Below are positions 1 through 58,239 of a stretch of DNA of 58,239 nucleotides, piece after piece. The notes under the pieces were generated by a model. The model was not told where the DNA came from. It searched no databases and was given only the letters and a program-made list of their open reading frames with translations. How positions within the stretch are numbered: position 1 is the first letter of the stretch; the number at the start of each line of letters is the position of its first letter. Made by a program: the position numbers and the translations under genes. Source of the DNA: Bacteroidota bacterium (GTDB taxonomy: Bacteria; Bacteroidota; Bacteroidia; Bacteroidales; Prolixibacteraceae); NCBI GenBank assembly GCA_030684645.1, contig JAUXUF010000060.1, positions 1-58,239 of the forward strand. The letters are read 5' to 3'.

Positions 1-10
1 TTCTTTTGCT

Positions 11-495
11 GTTTCAATTCCAGTGTGGTGCGATTGGTAGCCATGAGCCGCCATCTGTAAAATATACAATAGCTTGTTTCAATTCCAGTGTGGTGCGATT
101 GGTAGTTTGATATAGGTGTAGGTTTTATACCTATTGCTGAGTTTCAATTCCAGTGTGGTGCGATTGGTAGGACTATACGTTTTCCATTAGTCTTTGCAGT
201 TTCAAGTTTCAATTCCAGTGTGGTGCGATTGGTAGCCTATCAAGCTGTAATAGGACCAAAATAGGATGATAGTTTCAATTCCAGTGTGGTGCGATTGGTA
301 GTATGAAACGTATCGCATTACTTATTTGTCTATACAAGTTTCAATTCCAGTGTGGTGCGATTGGTAGTTTGATTATTTGTCCCAGTTCTGTAAAAATCAA
401 TGTTTCAATTCCAGTGTGGTGCGATTGGTAGTTTATCATATATGGTATCTGTACTATTGTTTATGGTTTCAATTCCAGTGTGGTGCGATTGGTAG
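11..495 (-). CRISPR. CRISPR array, 8 repeats visible, continues past left edge
   Basis: Eight identical 30-bp repeats begin GTTTCAATTCC and end GATTGGTAG on the + strand. They lie at 11-40, 76-105, 141-170, 206-235, 272-301, 338-367, 402-431 and 466-495. The seven complete spacers are 34-36 bp and differ from each other; bases 1-10 are part of an eighth. Read on the minus strand the repeat ends ATTGAAAC, the usual 8-nt 5' handle of type I-B crRNAs, so transcription should run leftward from the leader at 496-720, in the same direction as the cas genes. The absence of any repeat degeneracy fits the leader-proximal, most recently acquired end. Strand assignment is an inference from the handle and the cas gene position. 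Confidence 0.97.
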
Positions 496-545
496 CCGTT
501 CGACAACTCAAAAAAATAAGTTCATCTTCAGCCGATTAACTTTTA

Positions 546-553
546 CAAACATA
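546..553 (-). promoter_or_regulatory. Candidate leader promoter -7 box
   Basis: TATGTTTG on the minus strand matches the Bacteroidota TAnnTTTG -7 consensus and lies about 50 bases upstream of the first repeat. No convincing TTTG -33 element was found 17-21 bases upstream, so this is a weak call. Confidence 0.35.
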
Positions 554-572
554 GCATTTTTTGTATGGAAAA

Positions 573-614
573 TTGTCGATCTCTCAAAGTGCTTTTACTT
601 CAGGAGATCGACAA
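573..614. repeat. Perfect 11-bp inverted repeat in CRISPR leader
   Basis: Arms TTGTCGATCTC (573-583) and GAGATCGACAA (604-614) are separated by 20 bases. The spacing of arm centres is about three helical turns, which would suit a dimeric protein or a DNA-bending site as well as a hairpin. The right arm shares TCGACAA with the array-proximal end of the leader. Confidence 0.85.
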
Positions 615-720
615 CTGTATATAAATAACTCATTTTCAGTATGTCAAAGAACATTGACTTTCATTTATCTGTCAAATTACCTGCGTTTTACCAGTCCAAC
701 CCTGCAACCGACAACTTCAT

Positions 721-984
721 TCACAGAAAAGTGTCCAGGTTTTGACGTTCGTGACCAACTATTTCCTTGTCCAGCCATTTCTCTTGTCTGGTTTTAAAAA
801 AAATCAGGCTATCAGTTTCTTCATCCATAATAAGCATGGCCTGATGTTTCAATTCAAGCAGTTTTACATCCGTAATTTCTCCTTCAAATACCGAATTCTG
901 AATCCAGTTTAGGTATCTTCGGCAAAGCTTCAGCATCTTCCCACAACGTTTCTGGCCTACGTCGTAAACTAAGATTATGTACAT
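721..984 (-). CDS. cas2: CRISPR-associated endoribonuclease Cas2
   Basis: This 87-aa protein has the normal Cas2 length and the ferredoxin-like start MYIILVYDVG, with the conserved Asp (D8) after the first strand, then a basic helix (KRCGKMLKLCRRYLNWIQNSVFEGEI) typical of the family. Cas2 forms the central dimer of the Cas1-Cas2 integrase that inserts new spacers at the leader end. It is the last cas gene of the minus-strand operon and ends directly at the leader. A 103-bp GATTGA-rich gap separates it from cas1, so it may be translated independently. Confidence 0.96.
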   Translation of the reverse strand: MYIILVYDVGQKRCGKMLKLCRRYLNWIQNSVFEGEITDVKLLELKHQAMLIMDEETDSLIFFKTRQEKWLDKEIVGHERQNLDTFL

Positions 985-1087
985 GGTTAATTGAATTTGA
1001 TTGATGAGATTGGAATGAAAAAGATTGATGAGATTGATTCAGATCGGCTTCAATCCCTTCAATCATATTTTCAATCTTATCAATCCA
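985..1087. repeat. GATTGA-type degenerate repeats between cas1 and cas2
   Basis: The spacer contains GATTGATGAGATT units followed by TCAATC units in the opposite sense (for example near 1040-1085). Similar words fill three other gaps in this operon (2096-2235, 2746-2813, 3183-3271). They do not encode a convincing protein. Confidence 0.7.
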
Positions 1088-2095
1088 TTACCACCACATT
1101 TTAAACGGTTTATATTCTTCAATGTCAAGAAGATGCTTTTGCAACTTGTAACATTCGAGCTTGATCAGGTGCTTATAACTCACCGAGCGGTTTAAGGTTC
1201 TATGACTGATTGTTTCTTCCAAACGATCTTCGAAGGCCTGAACAAACGTTTTCTTCCCATTGGCTTTGAGGATAACACGGTTCAGGTTCGCTTCAAAATG
1301 ATCGGTTTGGATCATCTTTTTATTCATCACCTTAAAAATGACACGGTCAACCAGTAACGGTTTAAATACTTCAGCTAAATCGAGCGACAACGAAAAACGC
1401 CGTTCTCCAGGTTCATGCAAAAAACTAATTGTTGGGTTCAGTTGGGTTTGATGAATTGCCCGCAAACATTGACTGTAACACATCATGTTCCCGAACGAGA
1501 TAAGAGCGTTCACTTCATTTTGCGGAGGCCGGTAACTTCTTCCGCTCATGCTGAAATCATTAATGATCAGCTCAAATGCCTCATAATAATTTTTTCTGAT
1601 ATTTCCTTCAATGCCCATTAATTCGTTAATGGCTGTTGTCTCCGGAATTTTAACCATCAGACTCTCAATAATCCCGATGATTGGTTCAAGGTCTTTTCCC
1701 CGGCTGTTGTAATATTTCAGGTTCTTGACCATGTTATAGCTGGCCCCGTCCAAAATCCGCTGCGCCACGTCAATGCGTTTCTTTTTATTTTGCTGAACTT
1801 TGATTTGTGCAATAAGCATCTTTCCTGAAATCAATGCTTCGCGGGGCATAAATGAACCGGTATAATTCTCGTAATAATCGAAGAAATGAACCGGAATTTG
1901 TTCCTGTCCCAGGAAGTTATACATAGCTGAGTTGGCATCCAGGTTACCGAAACAATAAAGCTCGCTCACATTTTCAACCGGAAGGAATCTCGGCTTTTCT
2001 TCATTTCCATCTTCATCATAAGGAGTAAATTTCAGTGTATTGTCCTTGCGTTGCAGGCGTCCCGGATTGAACAGATAATAGGTTTTCTTCGACAT
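1088..2095 (-). CDS. cas1: CRISPR-associated endonuclease Cas1, type I-B
   Basis: This 335-aa protein is a full-length Cas1b. The N-terminal beta domain (about 1-85, starting [12 protein letters not shown]) is followed by the helical catalytic domain. The metal ligands expected for the family are visible: E163 in [15 protein letters not shown]227 in [12 protein letters not shown] and probably E242 in [11 protein letters not shown]. Cas1 is the integrase that performs the two strand-transfer reactions during spacer acquisition, working with Cas2 and Cas4. It lies 140 bp after cas4 and ends with FKMWW, which is ordinary for I-B Cas1. Nothing suggests inactivation. Confidence 0.97.
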
Positions 2096-2235
2096 GATTA
2101 AGCTATTTTTGACAGGATTGACAAGATTGACATGCGTTTAGTTTTTTTTTTGACCGGGTTAACATGGTCATATCTTAGTTATTAAATATTTGTTGACTGA
2201 CTTCATTATCATGTTCATCCTGTAAATCCCGTCTG
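2096..2235. repeat. Intergenic dispersed-repeat DNA between cas4 and cas1
   Basis: The gap holds GACAGGATTGACAAGATTGAC (2109-2129) and, in the opposite sense, TTCATCCTGTAAATCC near 2213-2228. These phrases resemble a widespread Bacteroidota dispersed repeat and belong with the GATTGA stretches elsewhere in the operon. No gene is apparent. Confidence 0.55.
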
Positions 2236-2745
2236 TTACTCCCCTTCACCGCTCCAGCAAAAATCGAAGTAGCTGCAATTTTTGCACCTCGACTTTTGTA
2301 TTTTCTCCGGACAATGTTCATCCTGAATAATCAGCTCTATCTTCTCCATCATTTCCTGAATGGCTTCCCGGTCAGGAATCGTGAGCAGCACCTCATCGGT
2401 TTTATGCAGGCGCGGATATTCAAGCAATCCGGTAGCGCCTTCAATGCCGTTTTGCTCCAGCACAAACAGGTAATATTTCACCTGCCATTCATGCGCTTCC
2501 TCGTGTTTGTCCGATTTTTTTATTTCGTGAACCACCTTGTTTTTCGGGTCGTAATAGTCGATTTTGATGCCGTCCAGTTCAATCTCCTGATACTTTTCGC
2601 TGCGCCTGGGGTAGGAAGTTTCGTGCAGCAACTTCCCTTCGTAAACCAGTTCCGATGTCGATTCCATGTTGATGCCGGTAGCAAACAACCAAAGTTTTCG
2701 ATGGCAAATCAGGTAATAGTTGAAATGGGTTCCGGTGACGAGCAT
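2236..2745 (-). CDS. cas4: CRISPR-associated exonuclease Cas4
   Basis: This 169-aa protein is a complete Cas4. The Fe-S cluster Cys set is C14 (YLICHRKLW) plus C154, C157 and C163 (CKNCSYFDFC). The RecB-like nuclease residues are H41, D63 (KIDYYDP), E74 and K76 (VHEIKKS). Cas4 trims prespacers and helps select PAM-bearing fragments before Cas1-Cas2 integrates them. It belongs to the adaptation block cas4-cas1-cas2, which is separated from cas3 by four unrelated genes and by repeat-rich gaps on both sides. Confidence 0.96.
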   Translation of the reverse strand: MLVTGTHFNYYLICHRKLWLFATGINMESTSELVYEGKLLHETSYPRRSEKYQEIELDGIKIDYYDPKNKVVHEIKKSDKHEEAHEWQVKYYLFVLEQNGIEGATGLLEYPRLHKTDEVLLTIPDREAIQEMMEKIELIIQDEHCPEKIQKSRCKNCSYFDFCWSGEGE

Positions 2746-2813
2746 GATTGAAAAGATTGAATTAGATTGAAAAGATTGAATTAGATTGAATTAGATTGAA
2801 TTAGATTGATGAT
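2746..2813. repeat. Tandem GATTGAA/TTAGATTGA repeats
   Basis: Between cas4 and the upstream four-helix-bundle gene, the + strand reads as about seven consecutive GATTGA units separated by AAA, AT or ATTA spacers. This is the clearest of the operon's GATTGA stretches. Its near-tandem structure suggests slippage or copying of a dispersed repeat. Confidence 0.85.
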
Positions 2814-3182
2814 TCAGGTTGAGGCTTTTTTGCGTATGCTTGACAGTATTTTGAGTAGTTCGAAACTTTCAGAATGTACGTTTTGCACGAAATCATTATT
2901 CAGAATGCCAGAACAGGCAAGCAAATCAATCCACATTTCGGTTTCATCGGCTTCTTCAACTGAAATTGACAATTTACTGAAAAACTCAGCCTTCGACCGG
3001 CCACGCATCGCCGCCCGAAAATTGGCATAAACGGATGTTCCTGATTTCGTGAGTTGGTAATTAATTACTTTGCCCCTTGTCGATTCAGGGATCATTTCCG
3101 AAATTTTCAGGACGTTCAGTGCAAATAATTTCAACCTGTCCCGAACATCAATTTTGTAACTTATCCAATCACGATTTTCCAT
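2814..3182 (-). CDS. Four-helix-bundle protein (S23/23S rRNA-IVP-like family)
   Basis: This 122-aa protein matches the four-helix-bundle family first seen encoded in 23S rRNA intervening sequences. The hallmarks are a basic amphipathic start, then KISEMIPESTRGKV, then the signature SGTSVYANFRAAMRGRSKAEFFSKL, then EEADETEMWIDLL. Members form pentameric helical bundles; their cellular role is not settled. It is unusual to find one between cas3 and cas4, with GATTGA-repeat DNA on both sides. It may be a hitch-hiker carried with the repeats, or a local accessory gene. I see no CRISPR-specific motif in it. Confidence 0.85.
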   Translation of the reverse strand: MENRDWISYKIDVRDRLKLFALNVLKISEMIPESTRGKVINYQLTKSGTSVYANFRAAMRGRSKAEFFSKLSISVEEADETEMWIDLLACSGILNNDFVQNVHSESFELLKILSSIRKKAST

Positions 3183-3271
3183 ATTATCTGTTTTTAACCT
3201 TATTCAATCTTTTTATCAATCCTTTCAATCTCCCTTCGATCTTTTCAATCCTCTTCTTCAATCTTTTTCAA
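3183..3271. repeat. TCAATC/GATTGA repeat stretch
   Basis: The + strand carries repeated TCAATCTTTT and CAATCCTTTCAATC units, the reverse complement of the units at 2746-2813. The two stretches therefore flank the four-helix-bundle gene in inverted orientation. The repeat runs into the extreme C-terminal codons of the upstream gene. Confidence 0.75.
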
Positions 3272-3784
3272 TCAATCTTTTTCCTCAATCCCCTCAATCC
3301 CGCCCTGTTCGTCAAACTTCATTTGCTCTGCAACTTCCTTGCAGGTGTTACAATACTCCGGAAACGGACAATTCGCTTCGTCGTAATCGCAAAATTCGAT
3401 GTGATTTTCGCCGAACGATAAGGCAACATGTTTTTCTTCCCAAAATTTTTGGATGAACGCGTAACGTAAATGTGCAGGATAATCGGCAGGAAAATCGAGG
3501 TAGAAATGAAAATACTGCAACAGTTTTTCAAGCTCAACAGCCAAAAGTGCTTGTTGTTCCTGACTCAGCTTCTCAATCGGAGGTAGTTGTTCCTGGTTAA
3601 CCCCGGTTATTCCTGAAATGGGTATCTCCTCGCCATACAGGTATTTTTCGACATACGACATGTCTTCCAATTCCAGCTCATCATCCGGATCAGCTTCCGA
3701 TTCTTCCCAGATTTCGTGTGGAGGTTTCATTCCCCAGGTTGCCTTGTGCAAGTCGTCAATTAGTTGTTCTATGTAGCGTTGCAT
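3272..3784 (-). CDS. Uncharacterised acidic protein with C-terminal Cys motif
   Basis: I do not recognise this 170-aa protein. It is acidic, with an Asp/Glu-rich segment around 25-45 (EESEADPDDELELEDMSY), a central helical region and a C-terminal Cys cluster, CDYDEANCPFPEYCNTC at roughly 131-147, that could bind zinc or an Fe-S cluster. The neighbouring DUF6155 protein also ends with a Cys motif. Both sit between cas3 and cas4 on the same strand. The last residues (GGIEGIEEKD) are encoded by the start of the TCAATC repeat, so the native C-terminus may have been extended by it. No function is proposed. Confidence 0.75.
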   Translation of the reverse strand: MQRYIEQLIDDLHKATWGMKPPHEIWEESEADPDDELELEDMSYVEKYLYGEEIPISGITGVNQEQLPPIEKLSQEQQALLAVELEKLLQYFHFYLDFPADYPAHLRYAFIQKFWEEKHVALSFGENHIEFCDYDEANCPFPEYCNTCKEVAEQMKFDEQGGIEGIEEKD

Positions 3785-3799
3785 GATGTTTGGTTTTTG

Positions 3800-4396
3800 T
3801 TATATTTCAAGCCAGTTTTCAATTTGTTCGATTTCAATTTTCTGATCATGCCAATATTTGAAATTGGCCTGATTGTCGAACCAACCCATAACCGCATCGC
3901 GTTTCAGTCTGGTTGGCTTCATCGAAACGCAAGTTTGATAAGAACTCCATGGGTATTCTATAGGATGTTCGCAAAATTTATGGTGAACCGGATTATTGTG
4001 GATATATAGTATTAGCTGTTTTAGGTAAGTTTCATTTGAGATAAGTTTTCGCCTGAATGTATGCTCGAGAAGGCTACCGGTACGGTTATATCTTTTGTTG
4101 AAAGCTTTGGTATAGGCGTTAAAAAGATTAGAGAATTGCTGATTAATGCGTTTTTCTGTATTTAAACCCTGAAGGTTTTCGAAACCTTCAGGGTTTTTAA
4201 TCCGCACCAATAAATGGAAATGATTTTTCATTAATACCCATGCGAAAGTCTCTGCCACCGGCGAAATGTATTTATCGTACAGCCCCAGAAAATGCTCGTA
4301 ATTGCCCGTTTCGCGAAAAAGATCACAACTGTTTATCCCACGATTATAGATGTGGTAGAAGTTTCCGGGTTCTAATGGTGTTTTCGGGTTGGGCAT
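3800..4396 (-). CDS. REP-associated tyrosine transposase (RAYT, Y1/IS200-like)
   Basis: This ~198-aa protein has the Y1-transposase order: FYHIYNRG near the start, the HUH motif in MKNHFHLLV, and a helix NAYTKAFNKRYNRTGS with the candidate nucleophilic tyrosines. RAYTs are single-copy HUH nucleases that act on REP-type palindromes. I chose the ATG at 4396 (MPNPKTPLEPG), because an upstream ATG at 4420 falls inside a palindrome. Palindromes of one family lie upstream (4408-4446), inside the gene (4164-4196, read through as NPEGFENLQG) and nearby (5000-5028, 11221-11253). It interrupts the cas operon between DUF6155 and the Cys-motif gene and probably came in as a REP-RAYT unit. Confidence 0.9.
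   Translation of the reverse strand: MPNPKTPLEPGNFYHIYNRGINSCDLFRETGNYEHFLGLYDKYISPVAETFAWVLMKNHFHLLVRIKNPEGFENLQGLNTEKRINQQFSNLFNAYTKAFNKRYNRTGSLLEHTFRRKLISNETYLKQLILYIHNNPVHHKFCEHPIEYPWSSYQTCVSMKPTRLKRDAVMGWFDNQANFKYWHDQKIEIEQIENWLEI
4164..4196. repeat. REP-like palindrome inside the RAYT gene
   Basis: Arms AAACCCTGAAGGTTT (4164-4178) and AAACCTTCAGGGTTT (4182-4196) form a perfect 15-bp stem with loop TCG. It is translated in frame as part of the linker between the HUH motif and the tyrosine helix. Confidence 0.9.
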
Positions 4397-4407
4397 GGTG
4401 TTTATTT

Positions 4408-4446
4408 TATAGACCCTCAAGGTTTTCGAAACCTTGAGGGTCTATA
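4408..4446. repeat. REP-like palindrome between DUF6155 and RAYT
   Basis: An 18-bp perfect stem (4408-4425 and 4429-4446) encloses loop TCG and contains the core ACCCTCAAGGTTT. It shares loop and core with the palindrome at 4164-4196. It could also act as a transcript-stabilising or attenuating hairpin after DUF6155. Confidence 0.9.
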
Positions 4447-4451
4447 GCCTA

Positions 4452-4967
4452 TTAGTAAAACTCATCAAACAACTCACCTATCTCGTCAGCAAAACCGTAA
4501 CCGCATGGTTCGGCATATTTTACGCAGTCTTGGCAACGGAGTTTAAATTGCTCAAGCAAGCCGTGTTTTTGCAAAAACTTTAAGGCCAATTCGAAGTTGG
4601 TTGCCGCGCTGGTATAATATTGTTCCCACATATCGCCGAAGTCGAAGGTATATTTGCAGGATTGTTCTGCCAGTGTTACCATCAAGTATCCAAGCAATTC
4701 AGGCGATGGGTTCAAACTCCGAAAATCGGCGATAGCTTTTTTTGCTACCGAAAAACGTGTTTTGGCTTCCACGTATTTCCCTTTGGGGTAAAATTCGTTG
4801 ACAATAATGGCCTTATACTTCTCGAACTGCTCTTTTTCATCCGGGTTAAGGAAATACTCGAAATATTCTTTTGCCTGTTTGCACGTATCGTACAGCCCGA
4901 GTACCTGCTCAATGACCTGCTCTTTGGTGAGCGACAGGAGGTGCTTTTTTAATTCGGTTTTGGACAT
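4452..4967 (-). CDS. DUF6155-like protein
   Basis: This 171-aa protein resembles the DUF6155 family of Bacteroidota: start SKTELKKHLLSLTKEQVIEQVLGLYD, then YFEYFLNPDEKEQFEKYKAII, then FYPKGK. It is helical throughout and ends with a Cys-containing segment CQDCVKYAEPCGYGFADEIGELF. The family has no known function that I can name. It follows cas3 by 68 bp in the same direction, with a REP-like palindrome in the gap, so it may be co-transcribed with the interference genes. Family assignment is from memory and is moderately certain. Confidence 0.7.
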   Translation of the reverse strand: MSKTELKKHLLSLTKEQVIEQVLGLYDTCKQAKEYFEYFLNPDEKEQFEKYKAIIVNEFYPKGKYVEAKTRFSVAKKAIADFRSLNPSPELLGYLMVTLAEQSCKYTFDFGDMWEQYYTSAATNFELALKFLQKHGLLEQFKLRCQDCVKYAEPCGYGFADEIGELFDEFY

Positions 4968-4999
4968 GGTGATGTTTGTTTCGTTTTGTTGTTGTTTAC

Positions 5000-5028
5000 C
5001 CCTGACAGGGTTTGGAACCCTGTCAGGG
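5000..5028. repeat. Palindrome between cas3 and DUF6155
   Basis: Arms CCCTGACAGGGTT (5000-5012) and AACCCTGTCAGGG (5016-5028) form a 13-bp stem with loop TGG, only 7 bp after the cas3 stop. It resembles the other REP-like palindromes in layout but has a variant core and loop. Confidence 0.85.
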
Positions 5029-5035
5029 ATGAGGG

Positions 5036-7309
5036 TTAAAAAATTTGATCTTCTTCCATGAAAGTCACTCCTTTCGTTTTATTATAAAATCCTTCACGTA
5101 TGACATAAATGGTTTCTTCATCATCTTTGATCCATACTTTTTGAATATCGATCATATGCAGTTTCTTCCCTTTTTCAATCAAATAAATTGGTAATTCCAA
5201 TGAGTTCTGAAGTTTCCAGTTTTGAAATTCGAAATAATTATAGAAGAAATTTGATTCAGGTTTTTGCACAAAAACAGTGTCCTGTGGTGCAATATTTCTA
5301 CTCCTCCAAAAATTGGCATCTGTATCATCGGTTGCAGTTACTTGCTTCGGATTAATCAACCAATTCCATGAAAAATATTCTTTCAAACTTTTGGCATTGG
5401 ATATGGCCTTGGGTGAAAATGAATTTTGAATTGCATAGACTTGGTTGAGAAGATTCACCAATTTTTCTGCACTGTAAAATGCAGTTTCAAGAATATCAGC
5501 AGTTTTTGCAAAAGCTTCGCATGGAATCCATGATTTGATTTTGCGATCATATTCTCCATAAGGCGCAGGATATACCAAGTTGTTTTTCTGAGGAACCAAA
5601 ACATACAGTTGACCAACTTTTGTTTTATCGAAACGGCACAAACGACCTGTCCGTTGGGTTAACCGATCAATCGGGCAGATTTCAGAGATCATGATATCGG
5701 CACTGATATTAATACTCATTTCTCCAATCTGGGTTAGAATGGCAATTCCTTTAGCACAGTTATTTTCCCAAGCTTTCTTTCCAAGAGCATCAATAAGATC
5801 TTGCTCTTTATCTTTTTTATGTGGCTCGGTAAAACGACTGTGATAAATAATAGGATTGGCTTTCCTTTTTTCGAACCAGTCATAAAATAGCACTGCTTTA
5901 TCTACAGTGTTTGCATAGATTATTGCGGTTCCTTTTTCAACACACAATTCAAGCAAATCTTCTATTTCGGAAAGGACAGAATAATCTTGGATCGCTTTTA
6001 TTTCAAACCGATCCCGAACATTATCAGATGTGTCCTCAATAATTTCATCTATTTGATATCCTATTTTCTGATAAGATGGCAAAACAGATTCTGGTAGCGA
6101 TGCACTCATTAAGAGAACAGGTACATTCCAATATCTCAGAATTTCGAGAAGTACCAGAATGTTTGCTTGGGTAAAATCATCATAAAAATCGGCTTCATCT
6201 ATCACCAAACAAGCGTTGGCTAAATTGAAAGAGATTAAATGATGATCTTCCCTCGTTAAAGTTAATGCCATTAAAAGGTGATCGATGGTACAAACGGTAA
6301 TTGGTGTTTGCAACAATCTGGCAAACTCATGGATTTTATCAGCTTCTTGTTTTTTTATTAAACCATTTTCAATTTGTTCCTGAAATTTTGTGAACCACGC
6401 ACTTGAATGATAAAGACCAGTGTCGGATAGACTTTCAGCGACATTAATTGCAAGTGCATTCGATGTAAATCGGGTAGGCATGGCAATGACCAACCGATCC
6501 GCTTGTTTGTTCTTAATTTGTAATGATGCCCATAATAATGAAGCATCCGTTTTACCCGAACCTGTTGGAGCGCGAACGAGCAATAAATCATCTTGCCAAT
6601 GTTTCTCGATTAGTTTTTGAACCCCTCTTTTCTCTTTGTGTGGGAATTTATAGCTAAACTGCGTGAAATTAGGAACAATATTGCCCTCTTCTTTTGCACT
6701 CACCCGATGATCGACCAGTTGAAGTAATCCTCGTGGCCCGGCAAATTCGTAATGTGTTTTTGCACTCTGTTCTAATGAATATTGCTCGATGATCCGATTG
6801 CTTTCCTTTTTGAAGGCAGTCCAAAGATCTGACATATTTTCATCTAACCAACGTGGCTCATCTTTTTCTCCTAACTTTCCATGATGAGCCGCAATAGCAG
6901 CTTGCTGCGGTAACGGCAATTTCCTTTTTTCAATAAATCTTAACGACTGAAATTCATGGCGAACGCCTGCTTTACGGATATTTTCGCCAGCATTACCTGT
7001 CCTTGAATATTCATTAAATGTACCGCCATATTGAGATTGCCATTGAAGGAAAGCTTCGTAATCTTTTTGACAAGCGTTCTGCCACTTTGGGGTTTTCTTT
7101 CCCAAATCATGATATTGGCATACTCTTTCCAAACGGACTGCTAAACTTTTTCCAACTCGTTCCTGATATTTTTGAACAACGAAAGGTGTCTGTTCCAGCA
7201 ATAGCTTTCCTTCCGACATTACTTCTTGGGTATGTTGCTCAAGGGTAATGCCGGAAGGCTTTGCCAATATGGGATACTTGTAGTTAGGCACCGCCAAAAG
7301 CTTTTTCAA
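5036..7309 (-). CDS. cas3: CRISPR-associated nuclease/helicase Cas3
   Basis: This 757-aa protein is a complete HD-helicase Cas3. The N-terminal HD nuclease has H26, the H67-D68 pair (CQYHDLGKKTPKW), H118 and H142-H143 (AAHHGKLG). The SF2 helicase has Walker A at about 247-254 (APTGSGKT), DEAD at 371-374 and motif VI QRTGRLCR near 580. Cas3 is recruited by Cascade after R-loop formation and degrades the target in the 3'-5' direction. Its start overlaps the end of cas7 by 26 bp, which implies translational coupling. All key residues appear intact. Confidence 0.96.
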   Translation of the reverse strand: MKKLLAVPNYKYPILAKPSGITLEQHTQEVMSEGKLLLEQTPFVVQKYQERVGKSLAVRLERVCQYHDLGKKTPKWQNACQKDYEAFLQWQSQYGGTFNEYSRTGNAGENIRKAGVRHEFQSLRFIEKRKLPLPQQAAIAAHHGKLGEKDEPRWLDENMSDLWTAFKKESNRIIEQYSLEQSAKTHYEFAGPRGLLQLVDHRVSAKEEGNIVPNFTQFSYKFPHKEKRGVQKLIEKHWQDDLLLVRAPTGSGKTDASLLWASLQIKNKQADRLVIAMPTRFTSNALAINVAESLSDTGLYHSSAWFTKFQEQIENGLIKKQEADKIHEFARLLQTPITVCTIDHLLMALTLTREDHHLISFNLANACLVIDEADFYDDFTQANILVLLEILRYWNVPVLLMSASLPESVLPSYQKIGYQIDEIIEDTSDNVRDRFEIKAIQDYSVLSEIEDLLELCVEKGTAIIYANTVDKAVLFYDWFEKRKANPIIYHSRFTEPHKKDKEQDLIDALGKKAWENNCAKGIAILTQIGEMSINISADIMISEICPIDRLTQRTGRLCRFDKTKVGQLYVLVPQKNNLVYPAPYGEYDRKIKSWIPCEAFAKTADILETAFYSAEKLVNLLNQVYAIQNSFSPKAISNAKSLKEYFSWNWLINPKQVTATDDTDANFWRSRNIAPQDTVFVQKPESNFFYNYFEFQNWKLQNSLELPIYLIEKGKKLHMIDIQKVWIKDDEETIYVIREGFYNKTKGVTFMEEDQIF

Positions 7310-8201
7310 ATGTTACTACTTCTGAACCTTTTGCTGGGTCATAAAGCGTATTTGAAGCCAAATATTCTAATGCTTCCTTATATGCTTTATGAACGCTGGC
7401 TTCCGTTGTATCATCACCAAGGAAATACTTTGCTCCACGAGCTTTAAGTTCCTCAATAATATTCTTTTGTTCTTGTTCGCCAGCAACAAAATACCTGCTT
7501 GCCTTCCGGCTCAGGATAGTATCGAACACAATCAAAACTTTTTGTGGTTCACCACTTACCGCATTGCGGGCTTGACTGGCATAATCGTTCATCGATTTGG
7601 TTGCTTCCAGATAAAGCCGGGCACGACGTTTCCGTTCGTTATCGTCAGCATGTTTGTGATATTTCGTTCCAAGGTTAAAACTGTTTTTGTACTCGAATGC
7701 TTTTGAAATACTCAATGCACTAATATCCAAAAAGAAATTCATGTGCATCAAATCGTATTCGCTGAATTCTTTGGTGGCCAAAGCTTGGTCCTTTGCATCA
7801 TCCGATTCATCAAATCGAATTCGCACAAGTAAATCTCGACCAACTTCACTAACACCAACGGCAACAGCAGGTGTGACAGACAACGGGGCAGTTCTTCTTC
7901 CAGAATAATCGCCTTTAGTTGGGTGCATAAAACCACCCATGTCGGCACGCAAGTCTTTTTCGATTAAATTACTGATACCATCTCCATTTGAAACGAAGGT
8001 TTCTCCTTTGGCGGAATCAGTCGTATTTATTCGATCAATTGCAGAAAATAGTACATGTCGTTGCATTTGTCCTGAAACATAAACCCGGCCATCAGGCCTT
8101 CTTTTAATTGAAGATGCATTACCTAACAATTTTTCACCACCGTTTGCTATATGATTTTCGAACGGTGCAAGAGCTGTAACTAAAATTCCTTTAATTTCCA
8201 T
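7284..8201 (-). CDS. cas7: Cascade backbone subunit Cas7 (Cst2/DevR type)
   Basis: This 305-aa protein has the Cas7 family opening (IKGILVTALAPFENHIANGGEKLLGN) and the segment RVYVSGQMQRHVLFSAIDRI, which corresponds to the YVSGQ motif of the Cst2/DevR group used by I-B systems. Cas7 subunits coat the crRNA spacer to form the Cascade filament. It lies 22 bp after cas8 and overlaps cas3. The N-terminal RRM-like fold and the central SGRRTAPLSVTPAVAVG segment are both present, so it appears complete. Confidence 0.92.
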   Translation of the reverse strand: MEIKGILVTALAPFENHIANGGEKLLGNASSIKRRPDGRVYVSGQMQRHVLFSAIDRINTTDSAKGETFVSNGDGISNLIEKDLRADMGGFMHPTKGDYSGRRTAPLSVTPAVAVGVSEVGRDLLVRIRFDESDDAKDQALATKEFSEYDLMHMNFFLDISALSISKAFEYKNSFNLGTKYHKHADDNERKRRARLYLEATKSMNDYASQARNAVSGEPQKVLIVFDTILSRKASRYFVAGEQEQKNIIEELKARGAKYFLGDDTTEASVHKAYKEALEYLASNTLYDPAKGSEVVTFEKAFGGA

Positions 8202-8223
8202 TGTATTTGTATTAATTGGTTAA

Positions 8224-9756
8224 TTATTCTTCACTGTGATCTTCCGATTCTGCATCTTCAGAATCATCATTACTATACTCAATTGGCACTTCTTTCTTCT
8301 CTGCCTTGTTGATCAAACGAGAAAAAGCAATTAACAGATTCTTTGCATTTTCAAGAGGTAACTCACCACTTGCCGTTTTTTCCATGAATAAGGCGGCGGC
8401 TTCTGGGGCATCAAGACCGGATAATCGGCCAGCCCGGGTTACTGCTTGCGCAATTAATGCATCGCCCGATTTAGCAGAGAAGGTTGAACTTTCCAATTCT
8501 ATCAAGGCTTTTGATTTCACTCTACGCAATTCCTCCCAATAGTTGGAAGTACCAGCTTTTACCTCAGCTTTGGCAGTGAAATAGGCAACTTTATTAAGCC
8601 ATTTTCCTAATTCACGTGCTGACGACACAATTGTTGGATCTATTTTTTCCATTTTTATGAAGTATGTGTTAAACAATATTGTTACTTGGTTTGGATATTC
8701 TGCCCTAAAAGCCAGAAAATCCTTAAATGCTGCATGATTAAATAATTGGAGAAAGCGACTTGTGAACAAATCGAATTTTTGGTATTCGTTATCTTTACTG
8801 AGACGATTTTCTTGGTTGTATAATTTCGAATAATATAAGCTATCAATAATAGTTCTCAGTTTTCCCTGTTTTGCAATGTCAATGACGTGGTGATTGTACG
8901 AGAATGATTTTGCTCCTCCACTTTTTATCTGATACACTGCTGCACCTTTTAAACTATCTAAAACCCGTTTGGCCTGATTCGAATATTCAGTTTCCTTTGT
9001 GAATTCACCAATTGCACCTAATAAAGCAACACTACCTAATATTGAGCTTTTGGGAGAATTTGGAAAATTACCTTTAAATATCTGTGGTCTTTCAAGTTTG
9101 TAGGTTGATTTTTTATTATCTCCACGACCCTTTTCTACATGATGAACACGACCAATAAAAAAATCACGTTCTTTTGTGACATACATTCTTCGAAAAAAAC
9201 TGATGAAATCAATCAATTGGTCAATATTGGGTAAATCTGGAATCAAACAAAAGTTAGAACTATCTTGCCATGTGTAAATTGCTGGTTTATTTGGTGTAAC
9301 TACCGAAATCAGAGAAAATGCAATTTCCTGAAGATTTAAACTTGCATTGGACTTTGATGTTCCTCCCGTTTCGGTAAATTTCATATAGTCTCCTGCCATT
9401 GGAGTTGTCGCATTTAGAGCTCCAAATGATTTATTCTTATTCTTCTCTAATAATTCAACAACTTCTTTAATATACTTCCATGTTGTTGCGGCTGCACCAT
9501 CGGAGGTAATGATATGAGGAGAAAGAAAAATTCCAACATCTGGTTTTCCCTTTATACCAGCAACGCTTTCTTCATTTGTATATGTGTAAGTTATTTTATC
9601 TTTCCCTTCAAATGTTTCGGATGGTGCACATCTAAAAGTTTCCATGTAACTCGCAAGGGTTTGGCGAATGTGCGAGTTGTTGATTTGTTCCGGCGTTGAT
9701 AAATTATTGTTTTCACAAACTGTTGCTTGTGCAAATCTTATAAATGGATGATTCAT
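8224..9756 (-). CDS. cas8b: Cascade large subunit Cas8 (type I-B)
   Basis: This 510-aa protein occupies the large-subunit position between cas5 and cas7 and overlaps cas5 by four bases (ATGA). No simple catalytic motif is expected; Cas8 recognises the PAM and nucleates the R-loop. The N-terminal region is mixed alpha/beta, the C-terminal part (about 380-490) is helical as in small-subunit-like domains, and the tail is strongly acidic (NDDSEDAESEDHSEE). I assign it from length, position and operon order rather than from a distinctive motif. Subfamily (Cas8b1 or another Bacteroidota variant) is not determined. Confidence 0.85.
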   Translation of the reverse strand: MNHPFIRFAQATVCENNNLSTPEQINNSHIRQTLASYMETFRCAPSETFEGKDKITYTYTNEESVAGIKGKPDVGIFLSPHIITSDGAAATTWKYIKEVVELLEKNKNKSFGALNATTPMAGDYMKFTETGGTSKSNASLNLQEIAFSLISVVTPNKPAIYTWQDSSNFCLIPDLPNIDQLIDFISFFRRMYVTKERDFFIGRVHHVEKGRGDNKKSTYKLERPQIFKGNFPNSPKSSILGSVALLGAIGEFTKETEYSNQAKRVLDSLKGAAVYQIKSGGAKSFSYNHHVIDIAKQGKLRTIIDSLYYSKLYNQENRLSKDNEYQKFDLFTSRFLQLFNHAAFKDFLAFRAEYPNQVTILFNTYFIKMEKIDPTIVSSARELGKWLNKVAYFTAKAEVKAGTSNYWEELRRVKSKALIELESSTFSAKSGDALIAQAVTRAGRLSGLDAPEAAALFMEKTASGELPLENAKNLLIAFSRLINKAEKKEVPIEYSNDDSEDAESEDHSEE

Positions 9757-10496
9757 AGTGCAAATTCTTTAATAGTTACATTCACCCAACCTTCACTACT
9801 TCCTAAGTATCCAATATTTTCAGTTTGAAGATGGGCTCCTAATTGTTCAAATAAGCATGAATCTATTGAAAGTTTAAGTTGAAAATTTCCGCCATATTGA
9901 ATGAATTCTCTTTTTGTTGGAGTACTGTAATACATTGGAAAATTTCCCATATACCTTGTGAATAATTTAGTTTTAAGAGTTTCCTTGTCATTGGATTTCC
10001 TTTTTGCATCATTATCAACTCTTTCTTTTATTTGATTCCATCTTTCGATAAAAGCAGTATTCATGTATCTGGTTCCAAAAGTGTGTCTGTATGAATCAGT
10101 CCTTCTAAATGCTCGACTCCATAAATCATCGTAATGACTTAATTGTGGAGGAATAACTGGTAGCTCTATTTCAAAGAAATCCATTAACAATGGGTTATAG
10201 GTTGAACCTTTGGTTCTATCAACAAACGCAATTTGAGGATTCTTTTTTGCTTGTTGTTTTCTAAGCGCTGTAAGTTCCTTTATTATTGCCTTTCTGTCAG
10301 CTAAATCAATATGCCAACCTAAAATATTCTCGAAAAGACCACAAAGCATCTTTTTATCTGGGCTTTTCAGTGTTTTGTAATATGAGCCGGGTAACTCACT
10401 CACCATAGAGAGCGGAGCTAAAGGTTCAATTTCCAGAATTACGTTCAAATTAGGTTCCGGGACTTTTTCTAAAATTGATAAATCTAAGTTTTCCAT
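9753..10496 (-). CDS. cas5: Cascade subunit Cas5 (type I-B)
   Basis: This 247-aa protein has the Cas5 N-terminal pattern EIEPLAPLSMVSELPGSYYKT followed by KMLCGLFENILGWHIDL, which matches the family's first RRM strand and the conserved glycine-rich turn. Cas5 caps the crRNA 5' handle in Cascade. The start ATG at 10496 is preceded by a 26-bp sequence that duplicates the start of a small ORF 650 bp upstream (see the repeats at 10518 and 11168). It overlaps cas8 by ATGA. Confidence 0.9.
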   Translation of the reverse strand: MENLDLSILEKVPEPNLNVILEIEPLAPLSMVSELPGSYYKTLKSPDKKMLCGLFENILGWHIDLADRKAIIKELTALRKQQAKKNPQIAFVDRTKGSTYNPLLMDFFEIELPVIPPQLSHYDDLWSRAFRRTDSYRHTFGTRYMNTAFIERWNQIKERVDNDAKRKSNDKETLKTKLFTRYMGNFPMYYSTPTKREFIQYGGNFQLKLSIDSCLFEQLGAHLQTENIGYLGSSEGWVNVTIKEFAL

Positions 10497-10517
10497 ATAT
10501 TAGTTTTACTGTAATTA

Positions 10518-10543
10518 ATCGTTTTGTAGGTTTGTTTCATATC
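10518..10543. repeat. 26-bp direct repeat, copy 1 (upstream of cas5)
   Basis: This sequence is identical over 26 bases to 11168-11193. On the minus strand it encodes MKQTYKT followed by a short frame that stops after about 18 codons, just inside cas5. It looks like a duplicated 5' gene end. Confidence 0.9.
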
Positions 10544-10566
10544 GTTTGTTTTACTTGCAAATTATA

Positions 10567-10953
10567 TCATTGGAACCACTCATTTCTTTCGTCCATGTGT
10601 TGAAGACATTCTGTAAAAGTCCCGCTAAAAATAGTCATCCATTGGTCGTTATAGCGTTGCCAATCGAGTGCGCATTCGTTGGGATATATTGTGATCCGGG
10701 CGTATTTGAATTCAGCATACCGGCCATCAATAAGAGGCATGATAAATTGGTTATTCGGATCATTCCAGCCTAACTGTTCAACGAGCTGAAAAAAGTAAAC
10801 ACGCCCTGCTCTTAGCTCGAAACGATAGATACTTTTCGATAATTTTTGTGAATTTTCAATAAAAGATTCCACTTCTTTTATCATTTTCATTTTCTTTGAG
10901 TTATCCAACTTTAGCGGCTTTGGATTGCCTTGGATCCATACATTTTTTTTCAT
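10567..10953 (-). CDS. DUF3024-like small protein
   Basis: This 128-aa protein lies between cas6 and cas5. The segment YRFELRAGRVYFFQLVEQLGW, then YAEFKYARITIYPNECALDWQRYNDQWMTI, resembles the DUF3024 pattern of a basic strand followed by a W-rich strand describing the same polypeptide. DUF3024 proteins are uncharacterised. It is located exactly between the two copies of the 26-bp direct repeat, so it may have been inserted as part of a duplication or small insertion. The assignment to DUF3024 is tentative; it is not a recognised cas gene. Confidence 0.6.
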   Translation of the reverse strand: MKKNVWIQGNPKPLKLDNSKKMKMIKEVESFIENSQKLSKSIYRFELRAGRVYFFQLVEQLGWNDPNNQFIMPLIDGRYAEFKYARITIYPNECALDWQRYNDQWMTIFSGTFTECLQHMDERNEWFQ

Positions 10954-11004
10954 CCGTAAATAATTTGTTTTTTAATTGTCGGATGTAACTCGCATGTGAA
11001 ATTT

Positions 11005-11253
<249 letters not shown>

Positions 11254-11273
11254 GGCGGAATCCTTTCAGTCGG

Positions 11274-12080
11274 TTACTGAGCCTGTCGAGGTATAATTAC
11301 TGAGCCTGTCGAAGTATCCACCCACCCAAACCCCATTGAGTTTTTCTCCCCAATACCCGTCGCCAGAATTAATTGGTGGATTTCAGCAGGGCAAGTCAGC
11401 GAGAAATCGAATACAAAACCACGCACTTTGCTTTGTTCCGGAGTATAGGGTTTTATGGTTACCAGTTTCGATTTCGGCTCGCCTTTCAGCTTAAACTGAA
11501 AGTTTAAATCTTCGGGCAGGGTGGCAACATTGGGAATTGAACCGTATTTAGTCCACAGGTTCTTACGAATCAAATCGATGTATTCACCATCTGCCGGGGA
11601 AAGGTACTGGGCATATTTGCTATTTTCGTCTTTCAGGCTAATAACCACTGGCGAAACAGCCCGGTAAGTTATGGTGCTTTTCAATTCAGGTTCGGGTAAA
11701 CGTTCAACCTGGCTTACCACCAAATCTAACCCATTAAACTGGTCGCCAACATAAACCTGTTGGTTATTGAACAATCCGATGATGAATTTTTCGGCAGCCT
11801 CGGCCAAATGAAAGGAAACCGACAGAAAAAGTTGATCGGTATGAATTTCGAACAAGGTCTTTTCCTTCCAAAGCGTAGGTCGGCCAAAGTTTAATGGCGA
11901 GTAATTGAAAAGCTTAAACTGTTTATAGCCCAAGGTGTATCCTTCGGTATGGAGAAAATTGGAAAATTCGGGATCGGCTTTACCAATTACTTTATAAATC
12001 CAGGCACTAAGGTAATACTGGTAATCCATTGGAAGCATTCGTTGCCTCCCGGTTCGGTTAAGGGTAATTTTAAATCTCAT
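11274..12080 (-). CDS. cas6: CRISPR-associated endoribonuclease Cas6
   Basis: This 268-aa protein has the Cas6 architecture of two RRM-like domains. The C-terminal glycine-rich loop ATGIGEKNSMGFGWV is the family hallmark, and FKITLNRTGRQRMLPMDYQYYLSAWIY at the start matches Cas6 strand 1 and helix 1. Cas6 cleaves the precursor crRNA within repeats to leave the ATTGAAAC handle. The catalytic His is not obvious: H29-equivalent is replaced in the first helix region, while H44 is nearby. The last 14 residues after GFGWV are encoded by two copies of a dispersed repeat. It is the first cas gene downstream of the WYL regulator. Confidence 0.92.
   Translation of the reverse strand: MRFKITLNRTGRQRMLPMDYQYYLSAWIYKVIGKADPEFSNFLHTEGYTLGYKQFKLFNYSPLNFGRPTLWKEKTLFEIHTDQLFLSVSFHLAEAAEKFIIGLFNNQQVYVGDQFNGLDLVVSQVERLPEPELKSTITYRAVSPVVISLKDENSKYAQYLSPADGEYIDLIRKNLWTKYGSIPNVATLPEDLNFQFKLKGEPKSKLVTIKPYTPEQSKVRGFVFDFSLTCPAEIHQLILATGIGEKNSMGFGWVDTSTGSVIIPRQAQ
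11275..11317. repeat. Two copies of TTACTGAGCCTGTCGA dispersed repeat
   Basis: TTACTGAGCCTGTCGAGGTA and a second copy ending GAAGTA lie in tandem at the 3' end of cas6. The same phrase is widespread in bacterial genomes as a dispersed repeat. On the minus strand the copies supply the last codons and the stop of cas6. Confidence 0.8.
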
Positions 12081-12176
12081 AATGATACGATTTGGTAACT
12101 ATAGTTTTTAATATTGGACATTTCGGTTATTTCGCTCAAATGTCATTACATCGACTCCTGAATTCGCGTAGTTTCA

Positions 12177-13079
12177 TCAAAAATGTTGGTATTTTTTGAA
12201 TTTTGAATTGATAAATTCGATGAATCCGAAATCACCTATCAATTGGATGTCTTCATACAGACCCAGAACAAAGCGGGCAGGGCCTTCGTATTTGGCAACC
12301 GGAGCTTTCAACACAAACTGGTTGTTGTTAATCTTTGTCAGGAAGCGTTCGGATAAAGGGTATTCTTCAATGAGCAGGTTTTTGGCCTTCAGGTTTAACC
12401 TGAATTCGATTTGCTTATTTAAGTCGCCGGTATTTCTGAAAATATCGACTGGCTTTGAGCGGTGCGAACGTTCATATTCCCACGGCAAAAGTGTTTCCTG
12501 TACATCCTCAATCCGGCAGATTTTAAATTGCCGGTTTTGTTTTAATCCGGTATCGAAAGCCCATATCAGGTTAAAATCGTCTTTGAATTCAAAGGGTTCA
12601 ACCATCCGGTTTTTTACGGTTTGGCTGTTTCCTGAAGCATAATTGATCAGTAGAATTTGTTTTTTCTGCTGCTGTGCTTTCCGAAGTGACTGAACGATTA
12701 CTGATTTTTCTTTCTGGATATAGGTTTCAATGGTCTTGTCCTGATTTAAGAACGTTGCGAGTTTTTGTTTCAAACGGGTTGCACAAACTTGCTTTTCTTC
12801 GATCATGTCGATGCTTCTTGAAAGCAAATATGTTTCTTCTTCAGAGAAGTGAAGAACGTTTCGCAGAACCTGAAAATCCTGATCCGGGTAATCAATCCAG
12901 TATTTCCCCTCTTTTTGGTGGAGATCGAAGCCGGTATCTACCAAAACATTGCGATAGTTGTAAAACGCAGAATCTTTAATCTCCAGAAAAGAATTGCATT
13001 CGTCTTTCGTTTTTGGGTAGCTGTTCGAAAGGAATAGAATTAGTCGAAGGAGTCGATGAGTTTTGGTTTCTGGTGGCAT
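12177..13079 (-). CDS. WYL-domain transcriptional regulator
   Basis: This 300-aa protein starts with a helix-turn-helix segment (THRLLRLILFLSNSYPKTKDECNSFLEI) and has the central WYL-domain region (QQQKKQILLINYASGNSQTVKNRMVEPFEF) and the C-terminal WCX-like part. WYL proteins sense nucleic acids or nucleotides and often regulate CRISPR and other defence operons. It lies 96 bp upstream of cas6 in the same direction, so it could control or be co-transcribed with the cas genes. A 12-bp palindrome just upstream of its start (13093-13104) is a possible autoregulatory site. Regulation of this particular operon is an inference. Confidence 0.88.
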   Translation of the reverse strand: MPPETKTHRLLRLILFLSNSYPKTKDECNSFLEIKDSAFYNYRNVLVDTGFDLHQKEGKYWIDYPDQDFQVLRNVLHFSEEETYLLSRSIDMIEEKQVCATRLKQKLATFLNQDKTIETYIQKEKSVIVQSLRKAQQQKKQILLINYASGNSQTVKNRMVEPFEFKDDFNLIWAFDTGLKQNRQFKICRIEDVQETLLPWEYERSHRSKPVDIFRNTGDLNKQIEFRLNLKAKNLLIEEYPLSERFLTKINNNQFVLKAPVAKYEGPARFVLGLYEDIQLIGDFGFIEFINSKFKKYQHF

Positions 13080-13092
13080 TTAGTATAGAAAA

Positions 13093-13104
13093 CCTAAATT
13101 TAGG
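13093..13104. promoter_or_regulatory. Candidate operator palindrome upstream of WYL gene
   Basis: CCTAAATTTAGG is a perfect 12-bp palindrome ending 14 bases before the WYL start codon. It is a plausible binding site for that regulator, but the sequence is AT-rich and short, so chance occurrence is possible. Confidence 0.35.
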
Positions 13105-13228
13105 ATATTTATCTATAAAAAGCAATTAAGACAATCGCTTATATACGATTTTATTTCAATAAGTTATTGTAGTAATATTCCACCTTTGCATTTGCAGAAC
13201 AGCATTTATCTGCAGTTGTGTAAAACAA

Positions 13229-13265
13229 GCAAACTCCTGTAAATATGATATTTACAGGAGTTTGC
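13229..13265. repeat. Perfect 18-bp inverted repeat with 1-base centre
   Basis: GCAAACTCCTGTAAATAT (13229-13246) is followed by one G and its exact complement (13248-13265). It lies in the 338-bp non-coding gap between the WYL gene and the integrase fragment, 21 bases before the ssrA-like att copy. No long U-tract follows on either strand, so it is not an ordinary terminator. It could be an element-end or a stem of a small RNA. Confidence 0.85.
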
Positions 13266-13286
13266 ATTAAAGTGCTTCTTGAAAAA

Positions 13287-13299
13287 GTGGAGCTGGCGG
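13287..13299. other. Candidate att site: copy of ssrA 3' end
   Basis: GTGGAGCTGGCGG here is identical to 15844-15856 at the 3' end of the tmRNA gene, in the same orientation. The following bases include TTGAACCC, which resembles the T-loop stem of tmRNA. Such a displaced copy is what an integrase that uses ssrA would leave at the far end of its element. The truncated recombinase 119 bp away supports this. Confidence 0.7.
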
Positions 13300-13417
13300 C
13301 TCTTTTACTCTTGAACCCTAATTAAACATCATAAGCAGTCAAATAATTATAAATAAGACTATTAAGTCGTTTTGTGTTTAAATAAAAATCCCTAAATATC
13401 CTTAGATATATTCAAAA

Positions 13418-13828
13418 TTGGGTGTATATTGGGGTGTTAAAATAAACACACCCCGATATGAATATCAAAATGAACATCATTTTCACATTGATGTTCATTT
13501 TGAGAATAATAAAGTCCTACCGGTAATTACAAATCAGAAAATGAACGACTACCTGAAAGAGTTGGCCGAGTTAGCCGAAATAAATGAGCCAGTAGGGGAA
13601 ACTTATTATAAAGGAAATCAACGGATAGATGAAGTTACTCCAAAGCATGCACTTCTGGGTACTCATGCCGGACGAAGAACATTTATTTGTAATGCTTTGT
13701 CCTTGGGTATTCTGCCGCAGGTGGTCATGAAATGGACGGGACACAGCGACTACAAAGCGATGAAGCCCTATATCGATATCGCTGACGAAATAAAAGCCAG
13801 TGCAATGGAGAAGTTCAACCAGTTATAA
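13418..13828 (+). pseudogene. Truncated tyrosine recombinase (C-terminal catalytic part)
   Basis: This frame carries the C-terminal half of a tyrosine integrase: KHALLGTHAGRRTFICNAL contains box II (HxxR), followed by MKWTGHSDYKAMKPYIDIAD with the conserved GH and the nucleophilic Tyr. The N-terminal arm/core-binding domains and box I Arg are absent. The first ~30 codons after the TTG at 13418 pass through a 15-bp inverted repeat and do not look native; homology begins about 13510. A full integrase is 350-450 aa. It lies just inside the candidate att copy, so it is likely the relic integrase of the ssrA island. The fragment is unlikely to be active. Confidence 0.85.
13465..13503. repeat. 15-bp inverted repeat at the integrase truncation point
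   Basis: TCAAAATGAACATCA (13465-13479) and its complement (13489-13503) are separated by nine bases. It sits where integrase homology is lost and may mark the breakpoint or be an arm-type or excision-related site. Confidence 0.75.
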
Positions 13829-13896
13829 ATAAGAATAAGTTTTAAACGGCTTATCAAATCTAACTATCTTTATAGCATAATTGAAATATTGCAGGA

Positions 13897-15309
13897 ATGT
13901 TAACAGCAGAAGAAATAAAGTCCATAGCTAAAAGCGGAGAGGGATACAACGCCGATTTTAAACTAAAAGTACCGGGCAAAGTTCGGGAACTTACGGAGGA
14001 GGTCTGTGCTTTTGCCAATAGCGAAGGTGGATTCTTACTGATTGGCATAGATGATAAAGGCCAGATTACAGGAACTGAAATTGACAACCCGAAACGTTCT
14101 GCCATTCAGGATTCCATAAGAGACATATCTCCAGCTATCCATGTGGATATTTATTCTGTAGATGTTGATGGTAAATGCGTATGGGTGATTGAAATCCCGT
14201 CAGGTAAAGATAAACCTTATGTACTTTCCGGAGCTATCTATATACGGGAAAGTGCCAATTCCCAAAAACTGACGACTGCCGAAGAAATCCGAAGTTTCTT
14301 TCAAAGCAGTAACCGTATTTACTTTGATGCTGTTCCTTGTCTTAAATTTGATTTTGAAAAGGAACTGGATAATGATATGTTTAATCTGTTTCGTACCGAA
14401 TCCGGTATTTCCGGGAACATATCCACACATCAGATACTGAATAATTTGCAGGTATTTGATGAATCGGGTGTGATTAAAAATGGTGGAGTATTATTCTTTG
14501 GGAAGCGACCTGAAATTCCATTTCATCAGGCAGTTACCCGCTGTGTCCGGTTCAAGGGAAAAACCAAGGTCCATATCATTGATGACAAAACCTATGGAGG
14601 CCCATTGTATCAACAATACCAACAGGCAGAAATTTGGATAAAAGATAAGCTGGAAGTAGCTTATATCATAGAGGGCATGGGACCACGTAAAGAAGTTTGG
14701 GAAATCCCCCTTACCGTTTTTAAAGAAGCGATTATTAACGCTCTCTCACATAGGGATTATTACGAACAAGGGGCCGTTACGATGGTGGAAGTTTATGATG
14801 ACCGGGTGGAGATTTCCAATCCGGGTGGGTTACTGATTGGTGTAAAAAAGGATTTCGGTAAGAAAAGTATGACCCGTAATCCTCTTATTTTCGGGTTATT
14901 TACCCGTATGAGTTTGGTGGAACAAGTTGCATCCGGCATTCCCCGTATGCGCAAAGCAATGAAAGAGGCGGGGCTTCCAGAACCAACGTTTACAACAGAT
15001 GGCGGTTTCTTTACTGTTGAATTTAAACGTCCCCAAAAGAATGACACTGTAAATGGCATTGTAAATTCAACCAGTGGCACTATAAATGACACTATAAATC
15101 CAAACGATGGCACTATAAATCTGGAAAGTCCTATTGAAGAAATAGTTTTAAAACTAATAGCTGACAACGAGGGATTATCAGCCCGAAAAATTTCAAAACT
15201 GATAGACAAGAGTTTGAGGTCAACCATGCGATACTTAGATAATCTTAAAAAATCCGATAAAATAGAATTCCGGGGGGCATTGAAAAATGGAGGTTATTAT
15301 TTGAGATAA
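13897..15309 (+). CDS. AlbA_2-domain putative DNA-binding protein with ATPase domain
   Basis: This 470-aa protein has an N-terminal AlbA_2 (Schlafen-like) domain: EGYNADFKLKVPGKVRELTEEVCAFANSEGGFLLIGIDD, residues about 15-55. The middle contains an HATPase_c_4-like region with EAIINALSHRDYYEQG and DRVEISNPGGLL (N and G boxes), and the C-terminus (about 410-470) is a winged helix (LSARKISKLIDKSLRSTMRYLDNL). Such proteins are common on mobile elements and defence islands and are annotated as ATP-binding or putative transcriptional regulators. A linker around 380-405 repeats GTIN/DTIN units. It follows the integrase fragment by 68 bp. The role is not known. Confidence 0.85.
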   Translation: MLTAEEIKSIAKSGEGYNADFKLKVPGKVRELTEEVCAFANSEGGFLLIGIDDKGQITGTEIDNPKRSAIQDSIRDISPAIHVDIYSVDVDGKCVWVIEIPSGKDKPYVLSGAIYIRESANSQKLTTAEEIRSFFQSSNRIYFDAVPCLKFDFEKELDNDMFNLFRTESGISGNISTHQILNNLQVFDESGVIKNGGVLFFGKRPEIPFHQAVTRCVRFKGKTKVHIIDDKTYGGPLYQQYQQAEIWIKDKLEVAYIIEGMGPRKEVWEIPLTVFKEAIINALSHRDYYEQGAVTMVEVYDDRVEISNPGGLLIGVKKDFGKKSMTRNPLIFGLFTRMSLVEQVASGIPRMRKAMKEAGLPEPTFTTDGGFFTVEFKRPQKNDTVNGIVNSTSGTINDTINPNDGTINLESPIEEIVLKLIADNEGLSARKISKLIDKSLRSTMRYLDNLKKSDKIEFRGALKNGGYYLR

Positions 15310-15319
15310 AGAGTCAAAC

Positions 15320-15739
15320 ATGGAACATCTTCAAAACATTCAGTCAGTTATCGCATATTTCTCAGATCTATATTCATCCTGGCAGGAAGTTAACCGGCTG
15401 TTCATAAATATGATTCACAATCCTGGTTCCGGGAGTTTGACGATGCAGGAGTCTTTATATGAGTTTTACCATAAGTACATGGATGCCAAGGTGTTTCAAA
15501 CCAATCTATTAAATCTGATTTTGACCAGTTCCGCAGAAAAAGAAAGTAGAATTACAACCCCATTGCTTGTGTTGTTGCAGGAAAACATATTCCTGTATAA
15601 AGAAAATAAAGAAGTCTTTGAAACGCGTAAAGAATTAAGCGAATTATCCGGTGAAGAAGAAAAAGAAAGAAAACGGGTTGCACCCTTTGGCAAGAACTTT
15701 TTTCCCGAAATATACCAGTTAAGCAAAGAACTTGCGTAA
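15320..15739 (+). CDS. Unknown helical protein of the ssrA island
   Basis: I do not recognise this 139-aa protein. It is almost entirely helical, with an N-terminal HLQNIQSVIAYFSDLYSSWQEVNRLFINMIHN and a charged C-terminal segment rich in Lys and Glu (GEEEKERKRVAPF). No signal peptide, transmembrane segment or metal motif is visible. It starts 10 bp after the AlbA_2 gene, so the two are probably co-transcribed cargo of the element integrated at ssrA. A partner role for the AlbA_2 protein is possible but unsupported. Confidence 0.65.
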   Translation: MEHLQNIQSVIAYFSDLYSSWQEVNRLFINMIHNPGSGSLTMQESLYEFYHKYMDAKVFQTNLLNLILTSSAEKESRITTPLLVLLQENIFLYKENKEVFETRKELSELSGEEEKERKRVAPFGKNFFPEIYQLSKELA

Positions 15740-15771
15740 GCCAATGGTCACGAATAGGGATACTTAAAAAA

Positions 15772-15808
15772 ACACCCAACCTTACATTACTGGGTGTAAA
15801 ATTGGGTG
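15772..15808. other. Hairpin and candidate arm-type sites beside ssrA
   Basis: ACACCCA (15772-15778) pairs with TGGGTGT (15791-15797), a possible terminator for the preceding gene. The adjacent AAAATTGGGTG (15798-15808) is identical to 13414-13424, and both are followed by a T/C then ATA. Paired copies just inside both att ends would suit integrase arm-binding sites. Confidence 0.45.
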
Positions 15809-15844
15809 CATACTTCACAACACACTCATTGTCAGCCATATTTG

Positions 15845-16239
15845 TGGAGCTGGCGGGAATCGAACCCGCGTCCAAACGAGGAAGCAATATGCTTTCTACA
15901 TGTTTATCCCCAGACTTAGTTTTCGAATAAAAGCTGGATCAGGGCCACCGACTTTTACCTTAGCTTCTTAATTTTGCAGAAGTTCCGAAGCGCCACTTCC
16001 ACTATCCCCGATTTATTTGCACCACCTGATCGGGCCGCTTCAGGGAAGTAGCACCCGGGCGATGTCTCGTTCCAGTATCTAATACCGGAATAAAGTATAA
16101 CCTACTTAGTTCGGTTACGCAGCAAGAGCGTAGTTATTTTCGCCAATTGAATTGTGAACGCCGAGTTTTACGGGCTGTGCGATCAAGGCCCTACATGCTT
16201 ACATACCTCTTCTACCCGCTGTCAAAACCAGTCAGCCCC
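15845..16239 (-). ncRNA. ssrA: Transfer-messenger RNA (tmRNA)
   Basis: Reading leftward from 16239, the gene begins GGGGCTGACTGGTTTTGACA and ends GGGTTCGATTCCCGCCAGCT plus CC and discriminator A at 15845. The acceptor stem GGGGCTG/CAGCTCC pairs with one G-U. The tag reading frame is 16144-16115: GENNYALAA then TAA, giving the tag (A)GENNYALAA after the charged alanine. Conserved pieces such as ACGAGACATCGCC and GGGGATAGT are present. The encoded 3' end lacks CCA (A is followed by CAA), so CCA must be added. tmRNA rescues stalled ribosomes with SmpB. The 3' 13 bp match the att copy at 13287. Confidence 0.97.
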
Positions 16240-16253
16240 GGTATTAAGGACGA

Positions 16254-16261
16254 CAAAAATA
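16254..16261 (-). promoter_or_regulatory. Candidate ssrA promoter -7 box
   Basis: TATTTTTG on the minus strand fits TAnnTTTG and lies 15 bases upstream of the tmRNA 5' end. A clear -33 element is not seen. Confidence 0.45.
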
Positions 16262-16371
16262 CTACTTTTTCAGGCTATTTCCGGGAATTATGTGAATTTT
16301 ATTTTGAACATCGTCAAATTGTTCATTCCGACATTTGGAATGATCTCTGGTGAAATCCTCGACAGAACTAA

Positions 16372-17871
16372 TTAATCTTCTTTCATCGGATTGACATAGC
16401 CTATCTTTTGATTCCTTTCAAAATCATATAAAGTTAATACCCGAAGCCGGTAAAATGCTTCCCAATAAGTTTGAAGTGAATAGATATAATCGCGTTTTGC
16501 ATTTTCCCTTTCAGAAAGTGCTATATTCAAATCAGTAATGCTTATCTCACCATTTTGAAACTGTTTTAACGCAATCTTGTATCCGCTTTCTGCAACTTTA
16601 TCAGCCTCTTTAGCAGTATTTAGCTGATCTTTCATCAGACCAAATTGCTCAACCTGGACGACTATACTTCGCTCAAAATCTTCGCGTTCCTTTTCAACAT
16701 CGTAAATGACAAGCTCGCGCTGAGATTCAGCCAATTTAACAGCTGAAGCCGATTGTCCCCAATCTAAGATCGGAATACTCAAACTTAGGTTCAAGGTCCG
16801 TTGCTGTTCAGGTTTATCATAAATTCCTGCCATCGATTCGGCACTTTTCGACAAACCATAGCTACCTTGTAATGTTGCACTTAAACCATTGCTTCGCTTG
16901 GCATTTAGCAAATCACGATCAGCTTCAATCAGTTTTCTCTTATACTTTGAACCTTCCTTCCGGTTAGCCCTTGCCTGTTCTAAGGCTTTCTGCGGATTTA
17001 TCTCAAATAAAGTCATGTTCAATGGAATCTCCAGCTCAATCTTTTGATCCTGAGAAAGACCGATATAAGATTTTAATTCAAAATCGGCATTCTTCAAATC
17101 CATACTTGCCTTACTCAAAGCCTTTTGAGCATTTAGTACAGCCAACTCATTGCGCGCATAACTATTTTCAGAGATAGTACCAATTTCTTTTTTGGTTTGA
17201 GCAATTTTCAAGTTATTGTTACTGTTTTTCAGGTTACTTTCAGCCAGTTTGAAATTTGTTTGCACCAACAAGTACCTAAAAAACAGGGAAACAGTATTCA
17301 ACGAAATTAATTCAATCGATTCAATAAAATTCTTTTGAGCCTGATCATAAACCAACGGTTCAGTCTTTTCTGACCACCTCATCCAGTTTATCGCAAAAAT
17401 GGGTTGGTAAAAACCGATTGAGAATGGACTTCCGGAGAAATTGACAATATGTTTATTGTAATCCTGGAACCGGATTGCTGAAGTAGAGGCATACAAATAG
17501 GTTCCTGTTAACGAAATGGATTGGTTAAGCGCTAGTCTGGCTGAAGTCGATAAATTAGTAACCTGCCTAAATTCAAGACTTCCATCAGGCTGAGTCACAC
17601 CGACATCCGATTGTGTATAGTTGGGCATAGTACCCGATAAAACCAATTGGGGACGATATCTGGTTTTGAAATTCTTCCACCTCCAGTAATAATTTACATT
17701 TTGGTTTTGAGCATTTTTCACAGCCGAAGACTGCTCAATGGCTAAAGAAACAACACTTTGCAAATCAAGGTTATAAATTATAGTCTCCTGAGCCTGTCCT
17801 TTCATTACCTGAATCAGAAGAAAAAACAGGAGGATCCCTGCCAGGGTCAGCTTTGAATTTAGTCGTCTCAT
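16372..17871 (-). CDS. TolC-family outer membrane efflux protein
   Basis: This 499-aa protein has a signal peptide (about 1-27, LTLAGILLFFLLIQVMKGQAQ) and the two-repeat coiled-coil/beta-barrel layout of OEP proteins, including DLQSVVSLAIEQSSAVKNA at the start and SLSIPILDWGQSASAVKLAE near 360-380. TolC-type trimers form the outer-membrane channel of tripartite exporters. Its start codon directly follows the stop of the HlyD-like gene, so the two are translationally coupled. No inner-membrane pump gene is in this operon, so the partner transporter is presumably encoded elsewhere. Confidence 0.92.
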   Translation of the reverse strand: MRRLNSKLTLAGILLFFLLIQVMKGQAQETIIYNLDLQSVVSLAIEQSSAVKNAQNQNVNYYWRWKNFKTRYRPQLVLSGTMPNYTQSDVGVTQPDGSLEFRQVTNLSTSARLALNQSISLTGTYLYASTSAIRFQDYNKHIVNFSGSPFSIGFYQPIFAINWMRWSEKTEPLVYDQAQKNFIESIELISLNTVSLFFRYLLVQTNFKLAESNLKNSNNNLKIAQTKKEIGTISENSYARNELAVLNAQKALSKASMDLKNADFELKSYIGLSQDQKIELEIPLNMTLFEINPQKALEQARANRKEGSKYKRKLIEADRDLLNAKRSNGLSATLQGSYGLSKSAESMAGIYDKPEQQRTLNLSLSIPILDWGQSASAVKLAESQRELVIYDVEKEREDFERSIVVQVEQFGLMKDQLNTAKEADKVAESGYKIALKQFQNGEISITDLNIALSERENAKRDYIYSLQTYWEAFYRLRVLTLYDFERNQKIGYVNPMKED

Positions 17872-19095
17872 CTATTTCTTCTTTTCTTTAGCGTTAATCA
17901 TCCACGAAAGCGTTGATTCAGTACGTATTACTTTTTCGCCTTCCTTTAAACCCGATATTATTTCCTGAAAATCAGATCCTTTTATACCAAATTTCACAGT
18001 ACGCTCGACAACTTTTCCTGAATCAAGTACATATATGGTTTGTTCTGAATTCGCTTTAAATATGTTTACTGAAGGTATTCGAAGAACCTCATCTTTAATC
18101 GACTTATATACTTTCAGATTGACCGTTTGATTCGGAATAAGGTTTGGATTATTGCTCTGTTCCAAATGAACATTAAATTGGATTTTTTTATCGGCAACTG
18201 TAGGCGTAATATTTCCTACAGTTCCTTTCAATTTTTCCTGATCAACCAACACCAAAACCGGAATTCCTGTCTTTACGAATTCCGAAAACTTTTCATCAAT
18301 CAATCCCTTGATTTTAAATGTAGTCAGGTCCGATAGGGTAATCAACACCATATCATTCCCCACTTTTTCACCTTCCTTTCCTGAAATGGCAAGAATGATT
18401 CCATCTGAAGGAGCTTTAATTCTCAACCTGTCCAGCATTTCTGTTTTATCTACCAATTGCTTTTTCTGAATTTCAATCTGAAGATTTAACCCGTCTTCTT
18501 CAGTCTTTAATTGTTTTTTACGAATAGCATTTTTTTTCAGAACCACTTCCAGGTCTTTCTCAGCCAGTACCAGATTTTGTTTCGTTTCGTCGATTTTTGC
18601 CGATGAAATACCTCCCACATCCAGCAACTGTTCTTCATCGGCTAATTGAGCCTTAATGGAAGTAATTCTTAGTTTTTTGACTTCGACATTGTAATCCAGG
18701 TCAATTCGGGCCATCTGTCCTTCCAGGAATGATTTTTCAAGTGAATTAGCCTTAACTTCCAGTTGGTCTGAAATTTGTCCGATTTCTCCCAAAATTACTG
18801 ACTCATCAAGTTCAATAATCACTTCGCCCTTTTTTACACGACTTCCCGGTTCTTTGTTAATTTTCCGAATGATGCTTGAATATGGACTTAACAGGATGAC
18901 TTCGTTTTCAGGCTCAACAATACCGGTGGCTTCCATGGGAATAGCTACCTGTCCTCTATCGACAACAAAAGTTTGATATTCATTGGTATCAGTGGTAAGT
19001 AATGTGGGTTTCCTGGTTATCCAGACCAAGATGAAAATAATAAATAATGTACACAAAATCAGAACTGCAATCAAGAGTCCTTTCTTGTTTCTCAT
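17872..19095 (-). CDS. HlyD-family membrane fusion (periplasmic adaptor) protein
   Basis: This 407-aa protein has one N-terminal transmembrane helix (about 6-28, LIAVLILCTLFIIFILVWI), a biotinyl-lipoyl-like domain (ILLSPYSSIIRKINKEPGSRVKKGEVIIELD), a long coiled coil (about 115-225) and beta-barrel and MP domains (GIILAISGKEGEKVGNDMVLITLSD). It bridges an inner-membrane pump to the TolC-family partner encoded immediately downstream. A TAnnTTTG box (TACTTTTG, 19161-19154) lies about 60 bases upstream of the start. Substrate is unknown. Confidence 0.92.
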   Translation of the reverse strand: MRNKKGLLIAVLILCTLFIIFILVWITRKPTLLTTDTNEYQTFVVDRGQVAIPMEATGIVEPENEVILLSPYSSIIRKINKEPGSRVKKGEVIIELDESVILGEIGQISDQLEVKANSLEKSFLEGQMARIDLDYNVEVKKLRITSIKAQLADEEQLLDVGGISSAKIDETKQNLVLAEKDLEVVLKKNAIRKKQLKTEEDGLNLQIEIQKKQLVDKTEMLDRLRIKAPSDGIILAISGKEGEKVGNDMVLITLSDLTTFKIKGLIDEKFSEFVKTGIPVLVLVDQEKLKGTVGNITPTVADKKIQFNVHLEQSNNPNLIPNQTVNLKVYKSIKDEVLRIPSVNIFKANSEQTIYVLDSGKVVERTVKFGIKGSDFQEIISGLKEGEKVIRTESTLSWMINAKEKKK

Positions 19096-19153
19096 AACTG
19101 TAAATTAGTTGGTTGTAAATTTTATACCACTTAAAATTTAAGTTTCATCGCTG

Positions 19154-19161
19154 CAAAAGTA
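19154..19161 (-). promoter_or_regulatory. Candidate promoter -7 box for HlyD/TolC pair
   Basis: TACTTTTG on the minus strand fits the Bacteroidota -7 consensus and precedes the HlyD start by 59 bases. No TTTG -33 at the right distance is visible. Confidence 0.4.
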
Positions 19162-19248
19162 GTACTTTCTTCTTTTTCATATTGAAATTTAATTCACGAA
19201 AACATAAAGAATCTTAGCCAGAAACTATTCCAACATCCACCAATCCGG

Positions 19249-19863
19249 TTATTTTATCCAAAAATCGAACTTCTTTTTCCCTTCCAGGAATCCCTCCAGA
19301 CGATCGCCAATCTTTACCGGGCCAACTCCGGATGGAGTTCCGGTATAAATAAGGTCTCCCATTTTCAGGGTAAAATACTTTGAAACGTGTGATATAACAT
19401 CGTCAACCGGAAAAATCATCAGGGCCGAATTGCCTTCCTGAACTGTTTTCCCGTTAATATCGAGCCGAAAATGAATGGTGTTACGATCGGGTAACGATTC
19501 AATTGGAACGAATTCAGGACAAACCACTGCCGAATGGTCGAATGCCTTTGATTTCTCCCATGGCAATCCCTTATCTTTCAACGAATTCTGAAGGTCGCGG
19601 GCGGTAAAGTCGATTCCAATACCAATTTCTCCGTAATATCGGTGGGCAAACTTTTTATCAATATTCTTTCCCAGTTTTTTGATACGTACGATCAACTCAA
19701 TTTCATGGTGCACATCGCTCGACCATTCCGGAATATAGAACGGATCGTTGTTGCGAAGCAGAGCTGAATCAGGTTTCATAAACAATACCGGCTCATCCGG
19801 AATTTCATTATTCAGCTCTCTGGCATGAGCCACGTAATTGCGGCCAACACATATTATTTTCAT
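19249..19863 (-). CDS. Fumarylacetoacetate hydrolase family protein
   Basis: This 204-aa protein is a compact FAH-fold enzyme. The start KIICVGRNYVAHARELNN and PVLFMKPDSALL are family signatures; metal ligands should be the Glu pair in HHEIELIVRI (HxEhE motif) and the Asp in GIGIDFTARDLQ. The C-terminal DLIYTGTPSGVGPVKIGD carries the TGTPxGVG loop. Members act as acylpyruvate hydrolases or oxaloacetate decarboxylases; the exact substrate cannot be read here. Its ATG overlaps the stop of the exonuclease gene upstream (ATGA-type overlap). Confidence 0.92.
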   Translation of the reverse strand: MKIICVGRNYVAHARELNNEIPDEPVLFMKPDSALLRNNDPFYIPEWSSDVHHEIELIVRIKKLGKNIDKKFAHRYYGEIGIGIDFTARDLQNSLKDKGLPWEKSKAFDHSAVVCPEFVPIESLPDRNTIHFRLDINGKTVQEGNSALMIFPVDDVISHVSKYFTLKMGDLIYTGTPSGVGPVKIGDRLEGFLEGKKKFDFWIK

Positions 19864-20660
19864 TTCATCCTTAATTTAATAGCTGTCAATACTTTTTTGG
19901 TATATAACGGAAATTCGTTGTTCAGGATCCAACCGTAATAGCCGGGCTGTTCACGTAAAACTTTCTCTACCGGAATCCCCTTGTTTTTTCCGAAATTGAT
20001 GATTTCAACTCCGTTTTCGTCATAGACAATACGGCCCACAAAATCGACATTCGTATCATAAGCCGAGAATTCGCTCAATGCGTGAATATCGTTGATTATC
20101 GGTTTAGAAGTTTTGCCATGAGCATCTTCATATTCTTCATCCTTGTACGCATCAAGCTGAGCTTTTAGCACCTCATAAGTGGCCTTGGTATCAGCCATTG
20201 CACTGTGCGCATCTTCCAGAGGTTTCTGGCAATAAAATTTATACGCAGCAGTCAGCGTCCGTTTTTCCATTTTATGAAAAATGGCCTGAACATCAATAAA
20301 CTTGCGCTTTTTTAAATCCAGGTCCACATCGGCACGTAAAAATTCCTCGGCCAGCAACGGTATATCAAACCGGTTCGAATTGAAACCTGCAAAATCACAA
20401 CCTTCCATAAATTGTGCAAGGGTTTTGGCAACCTCTTTAAAAGTCGGTTTATCCTTAACATCCTCATCATAAATTCCATGAATCTTGCTTACGACCTCAG
20501 GAATTGGCATTTCAGGATTGATCCGGTATTCTTTTTCTTCCTCTCTTCCGTCGGGATGAACCTTGATCAAGGCAATTTCAACGATCCGGTCGGTTACAAT
20601 ATTCATTCCTGTTGTTTCCAGATCGAGAAAAATCAACGGATTCCTGAGATTCAAATTCAT
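19860..20660 (-). CDS. DnaQ-like 3'-5' exonuclease
   Basis: This 266-aa protein has the DEDDh exonuclease motifs: ExoI in FLDLETTGMN (D12 and E14), ExoII in FAGFNSNRFDIPLL, and ExoIII in EDAHSAMADTKATYEVL with the catalytic His and Asp. The C-terminal third (about 200-266) is an extra domain ending YGWILNNEFPLYTKKVL, seen in Bacteroidota homologues annotated as exonuclease or DNA polymerase III epsilon subunit. It overlaps the FAH-family gene by four bases and follows dnaN across a terminator, so it has its own promoter. It could proofread or process 3' ends. Confidence 0.92.
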   Translation of the reverse strand: MNLNLRNPLIFLDLETTGMNIVTDRIVEIALIKVHPDGREEEKEYRINPEMPIPEVVSKIHGIYDEDVKDKPTFKEVAKTLAQFMEGCDFAGFNSNRFDIPLLAEEFLRADVDLDLKKRKFIDVQAIFHKMEKRTLTAAYKFYCQKPLEDAHSAMADTKATYEVLKAQLDAYKDEEYEDAHGKTSKPIINDIHALSEFSAYDTNVDFVGRIVYDENGVEIINFGKNKGIPVEKVLREQPGYYGWILNNEFPLYTKKVLTAIKLRMK

Positions 20661-20694
20661 TTTAGTATTTTAAATGTTATTACAATCGGACATT

Positions 20695-20727
20695 AAAAAA
20701 CCTAACAGGTTGTCGCTGTTAGGTTTT
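20695..20727 (-). terminator. Rho-independent terminator after dnaN
   Basis: AACCTAACAG (20699-20708) pairs with CTGTTAGGTT (20716-20725) around a 7-base loop, and on the minus strand the stem is followed by a T run (20700-20695). The stem can be extended by two A-T pairs. It lies 22 bases past the dnaN stop. Confidence 0.85.
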
Positions 20728-20748
20728 ACTTCTATAGCCTTTTACAGA

Positions 20749-21879
20749 TCAGGCGTTTATCATCATTGGCATTAAAAGCATCAAAACATTTTCTTCTTCA
20801 TTTTCATTTTCAGCAGGTAACAGCAAGCCGGCACGGGTCGGATCCGAAAGTTCCATCTTAACATCAGTAGCCGATAAGTTCGCTAAAATTTCCTGAAGAA
20901 AGGTTGATTTGAAGCCTATTTCCATGTCTTCACCTTCGTACTGGCAATTCAACCGTTCAACTGCTGAAATATTGAAATCAATATCCTGAGCCGAAACAAC
21001 CAACTGATTTTCAGTTAATTTTAACCTAACGAGGTTACTTGCCTGATTCGAGAAAACGGAAACACGACGAACGGTATTGTAAAATTCAACGCGGTCGATA
21101 ATCAGTTGATTGGGATTGTTGGTTGGGATAACCGAATTGTAACTTGGATAATTTCCTTCAACCAACCGGCAGATCAGTTTGTAATTACTAAGGGTAAAGA
21201 AGGCATTCTTTTCGTCAAATTCCAGCTTCACATCAAAATCTTCTTTCGGAAGCAAACTTTTCAGCAAGGCCGCCGGTTTTTTGGGAAGGATAAACGATGC
21301 GTCTTTCTCTGCTTTGGCATCGAATCGTTTGTAGCGAACCAATTTGTGCGCATCAGAAGCTACAAACTTCATATCTTCAGTCGAAATTTCAATAAAAATA
21401 CCGTTCATAACCGGGCGAAGTTCATCATCAGCAGTAGCAAAAAGTGTTTTATTGATTCCACTCAGCAATACCCTGTGGTTGACATTGATTGTTGAAGCAA
21501 CTGCTTCATTCAAAAGCGGCTGTTGCGGAAAATCTTCACCATTTTGGCCAACAATACTGAATTTACCGTTTTGTGAGAAAATATCAATGGCAAATGTTTC
21601 CGGATCAATCTGGAAAGTTAAAGGCTGTTCCGGAAATTCCTTCAAGGTTTCATTCATCAGCTTTGCGGGAACTGCAATCGAACCGGTTCCGCTGGTATTA
21701 TCCAGTTCCAGACTTGTAATCAAAGTCGATTCCAGATCGGAAGCAGTGATTGTTAAACGGTTATCTTCCAGCAAGAACAAATAATTATCCAAAATAGGAA
21801 GCGTATTTTTTGAATTGATCACTTTACTGATTGCAGCAAGATGACTGAGTAATTCGGTACTTGAAACAACAAATTTCAT
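20749..21879 (-). CDS. dnaN: DNA polymerase III subunit beta (sliding clamp)
   Basis: This 376-aa protein has the normal clamp length and three clamp-domain repeats. The start MKFVVSSTELLSHLAAISKVINSKNTLPILDNYLF is characteristic, as are ATDDELRPVMNGIFIE, AHKLVRYKRFD and VEGNYPSYNSVIP. The C-terminus (VLMLLMPMMINA) fits the MPMR-type end. It encircles DNA and tethers replication and repair polymerases. It is monocistronic, with a terminator at 20695-20727. Upstream 140 bp are non-coding and contain a weak -7-like TATATTCG. Confidence 0.97.
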   Translation of the reverse strand: MKFVVSSTELLSHLAAISKVINSKNTLPILDNYLFLLEDNRLTITASDLESTLITSLELDNTSGTGSIAVPAKLMNETLKEFPEQPLTFQIDPETFAIDIFSQNGKFSIVGQNGEDFPQQPLLNEAVASTINVNHRVLLSGINKTLFATADDELRPVMNGIFIEISTEDMKFVASDAHKLVRYKRFDAKAEKDASFILPKKPAALLKSLLPKEDFDVKLEFDEKNAFFTLSNYKLICRLVEGNYPSYNSVIPTNNPNQLIIDRVEFYNTVRRVSVFSNQASNLVRLKLTENQLVVSAQDIDFNISAVERLNCQYEGEDMEIGFKSTFLQEILANLSATDVKMELSDPTRAGLLLPAENENEEENVLMLLMPMMINA

Positions 21880-22022
21880 TCGATATTTTTTTAGAGTTTT
21901 ATATTCCTGATTATTTATTTTGTCTTGAACTCACCTTCGTATAACCTCCACGAGAAGCACACGAATATACAAACTTTGATTTTTTTTACCTATTGATCCG
22001 TCAATATTTTATTCAAAAGAAA

Positions 22023-24434
22023 TCAGCATCGGTATTTGCGCCGGCGAATATACACAAACACGGCGCCAAATAAAGATATTAGCACCAATGGTACCAGAAC
22101 ATTAAGCAATTGCCACATCAGTTTTCCTTCTTTCATCCTGACTTTATCGAGTAGCCTGATTTTAAATACCCGCGAACGAAGCTCCATGAGACCTTCATCG
22201 TCGCACAAATAATTCACTGCATTCAGCAGCAAAGCTTTATTTCCGAATGTCTGTTTCGAAAAACGATCGTATCCAAGTGGCATATATTCGGCCACTCCGC
22301 CTGAAATCCGGAATTGATTGGCAATTAAATTTCCATCGGCAAAAATAATCATTTTGGTGGGCAAACTTTCAGTTTTAACTTCGGAAGCTTTTACGCCAAA
22401 CGAATCAACCATGCGATTTTTATACACTGATGTAAATGTACCTTCAAGCAAAATTCCAACAGGTTGCGACGGTTGGTTGAAAAGACGACGATCGGGTGGA
22501 TTGTTGACACTGGCCAAACTAATTTCGACAGGAGCTACTGAAACCAGCGAATAAACTGATGAGGCCAGGATGACTGTTTTGCGCACCTGTTGCTGTTTCC
22601 CAACCGTATCCATTGAACTCACAAATTCAGCTTTTACCCGGTTCAGATTCCGGCTGATGACGTGCCTCTCAGATGGAATTAAAAGAGGTGAATAATACCA
22701 GGGAGCCGGAGTGAATTTAGTTGGAGAACCTGCCGGAGCTGTATTCACCGGAATCAGCAAACACTCTGCATCCTGAATCAGGTTTGAATTCAGGCGGATA
22801 CCATAGCGAAAGAACTGATCATCCAGGTTAAGGTTCTGCGGAAATGCAAGTGTCGTATTACCAGTACTCAAACTATCAAGACTGACCGATACCGGATCGA
22901 TTAACCACAAAATCCGGCCGCCCTTCATCAGGTACTGATCGATGTGAAATTTATCATTTTCGGTAAACTTTGTGGTTGGATTTGCCACGATAAGCGCCTT
23001 GATCTGAGCGCCTTTCGAACCAAGTTCCTGGGCGGTTACCGGGCCAACCGAGTATTTCTCGGCCAAAGTTTCAGAAATATCATGTGTTTCATTTTCATTC
23101 AGTTCGCCTTGCCCAGTCAAAAAAGCAATGCTCCGTTTTTCAGAACTCATCAGTTCTGAAAAAGCTGAAGAAAATTCATATTCAAGGCTTTCTATCGAAT
23201 TATTCAGGTTCACCTCAGCCTGAAGAGCCGGATTATTTTTGAGAAGATTGACACTCATCCGTTTTTCGCCGTATTCAATCAGGACTCCCGGAAAAATTCG
23301 CCTGGTCACCGTTCCCTGTTCCGTATTCTGGCGAATATCGGTAGGCTGAAGTCCCTTCTCTGACAACATAGCAAATAAATTCTCCCTTCTTTTGACATCC
23401 GGAATATCATAGGGATCGACCACCAACAGATTGATGTGTTGTGATGACCAGGCATTGTAATCGGCAATTTTTTCCTCAATCGATTTTTGCAGTTTTCGGA
23501 AGCCAGCCGGCAATTCTCCGGAAAGATAGAGTGTAATGTTTACCGGCTTGTCGAGCTTTTTCACCAGCTTTTTTGAAATTTCGGTGAGGGAATATCTTTT
23601 TTCAGCAGTCAGGTCCAGACGAAAAAACAGTTGACCTGACACAATAATCAGGAAAATAACGCCCAAAAGGACCAAACTTCCTGATTTGATTTCTCTCCTC
23701 AGATTAATCTTATGGAAATGAATGATCCTGCTGGTCAGGAAAAGAAAAAGAAAAACGACTGAGATAAAATAAATCAAATCGCGCGAGTCAACCACTCCCC
23801 GACTGATGGATGCATAATGCTCGTTAATTCCGAAACCGATAATCAATTGCTGAATAGCAGAAGGCAGTTGCATGGAACCGACCAAATCGAAGCCAAGGTA
23901 AGCCAGGAATGAAAGAAACAAGGCCATAATAAAGGCAAAAACCGGATTGTCAGTCAATGCTGAAGCCAGCAGGCCAATGGCCACATAAATGGCAGCCAGA
24001 AAAAACAAACCCAGATAAGCGCCCCAGGTTCCGCCGGTATCGATACAACCTATAGGGTTTCCAAGTGCATAAACGGAGTAGAAATAAATCAGCGTGGGCA
24101 GCAACGAAATGGAAACCAGCAACAGGCCAGCCAGAAATTTAGCGAAAACAATCTGAAATACGGAAAGTGGCCGCGTAAGAAGTACTTCCATGGTGCCAAG
24201 CCGTTTTTCTTCGGCAAACAACCGCATGGTTACTGCCGGAACCAGGAAAAGATATACCCAGGGTGCCAGCGAAAACAAACCATCGAGCGAAGCATATCCA
24301 CCATCAGGAATATTGTAATTTCCGGGGAAAACCCATAGGAATAAGCTGGTGGCCAGCAAAAACACAAATACCACCACATATCCTGTGAGCGATCCGAAAA
24401 AACTGGTAATTTCTTTTTTCAACAGGCTAAACAT
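22023..24434 (-). CDS. GldF-GldG fusion (ABC transporter permease plus auxiliary domain)
   Basis: This 803-aa protein joins two proteins usually encoded separately. Residues 1-~245 are GldF-like, an ABC-2 permease with six membrane helices (FAEEKRLGTMEVLLTRPLSVFQIV). From ~255 the GldG-like part starts with a membrane helix (LVLLGVIFLIIVSGQLFF) and RLDLTAEKRYSLTEISKKLV, followed by the periplasmic domain and a final helix with IRRRKYRC. GldA-GldF-GldG form an ABC transporter needed for gliding or associated secretion in some Bacteroidota. No gldA ATPase is next to it. The gene is followed by a RelE/ParE-type pair rather than other gld genes. Confidence 0.9.
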   Translation of the reverse strand: MFSLLKKEITSFFGSLTGYVVVFVFLLATSLFLWVFPGNYNIPDGGYASLDGLFSLAPWVYLFLVPAVTMRLFAEEKRLGTMEVLLTRPLSVFQIVFAKFLAGLLLVSISLLPTLIYFYSVYALGNPIGCIDTGGTWGAYLGLFFLAAIYVAIGLLASALTDNPVFAFIMALFLSFLAYLGFDLVGSMQLPSAIQQLIIGFGINEHYASISRGVVDSRDLIYFISVVFLFLFLTSRIIHFHKINLRREIKSGSLVLLGVIFLIIVSGQLFFRLDLTAEKRYSLTEISKKLVKKLDKPVNITLYLSGELPAGFRKLQKSIEEKIADYNAWSSQHINLLVVDPYDIPDVKRRENLFAMLSEKGLQPTDIRQNTEQGTVTRRIFPGVLIEYGEKRMSVNLLKNNPALQAEVNLNNSIESLEYEFSSAFSELMSSEKRSIAFLTGQGELNENETHDISETLAEKYSVGPVTAQELGSKGAQIKALIVANPTTKFTENDKFHIDQYLMKGGRILWLIDPVSVSLDSLSTGNTTLAFPQNLNLDDQFFRYGIRLNSNLIQDAECLLIPVNTAPAGSPTKFTPAPWYYSPLLIPSERHVISRNLNRVKAEFVSSMDTVGKQQQVRKTVILASSVYSLVSVAPVEISLASVNNPPDRRLFNQPSQPVGILLEGTFTSVYKNRMVDSFGVKASEVKTESLPTKMIIFADGNLIANQFRISGGVAEYMPLGYDRFSKQTFGNKALLLNAVNYLCDDEGLMELRSRVFKIRLLDKVRMKEGKLMWQLLNVLVPLVLISLFGAVFVYIRRRKYRC

Positions 24435-24468
24435 ATCCTATAATTGGATGACAGATTATTAATTGAAG

Positions 24469-24741
24469 TTAAAAGGGAGGAAAATCGTCGTAAAAATTCT
24501 GGCGTGTACCAAATTTAAGGAACTCTACCATTCCTCTGTTGATGTAAACCCCGAACCGGTATTGTCCACGTTTAATCTTGAAAAATTTACCCTGGCTATG
24601 TAAAGGTTCACAATCTTTAATATCGGCAATGCTACCTGCAATTTCACAGTTTTCGATAACTGTTTGAATCAGATTGACTGTCGCTTTTGATTTTAATTTT
24701 TTGATGTCCCTGATGAAAGAACTTCGGAATTCAACTTTCAT
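24469..24741 (-). CDS. RelE/ParE-family toxin
   Basis: This 90-aa protein has the RelE/ParE fold features: MKVEFRSSFIRDIKKL with two N-terminal helices, then LHSQGKFFKIKRGQYRFGVYINRGMVEFLKFGTRQNFYDDFP. The basic strand KRGQYRFGVY and the C-terminal F(T/L) stretch match this family, which cleaves mRNA on the ribosome or inhibits gyrase. It overlaps the upstream antitoxin gene by four bases (ATGA), the standard toxin-antitoxin layout with antitoxin first. Confidence 0.9.
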   Translation of the reverse strand: MKVEFRSSFIRDIKKLKSKATVNLIQTVIENCEIAGSIADIKDCEPLHSQGKFFKIKRGQYRFGVYINRGMVEFLKFGTRQNFYDDFPPF

Positions 24742-24938
24742 TGCAAGGCGTTTAAAACATCTGATTTGGTTGCTTTCGATGTTTTCCGCGCTGCTTTACA
24801 AGCTTTTAGCATTGAAATATTTTCTAACTCTTCAGCAGTGGCCATAGTAGCGTTGGTCACACCATTCAAAAGCTTTACCGCGTCGAGTATCTGTTTGGCC
24901 TTTGATTTATTTTCAACATTGATTACAATTGTTTCCAT
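24738..24938 (-). CDS. Antitoxin of RelE/ParE-type pair
   Basis: From the ATG at 24938 this protein is 66 aa: METIVINVENKSKAKQILD, then AVKLLNGVTNATMATAEELENISMLKACKAARKTSKATKSDVLNALQ. It has an N-terminal strand-helix DNA-binding-like part and a helical C-terminus that would wrap the toxin. An upstream ATG at 24986 adds 16 residues (MVFITKFFNFVENLNR) that look unrelated, so I prefer 24938. It overlaps the toxin gene by four bases. Confidence 0.82.
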   Translation of the reverse strand: METIVINVENKSKAKQILDAVKLLNGVTNATMATAEELENISMLKACKAARKTSKATKSDVLNALQ

Positions 24939-25019
24939 CCTGTTTAAATTTTCAACGAAATTAAAAAACTTAGTGATAAACACCAATTTAGGTGTCGAAG
25001 TTTTAAAGTTACATCATTT

Positions 25020-26162
25020 CTAAAGGTTGATTGATTTTAATTTTTCAACCATCAATGCGGCAGCCCGACCCGAAGCTCCTGGTTCGCCTAACTTAATCAT
25101 CATATCCCGATAATCTGCCAACATCCGTTTCTCATTTTCGGGATCATTCAAAATTTTCTCAAGTTCTGAAACCACATTTTTCAGGGTAAAGTCGGACTGA
25201 ATTAATTCGGAAACTGCTTCCCGACCTAAAATGATATTAACCAGCGAAACCCATTTGGTTTTCAGGAAAAATTTCTTCAGGAATATAAACAACCACCTGG
25301 GATTCATCTGGTAAACAACGACCTGTGGTACATTTAAAATAGCAGTTTCGAGTGTTGCGGTTCCTGACGATACAATGGCAACACTGCTGTGAATCAGTAT
25401 TTCGTAGGTTTTGTTCCAGATAACCGGTACCTGACTTTCTTTCATGAATGGCTGATAGAATTCAATTCCCATATTGGGAGCTCCGGCAATTACACACTGA
25501 TATTCGGGAAATTGTGCTGCAGCTTTCAGCATGGTGGGCAGCAAAACACTGATCTCCCCTTTGCGGCTTCCCGGCAGAACAGCCAAAATCGGTTTTTCTG
25601 GTAATTTATTCTCAGTCCAGAATCGCTGAAAATCGGGTGCAGTTTTCTTTTCCAGAATGGCATCGAGCAAAGGATTTCCAACGTAATTGACCGGGTAATC
25701 AAACTTGCGGTAGAAATCAGCTTCGAAAGGCAAAATGGTAAACATCTCATCGACATAAGCTTTTACTTTATGAACCCGCTCCTGTTTCCATGCCCATATT
25801 TTGGGTGAGATGTAATAAAATGTGCGTATTCCGTGCTCTTTGGCGAATTTGGCCATCCGGAGATTAAAGCCGGGATAATCAATCAAAATCAGAACATCAG
25901 GATTAAAAGCAAGCAAGTCTTGTTCGCAAAACCTGAAATTCTTTTTGATGGTGCGAATATTCATAATCACCGGCACCAATCCCATAAAAGCCATGTCGCG
26001 GTAATGTTTCAGCACAGTCATTCCGGCTTTTTCCATCAAGTCGCCGCCAAATCCCCGGAACTGAGCCTGAGGATCAAGCAAACTAATTTCTTTGATGAGG
26101 TTGGAAGCGTGTAAATCGCCAGAAGCTTCACCGGCTAAAACGTAGTATCTCATTAGTTCCAA
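25020..26162 (-). CDS. lpxB: Lipid-A-disaccharide synthase
   Basis: This 380-aa protein is a GT-B glycosyltransferase. YYVLAGEASGDLHASNLIKEI at the start is the LpxB signature, as are DLMEKAGMTVLKHYRDMAFMG, LIDYPGFNLRMAKFAKEHG, YYISPKIWAWKQERVHKVK and LPGSRKGEI. It condenses UDP-2,3-diacylglucosamine with lipid X to give the lipid A disaccharide. An in-frame ATG nine bases downstream (26153) may be the true start, since RYYVLAGEASGD is the conserved beginning. It follows a small membrane protein and surE in one operon. Confidence 0.96.
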   Translation of the reverse strand: MELMRYYVLAGEASGDLHASNLIKEISLLDPQAQFRGFGGDLMEKAGMTVLKHYRDMAFMGLVPVIMNIRTIKKNFRFCEQDLLAFNPDVLILIDYPGFNLRMAKFAKEHGIRTFYYISPKIWAWKQERVHKVKAYVDEMFTILPFEADFYRKFDYPVNYVGNPLLDAILEKKTAPDFQRFWTENKLPEKPILAVLPGSRKGEISVLLPTMLKAAAQFPEYQCVIAGAPNMGIEFYQPFMKESQVPVIWNKTYEILIHSSVAIVSSGTATLETAILNVPQVVVYQMNPRWLFIFLKKFFLKTKWVSLVNIILGREAVSELIQSDFTLKNVVSELEKILNDPENEKRMLADYRDMMIKLGEPGASGRAAALMVEKLKSINL

Positions 26163-26186
26163 GTTTCAAATTTCAAGTTCCAGGTA

Positions 26187-26489
26187 TCACAGCAGTTTTG
26201 CAATCAACACCAGAAAGGCATACATAAAAGTTGCCATAATTACGCCACGGGCTGCCATGTCATATTTCAACCGGTAGAACAAAAAGAAAAATCCCAGGTT
26301 TGGAAATACGCAAAGGCTAAGCAATTTCAGTAATATTTTCATCTGCCACATGCTCTTCAGGTAGTTAATAAAATCCATCCCGCTATACTTTACCTGATAG
26401 GTGATTAGGAATATGATTAAAGGCACAATAATCCCGACAGACCATCCGATCAATATCCGGTCATATCGTTTATGTTTTCGCAGAGTCAT
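26187..26489 (-). CDS. Small membrane protein between surE and lpxB
   Basis: This 100-aa protein has three predicted membrane helices (about 11-30, 53-72 and 80-99), with loops of basic residues (MTLRKHKRYDR). I know similar small proteins of unknown function at this position in Bacteroidota surE-lpxB operons, but cannot name a family. The gene begins one base after the surE stop, so it is translationally coupled. Likely an inner-membrane protein. Confidence 0.85.
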   Translation of the reverse strand: MTLRKHKRYDRILIGWSVGIIVPLIIFLITYQVKYSGMDFINYLKSMWQMKILLKLLSLCVFPNLGFFFLFYRLKYDMAARGVIMATFMYAFLVLIAKLL

Positions 26490-26490
26490 G

Positions 26491-27252
26491 TTAAAACCTC
26501 CAACTTTTCATGCTTTCAAAAGTCTGGTAGCACGTCATGTCAGCATTCACCGGAACTACCGAAACATAGCCGTTTTCGAGCGCGGTGATATCGGTATCTA
26601 CCACGTCTTCCTCGAAGTTCTTAAAATAGCCGGCCATCCAGTAGTAATCCCGTTTATGCGGATCAGTGCGCTTATCATACTCTTCGACCCATTTTCCTGA
26701 AGTTTGACGGCACACCTTGGCGCCCTTTATTTCTCCCTTCGGAATATTAACATTCAGGCAAACAAAAGGCGGGAGGCCATTTTCGGCCACCTGCTGAAAA
26801 ACACGGGCAACATAGATTTTTGCCCTTGAAAAGTCAGCTTCAGGATCATAATCGTTTAGCGAAAAGCCTATTGATGGAATTCCATGAATACATCCTTCGA
26901 GAGCTCCACCCATCGTACCTGAATACATAATACTGATGGAGGAATTTGAACCATGATTAATTCCGGAAACGACAAAATCGGGATGACGGTCGAGCAATTG
27001 GTTAAACGCAAGTTTCACACAATCGACCGGAGTACCGGTACATTTGTAAACCTGAAACCCCTCTTCATCGATTGTTTTTGTTACACGAATAGGATGATCG
27101 ACAGTAATTGCATTGGACATTCCCGACCGGTGAATATCGGGTGCAACCACCACAACATCACCAAAAAGACGCATAACTTCCGTCAATTCCTTTAATCCTT
27201 TTGCAGCGACACCATCGTCGTTGGTTATTAAAATCAGGGGCCGTTCGCTCAT
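26491..27252 (-). CDS. surE: 5'/3'-nucleotidase SurE
   Basis: This 253-aa protein has the SurE motifs: LILITNDDGVAAKGLKEL with the metal-binding Asp pair (D11-D12), APDIHRSGMSNAIT with the Ser ligand, and VSGINHGSNSSISIMYSGTMGGALEG. It is a metal-dependent phosphatase on nucleoside monophosphates linked to stress survival. A candidate -7 box (TATCTTTG, 27281-27274) lies about 22 bases upstream. It heads the surE-small membrane protein-lpxB operon. Confidence 0.96.
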   Translation of the reverse strand: MSERPLILITNDDGVAAKGLKELTEVMRLFGDVVVVAPDIHRSGMSNAITVDHPIRVTKTIDEEGFQVYKCTGTPVDCVKLAFNQLLDRHPDFVVSGINHGSNSSISIMYSGTMGGALEGCIHGIPSIGFSLNDYDPEADFSRAKIYVARVFQQVAENGLPPFVCLNVNIPKGEIKGAKVCRQTSGKWVEEYDKRTDPHKRDYYWMAGYFKNFEEDVVDTDITALENGYVSVVPVNADMTCYQTFESMKSWRF

Positions 27253-27273
27253 AATTTATTTTTTGAATGCAGA

Positions 27274-27281
27274 CAAAGATA
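27274..27281 (-). promoter_or_regulatory. Candidate promoter -7 box for surE operon
   Basis: TATCTTTG on the minus strand fits TAnnTTTG, 22 bases before the surE ATG. A TTTG is found upstream at 27300-27297, but the spacer of 15 bases is shorter than usual. Confidence 0.45.
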
Positions 27282-27435
27282 AATGAATGTACCTGACAAA
27301 ATCCTATCTAAACAATATTTAAACTGAAAAATTCACGAATCTTTCTATAGAAAATTATCGTAATGCAAAAACAACCTGAATTAAACCATGTCACATTAAT
27401 AATTGTTTTCATCATAGATCTTAAAAAAACAGACC

Positions 27436-27819
27436 ATGGAAAAGATGACAAATTCAATCAATTGGGTCGAAATTCCTGTCCTTAATTTCGAAAGGGCCAA
27501 GGAATTTTATTCCCGTATTTACGATTATGAGATGTTTGAAACCACAATGGCCTCCATGCGGATGGGCTTTTTGCCTATGGATCAGGAATCTCAGGGTGTT
27601 GGCGGCGCTATTGTTCAGGGTAATGGCTTTATACCTTCTTCGCTTGGAGCAAAAGTTTACCTGAATGGGGGTAAAGACCTGCACACTGTATTGAACCGGG
27701 TGACTGGTGCCGGGGGAGAAATTTTGGTGCCAAAAACAAAGATCAGCGATGAAATCGGGTATTTTGCTGTATTTGAGGATACCGAAGGAAATCACATCTC
27801 GCTTCACTCGAAGGAATAA
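27436..27819 (+). CDS. VOC-family (glyoxalase-like) protein
   Basis: This 127-aa protein has the vicinal oxygen chelate fold: SINWVEIPVLNFERAKEFYSRIYDYEMFE at the N-terminus, GGAIVQGNGFIPSS in the middle and EIGYFAVFEDTEGNHISLHS at the end. Metal-binding positions (H/E) are only partly present, as in many VOC proteins of unknown substrate. It is transcribed away from surE and stands alone. The downstream non-coding DNA has a short GGCTTCTGGTCTCT tandem repeat. Confidence 0.9.
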   Translation: MEKMTNSINWVEIPVLNFERAKEFYSRIYDYEMFETTMASMRMGFLPMDQESQGVGGAIVQGNGFIPSSLGAKVYLNGGKDLHTVLNRVTGAGGEILVPKTKISDEIGYFAVFEDTEGNHISLHSKE

Positions 27820-27834
27820 ACCGAAAAATTGGCT

Positions 27835-27922
27835 TCTGGTCTCTGGCTTCTGGTCTCTGGCAAAACTCAATATCAATACAGAATAGTGCTTTGCCAGAAG
27901 CCAGTGGCAGGTTGCCAGTAGC
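27835..27922. repeat. GGCTTCTGGTCTCT tandem units and inverted copy
   Basis: Two copies of GGCTTCTGGTCTCT (27833-27860) are followed about 30 bases later by TTTGCCAGAAGCCAGTGGCAGG, a partly complementary sequence. The block could fold into a hairpin between the convergent VOC and lipoprotein genes and resembles a dispersed Bacteroidota repeat. Confidence 0.6.
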
Positions 27923-27954
27923 TTTTTCAATCAGAGAATTCAAAAAATCAAGAG

Positions 27955-28779
27955 CTAATTTTTCAACCGCACCTGAATTTCATCGCCATCATTCCACTTT
28001 CTCGAAATCTGACAATATTCGCCCGGATGTGGTACATATTTCACATTTCCGTGAGTAACGGTCGGATTAACAGCCCATGCCGGAATCCGGATAAAAAGGT
28101 CGAGGTAACGCACATCATCGCACTCACATTTCAATATCATTTCATTGCTCTTCGGATAGTCGGTTTTTTGAATCAGTTTGATGGTTCCACCAGTTGTATG
28201 ATGGTGATTCACGCTTGATGAACCAATGACATTGATAAATATCTGGTCGTCAATATGTGTGTAGATCACTGACTTCAGGAATTTCTCGGATAAAACCGGG
28301 ACTTTGGATCCGTACAGCATTTTCTCCAATGCATCACCAAACTTCACTTCGCCTGACAGTTTAAGCAGATTGACATTTAATTCAGCCCATTTTCGGGCAA
28401 TGCTCTTTGATTGAGAATCCGTCAGTGAATCGGCTTTAACAACAGGCAAACCATCAGGCCCAACATGATTCCTCCTGAAATCTTCCCAACTTGCAGAAAG
28501 AGTTTTCCATAAACTATCCGATTTCGTTTCCCTGACCGTATTTACCAAAGAAATCATCTCCTCTGTTTTTTGCGAAAGTGTGTTTGATTCCTGAACATTA
28601 AGTCCCTGATCAACCAAAAGTGAATCGGTCAGTAATTGCTGCATAACAGAATTATCAATTGTAATTTGCTTTTCTGCAAAAGGTCCTGAATTAATTACTG
28701 TCAATCGATATGCATCGTTTCCGCAGGCAAATAAAATTGAGGCAATCCATATTAAGGCGACCTGTTTTAAATACTTCAT
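27955..28779 (-). CDS. Lipoprotein with GH127-like C-terminal region
   Basis: This 274-aa protein has a lipoprotein signal with lipobox LFAC (Cys19). The C-terminal region, YLDLFIRIPAWAVNPTV then PGEYCQISRKWNDGDEIQVRL, strongly recalls the C-terminal beta-sandwich of GH127 (DUF1680) beta-L-arabinofuranosidases, where LRIPAWA and the RxWxxGD segment recur. The catalytic alpha/alpha barrel is absent, since a normal GH127 enzyme is over 600 aa. The N-terminal half (about 25-130) is helical and unknown. It may be a surface binding protein or a truncated hydrolase relic. Confidence 0.7.
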   Translation of the reverse strand: MKYLKQVALIWIASILFACGNDAYRLTVINSGPFAEKQITIDNSVMQQLLTDSLLVDQGLNVQESNTLSQKTEEMISLVNTVRETKSDSLWKTLSASWEDFRRNHVGPDGLPVVKADSLTDSQSKSIARKWAELNVNLLKLSGEVKFGDALEKMLYGSKVPVLSEKFLKSVIYTHIDDQIFINVIGSSSVNHHHTTGGTIKLIQKTDYPKSNEMILKCECDDVRYLDLFIRIPAWAVNPTVTHGNVKYVPHPGEYCQISRKWNDGDEIQVRLKN

Positions 28780-29280
28780 TTCAATATTTTTATATCTGAA
28801 ACATTTTTATCGTCAATGGGTTCAAATCTAAAAATCAAATTTGCTTATATTTCACATCAATATATTTTTATCATGCCTGATAAAAAAGGTATCTCATTTA
28901 AATCCTTTCGATTTCGATCGTTGTGGACCGGACCGACATAAAAGAAGCTATCGCCGGAAGCGACCGCGATTTCACGAGCGACAGCATGGCCATTGTTGCA
29001 GCAGAAACAGCACTGACATTGACTGCCTGGTATTTTTTCAGGAAGGGATAATGGAAGATGGTAAAAGTTTAGGGAAGTTTCTACAGGAGAATAAATATCC
29101 GATATTCAAAAAAATGTAAAATATCGAATAAGGAACAAGAAACTCCGAAGTACTCCTTTCTTATTTCTTAACGCTATCAGGTTCTTCGGACGCTGACAAG
29201 TTGTATTTTGGATGAAGTTAACGTCAACTACATTTTGGGAATTGGTTAATCGACTTGGATATTGGACATTTGTTTCTTAT
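28780..29280. other. Non-coding gap with possible frameshifted gene remnant
   Basis: No complete gene is seen in this 501-bp gap. On the + strand, one frame reads IKEAIAGSDRDFTSDSMAIV then AAETALTLTAWYFF (28940-29040) and, after a frameshift, QEGIMEDGKSLGKFLQENKY then PIFKKM to a stop at 29119. The change of frame with protein-like sequence on both sides suggests a decayed gene of about 70 codons or more. I do not recognise the family. Confidence 0.4.
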
Positions 29281-30546
29281 TCATTGAATCTCAGCATAAT
29301 TCCCCAAAGACAATCTTCGGAGTTTGGGAGCGATTCCGGAGGCAACTCCAACCACAATCAAGGTCATCACTCCACCAAAGACAACCGATGGGACCAAGCC
29401 CATCAAACTGGCAGCAGCGCCTGATTCAAAAGCGCCCAGTTCATTCGACGAACCAACAAAAATACTGTTGACCGACGATACGCGTCCTTTCATTTCATTG
29501 GCGGTGAATAACTGAAGAATGCTGCTTCTGACGACCACGCTCACAAAGTCAAAGGAACCACTCAGCAACAAACATGCTGCTGAAAGATAGAAGTTTTTGG
29601 ATAGTGCAAAAACAATCATGCAAACTCCGAATCCGGCGACACTGTAAAGCATTTGCCTACCGGAATTTTTGACCGGCGGATAAAAAGTAAGCACAACAGA
29701 CATCAGGATAGCGCCAATGGCCGGACAGGCTCGCAGAATGCCCAATCCTTCAGGGCCAACTTTCAGAATATCGGAAGCAAAAACCGGCAACATCGCAACC
29801 GCGCCTCCAAACAAAACGGCAAACATGTCGAGTGAGAATGCTCCTAATAGAACCTGGTTTTTAAAAACATAGCGAATTCCTTCACCAATTCGGACAAAAA
29901 TTCGGTCGTCACTTTCGGTGACATGCACCACTTTTCCCGGACTTTTAATGAAAAACATCAGAATTACACAAGTCAGGAAAAAAGAAAATACCAGTAAATA
30001 CGCTGGTACAATTCCGAAGAATCCATACATCAAACCGCCCAGTGCAGGTCCGGTGACTGCAGCAACCTGCCATACTGTACTTCCCCAGGTTGCTGCTTTG
30101 GCCAACAATTCGCGGGGAACAAGCTGCCCCAGCAGAGCAGTGTGAGCAGGCATCAAAATCCCGCGGACCAGTCCAACCAGAAAGATAGTAGTAAAAATCG
30201 GTGCAGTACCAACTAAAAAACGCGTAGCTTCTGAATCGATACTTGAACCCAATAAAATGGCAGATCCAAGCAACAGCAAGAAACTGGTGTTAAAGATGAT
30301 TTTCTTCCGGTCCCAGATATCGACAAAATGACCGGCAAACAGAGCGATGGAAACCTGCGGAATAACTTCGGTAAGGCCAATCATACCTAACGAAAATGGA
30401 TTTTTAGTAATGTCGTACAATTGCCAGCCTACGATGACAGCTTGCATCAACGTTGCAGCGGTCATAAAAAAGCGGTAAGCCATAAACAGCCGGAAATTGC
30501 GGATGTGCATCACCGCAAAAGCCTCATTCGAAAAAAAACTTTTCAT
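29281..30546 (-). CDS. MFS transporter (MFS_3/EntS-like)
   Basis: This 421-aa protein has about twelve membrane helices and the MFS-type loop SLGMIGLTEVIPQVSIALFAGHFVDIWDRKKII between helices 2 and 3. GVASGIAPKLRRL lies at the C-terminal end. The sequence is close to the EntS-type MFS_3 group used for siderophore or drug export. Substrate cannot be determined. Its start overlaps the stop of the upstream 150-aa gene, so it may be co-transcribed with the AAA ATPase pair. Confidence 0.9.
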   Translation of the reverse strand: MKSFFSNEAFAVMHIRNFRLFMAYRFFMTAATLMQAVIVGWQLYDITKNPFSLGMIGLTEVIPQVSIALFAGHFVDIWDRKKIIFNTSFLLLLGSAILLGSSIDSEATRFLVGTAPIFTTIFLVGLVRGILMPAHTALLGQLVPRELLAKAATWGSTVWQVAAVTGPALGGLMYGFFGIVPAYLLVFSFFLTCVILMFFIKSPGKVVHVTESDDRIFVRIGEGIRYVFKNQVLLGAFSLDMFAVLFGGAVAMLPVFASDILKVGPEGLGILRACPAIGAILMSVVLTFYPPVKNSGRQMLYSVAGFGVCMIVFALSKNFYLSAACLLLSGSFDFVSVVVRSSILQLFTANEMKGRVSSVNSIFVGSSNELGAFESGAAASLMGLVPSVVFGGVMTLIVVGVASGIAPKLRRLSLGNYAEIQ

Positions 30547-30998
30547 TAAAGAACTAATTTCGGTATCGGCACTAAACCAGCTTTAATTGCTGTGCGGTAT
30601 TGTGGAGAGTTTTTGGGAATTTGAAAATTTTTAGATTGTACCCAATAATATGGAGTTCTACTTTTTGATTTCATTTTATTGATTTCAGGAGCTTTTTCAT
30701 TCAACCATTGCTTTAACCATTGAAACTTCAATATCACAGCACGAACTTCTCCTGAATTTGCAGAATGAACTTCAACAAAGTAAACTTCTGAATTATATGC
30801 AAAAGTATAATCCCATCTATTATCGTTGGGATACAAATACTTTGTGCACTCATCAATCTCTACGCTTCCCTGGATAAGGCTTGTGTCAGCAACTTCAACT
30901 TTATTACTATGCTTCCCAAAAGCAGACAACCCAGTTCGAAAACCCATTGCGATTTCGGGAGTCGCTTCTACTGCTTGTTTAAATGTCAATGCTGGCAT
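30546..30998 (-). CDS. Small partner of AAA ATPase, possibly nuclease-like
   Basis: From the ATG at 30998 this protein is about 150 aa (MPALTFKQAVEATPEIAMGF). An upstream in-frame ATG at 31112 overlaps the AAA gene by ~100 bp and is less likely. The segment RWDYTFAYNSEVYFVEVHSANSGEVRAVILKFQWLKQWL has an Asp followed about 12 residues later by E-V-H and then a Lys helix, which is reminiscent of a PD-(D/E)xK-type or restriction-like core, though the usual K of ExK is His. It starts 11 bp after the AAA ATPase gene ends, so the two form a unit. I do not recognise the family. Confidence 0.6.
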   Translation of the reverse strand: MPALTFKQAVEATPEIAMGFRTGLSAFGKHSNKVEVADTSLIQGSVEIDECTKYLYPNDNRWDYTFAYNSEVYFVEVHSANSGEVRAVILKFQWLKQWLNEKAPEINKMKSKSRTPYYWVQSKNFQIPKNSPQYRTAIKAGLVPIPKLVL

Positions 30999-31008
30999 CT
31001 GATTACTA

Positions 31009-32163
31009 TTAATCTTCAGTATAATACTTCGAGACAATATCAACAGCTTTGCCAGAAAATTCGGATAATCCTCCCCAATTTGATATTGACTCATTTTCAC
31101 TGCCAGCATCAAGAGAAGAAATATCCTTCACACTTACTTTATCATTTTCCCTATCAAAGTAATAAGTATTTATAGTTTTATTTTCGATAATATTTTCGAA
31201 CAAACGCTTTGTTGGTGCAGTCCTTTTAATATCAAACAACTCGAACAAAGAATCACTACTTACATTTGATTGTTTTAACAAATTGAATGCCCAAGCGAAT
31301 TCAAGAAATACCGGTGAATGAGTTGAAATAATTACTTTGTAGTCTCTTGAGAGCAAATCTATAACTTGAAGAATAACAGATTTAATGGCTTGTGGATGCA
31401 ATCCCATTTCAGGTTCTTCAATAACCACATATTTAATTTCATCCCTTCGACTTATTTTTGAAGAAGTGCAAAGCCAGTAAAAACTAAGCAACAAAGGCAT
31501 AAATTCTTTTTGACCGGCACTCCAAGTCATAAAAGGAATACTAAGTCCATCAATTTGCATTCGAAACTTTCTTTGTCCGGAAATATTCTCAATAACAATT
31601 TTACCATTGTGAAAAATGCTATCATTAAACGAGTTCCGAAGAGGAGCTTTTAAGCGTTGACTTAAAGGGAAAACTGATCCATGTTTTCCAATATCAGATT
31701 GCATCAGTTGACGCAAAGTCTCACTAAAATGTCGAAGCACATAAGGAACGGATTCGTCAAATTCAGTAAAATATTTTGGCCTTCCATCTGAAATGCTCAA
31801 TATTCTCTGAGCAGGGATATAAAACATTATTTCATCAGAATTTTTGAAGCTTTCTTTTTGTTTTGGAAGCCAGTATCCTTTGTCAACTGGTTTTGAATCA
31901 AATAAAATTTCTGTATTATCCTTCCAAATTCCGTGCATTCCATCACCAAAAAATAGATCAAATAAATCATCAGAATCTTTACTCCATACAAAATTATATT
32001 GTTCGAGTGTCTTCCTTATATGTTTCTTATCAATAATTAGTTTTAACATTTGTATAAATATGCTTTTTCCACTTGCCTGAGGACCAACCAATAAAGTTAA
32101 ATTTCCAAAATTTACATTCGCATCTTCTATCGGACCAAGCGATTTAATTTTAATATTTTCCAT
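31009..32163 (-). CDS. AAA ATPase (AAA_15/AAA_21, ABC-type/OLD-like)
   Basis: This 384-aa protein has an N-terminal ATPase start ENIKIKSLGPIEDANVNFGN and Walker A GPQASGKS. It has the ABC-type signature-like MTWSAGQKEFMPLLLSFYW, Walker B VVIEEPEMGLHP and a switch His in IISTHSPVFLEF. This is the layout of defence-associated ATPases such as those in Septu, OLD/Gabija-like and retron-linked systems. No TOPRIM nuclease is fused; instead a small gene follows immediately. A -7-like box TACATTTG (32189-32182) precedes the start. Role in defence is an inference from architecture only. Confidence 0.85.
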   Translation of the reverse strand: MENIKIKSLGPIEDANVNFGNLTLLVGPQASGKSIFIQMLKLIIDKKHIRKTLEQYNFVWSKDSDDLFDLFFGDGMHGIWKDNTEILFDSKPVDKGYWLPKQKESFKNSDEIMFYIPAQRILSISDGRPKYFTEFDESVPYVLRHFSETLRQLMQSDIGKHGSVFPLSQRLKAPLRNSFNDSIFHNGKIVIENISGQRKFRMQIDGLSIPFMTWSAGQKEFMPLLLSFYWLCTSSKISRRDEIKYVVIEEPEMGLHPQAIKSVILQVIDLLSRDYKVIISTHSPVFLEFAWAFNLLKQSNVSSDSLFELFDIKRTAPTKRLFENIIENKTINTYYFDRENDKVSVKDISSLDAGSENESISNWGGLSEFSGKAVDIVSKYYTED

Positions 32164-32181
32164 TGTATAAAGTTTATTTTA

Positions 32182-32189
32182 CAAATGTA
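32182..32189 (-). promoter_or_regulatory. Candidate promoter -7 box for AAA ATPase gene
   Basis: TACATTTG on the minus strand fits TAnnTTTG and lies 19 bases before the ATG. The -33 is not evident. Confidence 0.4.
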
Positions 32190-32218
32190 TTGTAAATTAC
32201 GCTACTAAATTAAACAAT

Positions 32219-32593
32219 ATGAGCACCCTTGGAAATCTGATCTGGTTAATCTTTGGTGGTTTTTTGGTATTTCTGGAGTATATGGTTGCAGGTTTTTTAT
32301 TGTGCCTGACCATCATCGGAATACCCTTTGGAATTCAGGCGTTTAAACTGGCCGTTCTGGCATTATGGCCATTCGGGAAAACCATTGTACTCCAGCCATC
32401 GGCTCCGGGCTGTCTTTCAACCATCATGAACCTGATCTGGTTGCTTATTGGCGGAATCTGGATCGCATTAACTCATCTGATTTTCGGATTACTTCTGGGA
32501 ATCACCATCATCGGCATTCCCTGGGCCAAACAGCATTTCAAACTCGTTTCGTTGGCTCTGACGCCGTTCGGACGGGAGATTGCAGATAAATGA
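32219..32593 (+). CDS. YccF-domain membrane protein
   Basis: This 124-aa protein contains two tandem YccF (DUF307) repeats: NLIWLIFGGFLVFLEYMVAGFLLCLTIIGIPFGIQ and NLIWLLIGGIWIALTHLIFGLLLGITIIGIPWAKQ. Each carries two membrane-embedded helices and a conserved IIGIPxxxQ turn, followed by KLxxLxLxPFGxxI. It is an inner-membrane protein of unknown function. It is transcribed divergently from the AAA ATPase gene, with 55 bp between the starts. Confidence 0.95.
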   Translation: MSTLGNLIWLIFGGFLVFLEYMVAGFLLCLTIIGIPFGIQAFKLAVLALWPFGKTIVLQPSAPGCLSTIMNLIWLLIGGIWIALTHLIFGLLLGITIIGIPWAKQHFKLVSLALTPFGREIADK

Positions 32594-32621
32594 CCATGCA
32601 TCCTTTTAACCTTGGTGACGT

Positions 32622-32843
32622 TTATCTTTTACTTGCATTAAGTATTGTTAGTCCAATAATCTCATCATTCTCATACCTGATAATGATATCATCATCAGTC
32701 ATTTCAGTATGATCAGCATTATTTGGTTTTTTAAAGTGAAAGTATAAACAATCAGCCTCATCATCATAACTTGACCATACATTTTTATGCTTCATAAAGT
32801 ATGGTAATATTTCCTTAATTTCATTCACCACTATTGTTTCCAT
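32622..32843 (-). CDS. DUF2283-domain protein
   Basis: This 73-aa protein matches DUF2283: WSSYDDEADCLYFHFKKPNNADHTEMTDDDIIIRYENDEIIGLTILNASKR, with the typical YDxEAD and GLTIL segments. Such small proteins often accompany a toxin-like gene. Here a 115-aa nuclease-like gene lies 84 bp upstream on the same strand, suggesting a toxin-antitoxin-like pair. The pairing is an inference. Confidence 0.88.
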   Translation of the reverse strand: METIVVNEIKEILPYFMKHKNVWSSYDDEADCLYFHFKKPNNADHTEMTDDDIIIRYENDEIIGLTILNASKR

Positions 32844-32927
32844 ATTTCTTTCTTATTATACTTTGATAAACAGCCATATATAAACAATTCATGAAAGTAC
32901 TTTTCAGATTGCTTTTATCATTTATAG

Positions 32928-33275
32928 CTATACAATCAATGATTCATAAAATCCTAAAGAGTTATTCTGTTCCCAAATAACTATCTTCTTTTCAAATTTT
33001 TGCTCTTTACTGGACAAAAATGATGTAATGACAAATCCATCTTCAAGAGATATTTCTTTGTAAATAACAACAATAAATTTACCTGTGTTTTCAAATCTAA
33101 AGCTGACAGCAATTAATCCCCCTTCATTTCCTTCATAGATGATCTTTGGATTTTCGATTGTTTCCAAAATTTCATAGTAAAAATCAGCAACCTCTGGGAG
33201 TCCAGTAGTTATGTGTTGCCAGCGTTCAGGAGTTAAGCGAATAGGAACATTATTTTTCGAAATTCCAATATCCAT
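32928..33275 (-). CDS. Small protein resembling barnase/EndoU/RelE-like (PBECR) nucleases
   Basis: This 115-aa protein reads VPIRLTPERWQHITTGLPEVADFYYEILETIENPKIIYEGNEGGLIAVSFRF then KFIVVIYKEISLEDGFVITSFLSSK. The order of helix with RWxHI, helix, then GGLIAVSFRF and FVITSFLSS strands resembles the phage/polymorphic-toxin PBECR/DUF4258-like nuclease group. Catalytic residues would include H22 and the late Thr/Ser, but this is not certain. It precedes a DUF2283 gene. Confidence 0.6.
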   Translation of the reverse strand: MDIGISKNNVPIRLTPERWQHITTGLPEVADFYYEILETIENPKIIYEGNEGGLIAVSFRFENTGKFIVVIYKEISLEDGFVITSFLSSKEQKFEKKIVIWEQNNSLGFYESLIV

Positions 33276-33354
33276 ATTGTGCCAGTTTTTACAAATATAG
33301 ATTTAAAAACTTGAATATTCTATTATCCATAATTTATAAAGAATCTGACACAGA

Positions 33355-34068
33355 CTACTCCTGATGTGTATGCAGTCCGCACTCTTTTTTCGAGTTGTTC
33401 TCCCACCACCATCGACCGGCCCTGAAATCTTCACCCGGCTGAATAGCACGTGTGCACGGGGCACAACCAATACTAACAAAACCGCGGTCGTGCAAAACGT
33501 TGTACGGCACATTATTTTCCTTCACATATTTCTGGCAATCTTCAAGCGACCAATGTAACAACGGATTGAATTTAATCAACTTAAACCCGGCATCCCAAAT
33601 AAAAAAATCCAGATCGTGACGATTTTCCGACTGAGAAGCCCGAAGACCGGTAATCCAGCATTCCACTCCTTCCAGCGCACGGTTCAGCGGTTCAACTTTT
33701 CGGATATGGCAACATTCTTTGCGGTTTTCTAGCGACAAATAAAAACTCAACGGACCTTTTCCGGTGATCATTTCTTCGACTGATTCGTGTTTCGGAAAGT
33801 ACACCTGAATGGCTTTTCCGTATTTATCCAGCGTGCGGTTCATTACTTTATAAGTTTCCTCAAACAACCGGCCAGTATCCAAAGTCACGACTTTGATGTC
33901 CAGATTATTACTGAAAATCATATCGGATATGACCTGATCTTCAATGCCAAAGCTGGTGGTAAAAACTGCTTTCCCGGGGAATTGCTGAGCGATTTTCTCC
34001 AACATTCCCGCCAAATTGGCGGAGCCTGCCTGTTTATTCAGGTCTGAAACCAAATTTTGATCAACCAT
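33355..34068 (-). CDS. cysH: Phosphoadenylyl-/adenylyl-sulfate reductase
   Basis: This 237-aa protein has the PP-loop-type start (FTTSFGIEDQVISDMIF), a CCHIRKVEPLNRAL motif, WITGLRASQSENR, and RGFVSIGCAPCTRAIQPGED with the CxxC. The C-terminal KKECGLHTH carries the catalytic Cys. The CC...CxxC set implies a 4Fe-4S cluster, so the enzyme likely reduces APS (APR type) rather than only PAPS. It works in assimilatory sulfate reduction. It stands alone, so the rest of the pathway is elsewhere. Confidence 0.95.
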   Translation of the reverse strand: MVDQNLVSDLNKQAGSANLAGMLEKIAQQFPGKAVFTTSFGIEDQVISDMIFSNNLDIKVVTLDTGRLFEETYKVMNRTLDKYGKAIQVYFPKHESVEEMITGKGPLSFYLSLENRKECCHIRKVEPLNRALEGVECWITGLRASQSENRHDLDFFIWDAGFKLIKFNPLLHWSLEDCQKYVKENNVPYNVLHDRGFVSIGCAPCTRAIQPGEDFRAGRWWWENNSKKECGLHTHQE

Positions 34069-34277
34069 AGCTATTTGTTTATTAAACTCAATCCATTTAT
34101 CTTGCCGGCAAATATCACAAGAAAACTCAAAAAATCATCGAAAAAACATCCGAAATATTACCAGTTGCATTTTTAGACCGAATCAGAAATCAGTTTCCTG
34201 CTGATTACGATCATTTTATTCAATCGATCGATCAGGTTCCGGCTATCAGTCTGCGAATCAATCCACACAAATTCCAC

Positions 34278-35531
34278 TTGCCAAATACTGCGGAAAGAAT
34301 TCCCTGGTGCGAAACAGGGATTTTCCTGAATGAACGTCCTTCCTATACCTTGGATCCTATTTTTCATTCCGGAGCCTATTACGTGCAGGAAGCCAGTTCC
34401 ATGTTTATGGAGCAGGCATACCGGCAAATGGAAACCGGTAAAAACCGGATTGTTTTGGATTTATGTGCAGCGCCAGGTGGAAAATCAACTCATTTGCTCA
34501 GTTTACTGGACAACAGCGATTTGTTGGTAGCCAATGAGGTGATCAGGTCGAGGGTATCGGTTTTGAATGAAAATATCCGAAAATGGGGTCATCAGAATGT
34601 GGTAGTTTGCAGCAACGACCCGGCTGATTTCAGCAGTTTAGAAGGATTATTCGATCTGATTCTGGTTGATGCGCCTTGTTCCGGAGAAGGATTATTCAGG
34701 CGCGATCCGGTTGCAATCAGTCATTGGTCGGTTGATACGACCAACCTCTGTGCCACCCGCCAGCGCCGCATTCTGGCTGATATTTGGCCATCCCTGAAAA
34801 CAGGGGGTTACCTGATTTACAGCACCTGCACCTTCAATCCGGCAGAAAACGAAGAAAACCTGCAATGGATGGCCGAAAATAATGAAGTGGAAACTATCCG
34901 GATTCCGATTCATGAAAATTGGGGAGCAGAAGAAATAGAAACCAACGGATTATTTGGATATCGTTTCCTTCCTCACCGGGTAAAAGGGGAAGGGTTTTTC
35001 CTGACATTGATCCGCAAAAAAGACGGGTGCAGTTCGTTCATCATTCCAAAGAAAATCAAGGGCAGATTTGAAAAAATGCCGAAACAATTTGCTGAAATCC
35101 GTAACTGGCTTAACACTCCGGATTCTGAATATTTTGCAAAAGCAGAATATCTGATTGCTTTTCCTGAAAATAAAATACCGGTTTTAAACGCTCTGGCTGA
35201 ACAACTCCGTGTGATCAGTTTTGGATTGCCGCTTGCACAATTTAAGAAGAATGACCTTCTTCCTGAACATGCGTTTGCACTCTCGGTTGACCGCAATCCT
35301 GACGTTTTTGAATCGGTTGACGTCGATTTACGGGATGCTTTGCTTTTCCAAAAAAAGGAAGAAATACGAATCAATTCAACAACTAAAGGATGGCTGCTGG
35401 TTCAGTATCAGGGTGTACCGCTTGGTTTTGTCAAAAACCTCGGAAACCGCGCCAACAATTATTTTCCGAAGGAATGGCGAATCCGGATGACTTTACCTGA
35501 GTTGCCAATTCCGTGGTACATGACCAGCTAG
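34278..35531 (+). CDS. RsmF/NOL1-Nop2-Sun-family 16S rRNA methyltransferase, atypical start
   Basis: From the TTG at 34278 the protein is 417 aa. It has the family motifs DLCAAPGGKSTHLLS (SAM-binding), ILVDAPCSGEGLFRRDP (PCSG) and LIYSTCTFNPAENE with the catalytic TC. The C-terminus has a PUA/NTD-like FAAM-type extension seen in Bacteroidota homologues. Coding similarity clearly continues upstream: an open frame to about 34155 gives LPVAFLDRIRNQFPADYDHF then SLRINPHK, the usual N-terminus. No ATG, GTG or TTG is found in that stretch; only ATA (34155) or ATT candidates occur. The true start may be an unusual codon or be lost. The enzyme probably makes m5C in rRNA. Confidence 0.88.
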   Translation: MPNTAERIPWCETGIFLNERPSYTLDPIFHSGAYYVQEASSMFMEQAYRQMETGKNRIVLDLCAAPGGKSTHLLSLLDNSDLLVANEVIRSRVSVLNENIRKWGHQNVVVCSNDPADFSSLEGLFDLILVDAPCSGEGLFRRDPVAISHWSVDTTNLCATRQRRILADIWPSLKTGGYLIYSTCTFNPAENEENLQWMAENNEVETIRIPIHENWGAEEIETNGLFGYRFLPHRVKGEGFFLTLIRKKDGCSSFIIPKKIKGRFEKMPKQFAEIRNWLNTPDSEYFAKAEYLIAFPENKIPVLNALAEQLRVISFGLPLAQFKKNDLLPEHAFALSVDRNPDVFESVDVDLRDALLFQKKEEIRINSTTKGWLLVQYQGVPLGFVKNLGNRANNYFPKEWRIRMTLPELPIPWYMTS

Positions 35532-35629
35532 GATTTCAGTTTTCAGGTCAAATTTCGACCTTGCTTTAACTTGAATATTGAATATTGGACATTTGAAACA
35601 AAGTGAGATTTCAACCTGAAAGGTTTACT

Positions 35630-36739
35630 TTACCCAAACACATAAATCCGCCCGTCGCCCGCACCAATCACAATTTTGCCAGAAACAACTGCCGGACTTC
35701 CGATAATCGGACTGCCTAATTCGTATTTCCAAAGTTCTTTCCCGGTTTTCAGGTCATGAATGTATAACATTCCATCCATAGTACCGGTAATCACTTTCCC
35801 TGAGGCAATTACTGAAGAAGATTCGACCCGACTGCTGGTTTTTACTTTCCAGACGACTTTCCCTGAGTTTTTATCCAGGCAATAAATGAACCGATCCTGG
35901 TTGCCGATCACGATAAAGTTACCACTCAAGGCAGGCGAAGCGATAAATGGAAGGTTTTTCTCCGGATCGTCATAGGTCCAGATTACTTTTCCGGCTTCCA
36001 GATCAATGCAAAAAAAGCGTCCTTCATAGTCGCCCACATAAGCATGTTTACCATCAATCACCGGCGATGAAGCGACATAGGTTTCCAGTTTTATTTTCTT
36101 AAATACCTTTCCGGTTTCGATGTTTACCAGATGAACAAATCCGTCACATCCTCCAAACACCGCATTCTTATTATAAATTGCCGGCGCTCCGTTAATGTAA
36201 TTATCCGATTCATACTGCCAGATGCTGTCGCCTTTGGCGAACCCGACACAGTGCAGGTTGTAATCGTAACTTCCAACCACCAATCTCAGTTGTTTCCCAA
36301 TTTTCAGCCAGTTGGCCGATCCCATGATTTGATTATCAGTGGTGTATTTCCAAATCTGCTTGCCGGTTCTTTCATCCAGACTGAAAAACATTCCGTCAAG
36401 CGAGCCAAATATTACAGAACCATCGATTACCAAGGCTGGAGCTTCAATGGCATTTCCTGAAGCAAATTTCCATTTCTGTTTTCCATCGAACCCAATAGCA
36501 TACATGCTGCCATCGGCCGATCCACAGAAAATAGTTTGCCCATCCACTACCGGTGATGCTTTAATATCGTCGCCTGTTTGAAATGAAAACAACAATTTAG
36601 GTTTCTCCGGGATACTTGCAGAAGTAGTCCCAGAAAGCTGCTGATTACCACGGAAAATGGGCCAGGAGAACTGGGCTTTTATGGAACTCAGAAGAAGTAA
36701 ATTTACAAGGAACAGTATCAGAGATTTTCTCAAAATCAT
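35630..36739 (-). CDS. Secreted PQQ-like beta-propeller protein
   Basis: From the ATG at 36739 the protein is 369 aa, with a signal peptide (ILRKSLILFLVNLLLLSSIKA). An earlier GTG start (36787) adds unlikely residues. Eight-like repeats carry the pattern GKQIWKY, GKVVWKV and GKELWKYELGSPIIGSPAV, as in PQQ-dehydrogenase or BamB-like beta-propellers. There are no catalytic residues of alcohol dehydrogenases, so it is likely a binding or scaffolding propeller in the periplasm. It stands between convergent and divergent neighbours, so it is monocistronic. Confidence 0.88.
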   Translation of the reverse strand: MILRKSLILFLVNLLLLSSIKAQFSWPIFRGNQQLSGTTSASIPEKPKLLFSFQTGDDIKASPVVDGQTIFCGSADGSMYAIGFDGKQKWKFASGNAIEAPALVIDGSVIFGSLDGMFFSLDERTGKQIWKYTTDNQIMGSANWLKIGKQLRLVVGSYDYNLHCVGFAKGDSIWQYESDNYINGAPAIYNKNAVFGGCDGFVHLVNIETGKVFKKIKLETYVASSPVIDGKHAYVGDYEGRFFCIDLEAGKVIWTYDDPEKNLPFIASPALSGNFIVIGNQDRFIYCLDKNSGKVVWKVKTSSRVESSSVIASGKVITGTMDGMLYIHDLKTGKELWKYELGSPIIGSPAVVSGKIVIGAGDGRIYVFG

Positions 36740-36963
36740 TGGATGAAAATTGCTAATTCGAATTAAAGTCGTAAAAATAGTAAACACTTTATATAAAACT
36801 TAGATAATGAACTTATCCTGAAATTAAAACTTTTCGATTGTCATATTCCCAATATTTAAAACGATTCGCCAAGTGAAATGGCCATCTTGGTTTAGGATTC
36901 TAACTGGTCAAAAAAGATAATTCATGATCAGAAAATAATACCAGATTATGAGCGTAGGTTCAT

Positions 36964-36971
36964 TATCTTTG
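36964..36971 (+). promoter_or_regulatory. Candidate promoter -7 box for cyd operon
   Basis: TATCTTTG fits TAnnTTTG and lies 34 bases upstream of the DUF4492 start. No matching -33 is visible. The upstream 200 bp are AT-rich and non-coding. Confidence 0.45.
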
Positions 36972-37004
36972 TCGGAAATTAGTTGATTTAGTCCTATCTT
37001 TTTA

Positions 37005-37223
37005 ATGACCACAGTGAAGGATTTACTACATCATATATTTCAATTTTATTATCAGGGTTTTAAAGGTATGACCCTGGGAAGAAGATTATGGACAATTATT
37101 ATTATTAAGTTGGCAATTATATTTTTCGTATTGAAATTATTCTTCTTCCCCAATTATTTAAAATCAAATTTTAAAACTGACGAAGAGCGCAGTAATCACG
37201 TCATTGAACAACTCACTAAATGA
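37005..37223 (+). CDS. DUF4492 protein
   Basis: This 72-aa protein has an N-terminal helix YYQGFKGMTLGRRLWTIIIIKLAIIFFVLKLFFFPNYL with one membrane segment, then a short polar tail. DUF4492 proteins precede cydA in many Bacteroidota genomes. The gene ends 6 bp before cydA. It is likely an assembly or accessory factor of the bd oxidase, which is an inference from position. Confidence 0.9.
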   Translation: MTTVKDLLHHIFQFYYQGFKGMTLGRRLWTIIIIKLAIIFFVLKLFFFPNYLKSNFKTDEERSNHVIEQLTK

Positions 37224-37229
37224 AATTAT

Positions 37230-38795
37230 ATGGAAAATATTGATTTTTCGCTTGTTGATTGGTCCCGTGCACAATTTGCCCTTACTGCCATGTATCATTG
37301 GTTGTTTGTGCCATTGACTCTGGGCCTTTCTTTTATTGTAGCTTTCATGGAAACCTTGTACGTTCAATCAGGAAATCCGGAATGGAAGCGGATTACAAAA
37401 TTCTGGATGTCACTGTTTGGAATAAACTTCGCGATAGGTGTTGCAACAGGGATCATTCTTGAATTTGAATTCGGAACCAACTGGTCCAATTATTCCTGGT
37501 TTGTAGGTGATATTTTCGGTGCACCGTTGGCTATCGAGGGGATCATGGCATTTTTTCTGGAAAGCACTTTTATTGCCGTTATGTTCTTTGGCTGGAATAA
37601 AGTAAGCAAGAAATTTCACCTGCTATCAACCTGGTTGGTTGCAATTGGTTCCAACTTATCCGCATTATGGATTCTGGTTGCCAATGGCTGGATGCAATAT
37701 CCTTCCGGGATGAAATTCAATCCAGATACTGCCCGAAATGAGATGATCAATTTTTGGGAGGTACTTTTTTCTCCGATTGCAATCAATAAATTTCTGCATA
37801 CTATTTCCTCAGGATATGTGCTGGCTTCGGTATTTGTCTTAGGAATAAGTGCCTGGTATTTATTAAAAAACAGAGAGCATCAATTAGCTAAAAAAAGCAT
37901 ATTGGTGGCATCGGCCTTTGGTTTAATAACTACTGCATTTGTAGTTTTGACCGGAGACGGATCGGCACGGAATATGGCAAAATATCAACCCATGAAGTTT
38001 GCTGCCATGGAAAATCTGTATGTTGGCCAGCAAAACGCACCCCTTGTTGCCATTGGTATCCTGAAGGAAGACGGCAAGGAAGCATCGCATAAAAAACAGG
38101 ATTTTCGATTTGAGATAGAAATTCCAAACATGCTTTCATATATGGCATTTCTTGATCCTAATGCATATGTTCCAGGAATTCAGGACATTGTTCTTGGAAA
38201 CCCGGAACACCATATTATGTCGTTTCAGGAAAGAAGCGCAAAGGGTAAGATTGCGATCAATTCATTAGCCGATTATAAAAATGCCAGAAAAGCAGGAAAT
38301 GATAGTCTGTCAATGGTTTCTTTAGAAAATTTCGAGGCAAATTATGCTCATTTTGGGTACGGATATTATTCAGGCCGGGATATGCAAGAGTTAATACCAA
38401 GTGTTCCAACAACCTTTTATTCCTTCCGGATCATGGTTGGTTTAGGAGTTCATTTTGGTGCACTTTTCCTGGTAGTGCTTTTGTTAACCTTAAAAAATAA
38501 AATCGAAAAGAAACGATTTATTCTTTATACCGCTCTTTGGAGTATTCCACTGGCCTATATCGCTTCTGAATTGGGTTGGGTTGTAGCTGAAGTGGGTCGT
38601 CAGCCTTGGGTAATTCAAGATATTCTACCTACAATAGCAGCGGTTTCCCAGCTAAAACCCTCGTCAGTCCAAATTACATTTTGGATGTTCTTCATCATTT
38701 TTACCGGATTATTGATTGCTGAAATAAGAATCATGACCACCCGGATAAAACATGGACCGGACGACAACCAAGAATCACCAATAACTAATCATTAA
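37230..38795 (+). CDS. cydA: Cytochrome bd ubiquinol oxidase subunit I
   Basis: This 521-aa protein has the CydA signature NIDFSLVDWSRAQFALTAMYHWLFVPLTLG, with His in the first helices, then FGINFAIGVATGIILEFEFGTNWSNYSWFVGDIFGAPLAIEG and FFLESTFIAVMFFGWNKVS. The heme b595/d ligands and the Q-loop are in FKQRTA-type positions. C-terminal GWVVAEVGRQPWVIQDILPT is also conserved. It reduces O2 to water using menaquinol. It is followed by cydB and a small gene. The length of 521 aa is ordinary. Confidence 0.96.
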   Translation: MENIDFSLVDWSRAQFALTAMYHWLFVPLTLGLSFIVAFMETLYVQSGNPEWKRITKFWMSLFGINFAIGVATGIILEFEFGTNWSNYSWFVGDIFGAPLAIEGIMAFFLESTFIAVMFFGWNKVSKKFHLLSTWLVAIGSNLSALWILVANGWMQYPSGMKFNPDTARNEMINFWEVLFSPIAINKFLHTISSGYVLASVFVLGISAWYLLKNREHQLAKKSILVASAFGLITTAFVVLTGDGSARNMAKYQPMKFAAMENLYVGQQNAPLVAIGILKEDGKEASHKKQDFRFEIEIPNMLSYMAFLDPNAYVPGIQDIVLGNPEHHIMSFQERSAKGKIAINSLADYKNARKAGNDSLSMVSLENFEANYAHFGYGYYSGRDMQELIPSVPTTFYSFRIMVGLGVHFGALFLVVLLLTLKNKIEKKRFILYTALWSIPLAYIASELGWVVAEVGRQPWVIQDILPTIAAVSQLKPSSVQITFWMFFIIFTGLLIAEIRIMTTRIKHGPDDNQESPITNH

Positions 38796-38807
38796 AATTC
38801 AGAAATC

Positions 38808-39980
38808 ATGTTCGAAGCATTATCATACATTACATTACAACATTACTGGTGGATCATCGTGTCGCTGTTGGGAGCAATTCTTGTGCTCCTGATGTTTGTT
38901 CAGGGTGGACAAACTCTAATATATACTCTTGGTAAAACCGACGATGAGCGCACCATTCTCATTAATTTACTGGGGCGGAAATGGGAGTTTACGTTTACGA
39001 CGCTGGTTACCTTTGGCGGAGCCTTCTTTGCATCCTTCCCCCTGTTTTATTCGACCAGTTTTGGAGGGGCCTATTGGGTTTGGATGTTAATATTGCTTGC
39101 TTTTATCCTTCAAGCTGTATCATATGAATACCGCAGTAAAGCCAATAATTTCCTCGGTAAAAGAATCTACGAAACTTTTTTATTCTTAAATGGCATTATT
39201 GCACCATTACTGATTGGAACTGCTGTAGCAACCTTCTTTACAGGATCAAAGTTTTCGGTAAACCTTCTGAACATTACTCTTCTCACCGGTAATAAAATGC
39301 CTGTCATTTCTGAATGGACTGGTCCTGCCCATGGACTAGAAGCTGCCCTAAACCTGCATAATCTCATGCTGGGACTAACGTTAGTCTTTTTGACACGTGT
39401 TCTCGCTTTACTCTATTTCATGAACAGGCTTAATCATGGCGAAATGATGGAACGTGTAAAAAAACAACTTCTCGTGAACAGTATCCCTTTTGTTATTTTG
39501 TTTCTCACTTTTACAATCTGGACATTACTTTCTGATGGGTTTGCTGTAAATCCAAAAACCGGTGAAGTGTTTATGGAATCGTATAAGTATCTGCATAATT
39601 TGCTGCAAATGCCCGTTGTTGCTATACTATTTGTTCTTGGTGTCGCTTTGGTATTGATTGGAATCATCAGACCGCTTACCTGCTTCGAAAAATGCAGTAC
39701 CAAAGGAATATGGGGAGCAGGTATTGGAACAATCCTGACCGTATTTGCACTTTTTCTTTTGGCCGGATTTAATCATACGGCCTATTATCCTTCGACTTAT
39801 GACCTTCAAAGCTCCCTAACGATCGAAAATAGCTCTTCAAGTTATTATACACTGACTGCTATGAGCTATGTTTCCTTGCTGGTTCCATTTGTTATTGCTT
39901 ATATATGGATAGCATGGCGTGCGATTGACAGCAAAAAGATAGACATGGAAGAGCTTAATAGTGAGTCACATATTTATTAA
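38808..39980 (+). CDS. cydB: Cytochrome bd ubiquinol oxidase subunit II
   Basis: This 390-aa protein has the CydB beginning MFEALSYITLQHYWWIIVSLLGAILVLLMFVQGGQTLIYTLG, with about nine membrane helices. The region LGRKWEFTFTTLVTFGGAFFASFPLFYSTSFGGAYWVWMLIL is typical. It is the partner of CydA, 12 bp downstream. A small single-helix gene follows at 40013. Confidence 0.95.
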   Translation: MFEALSYITLQHYWWIIVSLLGAILVLLMFVQGGQTLIYTLGKTDDERTILINLLGRKWEFTFTTLVTFGGAFFASFPLFYSTSFGGAYWVWMLILLAFILQAVSYEYRSKANNFLGKRIYETFLFLNGIIAPLLIGTAVATFFTGSKFSVNLLNITLLTGNKMPVISEWTGPAHGLEAALNLHNLMLGLTLVFLTRVLALLYFMNRLNHGEMMERVKKQLLVNSIPFVILFLTFTIWTLLSDGFAVNPKTGEVFMESYKYLHNLLQMPVVAILFVLGVALVLIGIIRPLTCFEKCSTKGIWGAGIGTILTVFALFLLAGFNHTAYYPSTYDLQSSLTIENSSSSYYTLTAMSYVSLLVPFVIAYIWIAWRAIDSKKIDMEELNSESHIY

Positions 39981-40012
39981 ATCAGTTATTTGTAATCTTA
40001 AAACATAAAATC

Positions 40013-40135
40013 ATGATAACACAAATATTATGGCTGCTCAGTTGGCCGGTGCTTATTATCATTTCCTTCGTTGCTATCAAATGGGCAATAAAAAGGTTTG
40101 ATAAAACCAGCATCAATCCAAAAATTGAACTTTAA
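40013..40135 (+). CDS. Small single-helix protein after cydB (CydX-like candidate)
   Basis: This 40-aa ORF starts at an ATG 32 bp after cydB and reads MITQILWLLSWPVLIIISFV then AIKWAIKRFDKTSINPKIEL. It is one membrane helix followed by a basic tail, exactly the design of the small third subunit (CydX/CydS) of bd oxidases. Sequence similarity to E. coli CydX is too short to judge. Position and composition support the assignment; function is an inference. Confidence 0.7.
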   Translation: MITQILWLLSWPVLIIISFVAIKWAIKRFDKTSINPKIEL

Positions 40136-40337
40136 TGGATCATATTAACTGTCAAATAATAAAACACTGCTGTGTATTAACCTGAGTTCGATATAAGCAA
40201 TACTTTAAAAAAGGGCCAATTGTCCAAAAGTTGGTTCGACATCATATTTTATTGATGGTTTTTTAGGAAGAAAAGAATATGCCAACAAACCAGAAATAAG
40301 ATTTGTCAGGAAATTCCCAAATGTAGCTTAACCCAGA
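40136..40337. other. Gap between cyd operon and pseudogene fragments
   Basis: This 202-bp stretch has no recognisable gene or hairpin. It precedes the GH88 fragment and probably contains further degraded sequence of that element. Confidence 0.5.
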
Positions 40338-40493
40338 AGAAATCAGGGATTGAATAATGAATCCTTCTGGGCACGCGGGCAGGCCTGGGGCCTGTATGGA
40401 TATACCGTTTGTTTCCGCGAAACAGGCGACGCCAAATACCTGGAAGCTCTAACTTATAAGTTTCTGCATACGCTTCAGCCAAGGGCGGGTTAA
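40338..40493 (+). pseudogene. GH88 (unsaturated glucuronyl hydrolase) fragment
   Basis: The + frame reads QGLNNESFWARGQAWGLYGY then TVCFRETGDAKYLEALTYKF and ends at TAA 40491-40493. WARGQAWGLYGxTxCxRETGDxxYL is the conserved catalytic core of GH88/105 hydrolases, enzymes that split unsaturated uronic acid disaccharides. Only about 45 residues remain out of roughly 380, and no start is present. It lies 17 bp before an SDR fragment, so a deletion has probably fused two genes of a polysaccharide-degradation locus. Confidence 0.85.
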
Positions 40494-40510
40494 AACTTTT
40501 AACTGCGAAT

Positions 40511-40798
40511 ATGTGCTGCGAATGGGCTAAATTTAACCTTCAGATCAATGGCATTGGCCCTGGTTACATTGCCACTTCGCAAACCGCTGATATCCGGCTG
40601 AATGGTCATCCGTTCAATGATTTGGTCATGACGCGAACTCCTGCGGGCCGTTGGGGAGAGCCTGAAGATGTGGGTAATGCAGCTCTTTTTCTTGCATCAA
40701 AAGCAAGTGATTTTGTAAACGGACATGTGCTTTATGTCGATGGCGGCATATTGGCCAATTTTGGTTACGTAAAAGGTGAAAATGATCTTCCGGAATGA
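40511..40798 (+). pseudogene. SDR-family dehydrogenase C-terminal fragment (gluconate 5-dehydrogenase-like)
   Basis: This 95-aa frame is the C-terminal part of a short-chain dehydrogenase: CEWAKFNLQINGIGPGYIAT, ADIRLNGHPFNDLVMTRTPA, WGEPEDVGNAALFLASKASDFVNGHVLYVDGGILANFGY. The NAD-binding GxxxGxG and the catalytic YxxxK are missing, so it is inactive. The segment closely resembles gluconate 5-dehydrogenase/KduD-type proteins of uronate catabolism. Together with the preceding GH88 fragment it marks a lost uronate pathway. Confidence 0.85.
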
Positions 40799-40859
40799 GA
40801 ACGACAGAATAAGGTCAGTCATGAATTTGTGGTCATGAGCGCCAGATCAATTTAACAGC

Positions 40860-43703
40860 TCATTCCATTGATGTGCTGACCTTGCTAACTGTACTCACCA
40901 GATCCACCAAATAAACGATCGACTGATGTGAAATGCCGGAGTGCAAGCTCAGTCCAATTTCGCAGGTTCGGCTGGTCGAATAACCATATTTAATGCCTTC
41001 GGGCAACTGACTTTTCAGGTCGCGCAAGCCATGCTGGTTCAGCTCCGGAAACGAAAATCCACGGTCACCGGCAAAACCACAGCAGTTGGTTTCCGGAACC
41101 ACTACTTTGGTCGCACATTTTTCGGCCAATTCAACCAGTTTGTCTTCCAGTCCCATTTTTTTCATACTGCAAACCGGGGAAACAGTGATAGTTTCCTGCA
41201 AGGGTATTATTTCCAGATTCGGTAACAGGTGCTCCAAGATAAATTCGACCGGCTCATACAGTTTCATACCTGAAGTCATATTTTCTTTCATGGTAAACAG
41301 GCATGGACTCATGTCGCACAACACCGGATATTTGCCGTTTTCGCTGGCTTTCAGCAAGGCAGCTTCCAGTTCATTCGATTTTTTGGTTCCGGCTTCGATG
41401 TATCCTTTACTCGAAAAAGACATTCCGCAACACTGTGTGTTCAGGTTTTCAGGATAAATCACCTCGAACCCACCTTTATTCAGCAGTTCAAGTATCTTTT
41501 CAGAAAGTTGTTTTTCTCCACGGTTTTCTTTTGAAACGCCCATCGCCCGGTTGATGCACGACGGAAAATAGACTACTTTTTTGTCCAAATGGGTTTTCTG
41601 TACCTGATGGGTATTCACTCTCTTTGCACCGAGAGGCATATATGGATTCCAAAGCGGAATGCGGTTTCCTGATAATTTTCTCAATCCTCCTGAAATACTT
41701 TTCATGATTGGTGTTCCCAATACTGAGTGAAAAAACCCGACTATTGAAAGTGAAGCCCGAACCACTGAAGTCACTCCACTCATCCGGTCGGCAATCCAAA
41801 CGGCCCGATTTTGTCCGGAACCAATTTCTTCGGCCCGAAGATTTTTGATTAGTTTCCCGGTGTCAATTTTAACCGGACAAGCGGTGGCGCAAAGACCATC
41901 GGTAGCGCAGGTTTCGTTACCATCGTAAGAATAGGCTTTGGTGAGCGAAGCCAAAATATGCGGTTCGTGGCCACTTTTTGCCAAACTAGCCATCTCGCGG
42001 TAAACCACGATGCGCTGCCGGGGTGTAAGTGTCAATTCAGCAGAAACGCAGGTGGTTTCGCAAAAGCCACATTCGATGCATTTATCAATTTTTTCGCTGG
42101 CCGCAGGAATCGGTTTCAGGTTTTTCAGGTGTGCTTCCGGATCATTGTTTAAAATTACTCCCGGATTGAGCAGGTTTTGCGGATCGAAAATCTGCTTGAT
42201 CCGTTTCATCAGATTGTAGGCTTCACTGCCCCACTCCATTTCAACAAACGGCGCCATGTTGCGACCGGTTCCATGTTCGGCCTTGAGCGAACCATCGTAT
42301 TTCGATACCACCATTTCGGCTACTTCAGCGATAAATTTCGCGTACCGGTCAACTTCGCTCTGCGAACCAAAATCCTGGTTAAATACAAAATGCAGGTTTC
42401 CTTCGAGCGCATGTCCAAAAATCACGGCTTCGTGATAGCCCCATTTTTCAAATAACCGGTGAAGGTCTGACGTGGCTTCTGCCAGCCGGGGAACCGGAAA
42501 AGCTACATCTTCAATAATAACCGTCGTTCCTGTTTTGCGCATGGCGCCAACCGAAGGAAAAAGTCCTTTGCGGATTTTCCAAAGCAAGCTATATTCCGAA
42601 GGAACGGAGGTAAACTGAATGGGAATTTCGGAAGGAATAAGCTTTATGGTTTCCAGAATAACAGAAATTTGCTTATCCAATTCTGCCTTTTGCATCGCTC
42701 GGGTTTCTACCAGAATGGCGCTGGCTGTTGGACTGAGCATTTTCAGGTATTCGGGCATTCCGGCCTGATCTTCCACGGAACGCAGTCCGGCGCGATCCAT
42801 CAGTTCGACTGCAGATACCGGCGCCGATTTCAGGAGTGAAACCGCGTTGCAGGCTTTTTCTATATCCGGAAAAATCATCAGCGAACTGGCCCTGAAGGGA
42901 TGTTCAACCACGGTCTGGTAGGTGATTTCTGCGATAAAACCGAGTGTTCCTTCCGAGCCAATCATCAAATGCTGAATAACCTCAAACGGATCATCAAAGT
43001 CAACCAAGGCATTCAGGCTGTATCCGGTGGTATTTTTCATTTTAAACTTCCGGGCAATGCGTGCCGAAAGTTCCGGATTGGCCTTTACTGAAGCAACCAG
43101 ATCCGCAATATCCTGTATTAAATGCGGATGTGTTTGCCTGAATTGTTCTTTGCTTTTGTGATCACCTGTGTCAAGTAACGAGCCATCAGCCAGAACGATG
43201 CGCATGCTGGCAAGGGTTTGGTATGAATTCTCGGCCGTTCCGCAGCACATACCACTGGCGTTGTTGGCTGCAATTCCGCCAATCATAGCGGCATTGATGG
43301 ATGCCGGGTCGGGACCAATTTTCCGACCGTATGGAGCCAACAGGTTATTCACCTTGCCACCAATCAATCCCGGTTGCAGGTGAATTTTGAAGCCATCCGG
43401 ATCAATTTTGTAATTTTTCCAGTGGCTTCCGGCAATAACCAGCACCGAATCGGAAATGGCTTGTCCGGAAAGGCTGGTTCCGGCAGCACGAAAGGTTACC
43501 GGAATCGAAAGCTTCGAACTTTCCTTCAGGATGAGCGAAACTTCCCGTTCATCTTTTGCCTTAATAACCATTTTGGGGATCAGCCGGTAAAAACTGGCAT
43601 CAGAGCCAAAAGCCAGGGTATGCAAAGGATCGTGAAAAATCCGGTTCGAATCAATTGAAGGTACAAGTTGCTGGTAGAGCCGCTGATAAATTCCGGTAAG
43701 CAT
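40860..43703 (-). CDS. FAD-linked oxidase/Fe-S fusion (D-lactate/glycolate dehydrogenase-like)
   Basis: This 947-aa protein joins three parts. An FAD_binding_4/FAD-oxidase C-domain region occupies about 1-480 (TFRAAGTSLSGQAISDSVLV, PASINAAMIGGIAANNASGM). A 4Fe-4S domain follows (CIECGFCETTCVS and CATDGLCATACPVK). Two CCG domains close the protein (CINRAMG...CCGMSF and CCGFAGDRGFSFP). This is the fused GlcD-GlcF/Dld-II layout that oxidises D-lactate or other 2-hydroxyacids and passes electrons to quinone. The length and all Cys motifs are intact. Substrate is not certain. Confidence 0.92.
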   Translation of the reverse strand: MLTGIYQRLYQQLVPSIDSNRIFHDPLHTLAFGSDASFYRLIPKMVIKAKDEREVSLILKESSKLSIPVTFRAAGTSLSGQAISDSVLVIAGSHWKNYKIDPDGFKIHLQPGLIGGKVNNLLAPYGRKIGPDPASINAAMIGGIAANNASGMCCGTAENSYQTLASMRIVLADGSLLDTGDHKSKEQFRQTHPHLIQDIADLVASVKANPELSARIARKFKMKNTTGYSLNALVDFDDPFEVIQHLMIGSEGTLGFIAEITYQTVVEHPFRASSLMIFPDIEKACNAVSLLKSAPVSAVELMDRAGLRSVEDQAGMPEYLKMLSPTASAILVETRAMQKAELDKQISVILETIKLIPSEIPIQFTSVPSEYSLLWKIRKGLFPSVGAMRKTGTTVIIEDVAFPVPRLAEATSDLHRLFEKWGYHEAVIFGHALEGNLHFVFNQDFGSQSEVDRYAKFIAEVAEMVVSKYDGSLKAEHGTGRNMAPFVEMEWGSEAYNLMKRIKQIFDPQNLLNPGVILNNDPEAHLKNLKPIPAASEKIDKCIECGFCETTCVSAELTLTPRQRIVVYREMASLAKSGHEPHILASLTKAYSYDGNETCATDGLCATACPVKIDTGKLIKNLRAEEIGSGQNRAVWIADRMSGVTSVVRASLSIVGFFHSVLGTPIMKSISGGLRKLSGNRIPLWNPYMPLGAKRVNTHQVQKTHLDKKVVYFPSCINRAMGVSKENRGEKQLSEKILELLNKGGFEVIYPENLNTQCCGMSFSSKGYIEAGTKKSNELEAALLKASENGKYPVLCDMSPCLFTMKENMTSGMKLYEPVEFILEHLLPNLEIIPLQETITVSPVCSMKKMGLEDKLVELAEKCATKVVVPETNCCGFAGDRGFSFPELNQHGLRDLKSQLPEGIKYGYSTSRTCEIGLSLHSGISHQSIVYLVDLVSTVSKVSTSME

Positions 43704-44271
43704 GATGTAAATTTACAGAGTGAATAAGGTCATTTGCAAAGATCAATTTTCTATCTCAAATCAGGAATTAAAATCTGCATTCATTTTAAGCTTTTTTGCT
43801 TTCTGAATTTTGCATCTGCCCATATAAAACCAAAGATTACTGAACCAAATATACCGATTGAATCGAAAATATACCCAATTCTTTGACCCAGGAGACAAAC
43901 CAGACATAGTCAATCTGGTCATATTCGACCCAACCATCGCTAAAATCACCATTGCTTGGTTAAAGGTTCTACCAGTGATTTCCGGGCTTGAGCGATTAAA
44001 ACTTTTCAAGATCCTTCAGAAGCTATCAATATTTCGTGATTTACCGGAATACAAGCGCTTTCATAAATCGATTTATTGGTGATGTCAATGAATTTCTGCT
44101 ACTTTTGGTCTTGAATCAGGCTTAGGAAGCTTCTTTATTCATCGCATCAGTATCCATCAGAAATAAATTAACCGAACTGATCGTTACTTAACACGAATAA
44201 ATTAGAAATCTCACATGCCATTTTCAAGATTAACGCGAAGGGGAAAGTATTCATAACCTAAAGAAAATAAG
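43704..44271. other. 568-bp gap with degraded coding sequence
   Basis: No intact gene is apparent. On the minus strand, DGWVEYDQIDYVWFVSWVKE and, in another frame, GIFGSVIFGFIWADAKFRKQ (stopping about 43785) look like pieces of one membrane protein interrupted by frameshifts. A 75-aa + frame (43858-44082) is also open. I cannot name a family, and call this a probable pseudogene region. Confidence 0.4.
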
Positions 44272-44872
44272 ATGAGCGAATTTGATGCCCGCGCCCGCGA
44301 ATGGGACAAAGATTAAAATGCATATTGATCGCTCGGTAGCGATTGCTGCCGAACTCGAAAAGATGATACCGCTTGATCCTTCGATGAAAGCTCTTGAATA
44401 TGGAGCAGGTACAGGAATCCTAAGCTTCCTGCTTAAAGACAGGTTTTCGGAAATTACCCTTATGGATAATTCTCAGGAAATGATTAAGGTTTGTGTTGAA
44501 AAGACCGAATTCTATCATGCCAGTCACATCTTTCCACTTTGGTTTGATCTGGAACATCACGTGTTTAATGGTAAATTTGACATCATCTACAGTCAAATGG
44601 TTTTGCATCATGTGAATGATTATGAAACCATTATCAATACGTTCTATTCGATGCTAAATCCTGACGGGTATTTGGCCATTGCCGACTTATACACTGAAGA
44701 CGGTTCATTTCATGGCCCCGATGTTAAGGTTCATTTAGGTTTCGATCCCGACAAGCTGAAAGAAATCTTTGTAAAGAATGGATTTAAGCATATTGAATAC
44801 CAGACTTGTTTTGAAGTAAAGCGTGAATCGGGTATAAAATATCCGGTATTTTTATTGGTAGCGCAAAAGTAA
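44272..44872 (+). pseudogene. Class I SAM methyltransferase with a frameshift
   Basis: An ATG at 44272 begins MSEFDARAREWDKD and runs into TAA at 44314-44316. The remainder of the protein continues in another frame from 44318: KMHIDRSVAIAAELEKMIPL, then MKALEYGAGTGILSFLLKDR (SAM-binding motif I), then SQMVLHHVNDYETIINTFYSML. A single missing base near 44313 restores one 200-aa frame, with the order SEFDxxAxxWDxxxxK-- HIDRS typical of this family. An internal TTG (44282) or ATG (44318) could give a shorter product. It may be a genuine frameshift or a sequencing error. Confidence 0.8.
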
Positions 44873-44890
44873 AGAGGCAAATTTTTATCC

Positions 44891-45325
44891 TCAGCTTGTT
44901 AAAATCTTCTGCATACAGGTTCGTTCCTTATCAGAGAGTGAATCCATTTCGTCAAGCGCATGTTGAATTTTGGTTTTAAAGTTCCAGCATGTCATTTGGC
45001 GCAACGATAGACGTCGGCCAAATTCGTAGGATGAAATATCCTCTTTGCCTTTGCAAACCTTGTAAGCGATATAAAAAGCCTTGCTGACAGGGAATTTAAC
45101 GCCATGGAATATCGTTCCGTTGATAGCAGTTTCTTTGGACTTACATTTGGTACATCGGCGCGAGAATGGTTCCTGTCCCGGACAAGAGTTGGTATTTCCA
45201 CATTTCTTACAGACAAAACCATCAGCCCATTTTATTCCAGCCAAAAATTCAAGGCACTTTTCATCGCTTTGGAACATTTCCTCAAGCTGCTCAGGACTTA
45301 GTCTAGTGCTAAAAACTGGATTCAT
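44891..45325 (-). CDS. IS1595-type zinc-ribbon transposase N-terminal domain protein
   Basis: From the ATG at 45325 the protein is 144 aa. It contains a zinc ribbon FVCKKCGNTNSC...FSRRCTKCKSKETAINGTIFHGVKFPVSKAFYIAYKV, the N-terminal domain of IS1595-family transposases, followed by a helix-turn-helix-like segment. The DDE catalytic domain of about 170 aa is missing. It may be a truncated transposase or a stand-alone DNA-binding protein. A TACATTTG -7 box (45351-45344) lies 19 bases upstream of this start and supports it over the in-frame ATG at 45367. Confidence 0.8.
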   Translation of the reverse strand: MNPVFSTRLSPEQLEEMFQSDEKCLEFLAGIKWADGFVCKKCGNTNSCPGQEPFSRRCTKCKSKETAINGTIFHGVKFPVSKAFYIAYKVCKGKEDISSYEFGRRLSLRQMTCWNFKTKIQHALDEMDSLSDKERTCMQKILTS

Positions 45326-45343
45326 AATCAATTTTTTCTGTGG

Positions 45344-45421
45344 CAAATGTAAATAAATTAGTGTCACTAAAAAGATTTAAGTGTCACTAATGCGATTTAA
45401 TCTTTTCTTTTATTATTTTTG
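45344..45421. promoter_or_regulatory. Divergent promoter region with tandem palindromic operators
   Basis: TACATTTG (minus, 45351-45344) faces left and TATTTTTG (plus, 45414-45421) faces right. Between them lie two 20-bp direct repeats, GTGTCACTAAnnnGATTTAA, at 45361-45380 and 45381-45400. The first repeat extends to a perfect palindrome TTAGTGTCACTAA (45358-45370). The repeats are spaced by 20 bp, about two helical turns, as expected for two regulator dimers on one face of DNA. The sites could control both the zinc-ribbon gene and the sulfur cluster. Confidence 0.75.
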
Positions 45422-45447
45422 CAGGCAAACAATTTAGAATAAACGTT

Positions 45448-45693
45448 ATGGAAAATAATTGTGAAGTTAAACCAAGACCAGGAACAATCAAAGAGTTTTT
45501 TAAATCGTGGTATTTCTGGAGACCATTTTTATCAGTTACAATCGGAGCCCTAGCCGGATTCTCATATTATTATTTTGTTGGCTGTACTTCAGGAACTTGT
45601 GCAATTACAAGCAGTCCGTATATGAGTACATTTTGGGGTGGCATGATGGGCTTTTTTGTAGTGAATAGTCCTTGTGCCAGGGGTAGATGTTAA
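45448..45693 (+). CDS. DUF6132-like small membrane protein
   Basis: This 81-aa protein has the DUF6132 pattern: FWRPFLSVTIGALAGFSYYYFVGCTSGTCAITSSPYMSTFWGGMMGFFVV, with two membrane helices and the GCTSGTCAITS loop. The C-terminal NSPCARGRC adds further cysteines. DUF6132 proteins often neighbour sulfur-handling genes in Bacteroidota, but have no proven function. It is followed, without a gap and in the same frame, by a truncated thioredoxin. Name given from memory. Confidence 0.75.
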   Translation: MENNCEVKPRPGTIKEFFKSWYFWRPFLSVTIGALAGFSYYYFVGCTSGTCAITSSPYMSTFWGGMMGFFVVNSPCARGRC

Positions 45694-45960
45694 ATTCACA
45701 TTGACTTTTATGCCAGCTGGTGCGGTCCATGCAGACAACTTTCACCCCGGGTGGAAGAAATTGCAAAGGAATATGCAGGGAAAATCATCGTTTACAAAGT
45801 TGATACCGATGCAGAACAATTACTTTCGCAGAGTCTGGGAATCACAAGTTTGCCAACATTGTTGTTTATACCTGTAAAAGGTCAGCCTCATGCAACTATG
45901 GGTGCGGTTCCTATGGAAACCCTTGTAAAAACGATCAATGAAGTTTTATTGGTGAAATAA
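45694..45960 (+). pseudogene. N-terminally truncated thioredoxin in frame with DUF6132
   Basis: Immediately after the DUF6132 TAA the same frame reads HIDFYASWCGPCRQLSPRVE then EIAKEYAGKIIVYKVDTDAE and GITSLPTLLFIPV, an active-site WCGPC thioredoxin domain with the cis-Pro (LP). The usual 25-30 residues before FYAxWC are absent and no standard start codon precedes the motif; the first ATG in frame is downstream at 45751. Either a deletion removed the 5' end, or expression needs readthrough of TAA or a non-standard start. The remaining sequence is otherwise intact. Confidence 0.8.
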
Positions 45961-45998
45961 GTTCATATTTCCCAGACAAAATAGGTTATCAGAGTGTT

Positions 45999-46595
45999 CT
46001 AGCAACCTCCGCCTGAAGATGTTTTTTTCTTAACAGGTATTATTGCCTGGGATTTTTTATTTTCAGATTTTGTTTCTGAAACTATGGCAAGCGCAGGTTT
46101 AATCCGAATCGCAGCAGTATCCAGAACCATCTTTTCTGTCGATGATAAGGCTGTTTCTTTGAATTCAACTGATGGGGTTAATCCGCCTTTTAGGATTTTC
46201 AGGTTTTTATATCCCAGCTGCTGCAAAAGTAACCAAGGTGCAGTAGCTTGTAATTCATCACTTCCATAGAGAACAGCCTCTTTTCCGTTATTTAGAAGCT
46301 GGTCGTAAACTTCAATCGCTTCGTCATCAAGCAAATTACGCAGCGGAATATTGATTGCATTTTCGGGATGTCCCTGTGCGAATAATTCGGAAGTCCGGAT
46401 ATCTATGAGTTGTTTCCCACCAATGTCTTTTACTGCAACCAGCATGGACTGATCGTTCATTAGTTTGAAGGCCTGGTCAGCACCAAGCTGATATTCGAGT
46501 GGTTTTGGCCTGAAAATGAATGCTAAAAACACAATGATGACAGCTAATCCAAGTAAGCTCAGCCAGGGTTTATTTGATTCTATAAAACGGTTCAT
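45999..46595 (-). CDS. Rhodanese-like protein without active-site Cys, C-terminal GGGC
   Basis: This 198-aa protein has an N-terminal anchor helix (LSLLGLAVIIVFLAFIF), a rhodanese-like fold (KQLIDIRTSELFAQGHPENAINIPLRNLL), and an active-site loop VLYGSDELQA where the catalytic Cys is replaced by Gly/Ser. A Lys-rich linker leads to the end SSGGGC. It is paralogous to the next gene upstream (46634-47260). The conserved C-terminal Cys, on a flexible tail, might carry sulfane sulfur in place of the lost catalytic residue. That function is an inference. Confidence 0.85.
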   Translation of the reverse strand: MNRFIESNKPWLSLLGLAVIIVFLAFIFRPKPLEYQLGADQAFKLMNDQSMLVAVKDIGGKQLIDIRTSELFAQGHPENAINIPLRNLLDDEAIEVYDQLLNNGKEAVLYGSDELQATAPWLLLQQLGYKNLKILKGGLTPSVEFKETALSSTEKMVLDTAAIRIKPALAIVSETKSENKKSQAIIPVKKKTSSGGGC

Positions 46596-46633
46596 AGTTG
46601 GATGTTTTGAATGATTCGTTAATGAGGATTAAA

Positions 46634-47260
46634 TTAGCAACCACCGCCTGATGAAGATTTAGGAGCTTTACGAACGACTGTGATTTTTACCGGAGTCTTC
46701 TCGGTGGCAGTTTTTTCAGTTGTTTGTCCGGCGCCTGTAAAATACTGGCGGGCAGCTTTTCTGAAATTAACCAGGTCGAACTCTGCAGACGAAGCAGTGG
46801 CAGCAACATCTGTTCCCATAACGATGGTATTATACCACTCGTTCAAACCGCCTTTCATGATGTAAAGCCTGCTATAGTTAACATAGCGGGCACAAAGCAG
46901 CCATGCTTTTTCTGAGGCAAGGTCTGAATTGGCATACAATACGATATCCTTTCCGAGCTGTTTTAACAATTCAGAATTTGAGTCAGAAAGAATTGATTCA
47001 GGTTGAATATTTATGGCGCCGGGTAAGGCGAATGCCTTGAACTGATCAGCCGGACGAAGGTCGATGAGTAAAAGGGTCGGATCGTTTTCTATGATTCGTT
47101 TCGAAACCAAATCAGTGGTCAAAAACCTGGATTTCTCAGCCAGGGCTGATAGCAGAACTTTCGGATCAGTTTCCGTTTTATTTGTTTTCTTTGGAAGTAT
47201 AACGAGTCCCAAGGCTAAAACAACGAGGAGGATAGAAAGTATGGTATATTTTCTTTGCAT
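46634..47260 (-). CDS. Second rhodanese-like protein without active-site Cys, C-terminal GGGC
   Basis: This 208-aa protein has an N-terminal helix (ILSILLVVLALGLVIL), the fold motif LLLIDLRPADQFKAFALPGAINIQPESIL and a loop IVLYANSDLASEKAW without Cys. It ends KSSSGGGC after a Lys/Thr-rich linker. It lies 12 bp from the YeeE/YedE half-gene and 38 bp before its paralogue, all on the minus strand, so it is in the psr operon. A shared role with the paralogue in periplasmic sulfur handling is likely but unproven. Confidence 0.85.
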   Translation of the reverse strand: MQRKYTILSILLVVLALGLVILPKKTNKTETDPKVLLSALAEKSRFLTTDLVSKRIIENDPTLLLIDLRPADQFKAFALPGAINIQPESILSDSNSELLKQLGKDIVLYANSDLASEKAWLLCARYVNYSRLYIMKGGLNEWYNTIVMGTDVAATASSAEFDLVNFRKAARQYFTGAGQTTEKTATEKTPVKITVVRKAPKSSSGGGC

Positions 47261-47272
47261 GATTTTTAAAAC

Positions 47273-47866
47273 TTAATATTCAACTTTTTTGACTTTGCGT
47301 TGCACCCAAGCGGCTCCGTAAAACATGCCAACGGCAACGATCACCAGGAATAAGGTAAAAAGTTGGGCTGAAATACCCAAAGCGTCATTAATCATTTTTG
47401 GTCCCTGTGATCCGCTGTAATACATTTTTTCCCAAAACGGAAAGCTCTCGGAGAAGAGAAATACACCGATAAACATTCCCCCAAAAAATACCATACCGTC
47501 AATTCGCCCAATAGCAGCAGCACACAAGCTGGTTCCGGGGCAGAATCCCCCCATTGAAAAACCAATTCCCATTATGATTCCGCCCACAATGGCAGAAGTC
47601 ATAAAAGTAGGCTGGATGTATAACAGTGAAAAATTTACCAATCCGAGGTAATCGAGATACAACAGCCCGATTGAGGCAGTTATGGCAGCGGTAAAAAAGA
47701 CTTTCACCACTACAAAGTCGTACCCAAAAAAGGTACCGATAATTTTGCGCGAAGATGAGAAACCCGACGACTCCAACGCAAAGCCAAATGCAGCGCCGAG
47801 AAAAACGGCAATTATATTGTCCCACGCTTGTGGAATAAATCCTGATTGAATTAATGGTCCGATCAT
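47273..47866 (-). CDS. YeeE/YedE half-size transporter subunit (C-terminal type)
   Basis: From the ATG at 47866 this protein is 197 aa, with about five helices. It contains the YeeE/YedE motif FSMGGFCPGTSLCAAAIGR with the substrate-path Cys pair. An earlier start at 47944 overlaps the previous gene. Full TsuA/YeeE proteins are about 330-400 aa; here two half proteins (this and the next) together make the transporter, as in other Bacteroidota. TsuA imports thiosulfate; YeeE/YedE proteins act on sulfur compounds. Substrate here is inferred from neighbours. Confidence 0.88.
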   Translation of the reverse strand: MIGPLIQSGFIPQAWDNIIAVFLGAAFGFALESSGFSSSRKIIGTFFGYDFVVVKVFFTAAITASIGLLYLDYLGLVNFSLLYIQPTFMTSAIVGGIIMGIGFSMGGFCPGTSLCAAAIGRIDGMVFFGGMFIGVFLFSESFPFWEKMYYSGSQGPKMINDALGISAQLFTLFLVIVAVGMFYGAAWVQRKVKKVEY

Positions 47867-47885
47867 ATTTTTTTGCTTGAAGAGT

Positions 47886-48413
47886 TTAAATCCAGTTTTT
47901 GCGTAAAATCCATGCAACAACAAAGGCGGTTCCGAAGATGGCAACCATGGTAATGTAGCCGCCCAGCGATAAAACAGCCATTCCGCTCAAAGCTGCTCCG
48001 CTGGTACAACCACGGGCAAGCTGCGATCCGAAGCCGAAAACGAGTCCGCCAGCCAGGGCGAATATCAACCGGCGACGCGAAGTAATCTTTGGAGAATGTT
48101 CTACCTTAAAATTCAGGCGGTTAAAAAGTATCCCGGAAAACAGGGCTCCGGCCAGGACACCAAGAACTTCATAGATCAGCCAGTTATTCAAAGGTTTTTT
48201 ATCGCCACCGGCAAACTGAGAATAGTAAGCCGAGTTTTCAACATGCTTTGGCGCTACCGTATTTACGGTTGCGGCTACCGTGTTTTTCACTGCACCGCTT
48301 GCACCAAGTCCCCGGCCCGACAGGTAAAAGGAAAGCATAAGCACTACCCCCAGTAAAACTCCACCTAAATAAGGGTTGAGGTAGAACGATCCATCGTTTT
48401 TTATTGTCTTCAT
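47886..48413 (-). CDS. YeeE/YedE half-size transporter subunit (N-terminal type)
   Basis: This 175-aa protein has about four helices and the motif GFGSQLARGCTSGAALSGMAVLSLGGYI, with the conserved Cys in RGCTSG. The N-terminus (NPYLGGVLLGVVLMLSFYLSGRGLGASGA) is also typical of the family. It is 19 bp upstream of the other half. The two halves probably assemble into one thiosulfate- or sulfide-like transporter. Confidence 0.88.
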   Translation of the reverse strand: MKTIKNDGSFYLNPYLGGVLLGVVLMLSFYLSGRGLGASGAVKNTVAATVNTVAPKHVENSAYYSQFAGGDKKPLNNWLIYEVLGVLAGALFSGILFNRLNFKVEHSPKITSRRRLIFALAGGLVFGFGSQLARGCTSGAALSGMAVLSLGGYITMVAIFGTAFVVAWILRKNWI

Positions 48414-48417
48414 TTTA

Positions 48418-48508
48418 GTTGTGTTATCGTTTTTAATATCTGTTACGGGTTTCGGGATGCGCGTTACGGGTTATCTCGCAACACGTATCTCGTAACTCGC
48501 AACCCGCA
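48418..48508. repeat. GTTACGGGT-type repeat between psrC and YeeE/YedE genes
   Basis: The gap contains TTACGGGTTTCGGG, GCGTTACGGGTTATCTCGCA and, in the opposite sense, CTCGTAACTCGCAACCCGC, which can pair with one another. It resembles a dispersed Bacteroidota repeat and would form a structured RNA in the middle of the psr operon. Confidence 0.6.
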
Positions 48509-49450
48509 TCAGTAAAGGTAACGTGTAATCTGTCCGGCTTCAACCATCAGGAACCTGAAAACCAATCCACCAATCAGCACCAATATGGCCGGAATATAAA
48601 TAGGAACTTTGAATCCGTTCAGTTCAAGAATTTCGAGTACAGCAGGGAATATCAGACCGAGCATAACCACGAAGGCAAAAAACGGAGCAGTGAATTTTCC
48701 GCCCAGGAAGAGGTTTGCTGCGTCAATCTGTACTTCAGGACCGGCCAGAAAACCCATGAACAGGTGTATGATAAAAAACAGCTCAATGATGATGAGCAGG
48801 ATATCGATACGTCCCATGATTTTTCGTTCCTTATGATCTTTACTCATCATGATGATCGTTGCCGCACCGGTTGACATTCCGGAGACCAGAAACAATGGCC
48901 CCAGAATCGCTGTGTTCCAAAGCGGCCGGGCATTGAAAGCGGAAAGTAGAATTCCGGTATAAATACCCAGAATAACCGCATAGATAGCCATCGGCCAGGC
49001 AATGATTTTCCGGTTTCTGATTACCCAGGCTTCAAAAGTGTAAAGGAACTTGAATTTCCAATCCCATTTGGGAAATAGCTCCCTGACATAACTGGCTGCC
49101 CAGATAATTGAAATCGGTGTCATGATCATTAATACCCAGGCGCCCCACCCCATTGGCGATTCAAGGCGAATGGTAGTATAAAGCTGCCAGAAATAGAGTT
49201 TGTGTTTCAGATCCAGAAAAAGCATGAACAAACCGAAAATCAGGACAAAAGGCACAATCATCGGCGCTTTTTTGACAGTTGAAGACATTTTTTGTTCTTT
49301 GCCCAGGATGGTAAATACCCCGGCAAAAAAGAGGATTCCGGCGGCAAGTCCGCCCAGAAAAAGATAGATCGGAATCTGCCAGTGCCAGATATTCAAATAA
49401 GGGTCGATGTTCGGGATATTACGTCCGCTGACAAACAATTCTTCTTTCAT
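48509..49450 (-). CDS. Polysulfide/thiosulfate reductase membrane subunit (NrfD/PsrC type)
   Basis: From the ATG at 49450 the protein is 313 aa, with about eight membrane helices. It starts NIDPYLNIWHWQIPIYLFLGGLAAGILFFAG, the NrfD/PsrC opening, and contains LESPMGWGAWVLMIMTPISI, also typical. This subunit anchors the MoCo/Fe-S subunits and exchanges electrons with menaquinone. An upstream start at 49471 is possible. It follows psrB across a gap filled by a long hairpin (49466-49535). Confidence 0.9.
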   Translation of the reverse strand: MKEELFVSGRNIPNIDPYLNIWHWQIPIYLFLGGLAAGILFFAGVFTILGKEQKMSSTVKKAPMIVPFVLIFGLFMLFLDLKHKLYFWQLYTTIRLESPMGWGAWVLMIMTPISIIWAASYVRELFPKWDWKFKFLYTFEAWVIRNRKIIAWPMAIYAVILGIYTGILLSAFNARPLWNTAILGPLFLVSGMSTGAATIIMMSKDHKERKIMGRIDILLIIIELFFIIHLFMGFLAGPEVQIDAANLFLGGKFTAPFFAFVVMLGLIFPAVLEILELNGFKVPIYIPAILVLIGGLVFRFLMVEAGQITRYLY

Positions 49451-49465
49451 CTGTTTGTAATTTAG

Positions 49466-49535
49466 AACCACATAGACACATAGAACACATAGCTTATGTT
49501 ATTTTTTTCTATGTGCACTATGTGTCTATGTGGTT
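49466..49535. repeat. Long hairpin repeat between psrB and psrC
   Basis: AACCACATAGACACATAG (49466-49483) pairs perfectly with CTATGTGTCTATGTGGTT (49518-49535), and the inner CACATAG/CTATGTG (49486-49492, 49509-49515) extends the stem past a 2x2 mismatch to a 16-base loop. The sequence is a known style of Bacteroidota dispersed palindrome. In this operon it may tune relative levels of the psr subunits. Confidence 0.9.
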
Positions 49536-49548
49536 GATTTTATTGGTT

Positions 49549-50082
49549 TTATACAAGATAAAATATTTGTGGTTTGGTTCCTGCTTCCGGAGCCAGTGAT
49601 TTGAATTTCCTGTTTTTCAGAATATTCACAATTTCAGAATTTGGATCGTCGAGGTCGCCAAAATGCATGCACCTGGTTGGGCACACGCTCACACAGGCAG
49701 GGTTTTTCCCTTCGCGAACACGATGAATGCAGAAAGTACATTTGTCAACATAGCCATCAGGATGTGAATAACGGGCATCGTACGGGCATGCCTCGATACA
49801 GGCTCCGCAGCCTATGCACTTGTTGTGTTCAACCAGAACGATCCCGCCGTCTTCAAAATGACTGGCGCCAGTGGGGCAACACCTCACGCAGGGAGAATTG
49901 TCACAATGGTTGCACCGTTCGGAGCGAAGTTCAATGCTCACATTCGGATAAGTTCCGTCAACGACTTCAACAACCCAATCGCGGCAGAAACCTACCGGTA
50001 CATTGTTTTCGGTCTGGCAGGCTACCACACAGTCGCTGCAGCCTACGCATTTCCGGGTATCAATTGCCATTGCATATCTCAT
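49549..50082 (-). CDS. 4Fe-4S ferredoxin-type electron-transfer subunit (PsrB type)
   Basis: This 177-aa protein has four Fe-S cluster motifs: CVGCSDCVVACQ, CNHCDNSPCVRCCP, CIGCGACIEACPYD and CTFCIHRVREGKNPACVSVCP. It passes electrons between the MoCo subunit and the NrfD-type anchor. Its start overlaps the end of psrA by four bases, so they are translationally coupled. Length and motifs are standard. Confidence 0.95.
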   Translation of the reverse strand: MRYAMAIDTRKCVGCSDCVVACQTENNVPVGFCRDWVVEVVDGTYPNVSIELRSERCNHCDNSPCVRCCPTGASHFEDGGIVLVEHNKCIGCGACIEACPYDARYSHPDGYVDKCTFCIHRVREGKNPACVSVCPTRCMHFGDLDDPNSEIVNILKNRKFKSLAPEAGTKPQIFYLV

Positions 50083-52322
50083 GATTTAGCCTCCTGTTTT
50101 GGTTTGTCTTTAATAAAGGTGACAAAGTTCCCGCGCATTCCTGTTCCCCCCATAATCGGATCAATCTTTATACTGGTTATTAATTCGGTATCGTTTACTC
50201 CACGGCCGAATGCATAAGTCAGCGGTTTATGGTGATGACCAAATCCATGAACGATGTAAACCGAATCCCATCTGATTCGCTCTGTTACACGCACTTTAAC
50301 TGAGAAATTAGAAATCACACCATCCTGATTCTTCAACCATACATACTGATCTTTTTTCAGTCCCCACAATTCAGCAACCTGTGGATTTACCCATACCGCA
50401 TTTTCGGGCATCAAAGCCACTAAATTCCGGTTGTTGGCCGTGCGGCTGAAGGTGTGCATCGGCGCCCGTCCGTATATCAGGCGGTAAAAACCGTCTTCGG
50501 GTTGAGCATGGGCCGTATATTTTGGCATCGGATCGAATCCGGCAGCTTCAAGTTCGTGGGCACACAGTTGTATTTTTCCTGAAGCGGTTTTGAATTGGTG
50601 ATCTGAACCGGGTTCAATGTAAACAGGGGTTTTACGTGCAAACTTTTTCACACCGATACGCTCCATTTCAGTAAGTGATAAACCTACCTGTTTCAGTTGC
50701 CAATCGAGCACTTCTTTGAGATCCGTATAGTTATAAAAAGCGCCCAGACCCAGACGTTCGCCGATCTGTTTCGAAATCCACCAGGCTGGTTTTGTTTCGT
50801 ACAGCGGTTCAACGGCTGGCATTCGCAATGCAAGAGTTGGTTCGCGGTGAGCTGTAGCACGCAAATCGTCGTACCGTTCCAGGTAAGTACATTCAGGCAA
50901 CACCACATCGGCAAAACCTGTAATTTCCATGGGCATGGTATCTACAACAACCAGTAAATCGAGCGATTGCATTGCTTTCATCAGTTGTTCCTTCAAAGGA
51001 ATTGAAACCACGAGGTTTGTACCTGAAACAATCCAACCTTTTATGATGTGTTCTTTTCCTTCTTCAGGAATCGAAGCTTCTATGATTGTATTTGTGACGG
51101 CTTCTTTTGCGAACTGATACCTTCCGTTAAGCGTATCCTGCCACGACCAGGCTGGCTTTGGGTATTCAGGATGAGGAAATTCAGGAATTTTAAAGCCTTC
51201 TTTAAAGAAAATTCCACCCCTGTTTCCCCATGAGCCCAATAAACCGTTCAAAATGGCCATAGCACGCGAACGTTGAACATCATCGCCGTACCACGAGGTA
51301 TGACGTCCGGGATGAATGATTACTGATGGCGCAGCATTTGCCATTTCACGGGCGGTATTGCGGATGAGTTCAGGTTTTAGGGTGGTAATACCGTAAGCCC
51401 ATTCAGGAGTATAATCTTTGACGTGTTCTTTCAGCTCATTGAAGCCTTCGGCATATTTGGCTACATATTCTTTATTGTAAATATCATCGTAAATAAGTAC
51501 GTGGATCCAGGCTAATAACAGCGCAATATCTGTTGAAGGTTTAATAGGCATCCAGTATTTCGATTTACTCGCGGCAGTTGACAGACGTGGATCAACGGTG
51601 ATGATCACGGCTCCTTTGTCGATCGCTTCCGACATTTCCTGAACCTGGCCATTGTGCATGTTCTCTCCGATATGCGACCCGATGAGGACCAGGCATCGCG
51701 TATCGCGGATATCTGTTACTTCGGGACTGCTAACCGATTCACCGAAAGTGAGGTCGAAACCGGTATCGCGCGGGCCGCGGCACTGAGCAAACGAAGGCGC
51801 TGCCACGTTGTTTGAACCGTATGCGTTCAAAAGATGCGTAAAATACTTGCCTGAAGAGCCGTGGTTAAACAAAGCCATACTTTCCGGGCCATGCTTTTCA
51901 GCAATTTCCTTCATCTTTTTGGCAATGAAATCGAGCGCTTCGTCCCAACTGGCTTCGCGGTAAGTTTGTTCACCGTTTTTTGAAACGCGGATTAAAGGTG
52001 TTTTGAGTCGATCGGGATCAGAAAACATACCGACTCCGCCAGTTCCGCGCGGACATAAACGTCCGTTACATTGCGGGTCGTCGTTGTTTCCGATGATTTT
52101 CTGAATTTGCCCATCTTCGGTTACATAGTCCCATCCGGCGCATTTCCAAAAACAAACTTCACAATAGGTGGGAAACTTCTTCCAAATCGGAGACGATTTT
52201 ATGCCTCCTGAAAGTTTTTGGGAAGAAGAAGATCCAACAGCCCATTTCACCACACCGCCGGTGATAGCTGTAGCTCCTATACCTATTGAACTAATTTTTA
52301 TAAAATTCCTCCTCGTATGCAT
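50079..52322 (-). CDS. Molybdopterin oxidoreductase catalytic subunit (PsrA/PhsA type)
   Basis: This 747-aa protein starts with a Tat signal (TRRNFIK, then a hydrophobic segment), so it is exported folded. The N-terminal 4Fe-4S ligands are YCEVCFWKCAGW and CNGRLCPRGTGG. The bis-MGD domains follow, with the candidate Mo ligand Cys in SFAQCRGPRDTGFDLTFG. The family reduces polysulfide, thiosulfate or tetrathionate in the periplasm. Substrate cannot be read from sequence, but the neighbouring YeeE/YedE and rhodanese-like genes point to a sulfur compound. It heads the operon psrA-psrB-psrC. Confidence 0.93.
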   Translation of the reverse strand: MHTRRNFIKISSIGIGATAITGGVVKWAVGSSSSQKLSGGIKSSPIWKKFPTYCEVCFWKCAGWDYVTEDGQIQKIIGNNDDPQCNGRLCPRGTGGVGMFSDPDRLKTPLIRVSKNGEQTYREASWDEALDFIAKKMKEIAEKHGPESMALFNHGSSGKYFTHLLNAYGSNNVAAPSFAQCRGPRDTGFDLTFGESVSSPEVTDIRDTRCLVLIGSHIGENMHNGQVQEMSEAIDKGAVIITVDPRLSTAASKSKYWMPIKPSTDIALLLAWIHVLIYDDIYNKEYVAKYAEGFNELKEHVKDYTPEWAYGITTLKPELIRNTAREMANAAPSVIIHPGRHTSWYGDDVQRSRAMAILNGLLGSWGNRGGIFFKEGFKIPEFPHPEYPKPAWSWQDTLNGRYQFAKEAVTNTIIEASIPEEGKEHIIKGWIVSGTNLVVSIPLKEQLMKAMQSLDLLVVVDTMPMEITGFADVVLPECTYLERYDDLRATAHREPTLALRMPAVEPLYETKPAWWISKQIGERLGLGAFYNYTDLKEVLDWQLKQVGLSLTEMERIGVKKFARKTPVYIEPGSDHQFKTASGKIQLCAHELEAAGFDPMPKYTAHAQPEDGFYRLIYGRAPMHTFSRTANNRNLVALMPENAVWVNPQVAELWGLKKDQYVWLKNQDGVISNFSVKVRVTERIRWDSVYIVHGFGHHHKPLTYAFGRGVNDTELITSIKIDPIMGGTGMRGNFVTFIKDKPKQEAKS

Positions 52323-52390
52323 TCTATTGATATTTAGAGTTTTGTGGAATAACTGAGTGTAGAGTTTTGGGGTTCTGACTTAGTTTCCCA

Positions 52391-52421
52391 CAAAAGTAAG
52401 GTAAACAGTGAGCTTAGCAAA
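52391..52421 (-). promoter_or_regulatory. Promoter of psrA operon
   Basis: On the minus strand TTTG (52421-52418) is followed after exactly 19 bases by TACTTTTG (52398-52391). This is the best -33/-7 pair in the window and lies 69 bases upstream of the psrA ATG. Confidence 0.7.
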
Positions 52422-52575
52422 GAACTCCAGCTGTAAATATCCAGATAATTATATATGTGTTTTTAAATATCAGTAAATCAATTATTTATGCAATGTTTGA
52501 TGTTGTCACTTTACTTTATGACGCCAGACATAAAAAAAACTGATCTATAGCAGTTATAGGGAAAAACTGTTCCCG

Positions 52576-52604
52576 TTTGTTGAGTTATAAAAGTTGTAGA
52601 TTTG
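52576..52604 (+). promoter_or_regulatory. Candidate promoter of Rieske gene
   Basis: TTTG (52576-52579) and TAGATTTG (52597-52604) are separated by 17 bases. The ATG at 52626 lies 21 bases beyond, which also argues against the start at 52602 inside the promoter. Confidence 0.55.
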
Positions 52605-52625
52605 ACTCGCCGAATGGTATTCATT

Positions 52626-53054
52626 ATGGGAAAACAAAAACCGATATCACGGAATTCATTTCTTCGAATTGTTACTGGCTTGATACTTGGCCTGGTAGCA
52701 TGGATCTGGTACAATCTGACCAACTTTCAGACTGAACGGGAGAACAGTTTGGAATTCAGGCACAATCAGGATGTTCCGATGGGAATCAGCTACTTTGAAA
52801 AGTACTATCTCTATCGGACCGATCGTTCAGTCAGAGCATTTTTAACCCAATGTACGCATGCCGGCTGCCGGATCGGGATGAGTACGGGAGCCGTACTTCA
52901 ATGCAATTGTCACGGTTCGCAATTTGACGCCGAAACGGGAAAACCACTGAAAGGACCTGCTATAAAACCCTTGCAAGAAATTGAATGCCGGTTTGATAAG
53001 GAAAATGGGCAATGGATGGTGAGCTTGAGGCCGATGGGTGGTAAATTATCGTAA
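52626..53054 (+). CDS. Rieske 2Fe-2S protein with N-terminal membrane anchor
   Basis: From the ATG at 52626 this 142-aa protein has one N-terminal membrane helix (FLRIVTGLILGLVAWIWYNL) and a C-terminal Rieske domain: CTHAGCRIG and CNCHGSQFD give the two Cys and two His cluster ligands. Rieske proteins take electrons from quinol in bc complexes. The gene is transcribed divergently from psrA and in the same direction as the cytochrome b/multiheme fusion at 53842, with a transposase between them. The two probably form one complex. Confidence 0.92.
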   Translation: MGKQKPISRNSFLRIVTGLILGLVAWIWYNLTNFQTERENSLEFRHNQDVPMGISYFEKYYLYRTDRSVRAFLTQCTHAGCRIGMSTGAVLQCNCHGSQFDAETGKPLKGPAIKPLQEIECRFDKENGQWMVSLRPMGGKLS

Positions 53055-53197
53055 TCATAGGACTTCATTTCATTACATCCTATGCTGTTACATGTCGGGG
53101 CGTTGCCCCTTTCTATTGCCGTTATTTGAACGTTGAATAAGAGTCATTCTGAAAGGACGGTCTGTAAAAGCACAGGGTAGAGTGAAACGGAACCCTA
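53052..53197. repeat. Left direct-repeat element flanking the Y1 transposase
   Basis: The block begins AATCATAGGACTTCATTTCA, continues CTATGCTGTTACATGTCGGG and CGTTGCCCC, and ends with the related TAAAAGCACAGGGT...GGAACCCT. The same order is repeated at 53693-53811. Each copy contains small palindromes (CATAGGAC/GTCCTATG-type, GGGGCGTTGCCCC). Confidence 0.85.
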
Positions 53198-53226
53198 TAA
53201 GAATATTCACCATTAAAATCAATAAT

Positions 53227-53667
53227 ATGCCACAGTCATTAGCCAAAGTAAACGTACATATTGTATTTACAACGAAGTATGGTCAGGAATTTATTAAGGA
53301 CGAAATCCGTGATGAGCTTCATTCATATGTAATTGGTGTTTTGTCGAATTTGGGTTCCTATACCTATGAAATCTATGCAAATCCCGATCATATTCATATT
53401 CTTTGTACGCTCCCCAGAACAATTACCATGGCAGATTTAGTTTCGAAAATAAAAACTTCTTCATCAAAATGGATAAAACATTTGGGTATTCCTGATTTTT
53501 ATTGGCAGGATGGATATGGTATTTTTTCAGTGAGTGCTTCAAAAATTGCAGCGGTCAAAAAATACATTTTGAGTCAACCACAACATCATAAAGAAGTGGA
53601 TTACAAAGATGAATTCCGACTATTTCTGAAAGAAAATGGAATTGAGTTTGATGAACGTTATGTTTGA
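53227..53667 (+). CDS. REP-associated/IS200-like tyrosine transposase
   Basis: From the ATG at 53227 this 146-aa protein starts MPQSLAKVNVHIVFTTKYGQ, has HUH motif PDHIHILCTLP and ends FRLFLKENGIEFDERYV. The nucleophilic Tyr would be in the later helix (VKKYILSQPQHH). It is flanked by two long direct-repeat elements, as for RAYTs that mobilise REP-like sequences. It interrupts the Rieske-cytochrome pair, so it is a late insertion or a regulatory linker. Confidence 0.9.
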   Translation: MPQSLAKVNVHIVFTTKYGQEFIKDEIRDELHSYVIGVLSNLGSYTYEIYANPDHIHILCTLPRTITMADLVSKIKTSSSKWIKHLGIPDFYWQDGYGIFSVSASKIAAVKKYILSQPQHHKEVDYKDEFRLFLKENGIEFDERYV

Positions 53668-53692
53668 GATTAAATCTACTAGTTCAATGATT

Positions 53693-53811
53693 TAATCATA
53701 GGACTCCATTTCATTACGTCCTATGCTGTTACATGTCGGGGCGTTGCCCCTTTTGAAGTCCTGAAAGGACGTTCTGTAAAAGCACAGGGTGAAATGAAAT
53801 GTAACCCTGTG
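53693..53811. repeat. Right direct-repeat element flanking the Y1 transposase
   Basis: This copy has TAATCATAGGACTCCATTTC, GTCGGGGCGTTGCCCC, GTCCTGAAAGGAC and AGCACAGGGTGAAATG, matching the left copy in order and orientation, with differences in the central part. Confidence 0.85.
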
Positions 53812-53841
53812 GAATAGAAATAAAAAAACAATATACACGGA

Positions 53842-56544
53842 ATGCACCTGCAAAAGCTAAAAAAGTTCCTTCAATTTGATACTGCGGGATGGATCGCAAG
53901 TTCATCGCTGCTTCTTTGTGCAATCAGCGGAGTGTTGCTGGTCATTCCTTATGATTTTACACGGGCACACCAATCAATTTCTGAACTGTTGTTATTTAAT
54001 CCTTCCGGAACTATGGTCCGGAATTTTCATTACTGGAGCGCCCAAATGTTTTTTGTTTTCAGCATTCTACATGTGTACGATCATCTCTATAAATCAACGG
54101 AGACCAACATCAGGAACAAGCGTACCTGGCTTATTCTGTGTCTGGCGCTTGTTTTTCTGGGCTATGAAATGATTTCAGGATTTATCCTGAAAGGCGATGC
54201 CGCCGGCATTCAGGCACAACGGATATTAGCTTCATTGTTCGAGTCGGTTCCTTTTATTGGAAAACTGCTGAGTTCTGCATTTATCGGAATTGGTGACAAT
54301 ATCCAGGTAGTTTATATTCAGCATGTAGCCACCGGAACAATTCTGCTGTTCATTGCCGTTTACGATCATGTAAAAACCATCTGGGCCAAACGAAAATCAT
54401 GGATCATCGTATTTCTGATCATTTTAGTAATTAGCCTGTTTTTCAGAGCTCCATTGGGTTTAACCGGTAACAGTCAGGTCAAAGGTCCCTGGTTTTTTGT
54501 CGGAATTCAGGAAATGCTTCACCTGACCAGTCGCCCGGTTTTCATCATCATACTTGTGCTCATCTTACTTGTTGTAATCTATTTCCTTCCCCAGTTCAGG
54601 AAAAAAACGCGCAGCCTCGTCAAGCTTATTTTGTTGATTGCAGGAATTCTTTACCTGATCATGACTTTAGTGGCGCTACTTTTCAGGGGCGAAAACTGGG
54701 AGTGGAAATCATGGAGTGAAAACAGGCTTTCAGGAGAGCAACTCCTGATTTTTGATCCGGTTGACTTATTCAGTTCCGGCAAACCAATAATAATTCCTGA
54801 AAATCAGAAAAGGGAGGGCTGCCTGGTTTGTCACAGTTCGGTAAAAGGATTATCTGAATCGCACAATCCTTCAGTGATGGGTTGTGTGGCCTGCCACAAA
54901 GGCGATCCGTATTCAAGCAACAAATCATTGGCACACCGCAATCTGATCCTGGTACCTGGCAACTTTTCGAATGTTAGCCAGACCTGTGGCGCCCAAAACT
55001 GCCATCCGGACATTGCCAACCGGATGCAGAAATCGCTCATGACCACTCAAAGCGGAATCATTGCTGTCGATAAATTTGTTTTTGGCGAAACAACTTCGCT
55101 GAACGATACCTTTCACATCAAAAATCTTGGTCATTCAGCAGCCGACACTCACTTGCGAAACCTATGTGCGGGCTGTCACCTGGGTATGGAAAAAATCAAA
55201 ACCGGAAATGCCGAATGGCTCGAACGGGGAGGAGGCTGCAATGCCTGCCACCTGCACTACAGCGAGCAGGCCACCGAAAGCATGAAACGGATGCAGACTG
55301 GAAATGCGGTACTCACGGGCGAGATTCATCCAACTATCGATATTCAGGTTTCGAACGACCGCTGTCTGAGCTGCCACAGCCGGTCAGGCCGGATTTCGCT
55401 CAGTTACGAAGGATGGAACGAAACCAGTGAAGGAACAGAACTGAATAGTTTAGCCAAATCAAAGGTTTTGCCGGATAAGCGGGTGCTTGAATTTGTTCAG
55501 GCTGACATTCACCATCAGCGGGGAATGGCCTGTATCGACTGCCATTCTTCGTACGACCTGATGGGTGACGGGAAGCACCATGCCCACAAGGAAGATGCGG
55601 TGAGTGTGCAGTGCAGGGATTGCCATCCGACCGAAAAAGTAAATGCGATAACCATTTCTTCTCTTCCGGATAAAGAATCTCAAATGATTGCCTGGCTCCG
55701 GAAAGCTGATCCAAAAATCCGGTTGGTACTTACATCCAAAAATAATCAGCCATTGCTGAACACCCGGATCGATTCTCTGGATCGGATTTTCCTGACCGGC
55801 AAACTGGATGGGAAAGATCATCTGTCAAAACCTGCAGCTCCGGTGTGTACCAAAGGAAAGGGTCATAGTCGCCTGAGTTGCGAAGCCTGCCACACGGCCT
55901 GGGTGCCGCAGTGCATCGGCTGCCACAATTCGTACGAGAAAGAAACCTCCGGATTTGATATGTTGAATGGCAAAACGACCAAAAGTACCTGGGTTGAATT
56001 TGCAGGAAAGAACCTGGCTGAACCGCCTGTTTTGGGTATCAATGCTGCCACCAATCAGGTGGTAACCGCTATGCCGGGCATGGTGATGAGTATCGATCAG
56101 GAGTCGTTTGCGAAAGGCAAAGGGCAGCGTTTTCACCGCCTGTATGCGCCAACTTCGGGGCACACCACCCAACGCGTTGGCCGAAGCTGCAAATCGTGCC
56201 ACAACGATCCGCTGGCTATCGGATTTGGGCGTGGTGACCTGATTTATCGGGTTTCACGAAAAACAGGAAGCTGGACTTTTGCGCCCCGCTTTACCCTCAA
56301 CGAATACGACCAGTTACCTGAAGATGCCTGGACCGGATTTCTGAAAGAAGCAAAAGCACCCTATTCTACCCGTACCACCCTTCGGCCATTTTCGGTGACA
56401 GAGCAAAAACGAATTCTTCAGGTTGGCAGCTGCCTAAGCTGCCATGACGAAAAATCAAAAGTGATGGACCAGGCTTTGGAAGATTACCAGAAAATACTAT
56501 CGAGACGGAGTAAAAAGTGTGTTAGTGAACAAGGTGAACAATGA
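53842..56544 (+). CDS. Cytochrome b fused to a 12-heme cytochrome c region
   Basis: This 900-aa protein is a fusion. Residues 1-~300 form a cytochrome b: H63 and H77 (H-x13-H) and H161 and H176 (H-x14-H) are the four axial ligands for two b hemes, followed by the GPWFFVGIQEML segment and three more helices (about seven in all). From ~330 the polypeptide lies on the periplasmic side and has eleven CxxCH sites plus one CxxxxCH (CGAQNCH), so twelve c hemes. Candidate functions are quinol oxidation with electron export, or the reverse. A Rieske gene lies upstream. Diheme b/multiheme c fusions are known (for example the CbcL type), but I cannot place this one in a family. Confidence 0.9.
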   Translation: MHLQKLKKFLQFDTAGWIASSSLLLCAISGVLLVIPYDFTRAHQSISELLLFNPSGTMVRNFHYWSAQMFFVFSILHVYDHLYKSTETNIRNKRTWLILCLALVFLGYEMISGFILKGDAAGIQAQRILASLFESVPFIGKLLSSAFIGIGDNIQVVYIQHVATGTILLFIAVYDHVKTIWAKRKSWIIVFLIILVISLFFRAPLGLTGNSQVKGPWFFVGIQEMLHLTSRPVFIIILVLILLVVIYFLPQFRKKTRSLVKLILLIAGILYLIMTLVALLFRGENWEWKSWSENRLSGEQLLIFDPVDLFSSGKPIIIPENQKREGCLVCHSSVKGLSESHNPSVMGCVACHKGDPYSSNKSLAHRNLILVPGNFSNVSQTCGAQNCHPDIANRMQKSLMTTQSGIIAVDKFVFGETTSLNDTFHIKNLGHSAADTHLRNLCAGCHLGMEKIKTGNAEWLERGGGCNACHLHYSEQATESMKRMQTGNAVLTGEIHPTIDIQVSNDRCLSCHSRSGRISLSYEGWNETSEGTELNSLAKSKVLPDKRVLEFVQADIHHQRGMACIDCHSSYDLMGDGKHHAHKEDAVSVQCRDCHPTEKVNAITISSLPDKESQMIAWLRKADPKIRLVLTSKNNQPLLNTRIDSLDRIFLTGKLDGKDHLSKPAAPVCTKGKGHSRLSCEACHTAWVPQCIGCHNSYEKETSGFDMLNGKTTKSTWVEFAGKNLAEPPVLGINAATNQVVTAMPGMVMSIDQESFAKGKGQRFHRLYAPTSGHTTQRVGRSCKSCHNDPLAIGFGRGDLIYRVSRKTGSWTFAPRFTLNEYDQLPEDAWTGFLKEAKAPYSTRTTLRPFSVTEQKRILQVGSCLSCHDEKSKVMDQALEDYQKILSRRSKKCVSEQGEQ

Positions 56545-56600
56545 GGATAGCTTATCTTACCGCAAGCAATGCTGTTATATTTAAAAATTACTGCCTTCTA

Positions 56601-56768
56601 TTATTGCATCAAATTTTGAATTTCAATTTTTAGTTTTGGAAGATGATTAATTACGATACTCCAGATTAAATCGTCTGAAATTTTATCGTAACCATGAGCA
56701 ATTCTATTTCGTGTTCCAATAATCTTTTGAGCGTTCTCAAGTTTAACCCAACTTGCAGTGTTTTCTAT
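56601..56768 (-). pseudogene. HepT-like (DUF86) C-terminal fragment
   Basis: The minus strand reads ENTASWVKLENAQKIIGTRNRIAHGYDKIS then DDLIWSIVINHLPKLKIEI to a stop at 56603-56601. RNxxxHGY is the HepT RX4-6HXY-type active site of the MntA-HepT toxin-antitoxin systems. The upstream part is missing and reads into stops beyond 56790. An IS1634-type element lies just beyond, so the gene was probably broken by its insertion. Only about 50 of 110-140 residues remain. Confidence 0.8.
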
Positions 56769-56939
56769 AAAATAGCAGAAAAATCAGGTAAAAATGAAGA
56801 TTTTTTGCAGTGAAAATGTGCTATTTTTTTATTTTTATCCTGCAAGTAACTGATATTCAGTTGTGGTATTCCTCCGGTTTTCATTTGTAGTCCCCAAGGG
56901 GGTATTGGTTATCAATGATTTACGTATTTACTTTGTGGC
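56769..56939. mobile_element. Left end region of the IS1634-type element
   Basis: Between the HepT fragment and the transposase start lies an AT-rich stretch containing AAAATAGCA (56770-56778) and TGCTATTTT (56819-56827) as inverted copies. The exact IS terminus and any target duplication cannot be placed, because the right end is outside the window. Confidence 0.45.
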
Positions 56940-58239
56940 ATGTATTTCAAAGTATCCATGCGCACCAATCCCGCCACGGGACACTACTGCGGTTATTACC
57001 GTTTAGTTGAGAGTTATCGCAATCCTTGCGACCAGGTATGCCACCGGACTATTTTGAATGCCGGTTATCTCGATGAGCTTACCACCGGGCAGTTGAACCT
57101 GATCCAGAAGATACTTACTTCCAAAGTTTCCAACCACGACAATCCATTGTTTGAACTTCCTTATACCGACGACCCAACGGTGGTCCGCTATGCCGATGAT
57201 TTTTACCAGCGGATGGTTGCCGAAAAACGCATCGATGTATTGGTCGAAAAAAAGGATAAAAAGGCAAACAGCAACGGAAAAGACATGCAACTGATCGACC
57301 TGAACAGTATCCGCAACAAAGATGTGCGCGAGGTTGGGGCCGAATGGTTGTCGTACCAGGCGATGTGCCAGTTGCAGATAGCGCCATTTTTAGAAAGCCT
57401 TGGATGGAGCGAAGATCAGGCACGACTGGCCCAGACCCATATCATCAGCCGGGCAGTTTTTCCGGCCTCGGAGCTGGAAACGACGCGTTGGATCAGGGAA
57501 AACTCGGCAGTATGCGAGATCACCGGGTACGACATCGAACAGGTTACCAAAGACCGCCTGTATGCCATCTCGAAGAAACTGTACGCCGAAAAGGAAGCAT
57601 TGGAGCAGCATTTGTCAACGCGCACCAACGAGTTGTTCGACATTCAGGATAAAATAATACTTTACGATTTAACCAATACTTATTTTGAAGGCCGGAAACA
57701 GGGCAGCAAACTGGCAAAATATGGGCGCAGCAAGGAAAAGCGCAGCGATGCCAAATTGGTTGTGCTGGGGCTGGTGATCAATCCTGAAGGTTTTATCAAA
57801 TACTCCCCGATCCTGGAAGGGAACATGGCCGACTGCAAAACATTGGAAGGGATGATAGGCAAATTGCGCGTCAAAACCTCCTTCTCGGCCAGAAAAGCCC
57901 TGATCGTGATAGATGCGGGCATTGCCACCGACGAAAACCTGAAGATGATACTGGACAATGGCTATGATTACCTGTGCGTGAGCCGTTCGAGTTTAAAAAC
58001 ATACAACATCGAAGCTGGTGCAGCCACTGTTTCGGTTACCGATAACAGGAAACAAAAAATTGAGCTATGCCGGGTAAAATCTGACCGGAATACCGATTAT
58101 TACCTCAAAGTCGAAAGTCACTCTAAAGAGCTGAAAGAACGTTCGATGAACGAGCAGTTTCGTTCACGATTCGAAGCCGGGCTGCAACAAATAGCCGACA
58201 GCCTGACAAAAAAAGGTGGCGTAAAACAAGAGGACAAAG
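56940..58239 (+). CDS. IS1634-family transposase, truncated by window edge
   Basis: The + frame opens at the ATG 56940 (MYFKVSMRTNPATGHYCGYY) and has no stop before the right edge, giving at least 433 aa of a protein normally about 500-600 aa. Motifs fit a DDE transposase of the IS4/IS1634 group: LYDLTNTYFEG with the first Asp, and ALIVIDAGIATDENL with the second. The final Glu region lies near or beyond the edge. The element was inserted next to a HepT-like gene. Confidence 0.9.
   Translation, partial: MYFKVSMRTNPATGHYCGYYRLVESYRNPCDQVCHRTILNAGYLDELTTGQLNLIQKILTSKVSNHDNPLFELPYTDDPTVVRYADDFYQRMVAEKRIDVLVEKKDKKANSNGKDMQLIDLNSIRNKDVREVGAEWLSYQAMCQLQIAPFLESLGWSEDQARLAQTHIISRAVFPASELETTRWIRENSAVCEITGYDIEQVTKDRLYAISKKLYAEKEALEQHLSTRTNELFDIQDKIILYDLTNTYFEGRKQGSKLAKYGRSKEKRSDAKLVVLGLVINPEGFIKYSPILEGNMADCKTLEGMIGKLRVKTSFSARKALIVIDAGIATDENLKMILDNGYDYLCVSRSSLKTYNIEAGAATVSVTDNRKQKIELCRVKSDRNTDYYLKVESHSKELKERSMNEQFRSRFEAGLQQIADSLTKKGGVKQEDK

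Follow-up and report, generated by a model that had tools for sequence, protein, structure and literature searches.

Accounts of sulfur respiration commonly show polysulfide that diffuses freely or Sud-like rhodaneses, and Sud of Wolinella is a periplasmic rhodanese that supplies sulfur to polysulfide reductase. Psr systems with rhodaneses join a molybdenum enzyme, a 4Fe-4S protein and an NrfD subunit to extracytoplasmic rhodanese-fold helpers encoded in or beside the operon, and reports on Desulfurivibrio (PMC12142623) and Halodesulfurarchaeum (PMC5437934) place a rhodanese gene beside psrA or co-transcribed with it. SoxYZ is a periplasmic carrier with a C-terminal, glycine-flanked cysteine (arm GGCGG). 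PmpA and PmpB are half-length proteins that correspond to the C- and N-terminal halves of a YeeE/YedE transporter, each with a conserved cysteine. The Geobacter ExtHIJKLMNOPQS system includes the 12-heme ExtM, the Rieske protein ExtO, the cytochrome b ExtP and the membrane protein ExtQ, with a rhodanese nearby. The locus that we describe shares features with each of these systems. It lies in a window of 58,239 nucleotides, which is the whole stretch of DNA that was analyzed, and it appears to be a conserved bacterial cluster of genes for the respiration of sulfur compounds. We favor, with some reservation, a reading as a Bacteroidota sulfur-respiration cluster in which SoxY-like swinging arms on dead rhodaneses feed the cluster's own sulfur reductase.

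Gene content and conservation of the locus

An initial annotation had named PsrABC, YeeE/YedE halves, a rhodanese-like pair ending in GGGC, a Rieske protein and a cytochrome b/12-heme fusion at this locus, and all of these parts are present. The minus strand encodes, in order of transcription, PsrA, PsrB, PsrC/NrfD, the YeeE C-terminal half, the YeeE N-terminal half, rhodanese A (RhA) and rhodanese B (RhB), the last two ending in GGGC, and the plus strand carries the divergent Rieske gene and the fusion (CytBM):

45448-45957: left end, a DUF6132 gene and a thioredoxin gene without its 5' part (Pfam names)
45999..46595, minus strand: RhB, second membrane-anchored rhodanese fold, tail end TSSGGGC (PF00581, 55 bits)
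46634..47260, minus strand: RhA, membrane-anchored rhodanese fold, tail end SSSGGGC (PF00581, 53 bits)
47273..47866, minus strand: YE2, YeeE/YedE N-terminal half, PmpB-like, Cys in FCPGT (PF04143 positions 13-157)
47886..48413, minus strand: YE1, YeeE/YedE C-terminal half, PmpA-like, Cys in GCTSG (PF04143 positions 177-309)
48509..49471, minus strand: PsrC, NrfD-type quinol-reacting membrane subunit (NrfD, 151 bits)
49549..50082, minus strand: PsrB, 4Fe-4S electron-transfer subunit (Fer4_11, 85 bits)
50079..52322, minus strand: PsrA, Tat-exported molybdopterin catalytic subunit of Psr/Phs type (PhsA, 2vpw, RRNFIK)
52602..53054, plus strand: Rieske 2Fe-2S protein, membrane-anchored, ExtO-like role (PF00355, 46 bits)
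53052..53808, plus strand: insertion between Rieske and CytBM, with an IS200-type transposase at 53182-53667 (PF01797, 80 bits)
53842..56544, plus strand: CytBM, diheme cytochrome b, ExtQ-like segment, then 12-heme ExtM-like domain (Cytochrome_B, 41 bits)

The IS200-type insertion is a later arrival that stands outside the machine; both of its flanks carry a 61-nt repeat (97%) and a 48-nt repeat (88%). The transposase of locus L041 was recognized by eye.

The best solved relative of PsrA was 2vpw (661 bits over residues 4-738; next match, 178), whose database entry is titled thiosulfate reductase and which we take to be T. thermophilus PsrA. PsrA scored 484 bits against the NCBIfam PhsA model, under the cut-off of 694, and its substrate may therefore be either thiosulfate or polysulfide. 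Its N-terminal RRNFIK motif is presumably a Tat signal. PsrB also matched the ArrB, NrfC and TtrB models, each below cut-off. A full-length PsrA/PhsA relative encoded in one operon with FeS and NrfD subunits identifies a complex iron-sulfur molybdoenzyme of the Psr/Phs group. Both transporter halves have a conserved cysteine, within GC[TA]SG in 89/89 scored homologues of YE1 and within FCPGT in 90/90 of YE2, as in YeeE/YedE sulfur transporters. Unlike PmpA and PmpB, however, the halves are encoded here within a respiratory operon, and other Bacteroidota fuse YE2 to a GGC rhodanese. These family assignments agree with the previously proposed role of the locus in periplasmic sulfur chemistry on the quinone pool.

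That the genes belong together, as had also been proposed, is borne out by relatives. The loci were picked by a match to Rh or to the cytochrome, and their frequencies therefore apply to such loci rather than to all genomes; the order PsrA-B-C-YE1-YE2-Rh was kept in 78 of the 98 mapped, including 17 from a cytochrome scan of genome contigs that are close relatives of the window and so no independent sample. Most of the remaining 20 either stop at a contig end or are YeeE clusters that lack Psr. ORFs were called with a simple script (at least 70 aa, overlapping ORFs removed), which is why PsrB is hidden under an overlapping ORF in 5 of the 78 complete operons. Within the order, 116 of 247 genomes had an Rh match, weak matches counted. 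The order sample consists of 80 regions from these 116 genomes, one per genome and best matches first, in which the window's own genome is represented by its second cluster; the phylum sample consists of 20 of 56 genomes, hand-picked and mostly with better matches. The Rieske and cytochrome genes could have sat elsewhere in most relatives, which the initial annotation had named as a sign of chance, but in 16 of the 17 genomes with the cytochrome it lies no more than about 11 kb from Rh. Based on the conserved order and linkage, we rejected chance clustering.

Rhodanese cores and GGC tails

RhA and RhB have a rhodanese fold, as indicated by PF00581 and by Foldseek matches of RhA that include rhodanese structures (best E 5e-6). 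The AlphaFold model of RhA, the best of five that differed widely (mean pLDDT 44-73), reached 72-94 pLDDT per block over residues 51-170 and fell below 50 over residues 178-208, which we read as a disordered tail; residues 150-159 and 162-198 of RhB also fell below 50 and were read in the same way. At the position of the catalytic cysteine, the window copies have Ala (RhA) and Gly (RhB), and RhA is without this cysteine in 80/80 copies. RhB has a cysteine at the catalytic column in 8 of 59 copies, 6 of which have a GGC tail, and one position earlier in three further copies, so that the loss is not strict in RhB; one Cys-less copy among the 59 is a fragment without the active-site loop, and the alignment omits L038, where a stop interrupts the gene. 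Neither RhA (0/80) nor the window RhB thus has the active-site-loop cysteine of a catalytic or Sud-type rhodanese. All 22 third rhodanese genes (RhC), in contrast, retain a loop of CxxG type in one domain or more.

A G[GS]C(x) tail ended the first rhodanese in 78 of 79 clusters and the second in 53 of 58, compared with 1 of 1252 other ORFs, which is a YeeE-rhodanese fusion. These counts disregard copies truncated at a contig end, and they treat the two pieces of L038 as separate genes, a second that lacks GGC and a third that has it. The raw count for third rhodaneses, 17/23, includes this fragment of a split second gene, and the count for true third genes is therefore 16/22. GG precedes the terminal C or Cx in 147 of the 152 rhodaneses with such ends, and EGC ends occur in L059, L193, L196, L197, L200 and L201. 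The exceptions are three RhB that end in ECPDLN or NCPDLN and six third genes without GGC. In the window's own genome, the DNA pattern for GGGC-stop matched five places: the RhA and RhB genes, two places with TGG as the last codon and hence no stop, and one that does not end any ORF of at least 40 aa. No protein end other than RhA and RhB was found with this pattern, which covers exact GGGC ends only.

The tails of RhA and RhB are also matched within clusters. Over 8 residues, tail identity was 73% within the cluster vs 27% between genomes (n=28, one genome per family by labels typed by hand; 0/20,000 shuffles, which ignore phylogeny). Core identity in the same 28 genomes was 28% within vs 26% between, a slightly higher likeness within genomes that 13 of 20,000 shuffles reached. 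Over 12 residues, tail identity was 53% vs 22% (n=53, 0/10,000 shuffles). The tail of a protein's own partner was its best or tied match in just 33 of 53 loci, and in 24 of 28 of the thinned set (8 residues). When other clusters of the same genome were compared, using seven regions of which L209 was unused and L205 lacked a YeeE cluster, the tail of the non-Psr YeeE cluster was unlike that of the Psr cluster in G000 and G167, and the two clusters in each of G014 and G072 had unlike tails. Tail flavor follows the cluster. Given these differences, the 1/1252 count and the GGGC-stop pattern, we rejected a general C-terminal sorting signal.

The Rieske and cytochrome module

The Rieske motif C-x-H-x-G-C / C-x-C-H-G was present in 29/29 scored homologues. 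In an alignment of CytBM from the window and 10 of the 17 close-relative loci, 11/11 sequences had 11 CxxCH motifs and one CX4CH, and the pairs H63/H77 and H161/H176 were invariant. Histidine pairs of cytochrome b follow a spacing rule that distinguishes the b6 type, and the two pairs here have b6-type spacing, which points to a quinol oxidase of bc/b6f type. CytBM combines a 12-heme ExtM-like domain with cytochrome b and a neighboring Rieske protein, as Ext does, at scores under the Ext equivalog cut-offs: 262 bits against ExtM over 319-886 (cut-off 800), 52 against ExtP (cut-off 290) and 33 against ExtQ (cut-off 150). Rhodaneses and a porin resembling ExtI (43 bits, cut-off 150) are found near the module in L037. 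In contrast to Geobacter, a single fusion protein combines the b, Q and M parts and the neighbor is PsrABC, so that a sulfur reductase has an Ext-like cytochrome complex next to it in a bacterium other than Geobacter.

The module occurred in 17 of the 247 order genomes, all 17 of which have an Rh match (Fisher p = 1.3e-6, phylogeny uncorrected). At least three arrangements of module and operon were seen. In L057 and L061, from one genus, the module lies downstream of the operon on the same strand; in L193, L196 and L201 it is upstream, again on the operon's strand and separated from it by a MerR-like gene. In L183 and L187, PsrA is adjoined by a 12-heme protein that lacks the cytochrome b part. 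Some clusters are adjoined by sulfide:quinone reductase, DsrC-like or octaheme genes. The earlier view of the cluster as one set therefore holds for linkage but not for composition, with the cytochrome in just 17 of the 116 Rh-matching genomes. Its companion statement, that no described system with exactly this set was known to its author, needs narrowing, because the Ext-like module and the split YeeE halves resemble described ones and the set is not fixed; in the open-access literature, supplements excluded, we found no description of the gene set or of a rhodanese with such a tail.

Proposed sulfur hand-over and alternative explanations

The tails are a stronger discovery than the optional cytochrome module, and they are the most telling part of the GGGC proteins, which the initial annotation had named without singling out the tails. 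We propose that PsrABC would use electrons from menaquinol for periplasmic reduction of sulfane sulfur, either polysulfide or the outer sulfur of thiosulfate, and that the substrate would be handed over as a persulfide on the C-terminal cysteines of RhA and RhB. The rhodanese fold would act as a membrane-anchored scaffold that has lost rhodanese catalysis, and the flexible, mostly basic GGC tail would be a swinging arm, as is SoxY in the Sox pathway; such tails probably carry sulfur to the reductase. Tails within a cluster would be alike because they dock at the same partner, putatively that reductase. The arms could be loaded by RhC, the third and catalytically equipped rhodanese of some relatives, whose tail is in most cases the same. 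YE1 and YE2 may exchange sulfur with the cytoplasm, and the Rieske/cytochrome b/12-heme complex could serve as an optional second quinol-oxidizing module of Ext type. RhA and RhB may work like SoxY without being SoxY members: they have the glycine-flanked C-terminal cysteine on a flexible arm, and PF00581 was the sole Pfam match at E 0.01. They differ from SoxYZ in their rhodanese fold, membrane anchor, coding with a reductase, number (one to three carriers) and matched tails, and from other Psr and rhodanese systems in the absent catalytic cysteine (RhA, and RhB mostly), the matched GGC arm and the YeeE halves within the operon.

The matched tails could instead have arisen solely by gene conversion or recent duplication, without functional meaning, and L077, L083 and L119 do look copied, with nearly all tail codons alike (14/15, 11/12 and 15/16). 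Across loci, with RhC in place of RhB as the second tail in L119, L124 and L128, identical tail residues shared a codon in 294 of 564 cases vs 255.3 expected. This excess is small beside 564 identical residues, however, and the cores are nearly as unlike within as between genomes; we rejected recent copying as the main cause on codon use and consider an explanation by copying alone quite improbable. Even less probable, in our judgment, is that the tail works not as a redox arm but as a signal for processing, anchoring or thiocarboxylate formation (a ThiS-like GG end, or an anchor to lipid or to the surface). The end is short and glycine-rich with its cysteine last or next to last, and some sulfur carriers have similar glycine-rich processing signals. 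However, the cysteine is more constant than the GG, as the EGC ends in six loci indicate, the N-terminal anchor is expected to expose the tail to the periplasm, a compartment in which ATP-dependent adenylation would be unexpected, and exact GGGC-stop ends in the own genome belong to RhA and RhB alone. Clusters of one genome also differ in their tails, a difference that processing by a general enzyme would not require.

An ordinary Psr cluster with Sud-type helpers, in which polysulfide is bound at the rhodanese domain, either non-covalently or through some other residue, and the role of the tail is minor or structural, would fit the psrA-linked rhodaneses of Desulfurivibrio and Halodesulfurarchaeum. 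We regard it as unlikely, since RhA has lost the catalytic cysteine in 80/80 copies while the tail cysteine is kept and the tails are matched within clusters. A further proposal concerns electrons rather than tails: PsrC and the Rieske/b/12-heme module could form one branched or reversible path, for example oxidation of sulfide or sulfane sulfur via Psr to quinone and on to the multiheme cytochrome. The module lies near the operon in 16 of the 17 genomes that have it, and the same-strand placements, the 12-heme protein adjoining PsrA and the sulfide:quinone reductase, DsrC-like and octaheme neighbors are consistent with such a path, but no module was found in 99 of the 116 genomes that have an Rh match, and we hold this path to be possible but on balance doubtful.

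Returning to the swinging-arm reading, the sequence data point to covalent hand-over on tails that agree between paralogues despite the divergence of their folded parts, which suggests a function for a widespread 'rhodanese-like' gene kind and offers a natural system for studying the co-evolution of carrier tail and enzyme. Tentatively, and at somewhat less than even chance, GGC tails could be a general address system of Bacteroidota sulfur respiration, in which dead-rhodanese or YeeE-fused carriers with enzyme-specific tails load sulfane sulfur on the terminal cysteine and dock only at the terminal enzyme of their own cluster. If so, one carrier kit would serve unrelated reductases: a molybdenum enzyme, an octaheme cytochrome and a further partner in clusters of the kind on contig C214. 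Systems of the octaheme tetrathionate reductase family (TIGR04315) in other Bacteroidota have the same kit of YeeE and GGC rhodanese, but there a multiheme cytochrome that has a b561-type partner takes the place of PsrABC as terminal enzyme, and the carrier tail is thus common to two unrelated terminal enzymes. An octaheme cytochrome occurred with a YE2-rhodanese fusion ending in GGC in 10 of the 20 phylum loci, which suggests that the same carriers also serve this other reductase family.

Composition and conservation of the cluster

The window is contig C367 (58,239 bases), from a 5.2 Mb assembly. It carries a minus-strand run that encodes PsrA, PsrB, PsrC, both YeeE/YedE transporter halves (YE1, YE2) and two rhodanese-fold proteins (RhA, RhB), and a Rieske gene and a gene for a 900-residue protein (the fusion) lie on the plus strand, divergent from PsrA.

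52322-48509, minus strand: PsrA, PsrB, PsrC
48413-47886 and 47866-47273, minus strand: YE1 and YE2
47260-46634 and 46595-45999, minus strand: RhA and RhB
52602-53054, plus strand: Rieske gene
53052-53808: IS200-type transposase between the Rieske and fusion genes, flanked by REP-like repeats of 61 nt (97%) and 48 nt (88%)
53842-56544, plus strand: fusion gene
45700-45957: 5'-truncated thioredoxin gene, ~84 residues short relative to locus L038, starting immediately downstream of the stop of a DUF6132 gene
44891-45367: short zinc-ribbon ORF of IS1595 type

PsrA matches structure 2vpw over its full length with 661 bits, as opposed to 178 bits for the next solved structure, and PsrC is of the NrfD type. 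YE1 covers the C-terminal half of PF04143 and YE2 the N-terminal half, the same arrangement as in the split YeeE proteins PmpA and PmpB, each of which has a single cysteine that corresponds to one of the two required by TsuA (PMC11582611). The cysteine motifs are kept in all scored homologues of YE1 (89/89) and YE2 (90/90).

An RhA match was found in 116 of 247 genomes of the order at E 0.001, with weak matches counted, and in 56 of 395 genomes of the phylum at E 1e-10 with alignment. We mapped 98 loci, comprising the window end, the 17 loci nearest by cytochrome gene (MAG records, 10 with Prolixibacteraceae in the record title) and 80 fetched regions. The order PsrA-PsrB-PsrC-YE1-YE2-rhodanese occurs in 78, including five in which PsrB is hidden by an overlapping ORF, and gene maps indicate that the remaining 20 are mostly contig ends or YeeE clusters without Psr.

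A near copy of the IS200-type transposase was recognized by eye between the same two genes in L041. The truncated thioredoxin gene may reflect a real deletion or an assembly fault. Relatives of the zinc-ribbon ORF, which is perhaps domesticated, lie beside the Psr cluster in L038, L042, L054 and L055. Genes for a type III SQR, a DUF1641 protein and a DsrC-like protein stand beside the cluster in L058, L105, L112 and L127; the families were identified in L058 (SQR, selenoprotein subtype model, 650 bits), and those in the other loci were assigned by sequence grouping.

Rhodaneses with a terminal cysteine

Among 81 clusters with Psr and YeeE, we counted rhodaneses whose C-terminus is G[GS]C, alone or followed by a single residue. 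This holds for 78 of the 79 complete first rhodaneses (the exception, L059, ends in EGC), for 53 of 58 second rhodaneses and for 17 of 23 third rhodaneses (RhC), the last count being 16 of 22 if the L038 fragment is set aside. The second-rhodanese exceptions are L059 (EGC), L038, where a split gene leaves a front fragment, and three proteins ending in ECPDLN or NCPDLN (L119, L124 and L128), two of which keep a cysteine at the catalytic position. Only 1 of 1252 other ORFs in these loci ends in this way, and it is itself a YE2-rhodanese fusion. In the 152 rhodaneses ending in C or Cx, the cysteine follows GG in 147, EG in 2, EV in 2 and GS in 1, and the cysteine is the more constant part of the tail.

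The catalytic-loop cysteine is absent from all 80 RhA proteins, 66 of which have serine there. In RhB, this column holds cysteine in 8 of 59 and another residue in 50, three of which have a cysteine one place earlier; the last is a loop-less fragment. The 22 RhC proteins are two-domain proteins of 335-389 residues, with a CxxG-type loop retained in one or both domains in every case, and 18 have a lipobox-like start by our own rule. A hydrophobic N-terminal stretch in 80/80 RhA proteins implies that RhA is an anchored periplasmic protein. AlphaFold models of RhA (the best of five rather different models) and RhB feature a rhodanese core and a disordered tail, and Foldseek returned many rhodanese structures among the RhA matches. 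Over the final 25 residues, the net charge is positive in 75 of 79 RhA and 49 of 54 RhB proteins.

Matched tails and the proposed sulfur carrier

Within a genome, the 12 residues before GxC match between RhA and RhB at 53%, versus 22% between genomes (n=53), a level reached in 0 of 10,000 shuffles; the own partner's tail is the best or tied match in 33/53, and the residue following the cysteine is identical in 51/53 pairs. When each family is represented by a single genome (n=28), the values are 61% versus 23% for 12 residues and 73% versus 27% for the last 8, with the own partner best or tied in 23/28 and 24/28, respectively. The cores of this set are 28% versus 26% identical, a small difference reached in 13 of 20,000 shuffles. 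Identical tail residues share a codon in 294 of 564 cases, where codon usage predicts 255.3. Because this excess is modest and three loci look copied, most of the matching seems to be held at the protein level.

Genomes with two clusters carry unlike tails: SSGGGC and LDGGCE in the window's own genome, KEAKSGGGC and KKLDGGCG in G167, two YeeE clusters in G014, where the contig ends before any Psr gene, and, in G072, a Psr-less cluster and a cluster that includes a b561-type cytochrome. Tails therefore follow the cluster, not the genome. The second cluster of the own genome (contig C214, L053) is a YE1-YE2-rhodanese cluster without Psr that faces a two-domain rhodanese, and L131, L132, L203 and L204 have a similar layout.

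Twenty loci from across the phylum comprise 9 Psr clusters, 10 in which an octaheme cytochrome replaces Psr and 1 short contig. Every one of them encodes one or more rhodaneses with a GGC-type end, which is EGC in 5. YE2 is fused to the rhodanese in 10/10 octaheme loci, and 9/10 have a b561-type cytochrome.

L188-L192, L194, L195, L198, L199, L202, L206-L208: octaheme cytochrome (not seen in the L206 stretch), b561-type cytochrome (not found in L191) and YE2-rhodanese fusion ending in GGC

The octaheme proteins of L188 and L072 score 568 and 558 bits against TIGR04315 (cut-off 375), and the others were detected with a profile built in this analysis. Two further clusters of this kind, L207 and L208, have three carriers each, with tails of another flavor that are alike within the cluster, loosely in L207 and closely in L208. 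Judged by their genes, the octaheme clusters are the same putative carrier kit with a different reductase.

Because RhA and most RhB proteins appear catalytically dead, end in a long flexible arm tipped by a cysteine and are encoded beside a sulfur reductase, they are best read as covalent sulfur carriers. SoxY offers a precedent, as its sulfur substrate is bound by the cysteine of a C-terminal GGCGG (PMC6067878), and rhodaneses that supply Psr likewise have precedent (PMC5437934, PMC12142623). That tails match within clusters and differ between them points to a single docking partner for each cluster, the simplest candidate being the terminal reductase. For anionic polysulfide or thiosulfate, a basic tail would be a good fit. 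Earlier work has described Psr, split YeeE, periplasmic rhodaneses and Ext cytochromes; within the portions of the open-access literature covered, no account was found of the gene set, of GGC-tailed rhodaneses or of matched tails. The unusual part of the cluster is thus the tail system.

The Rieske/cytochrome module

The front of the fusion is a diheme cytochrome b, and its rear carries 12 hemes. Within the cytochrome b part, His pairs 63/77 and 161/176 are invariant in 11 sequences and have the spacing of cytochrome b6. The rear scores 262 bits against Geobacter ExtM and the front 52 bits against ExtP and 33 bits against ExtQ, all under the equivalog cut-offs. In the described Ext cluster, ExtM is a 12-heme cytochrome, ExtO a Rieske protein, ExtP a cytochrome b and ExtH rhodanese-like (PMC5877670). 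In L037, two rhodaneses and a porin resembling ExtI (43 bits against a cut-off of 150) are encoded nearby. Based on these matches, the Ext description and the L037 neighbors, the Rieske protein and fusion look like a compact Ext complex. Through such a complex the quinone pool would gain a second outlet, where either electrons may leave or sulfur oxidation may feed it.

The fusion was found in 17 of 247 genomes of the order, all of which also have a rhodanese match (Fisher p = 1.3e-6, phylogeny not corrected for). Both lie on one contig within ~11 kb in 16; in G067, they are on different contigs. This proximity and the conserved operon order bear out the proposal of the initial annotation that the genes belong together. 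No fusion match was found in 99 of 116 rhodanese-matching genomes of the order, which counts against a single fixed system.

The Rieske and fusion genes are close together in most mapped relatives, and in most loci the module is divergent from PsrA. In L057 and L061 (one genus), it lies on the same strand downstream of the operon. Three genomes from other parts of the phylum (L193, L196 and L201) encode a homologous cytochrome, truncated where the fetched stretch ends; here it is upstream on the same strand, separated from the operon by a MerR-like gene (family tested in L193). In L183 (258 bits against ExtM) and L187, the position of this cytochrome is occupied by a 12-heme protein that lacks the cytochrome b part. 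That the linkage survives rearrangement argues for a functional tie between the module and the Psr operon.

The MerR-type regulator of L193 (2339-2782), directly upstream of PsrA, has a Cys-rich C-terminal part and is possibly a sulfane-sulfur sensor; similar proteins occur in L196, L197, L200 and L201.
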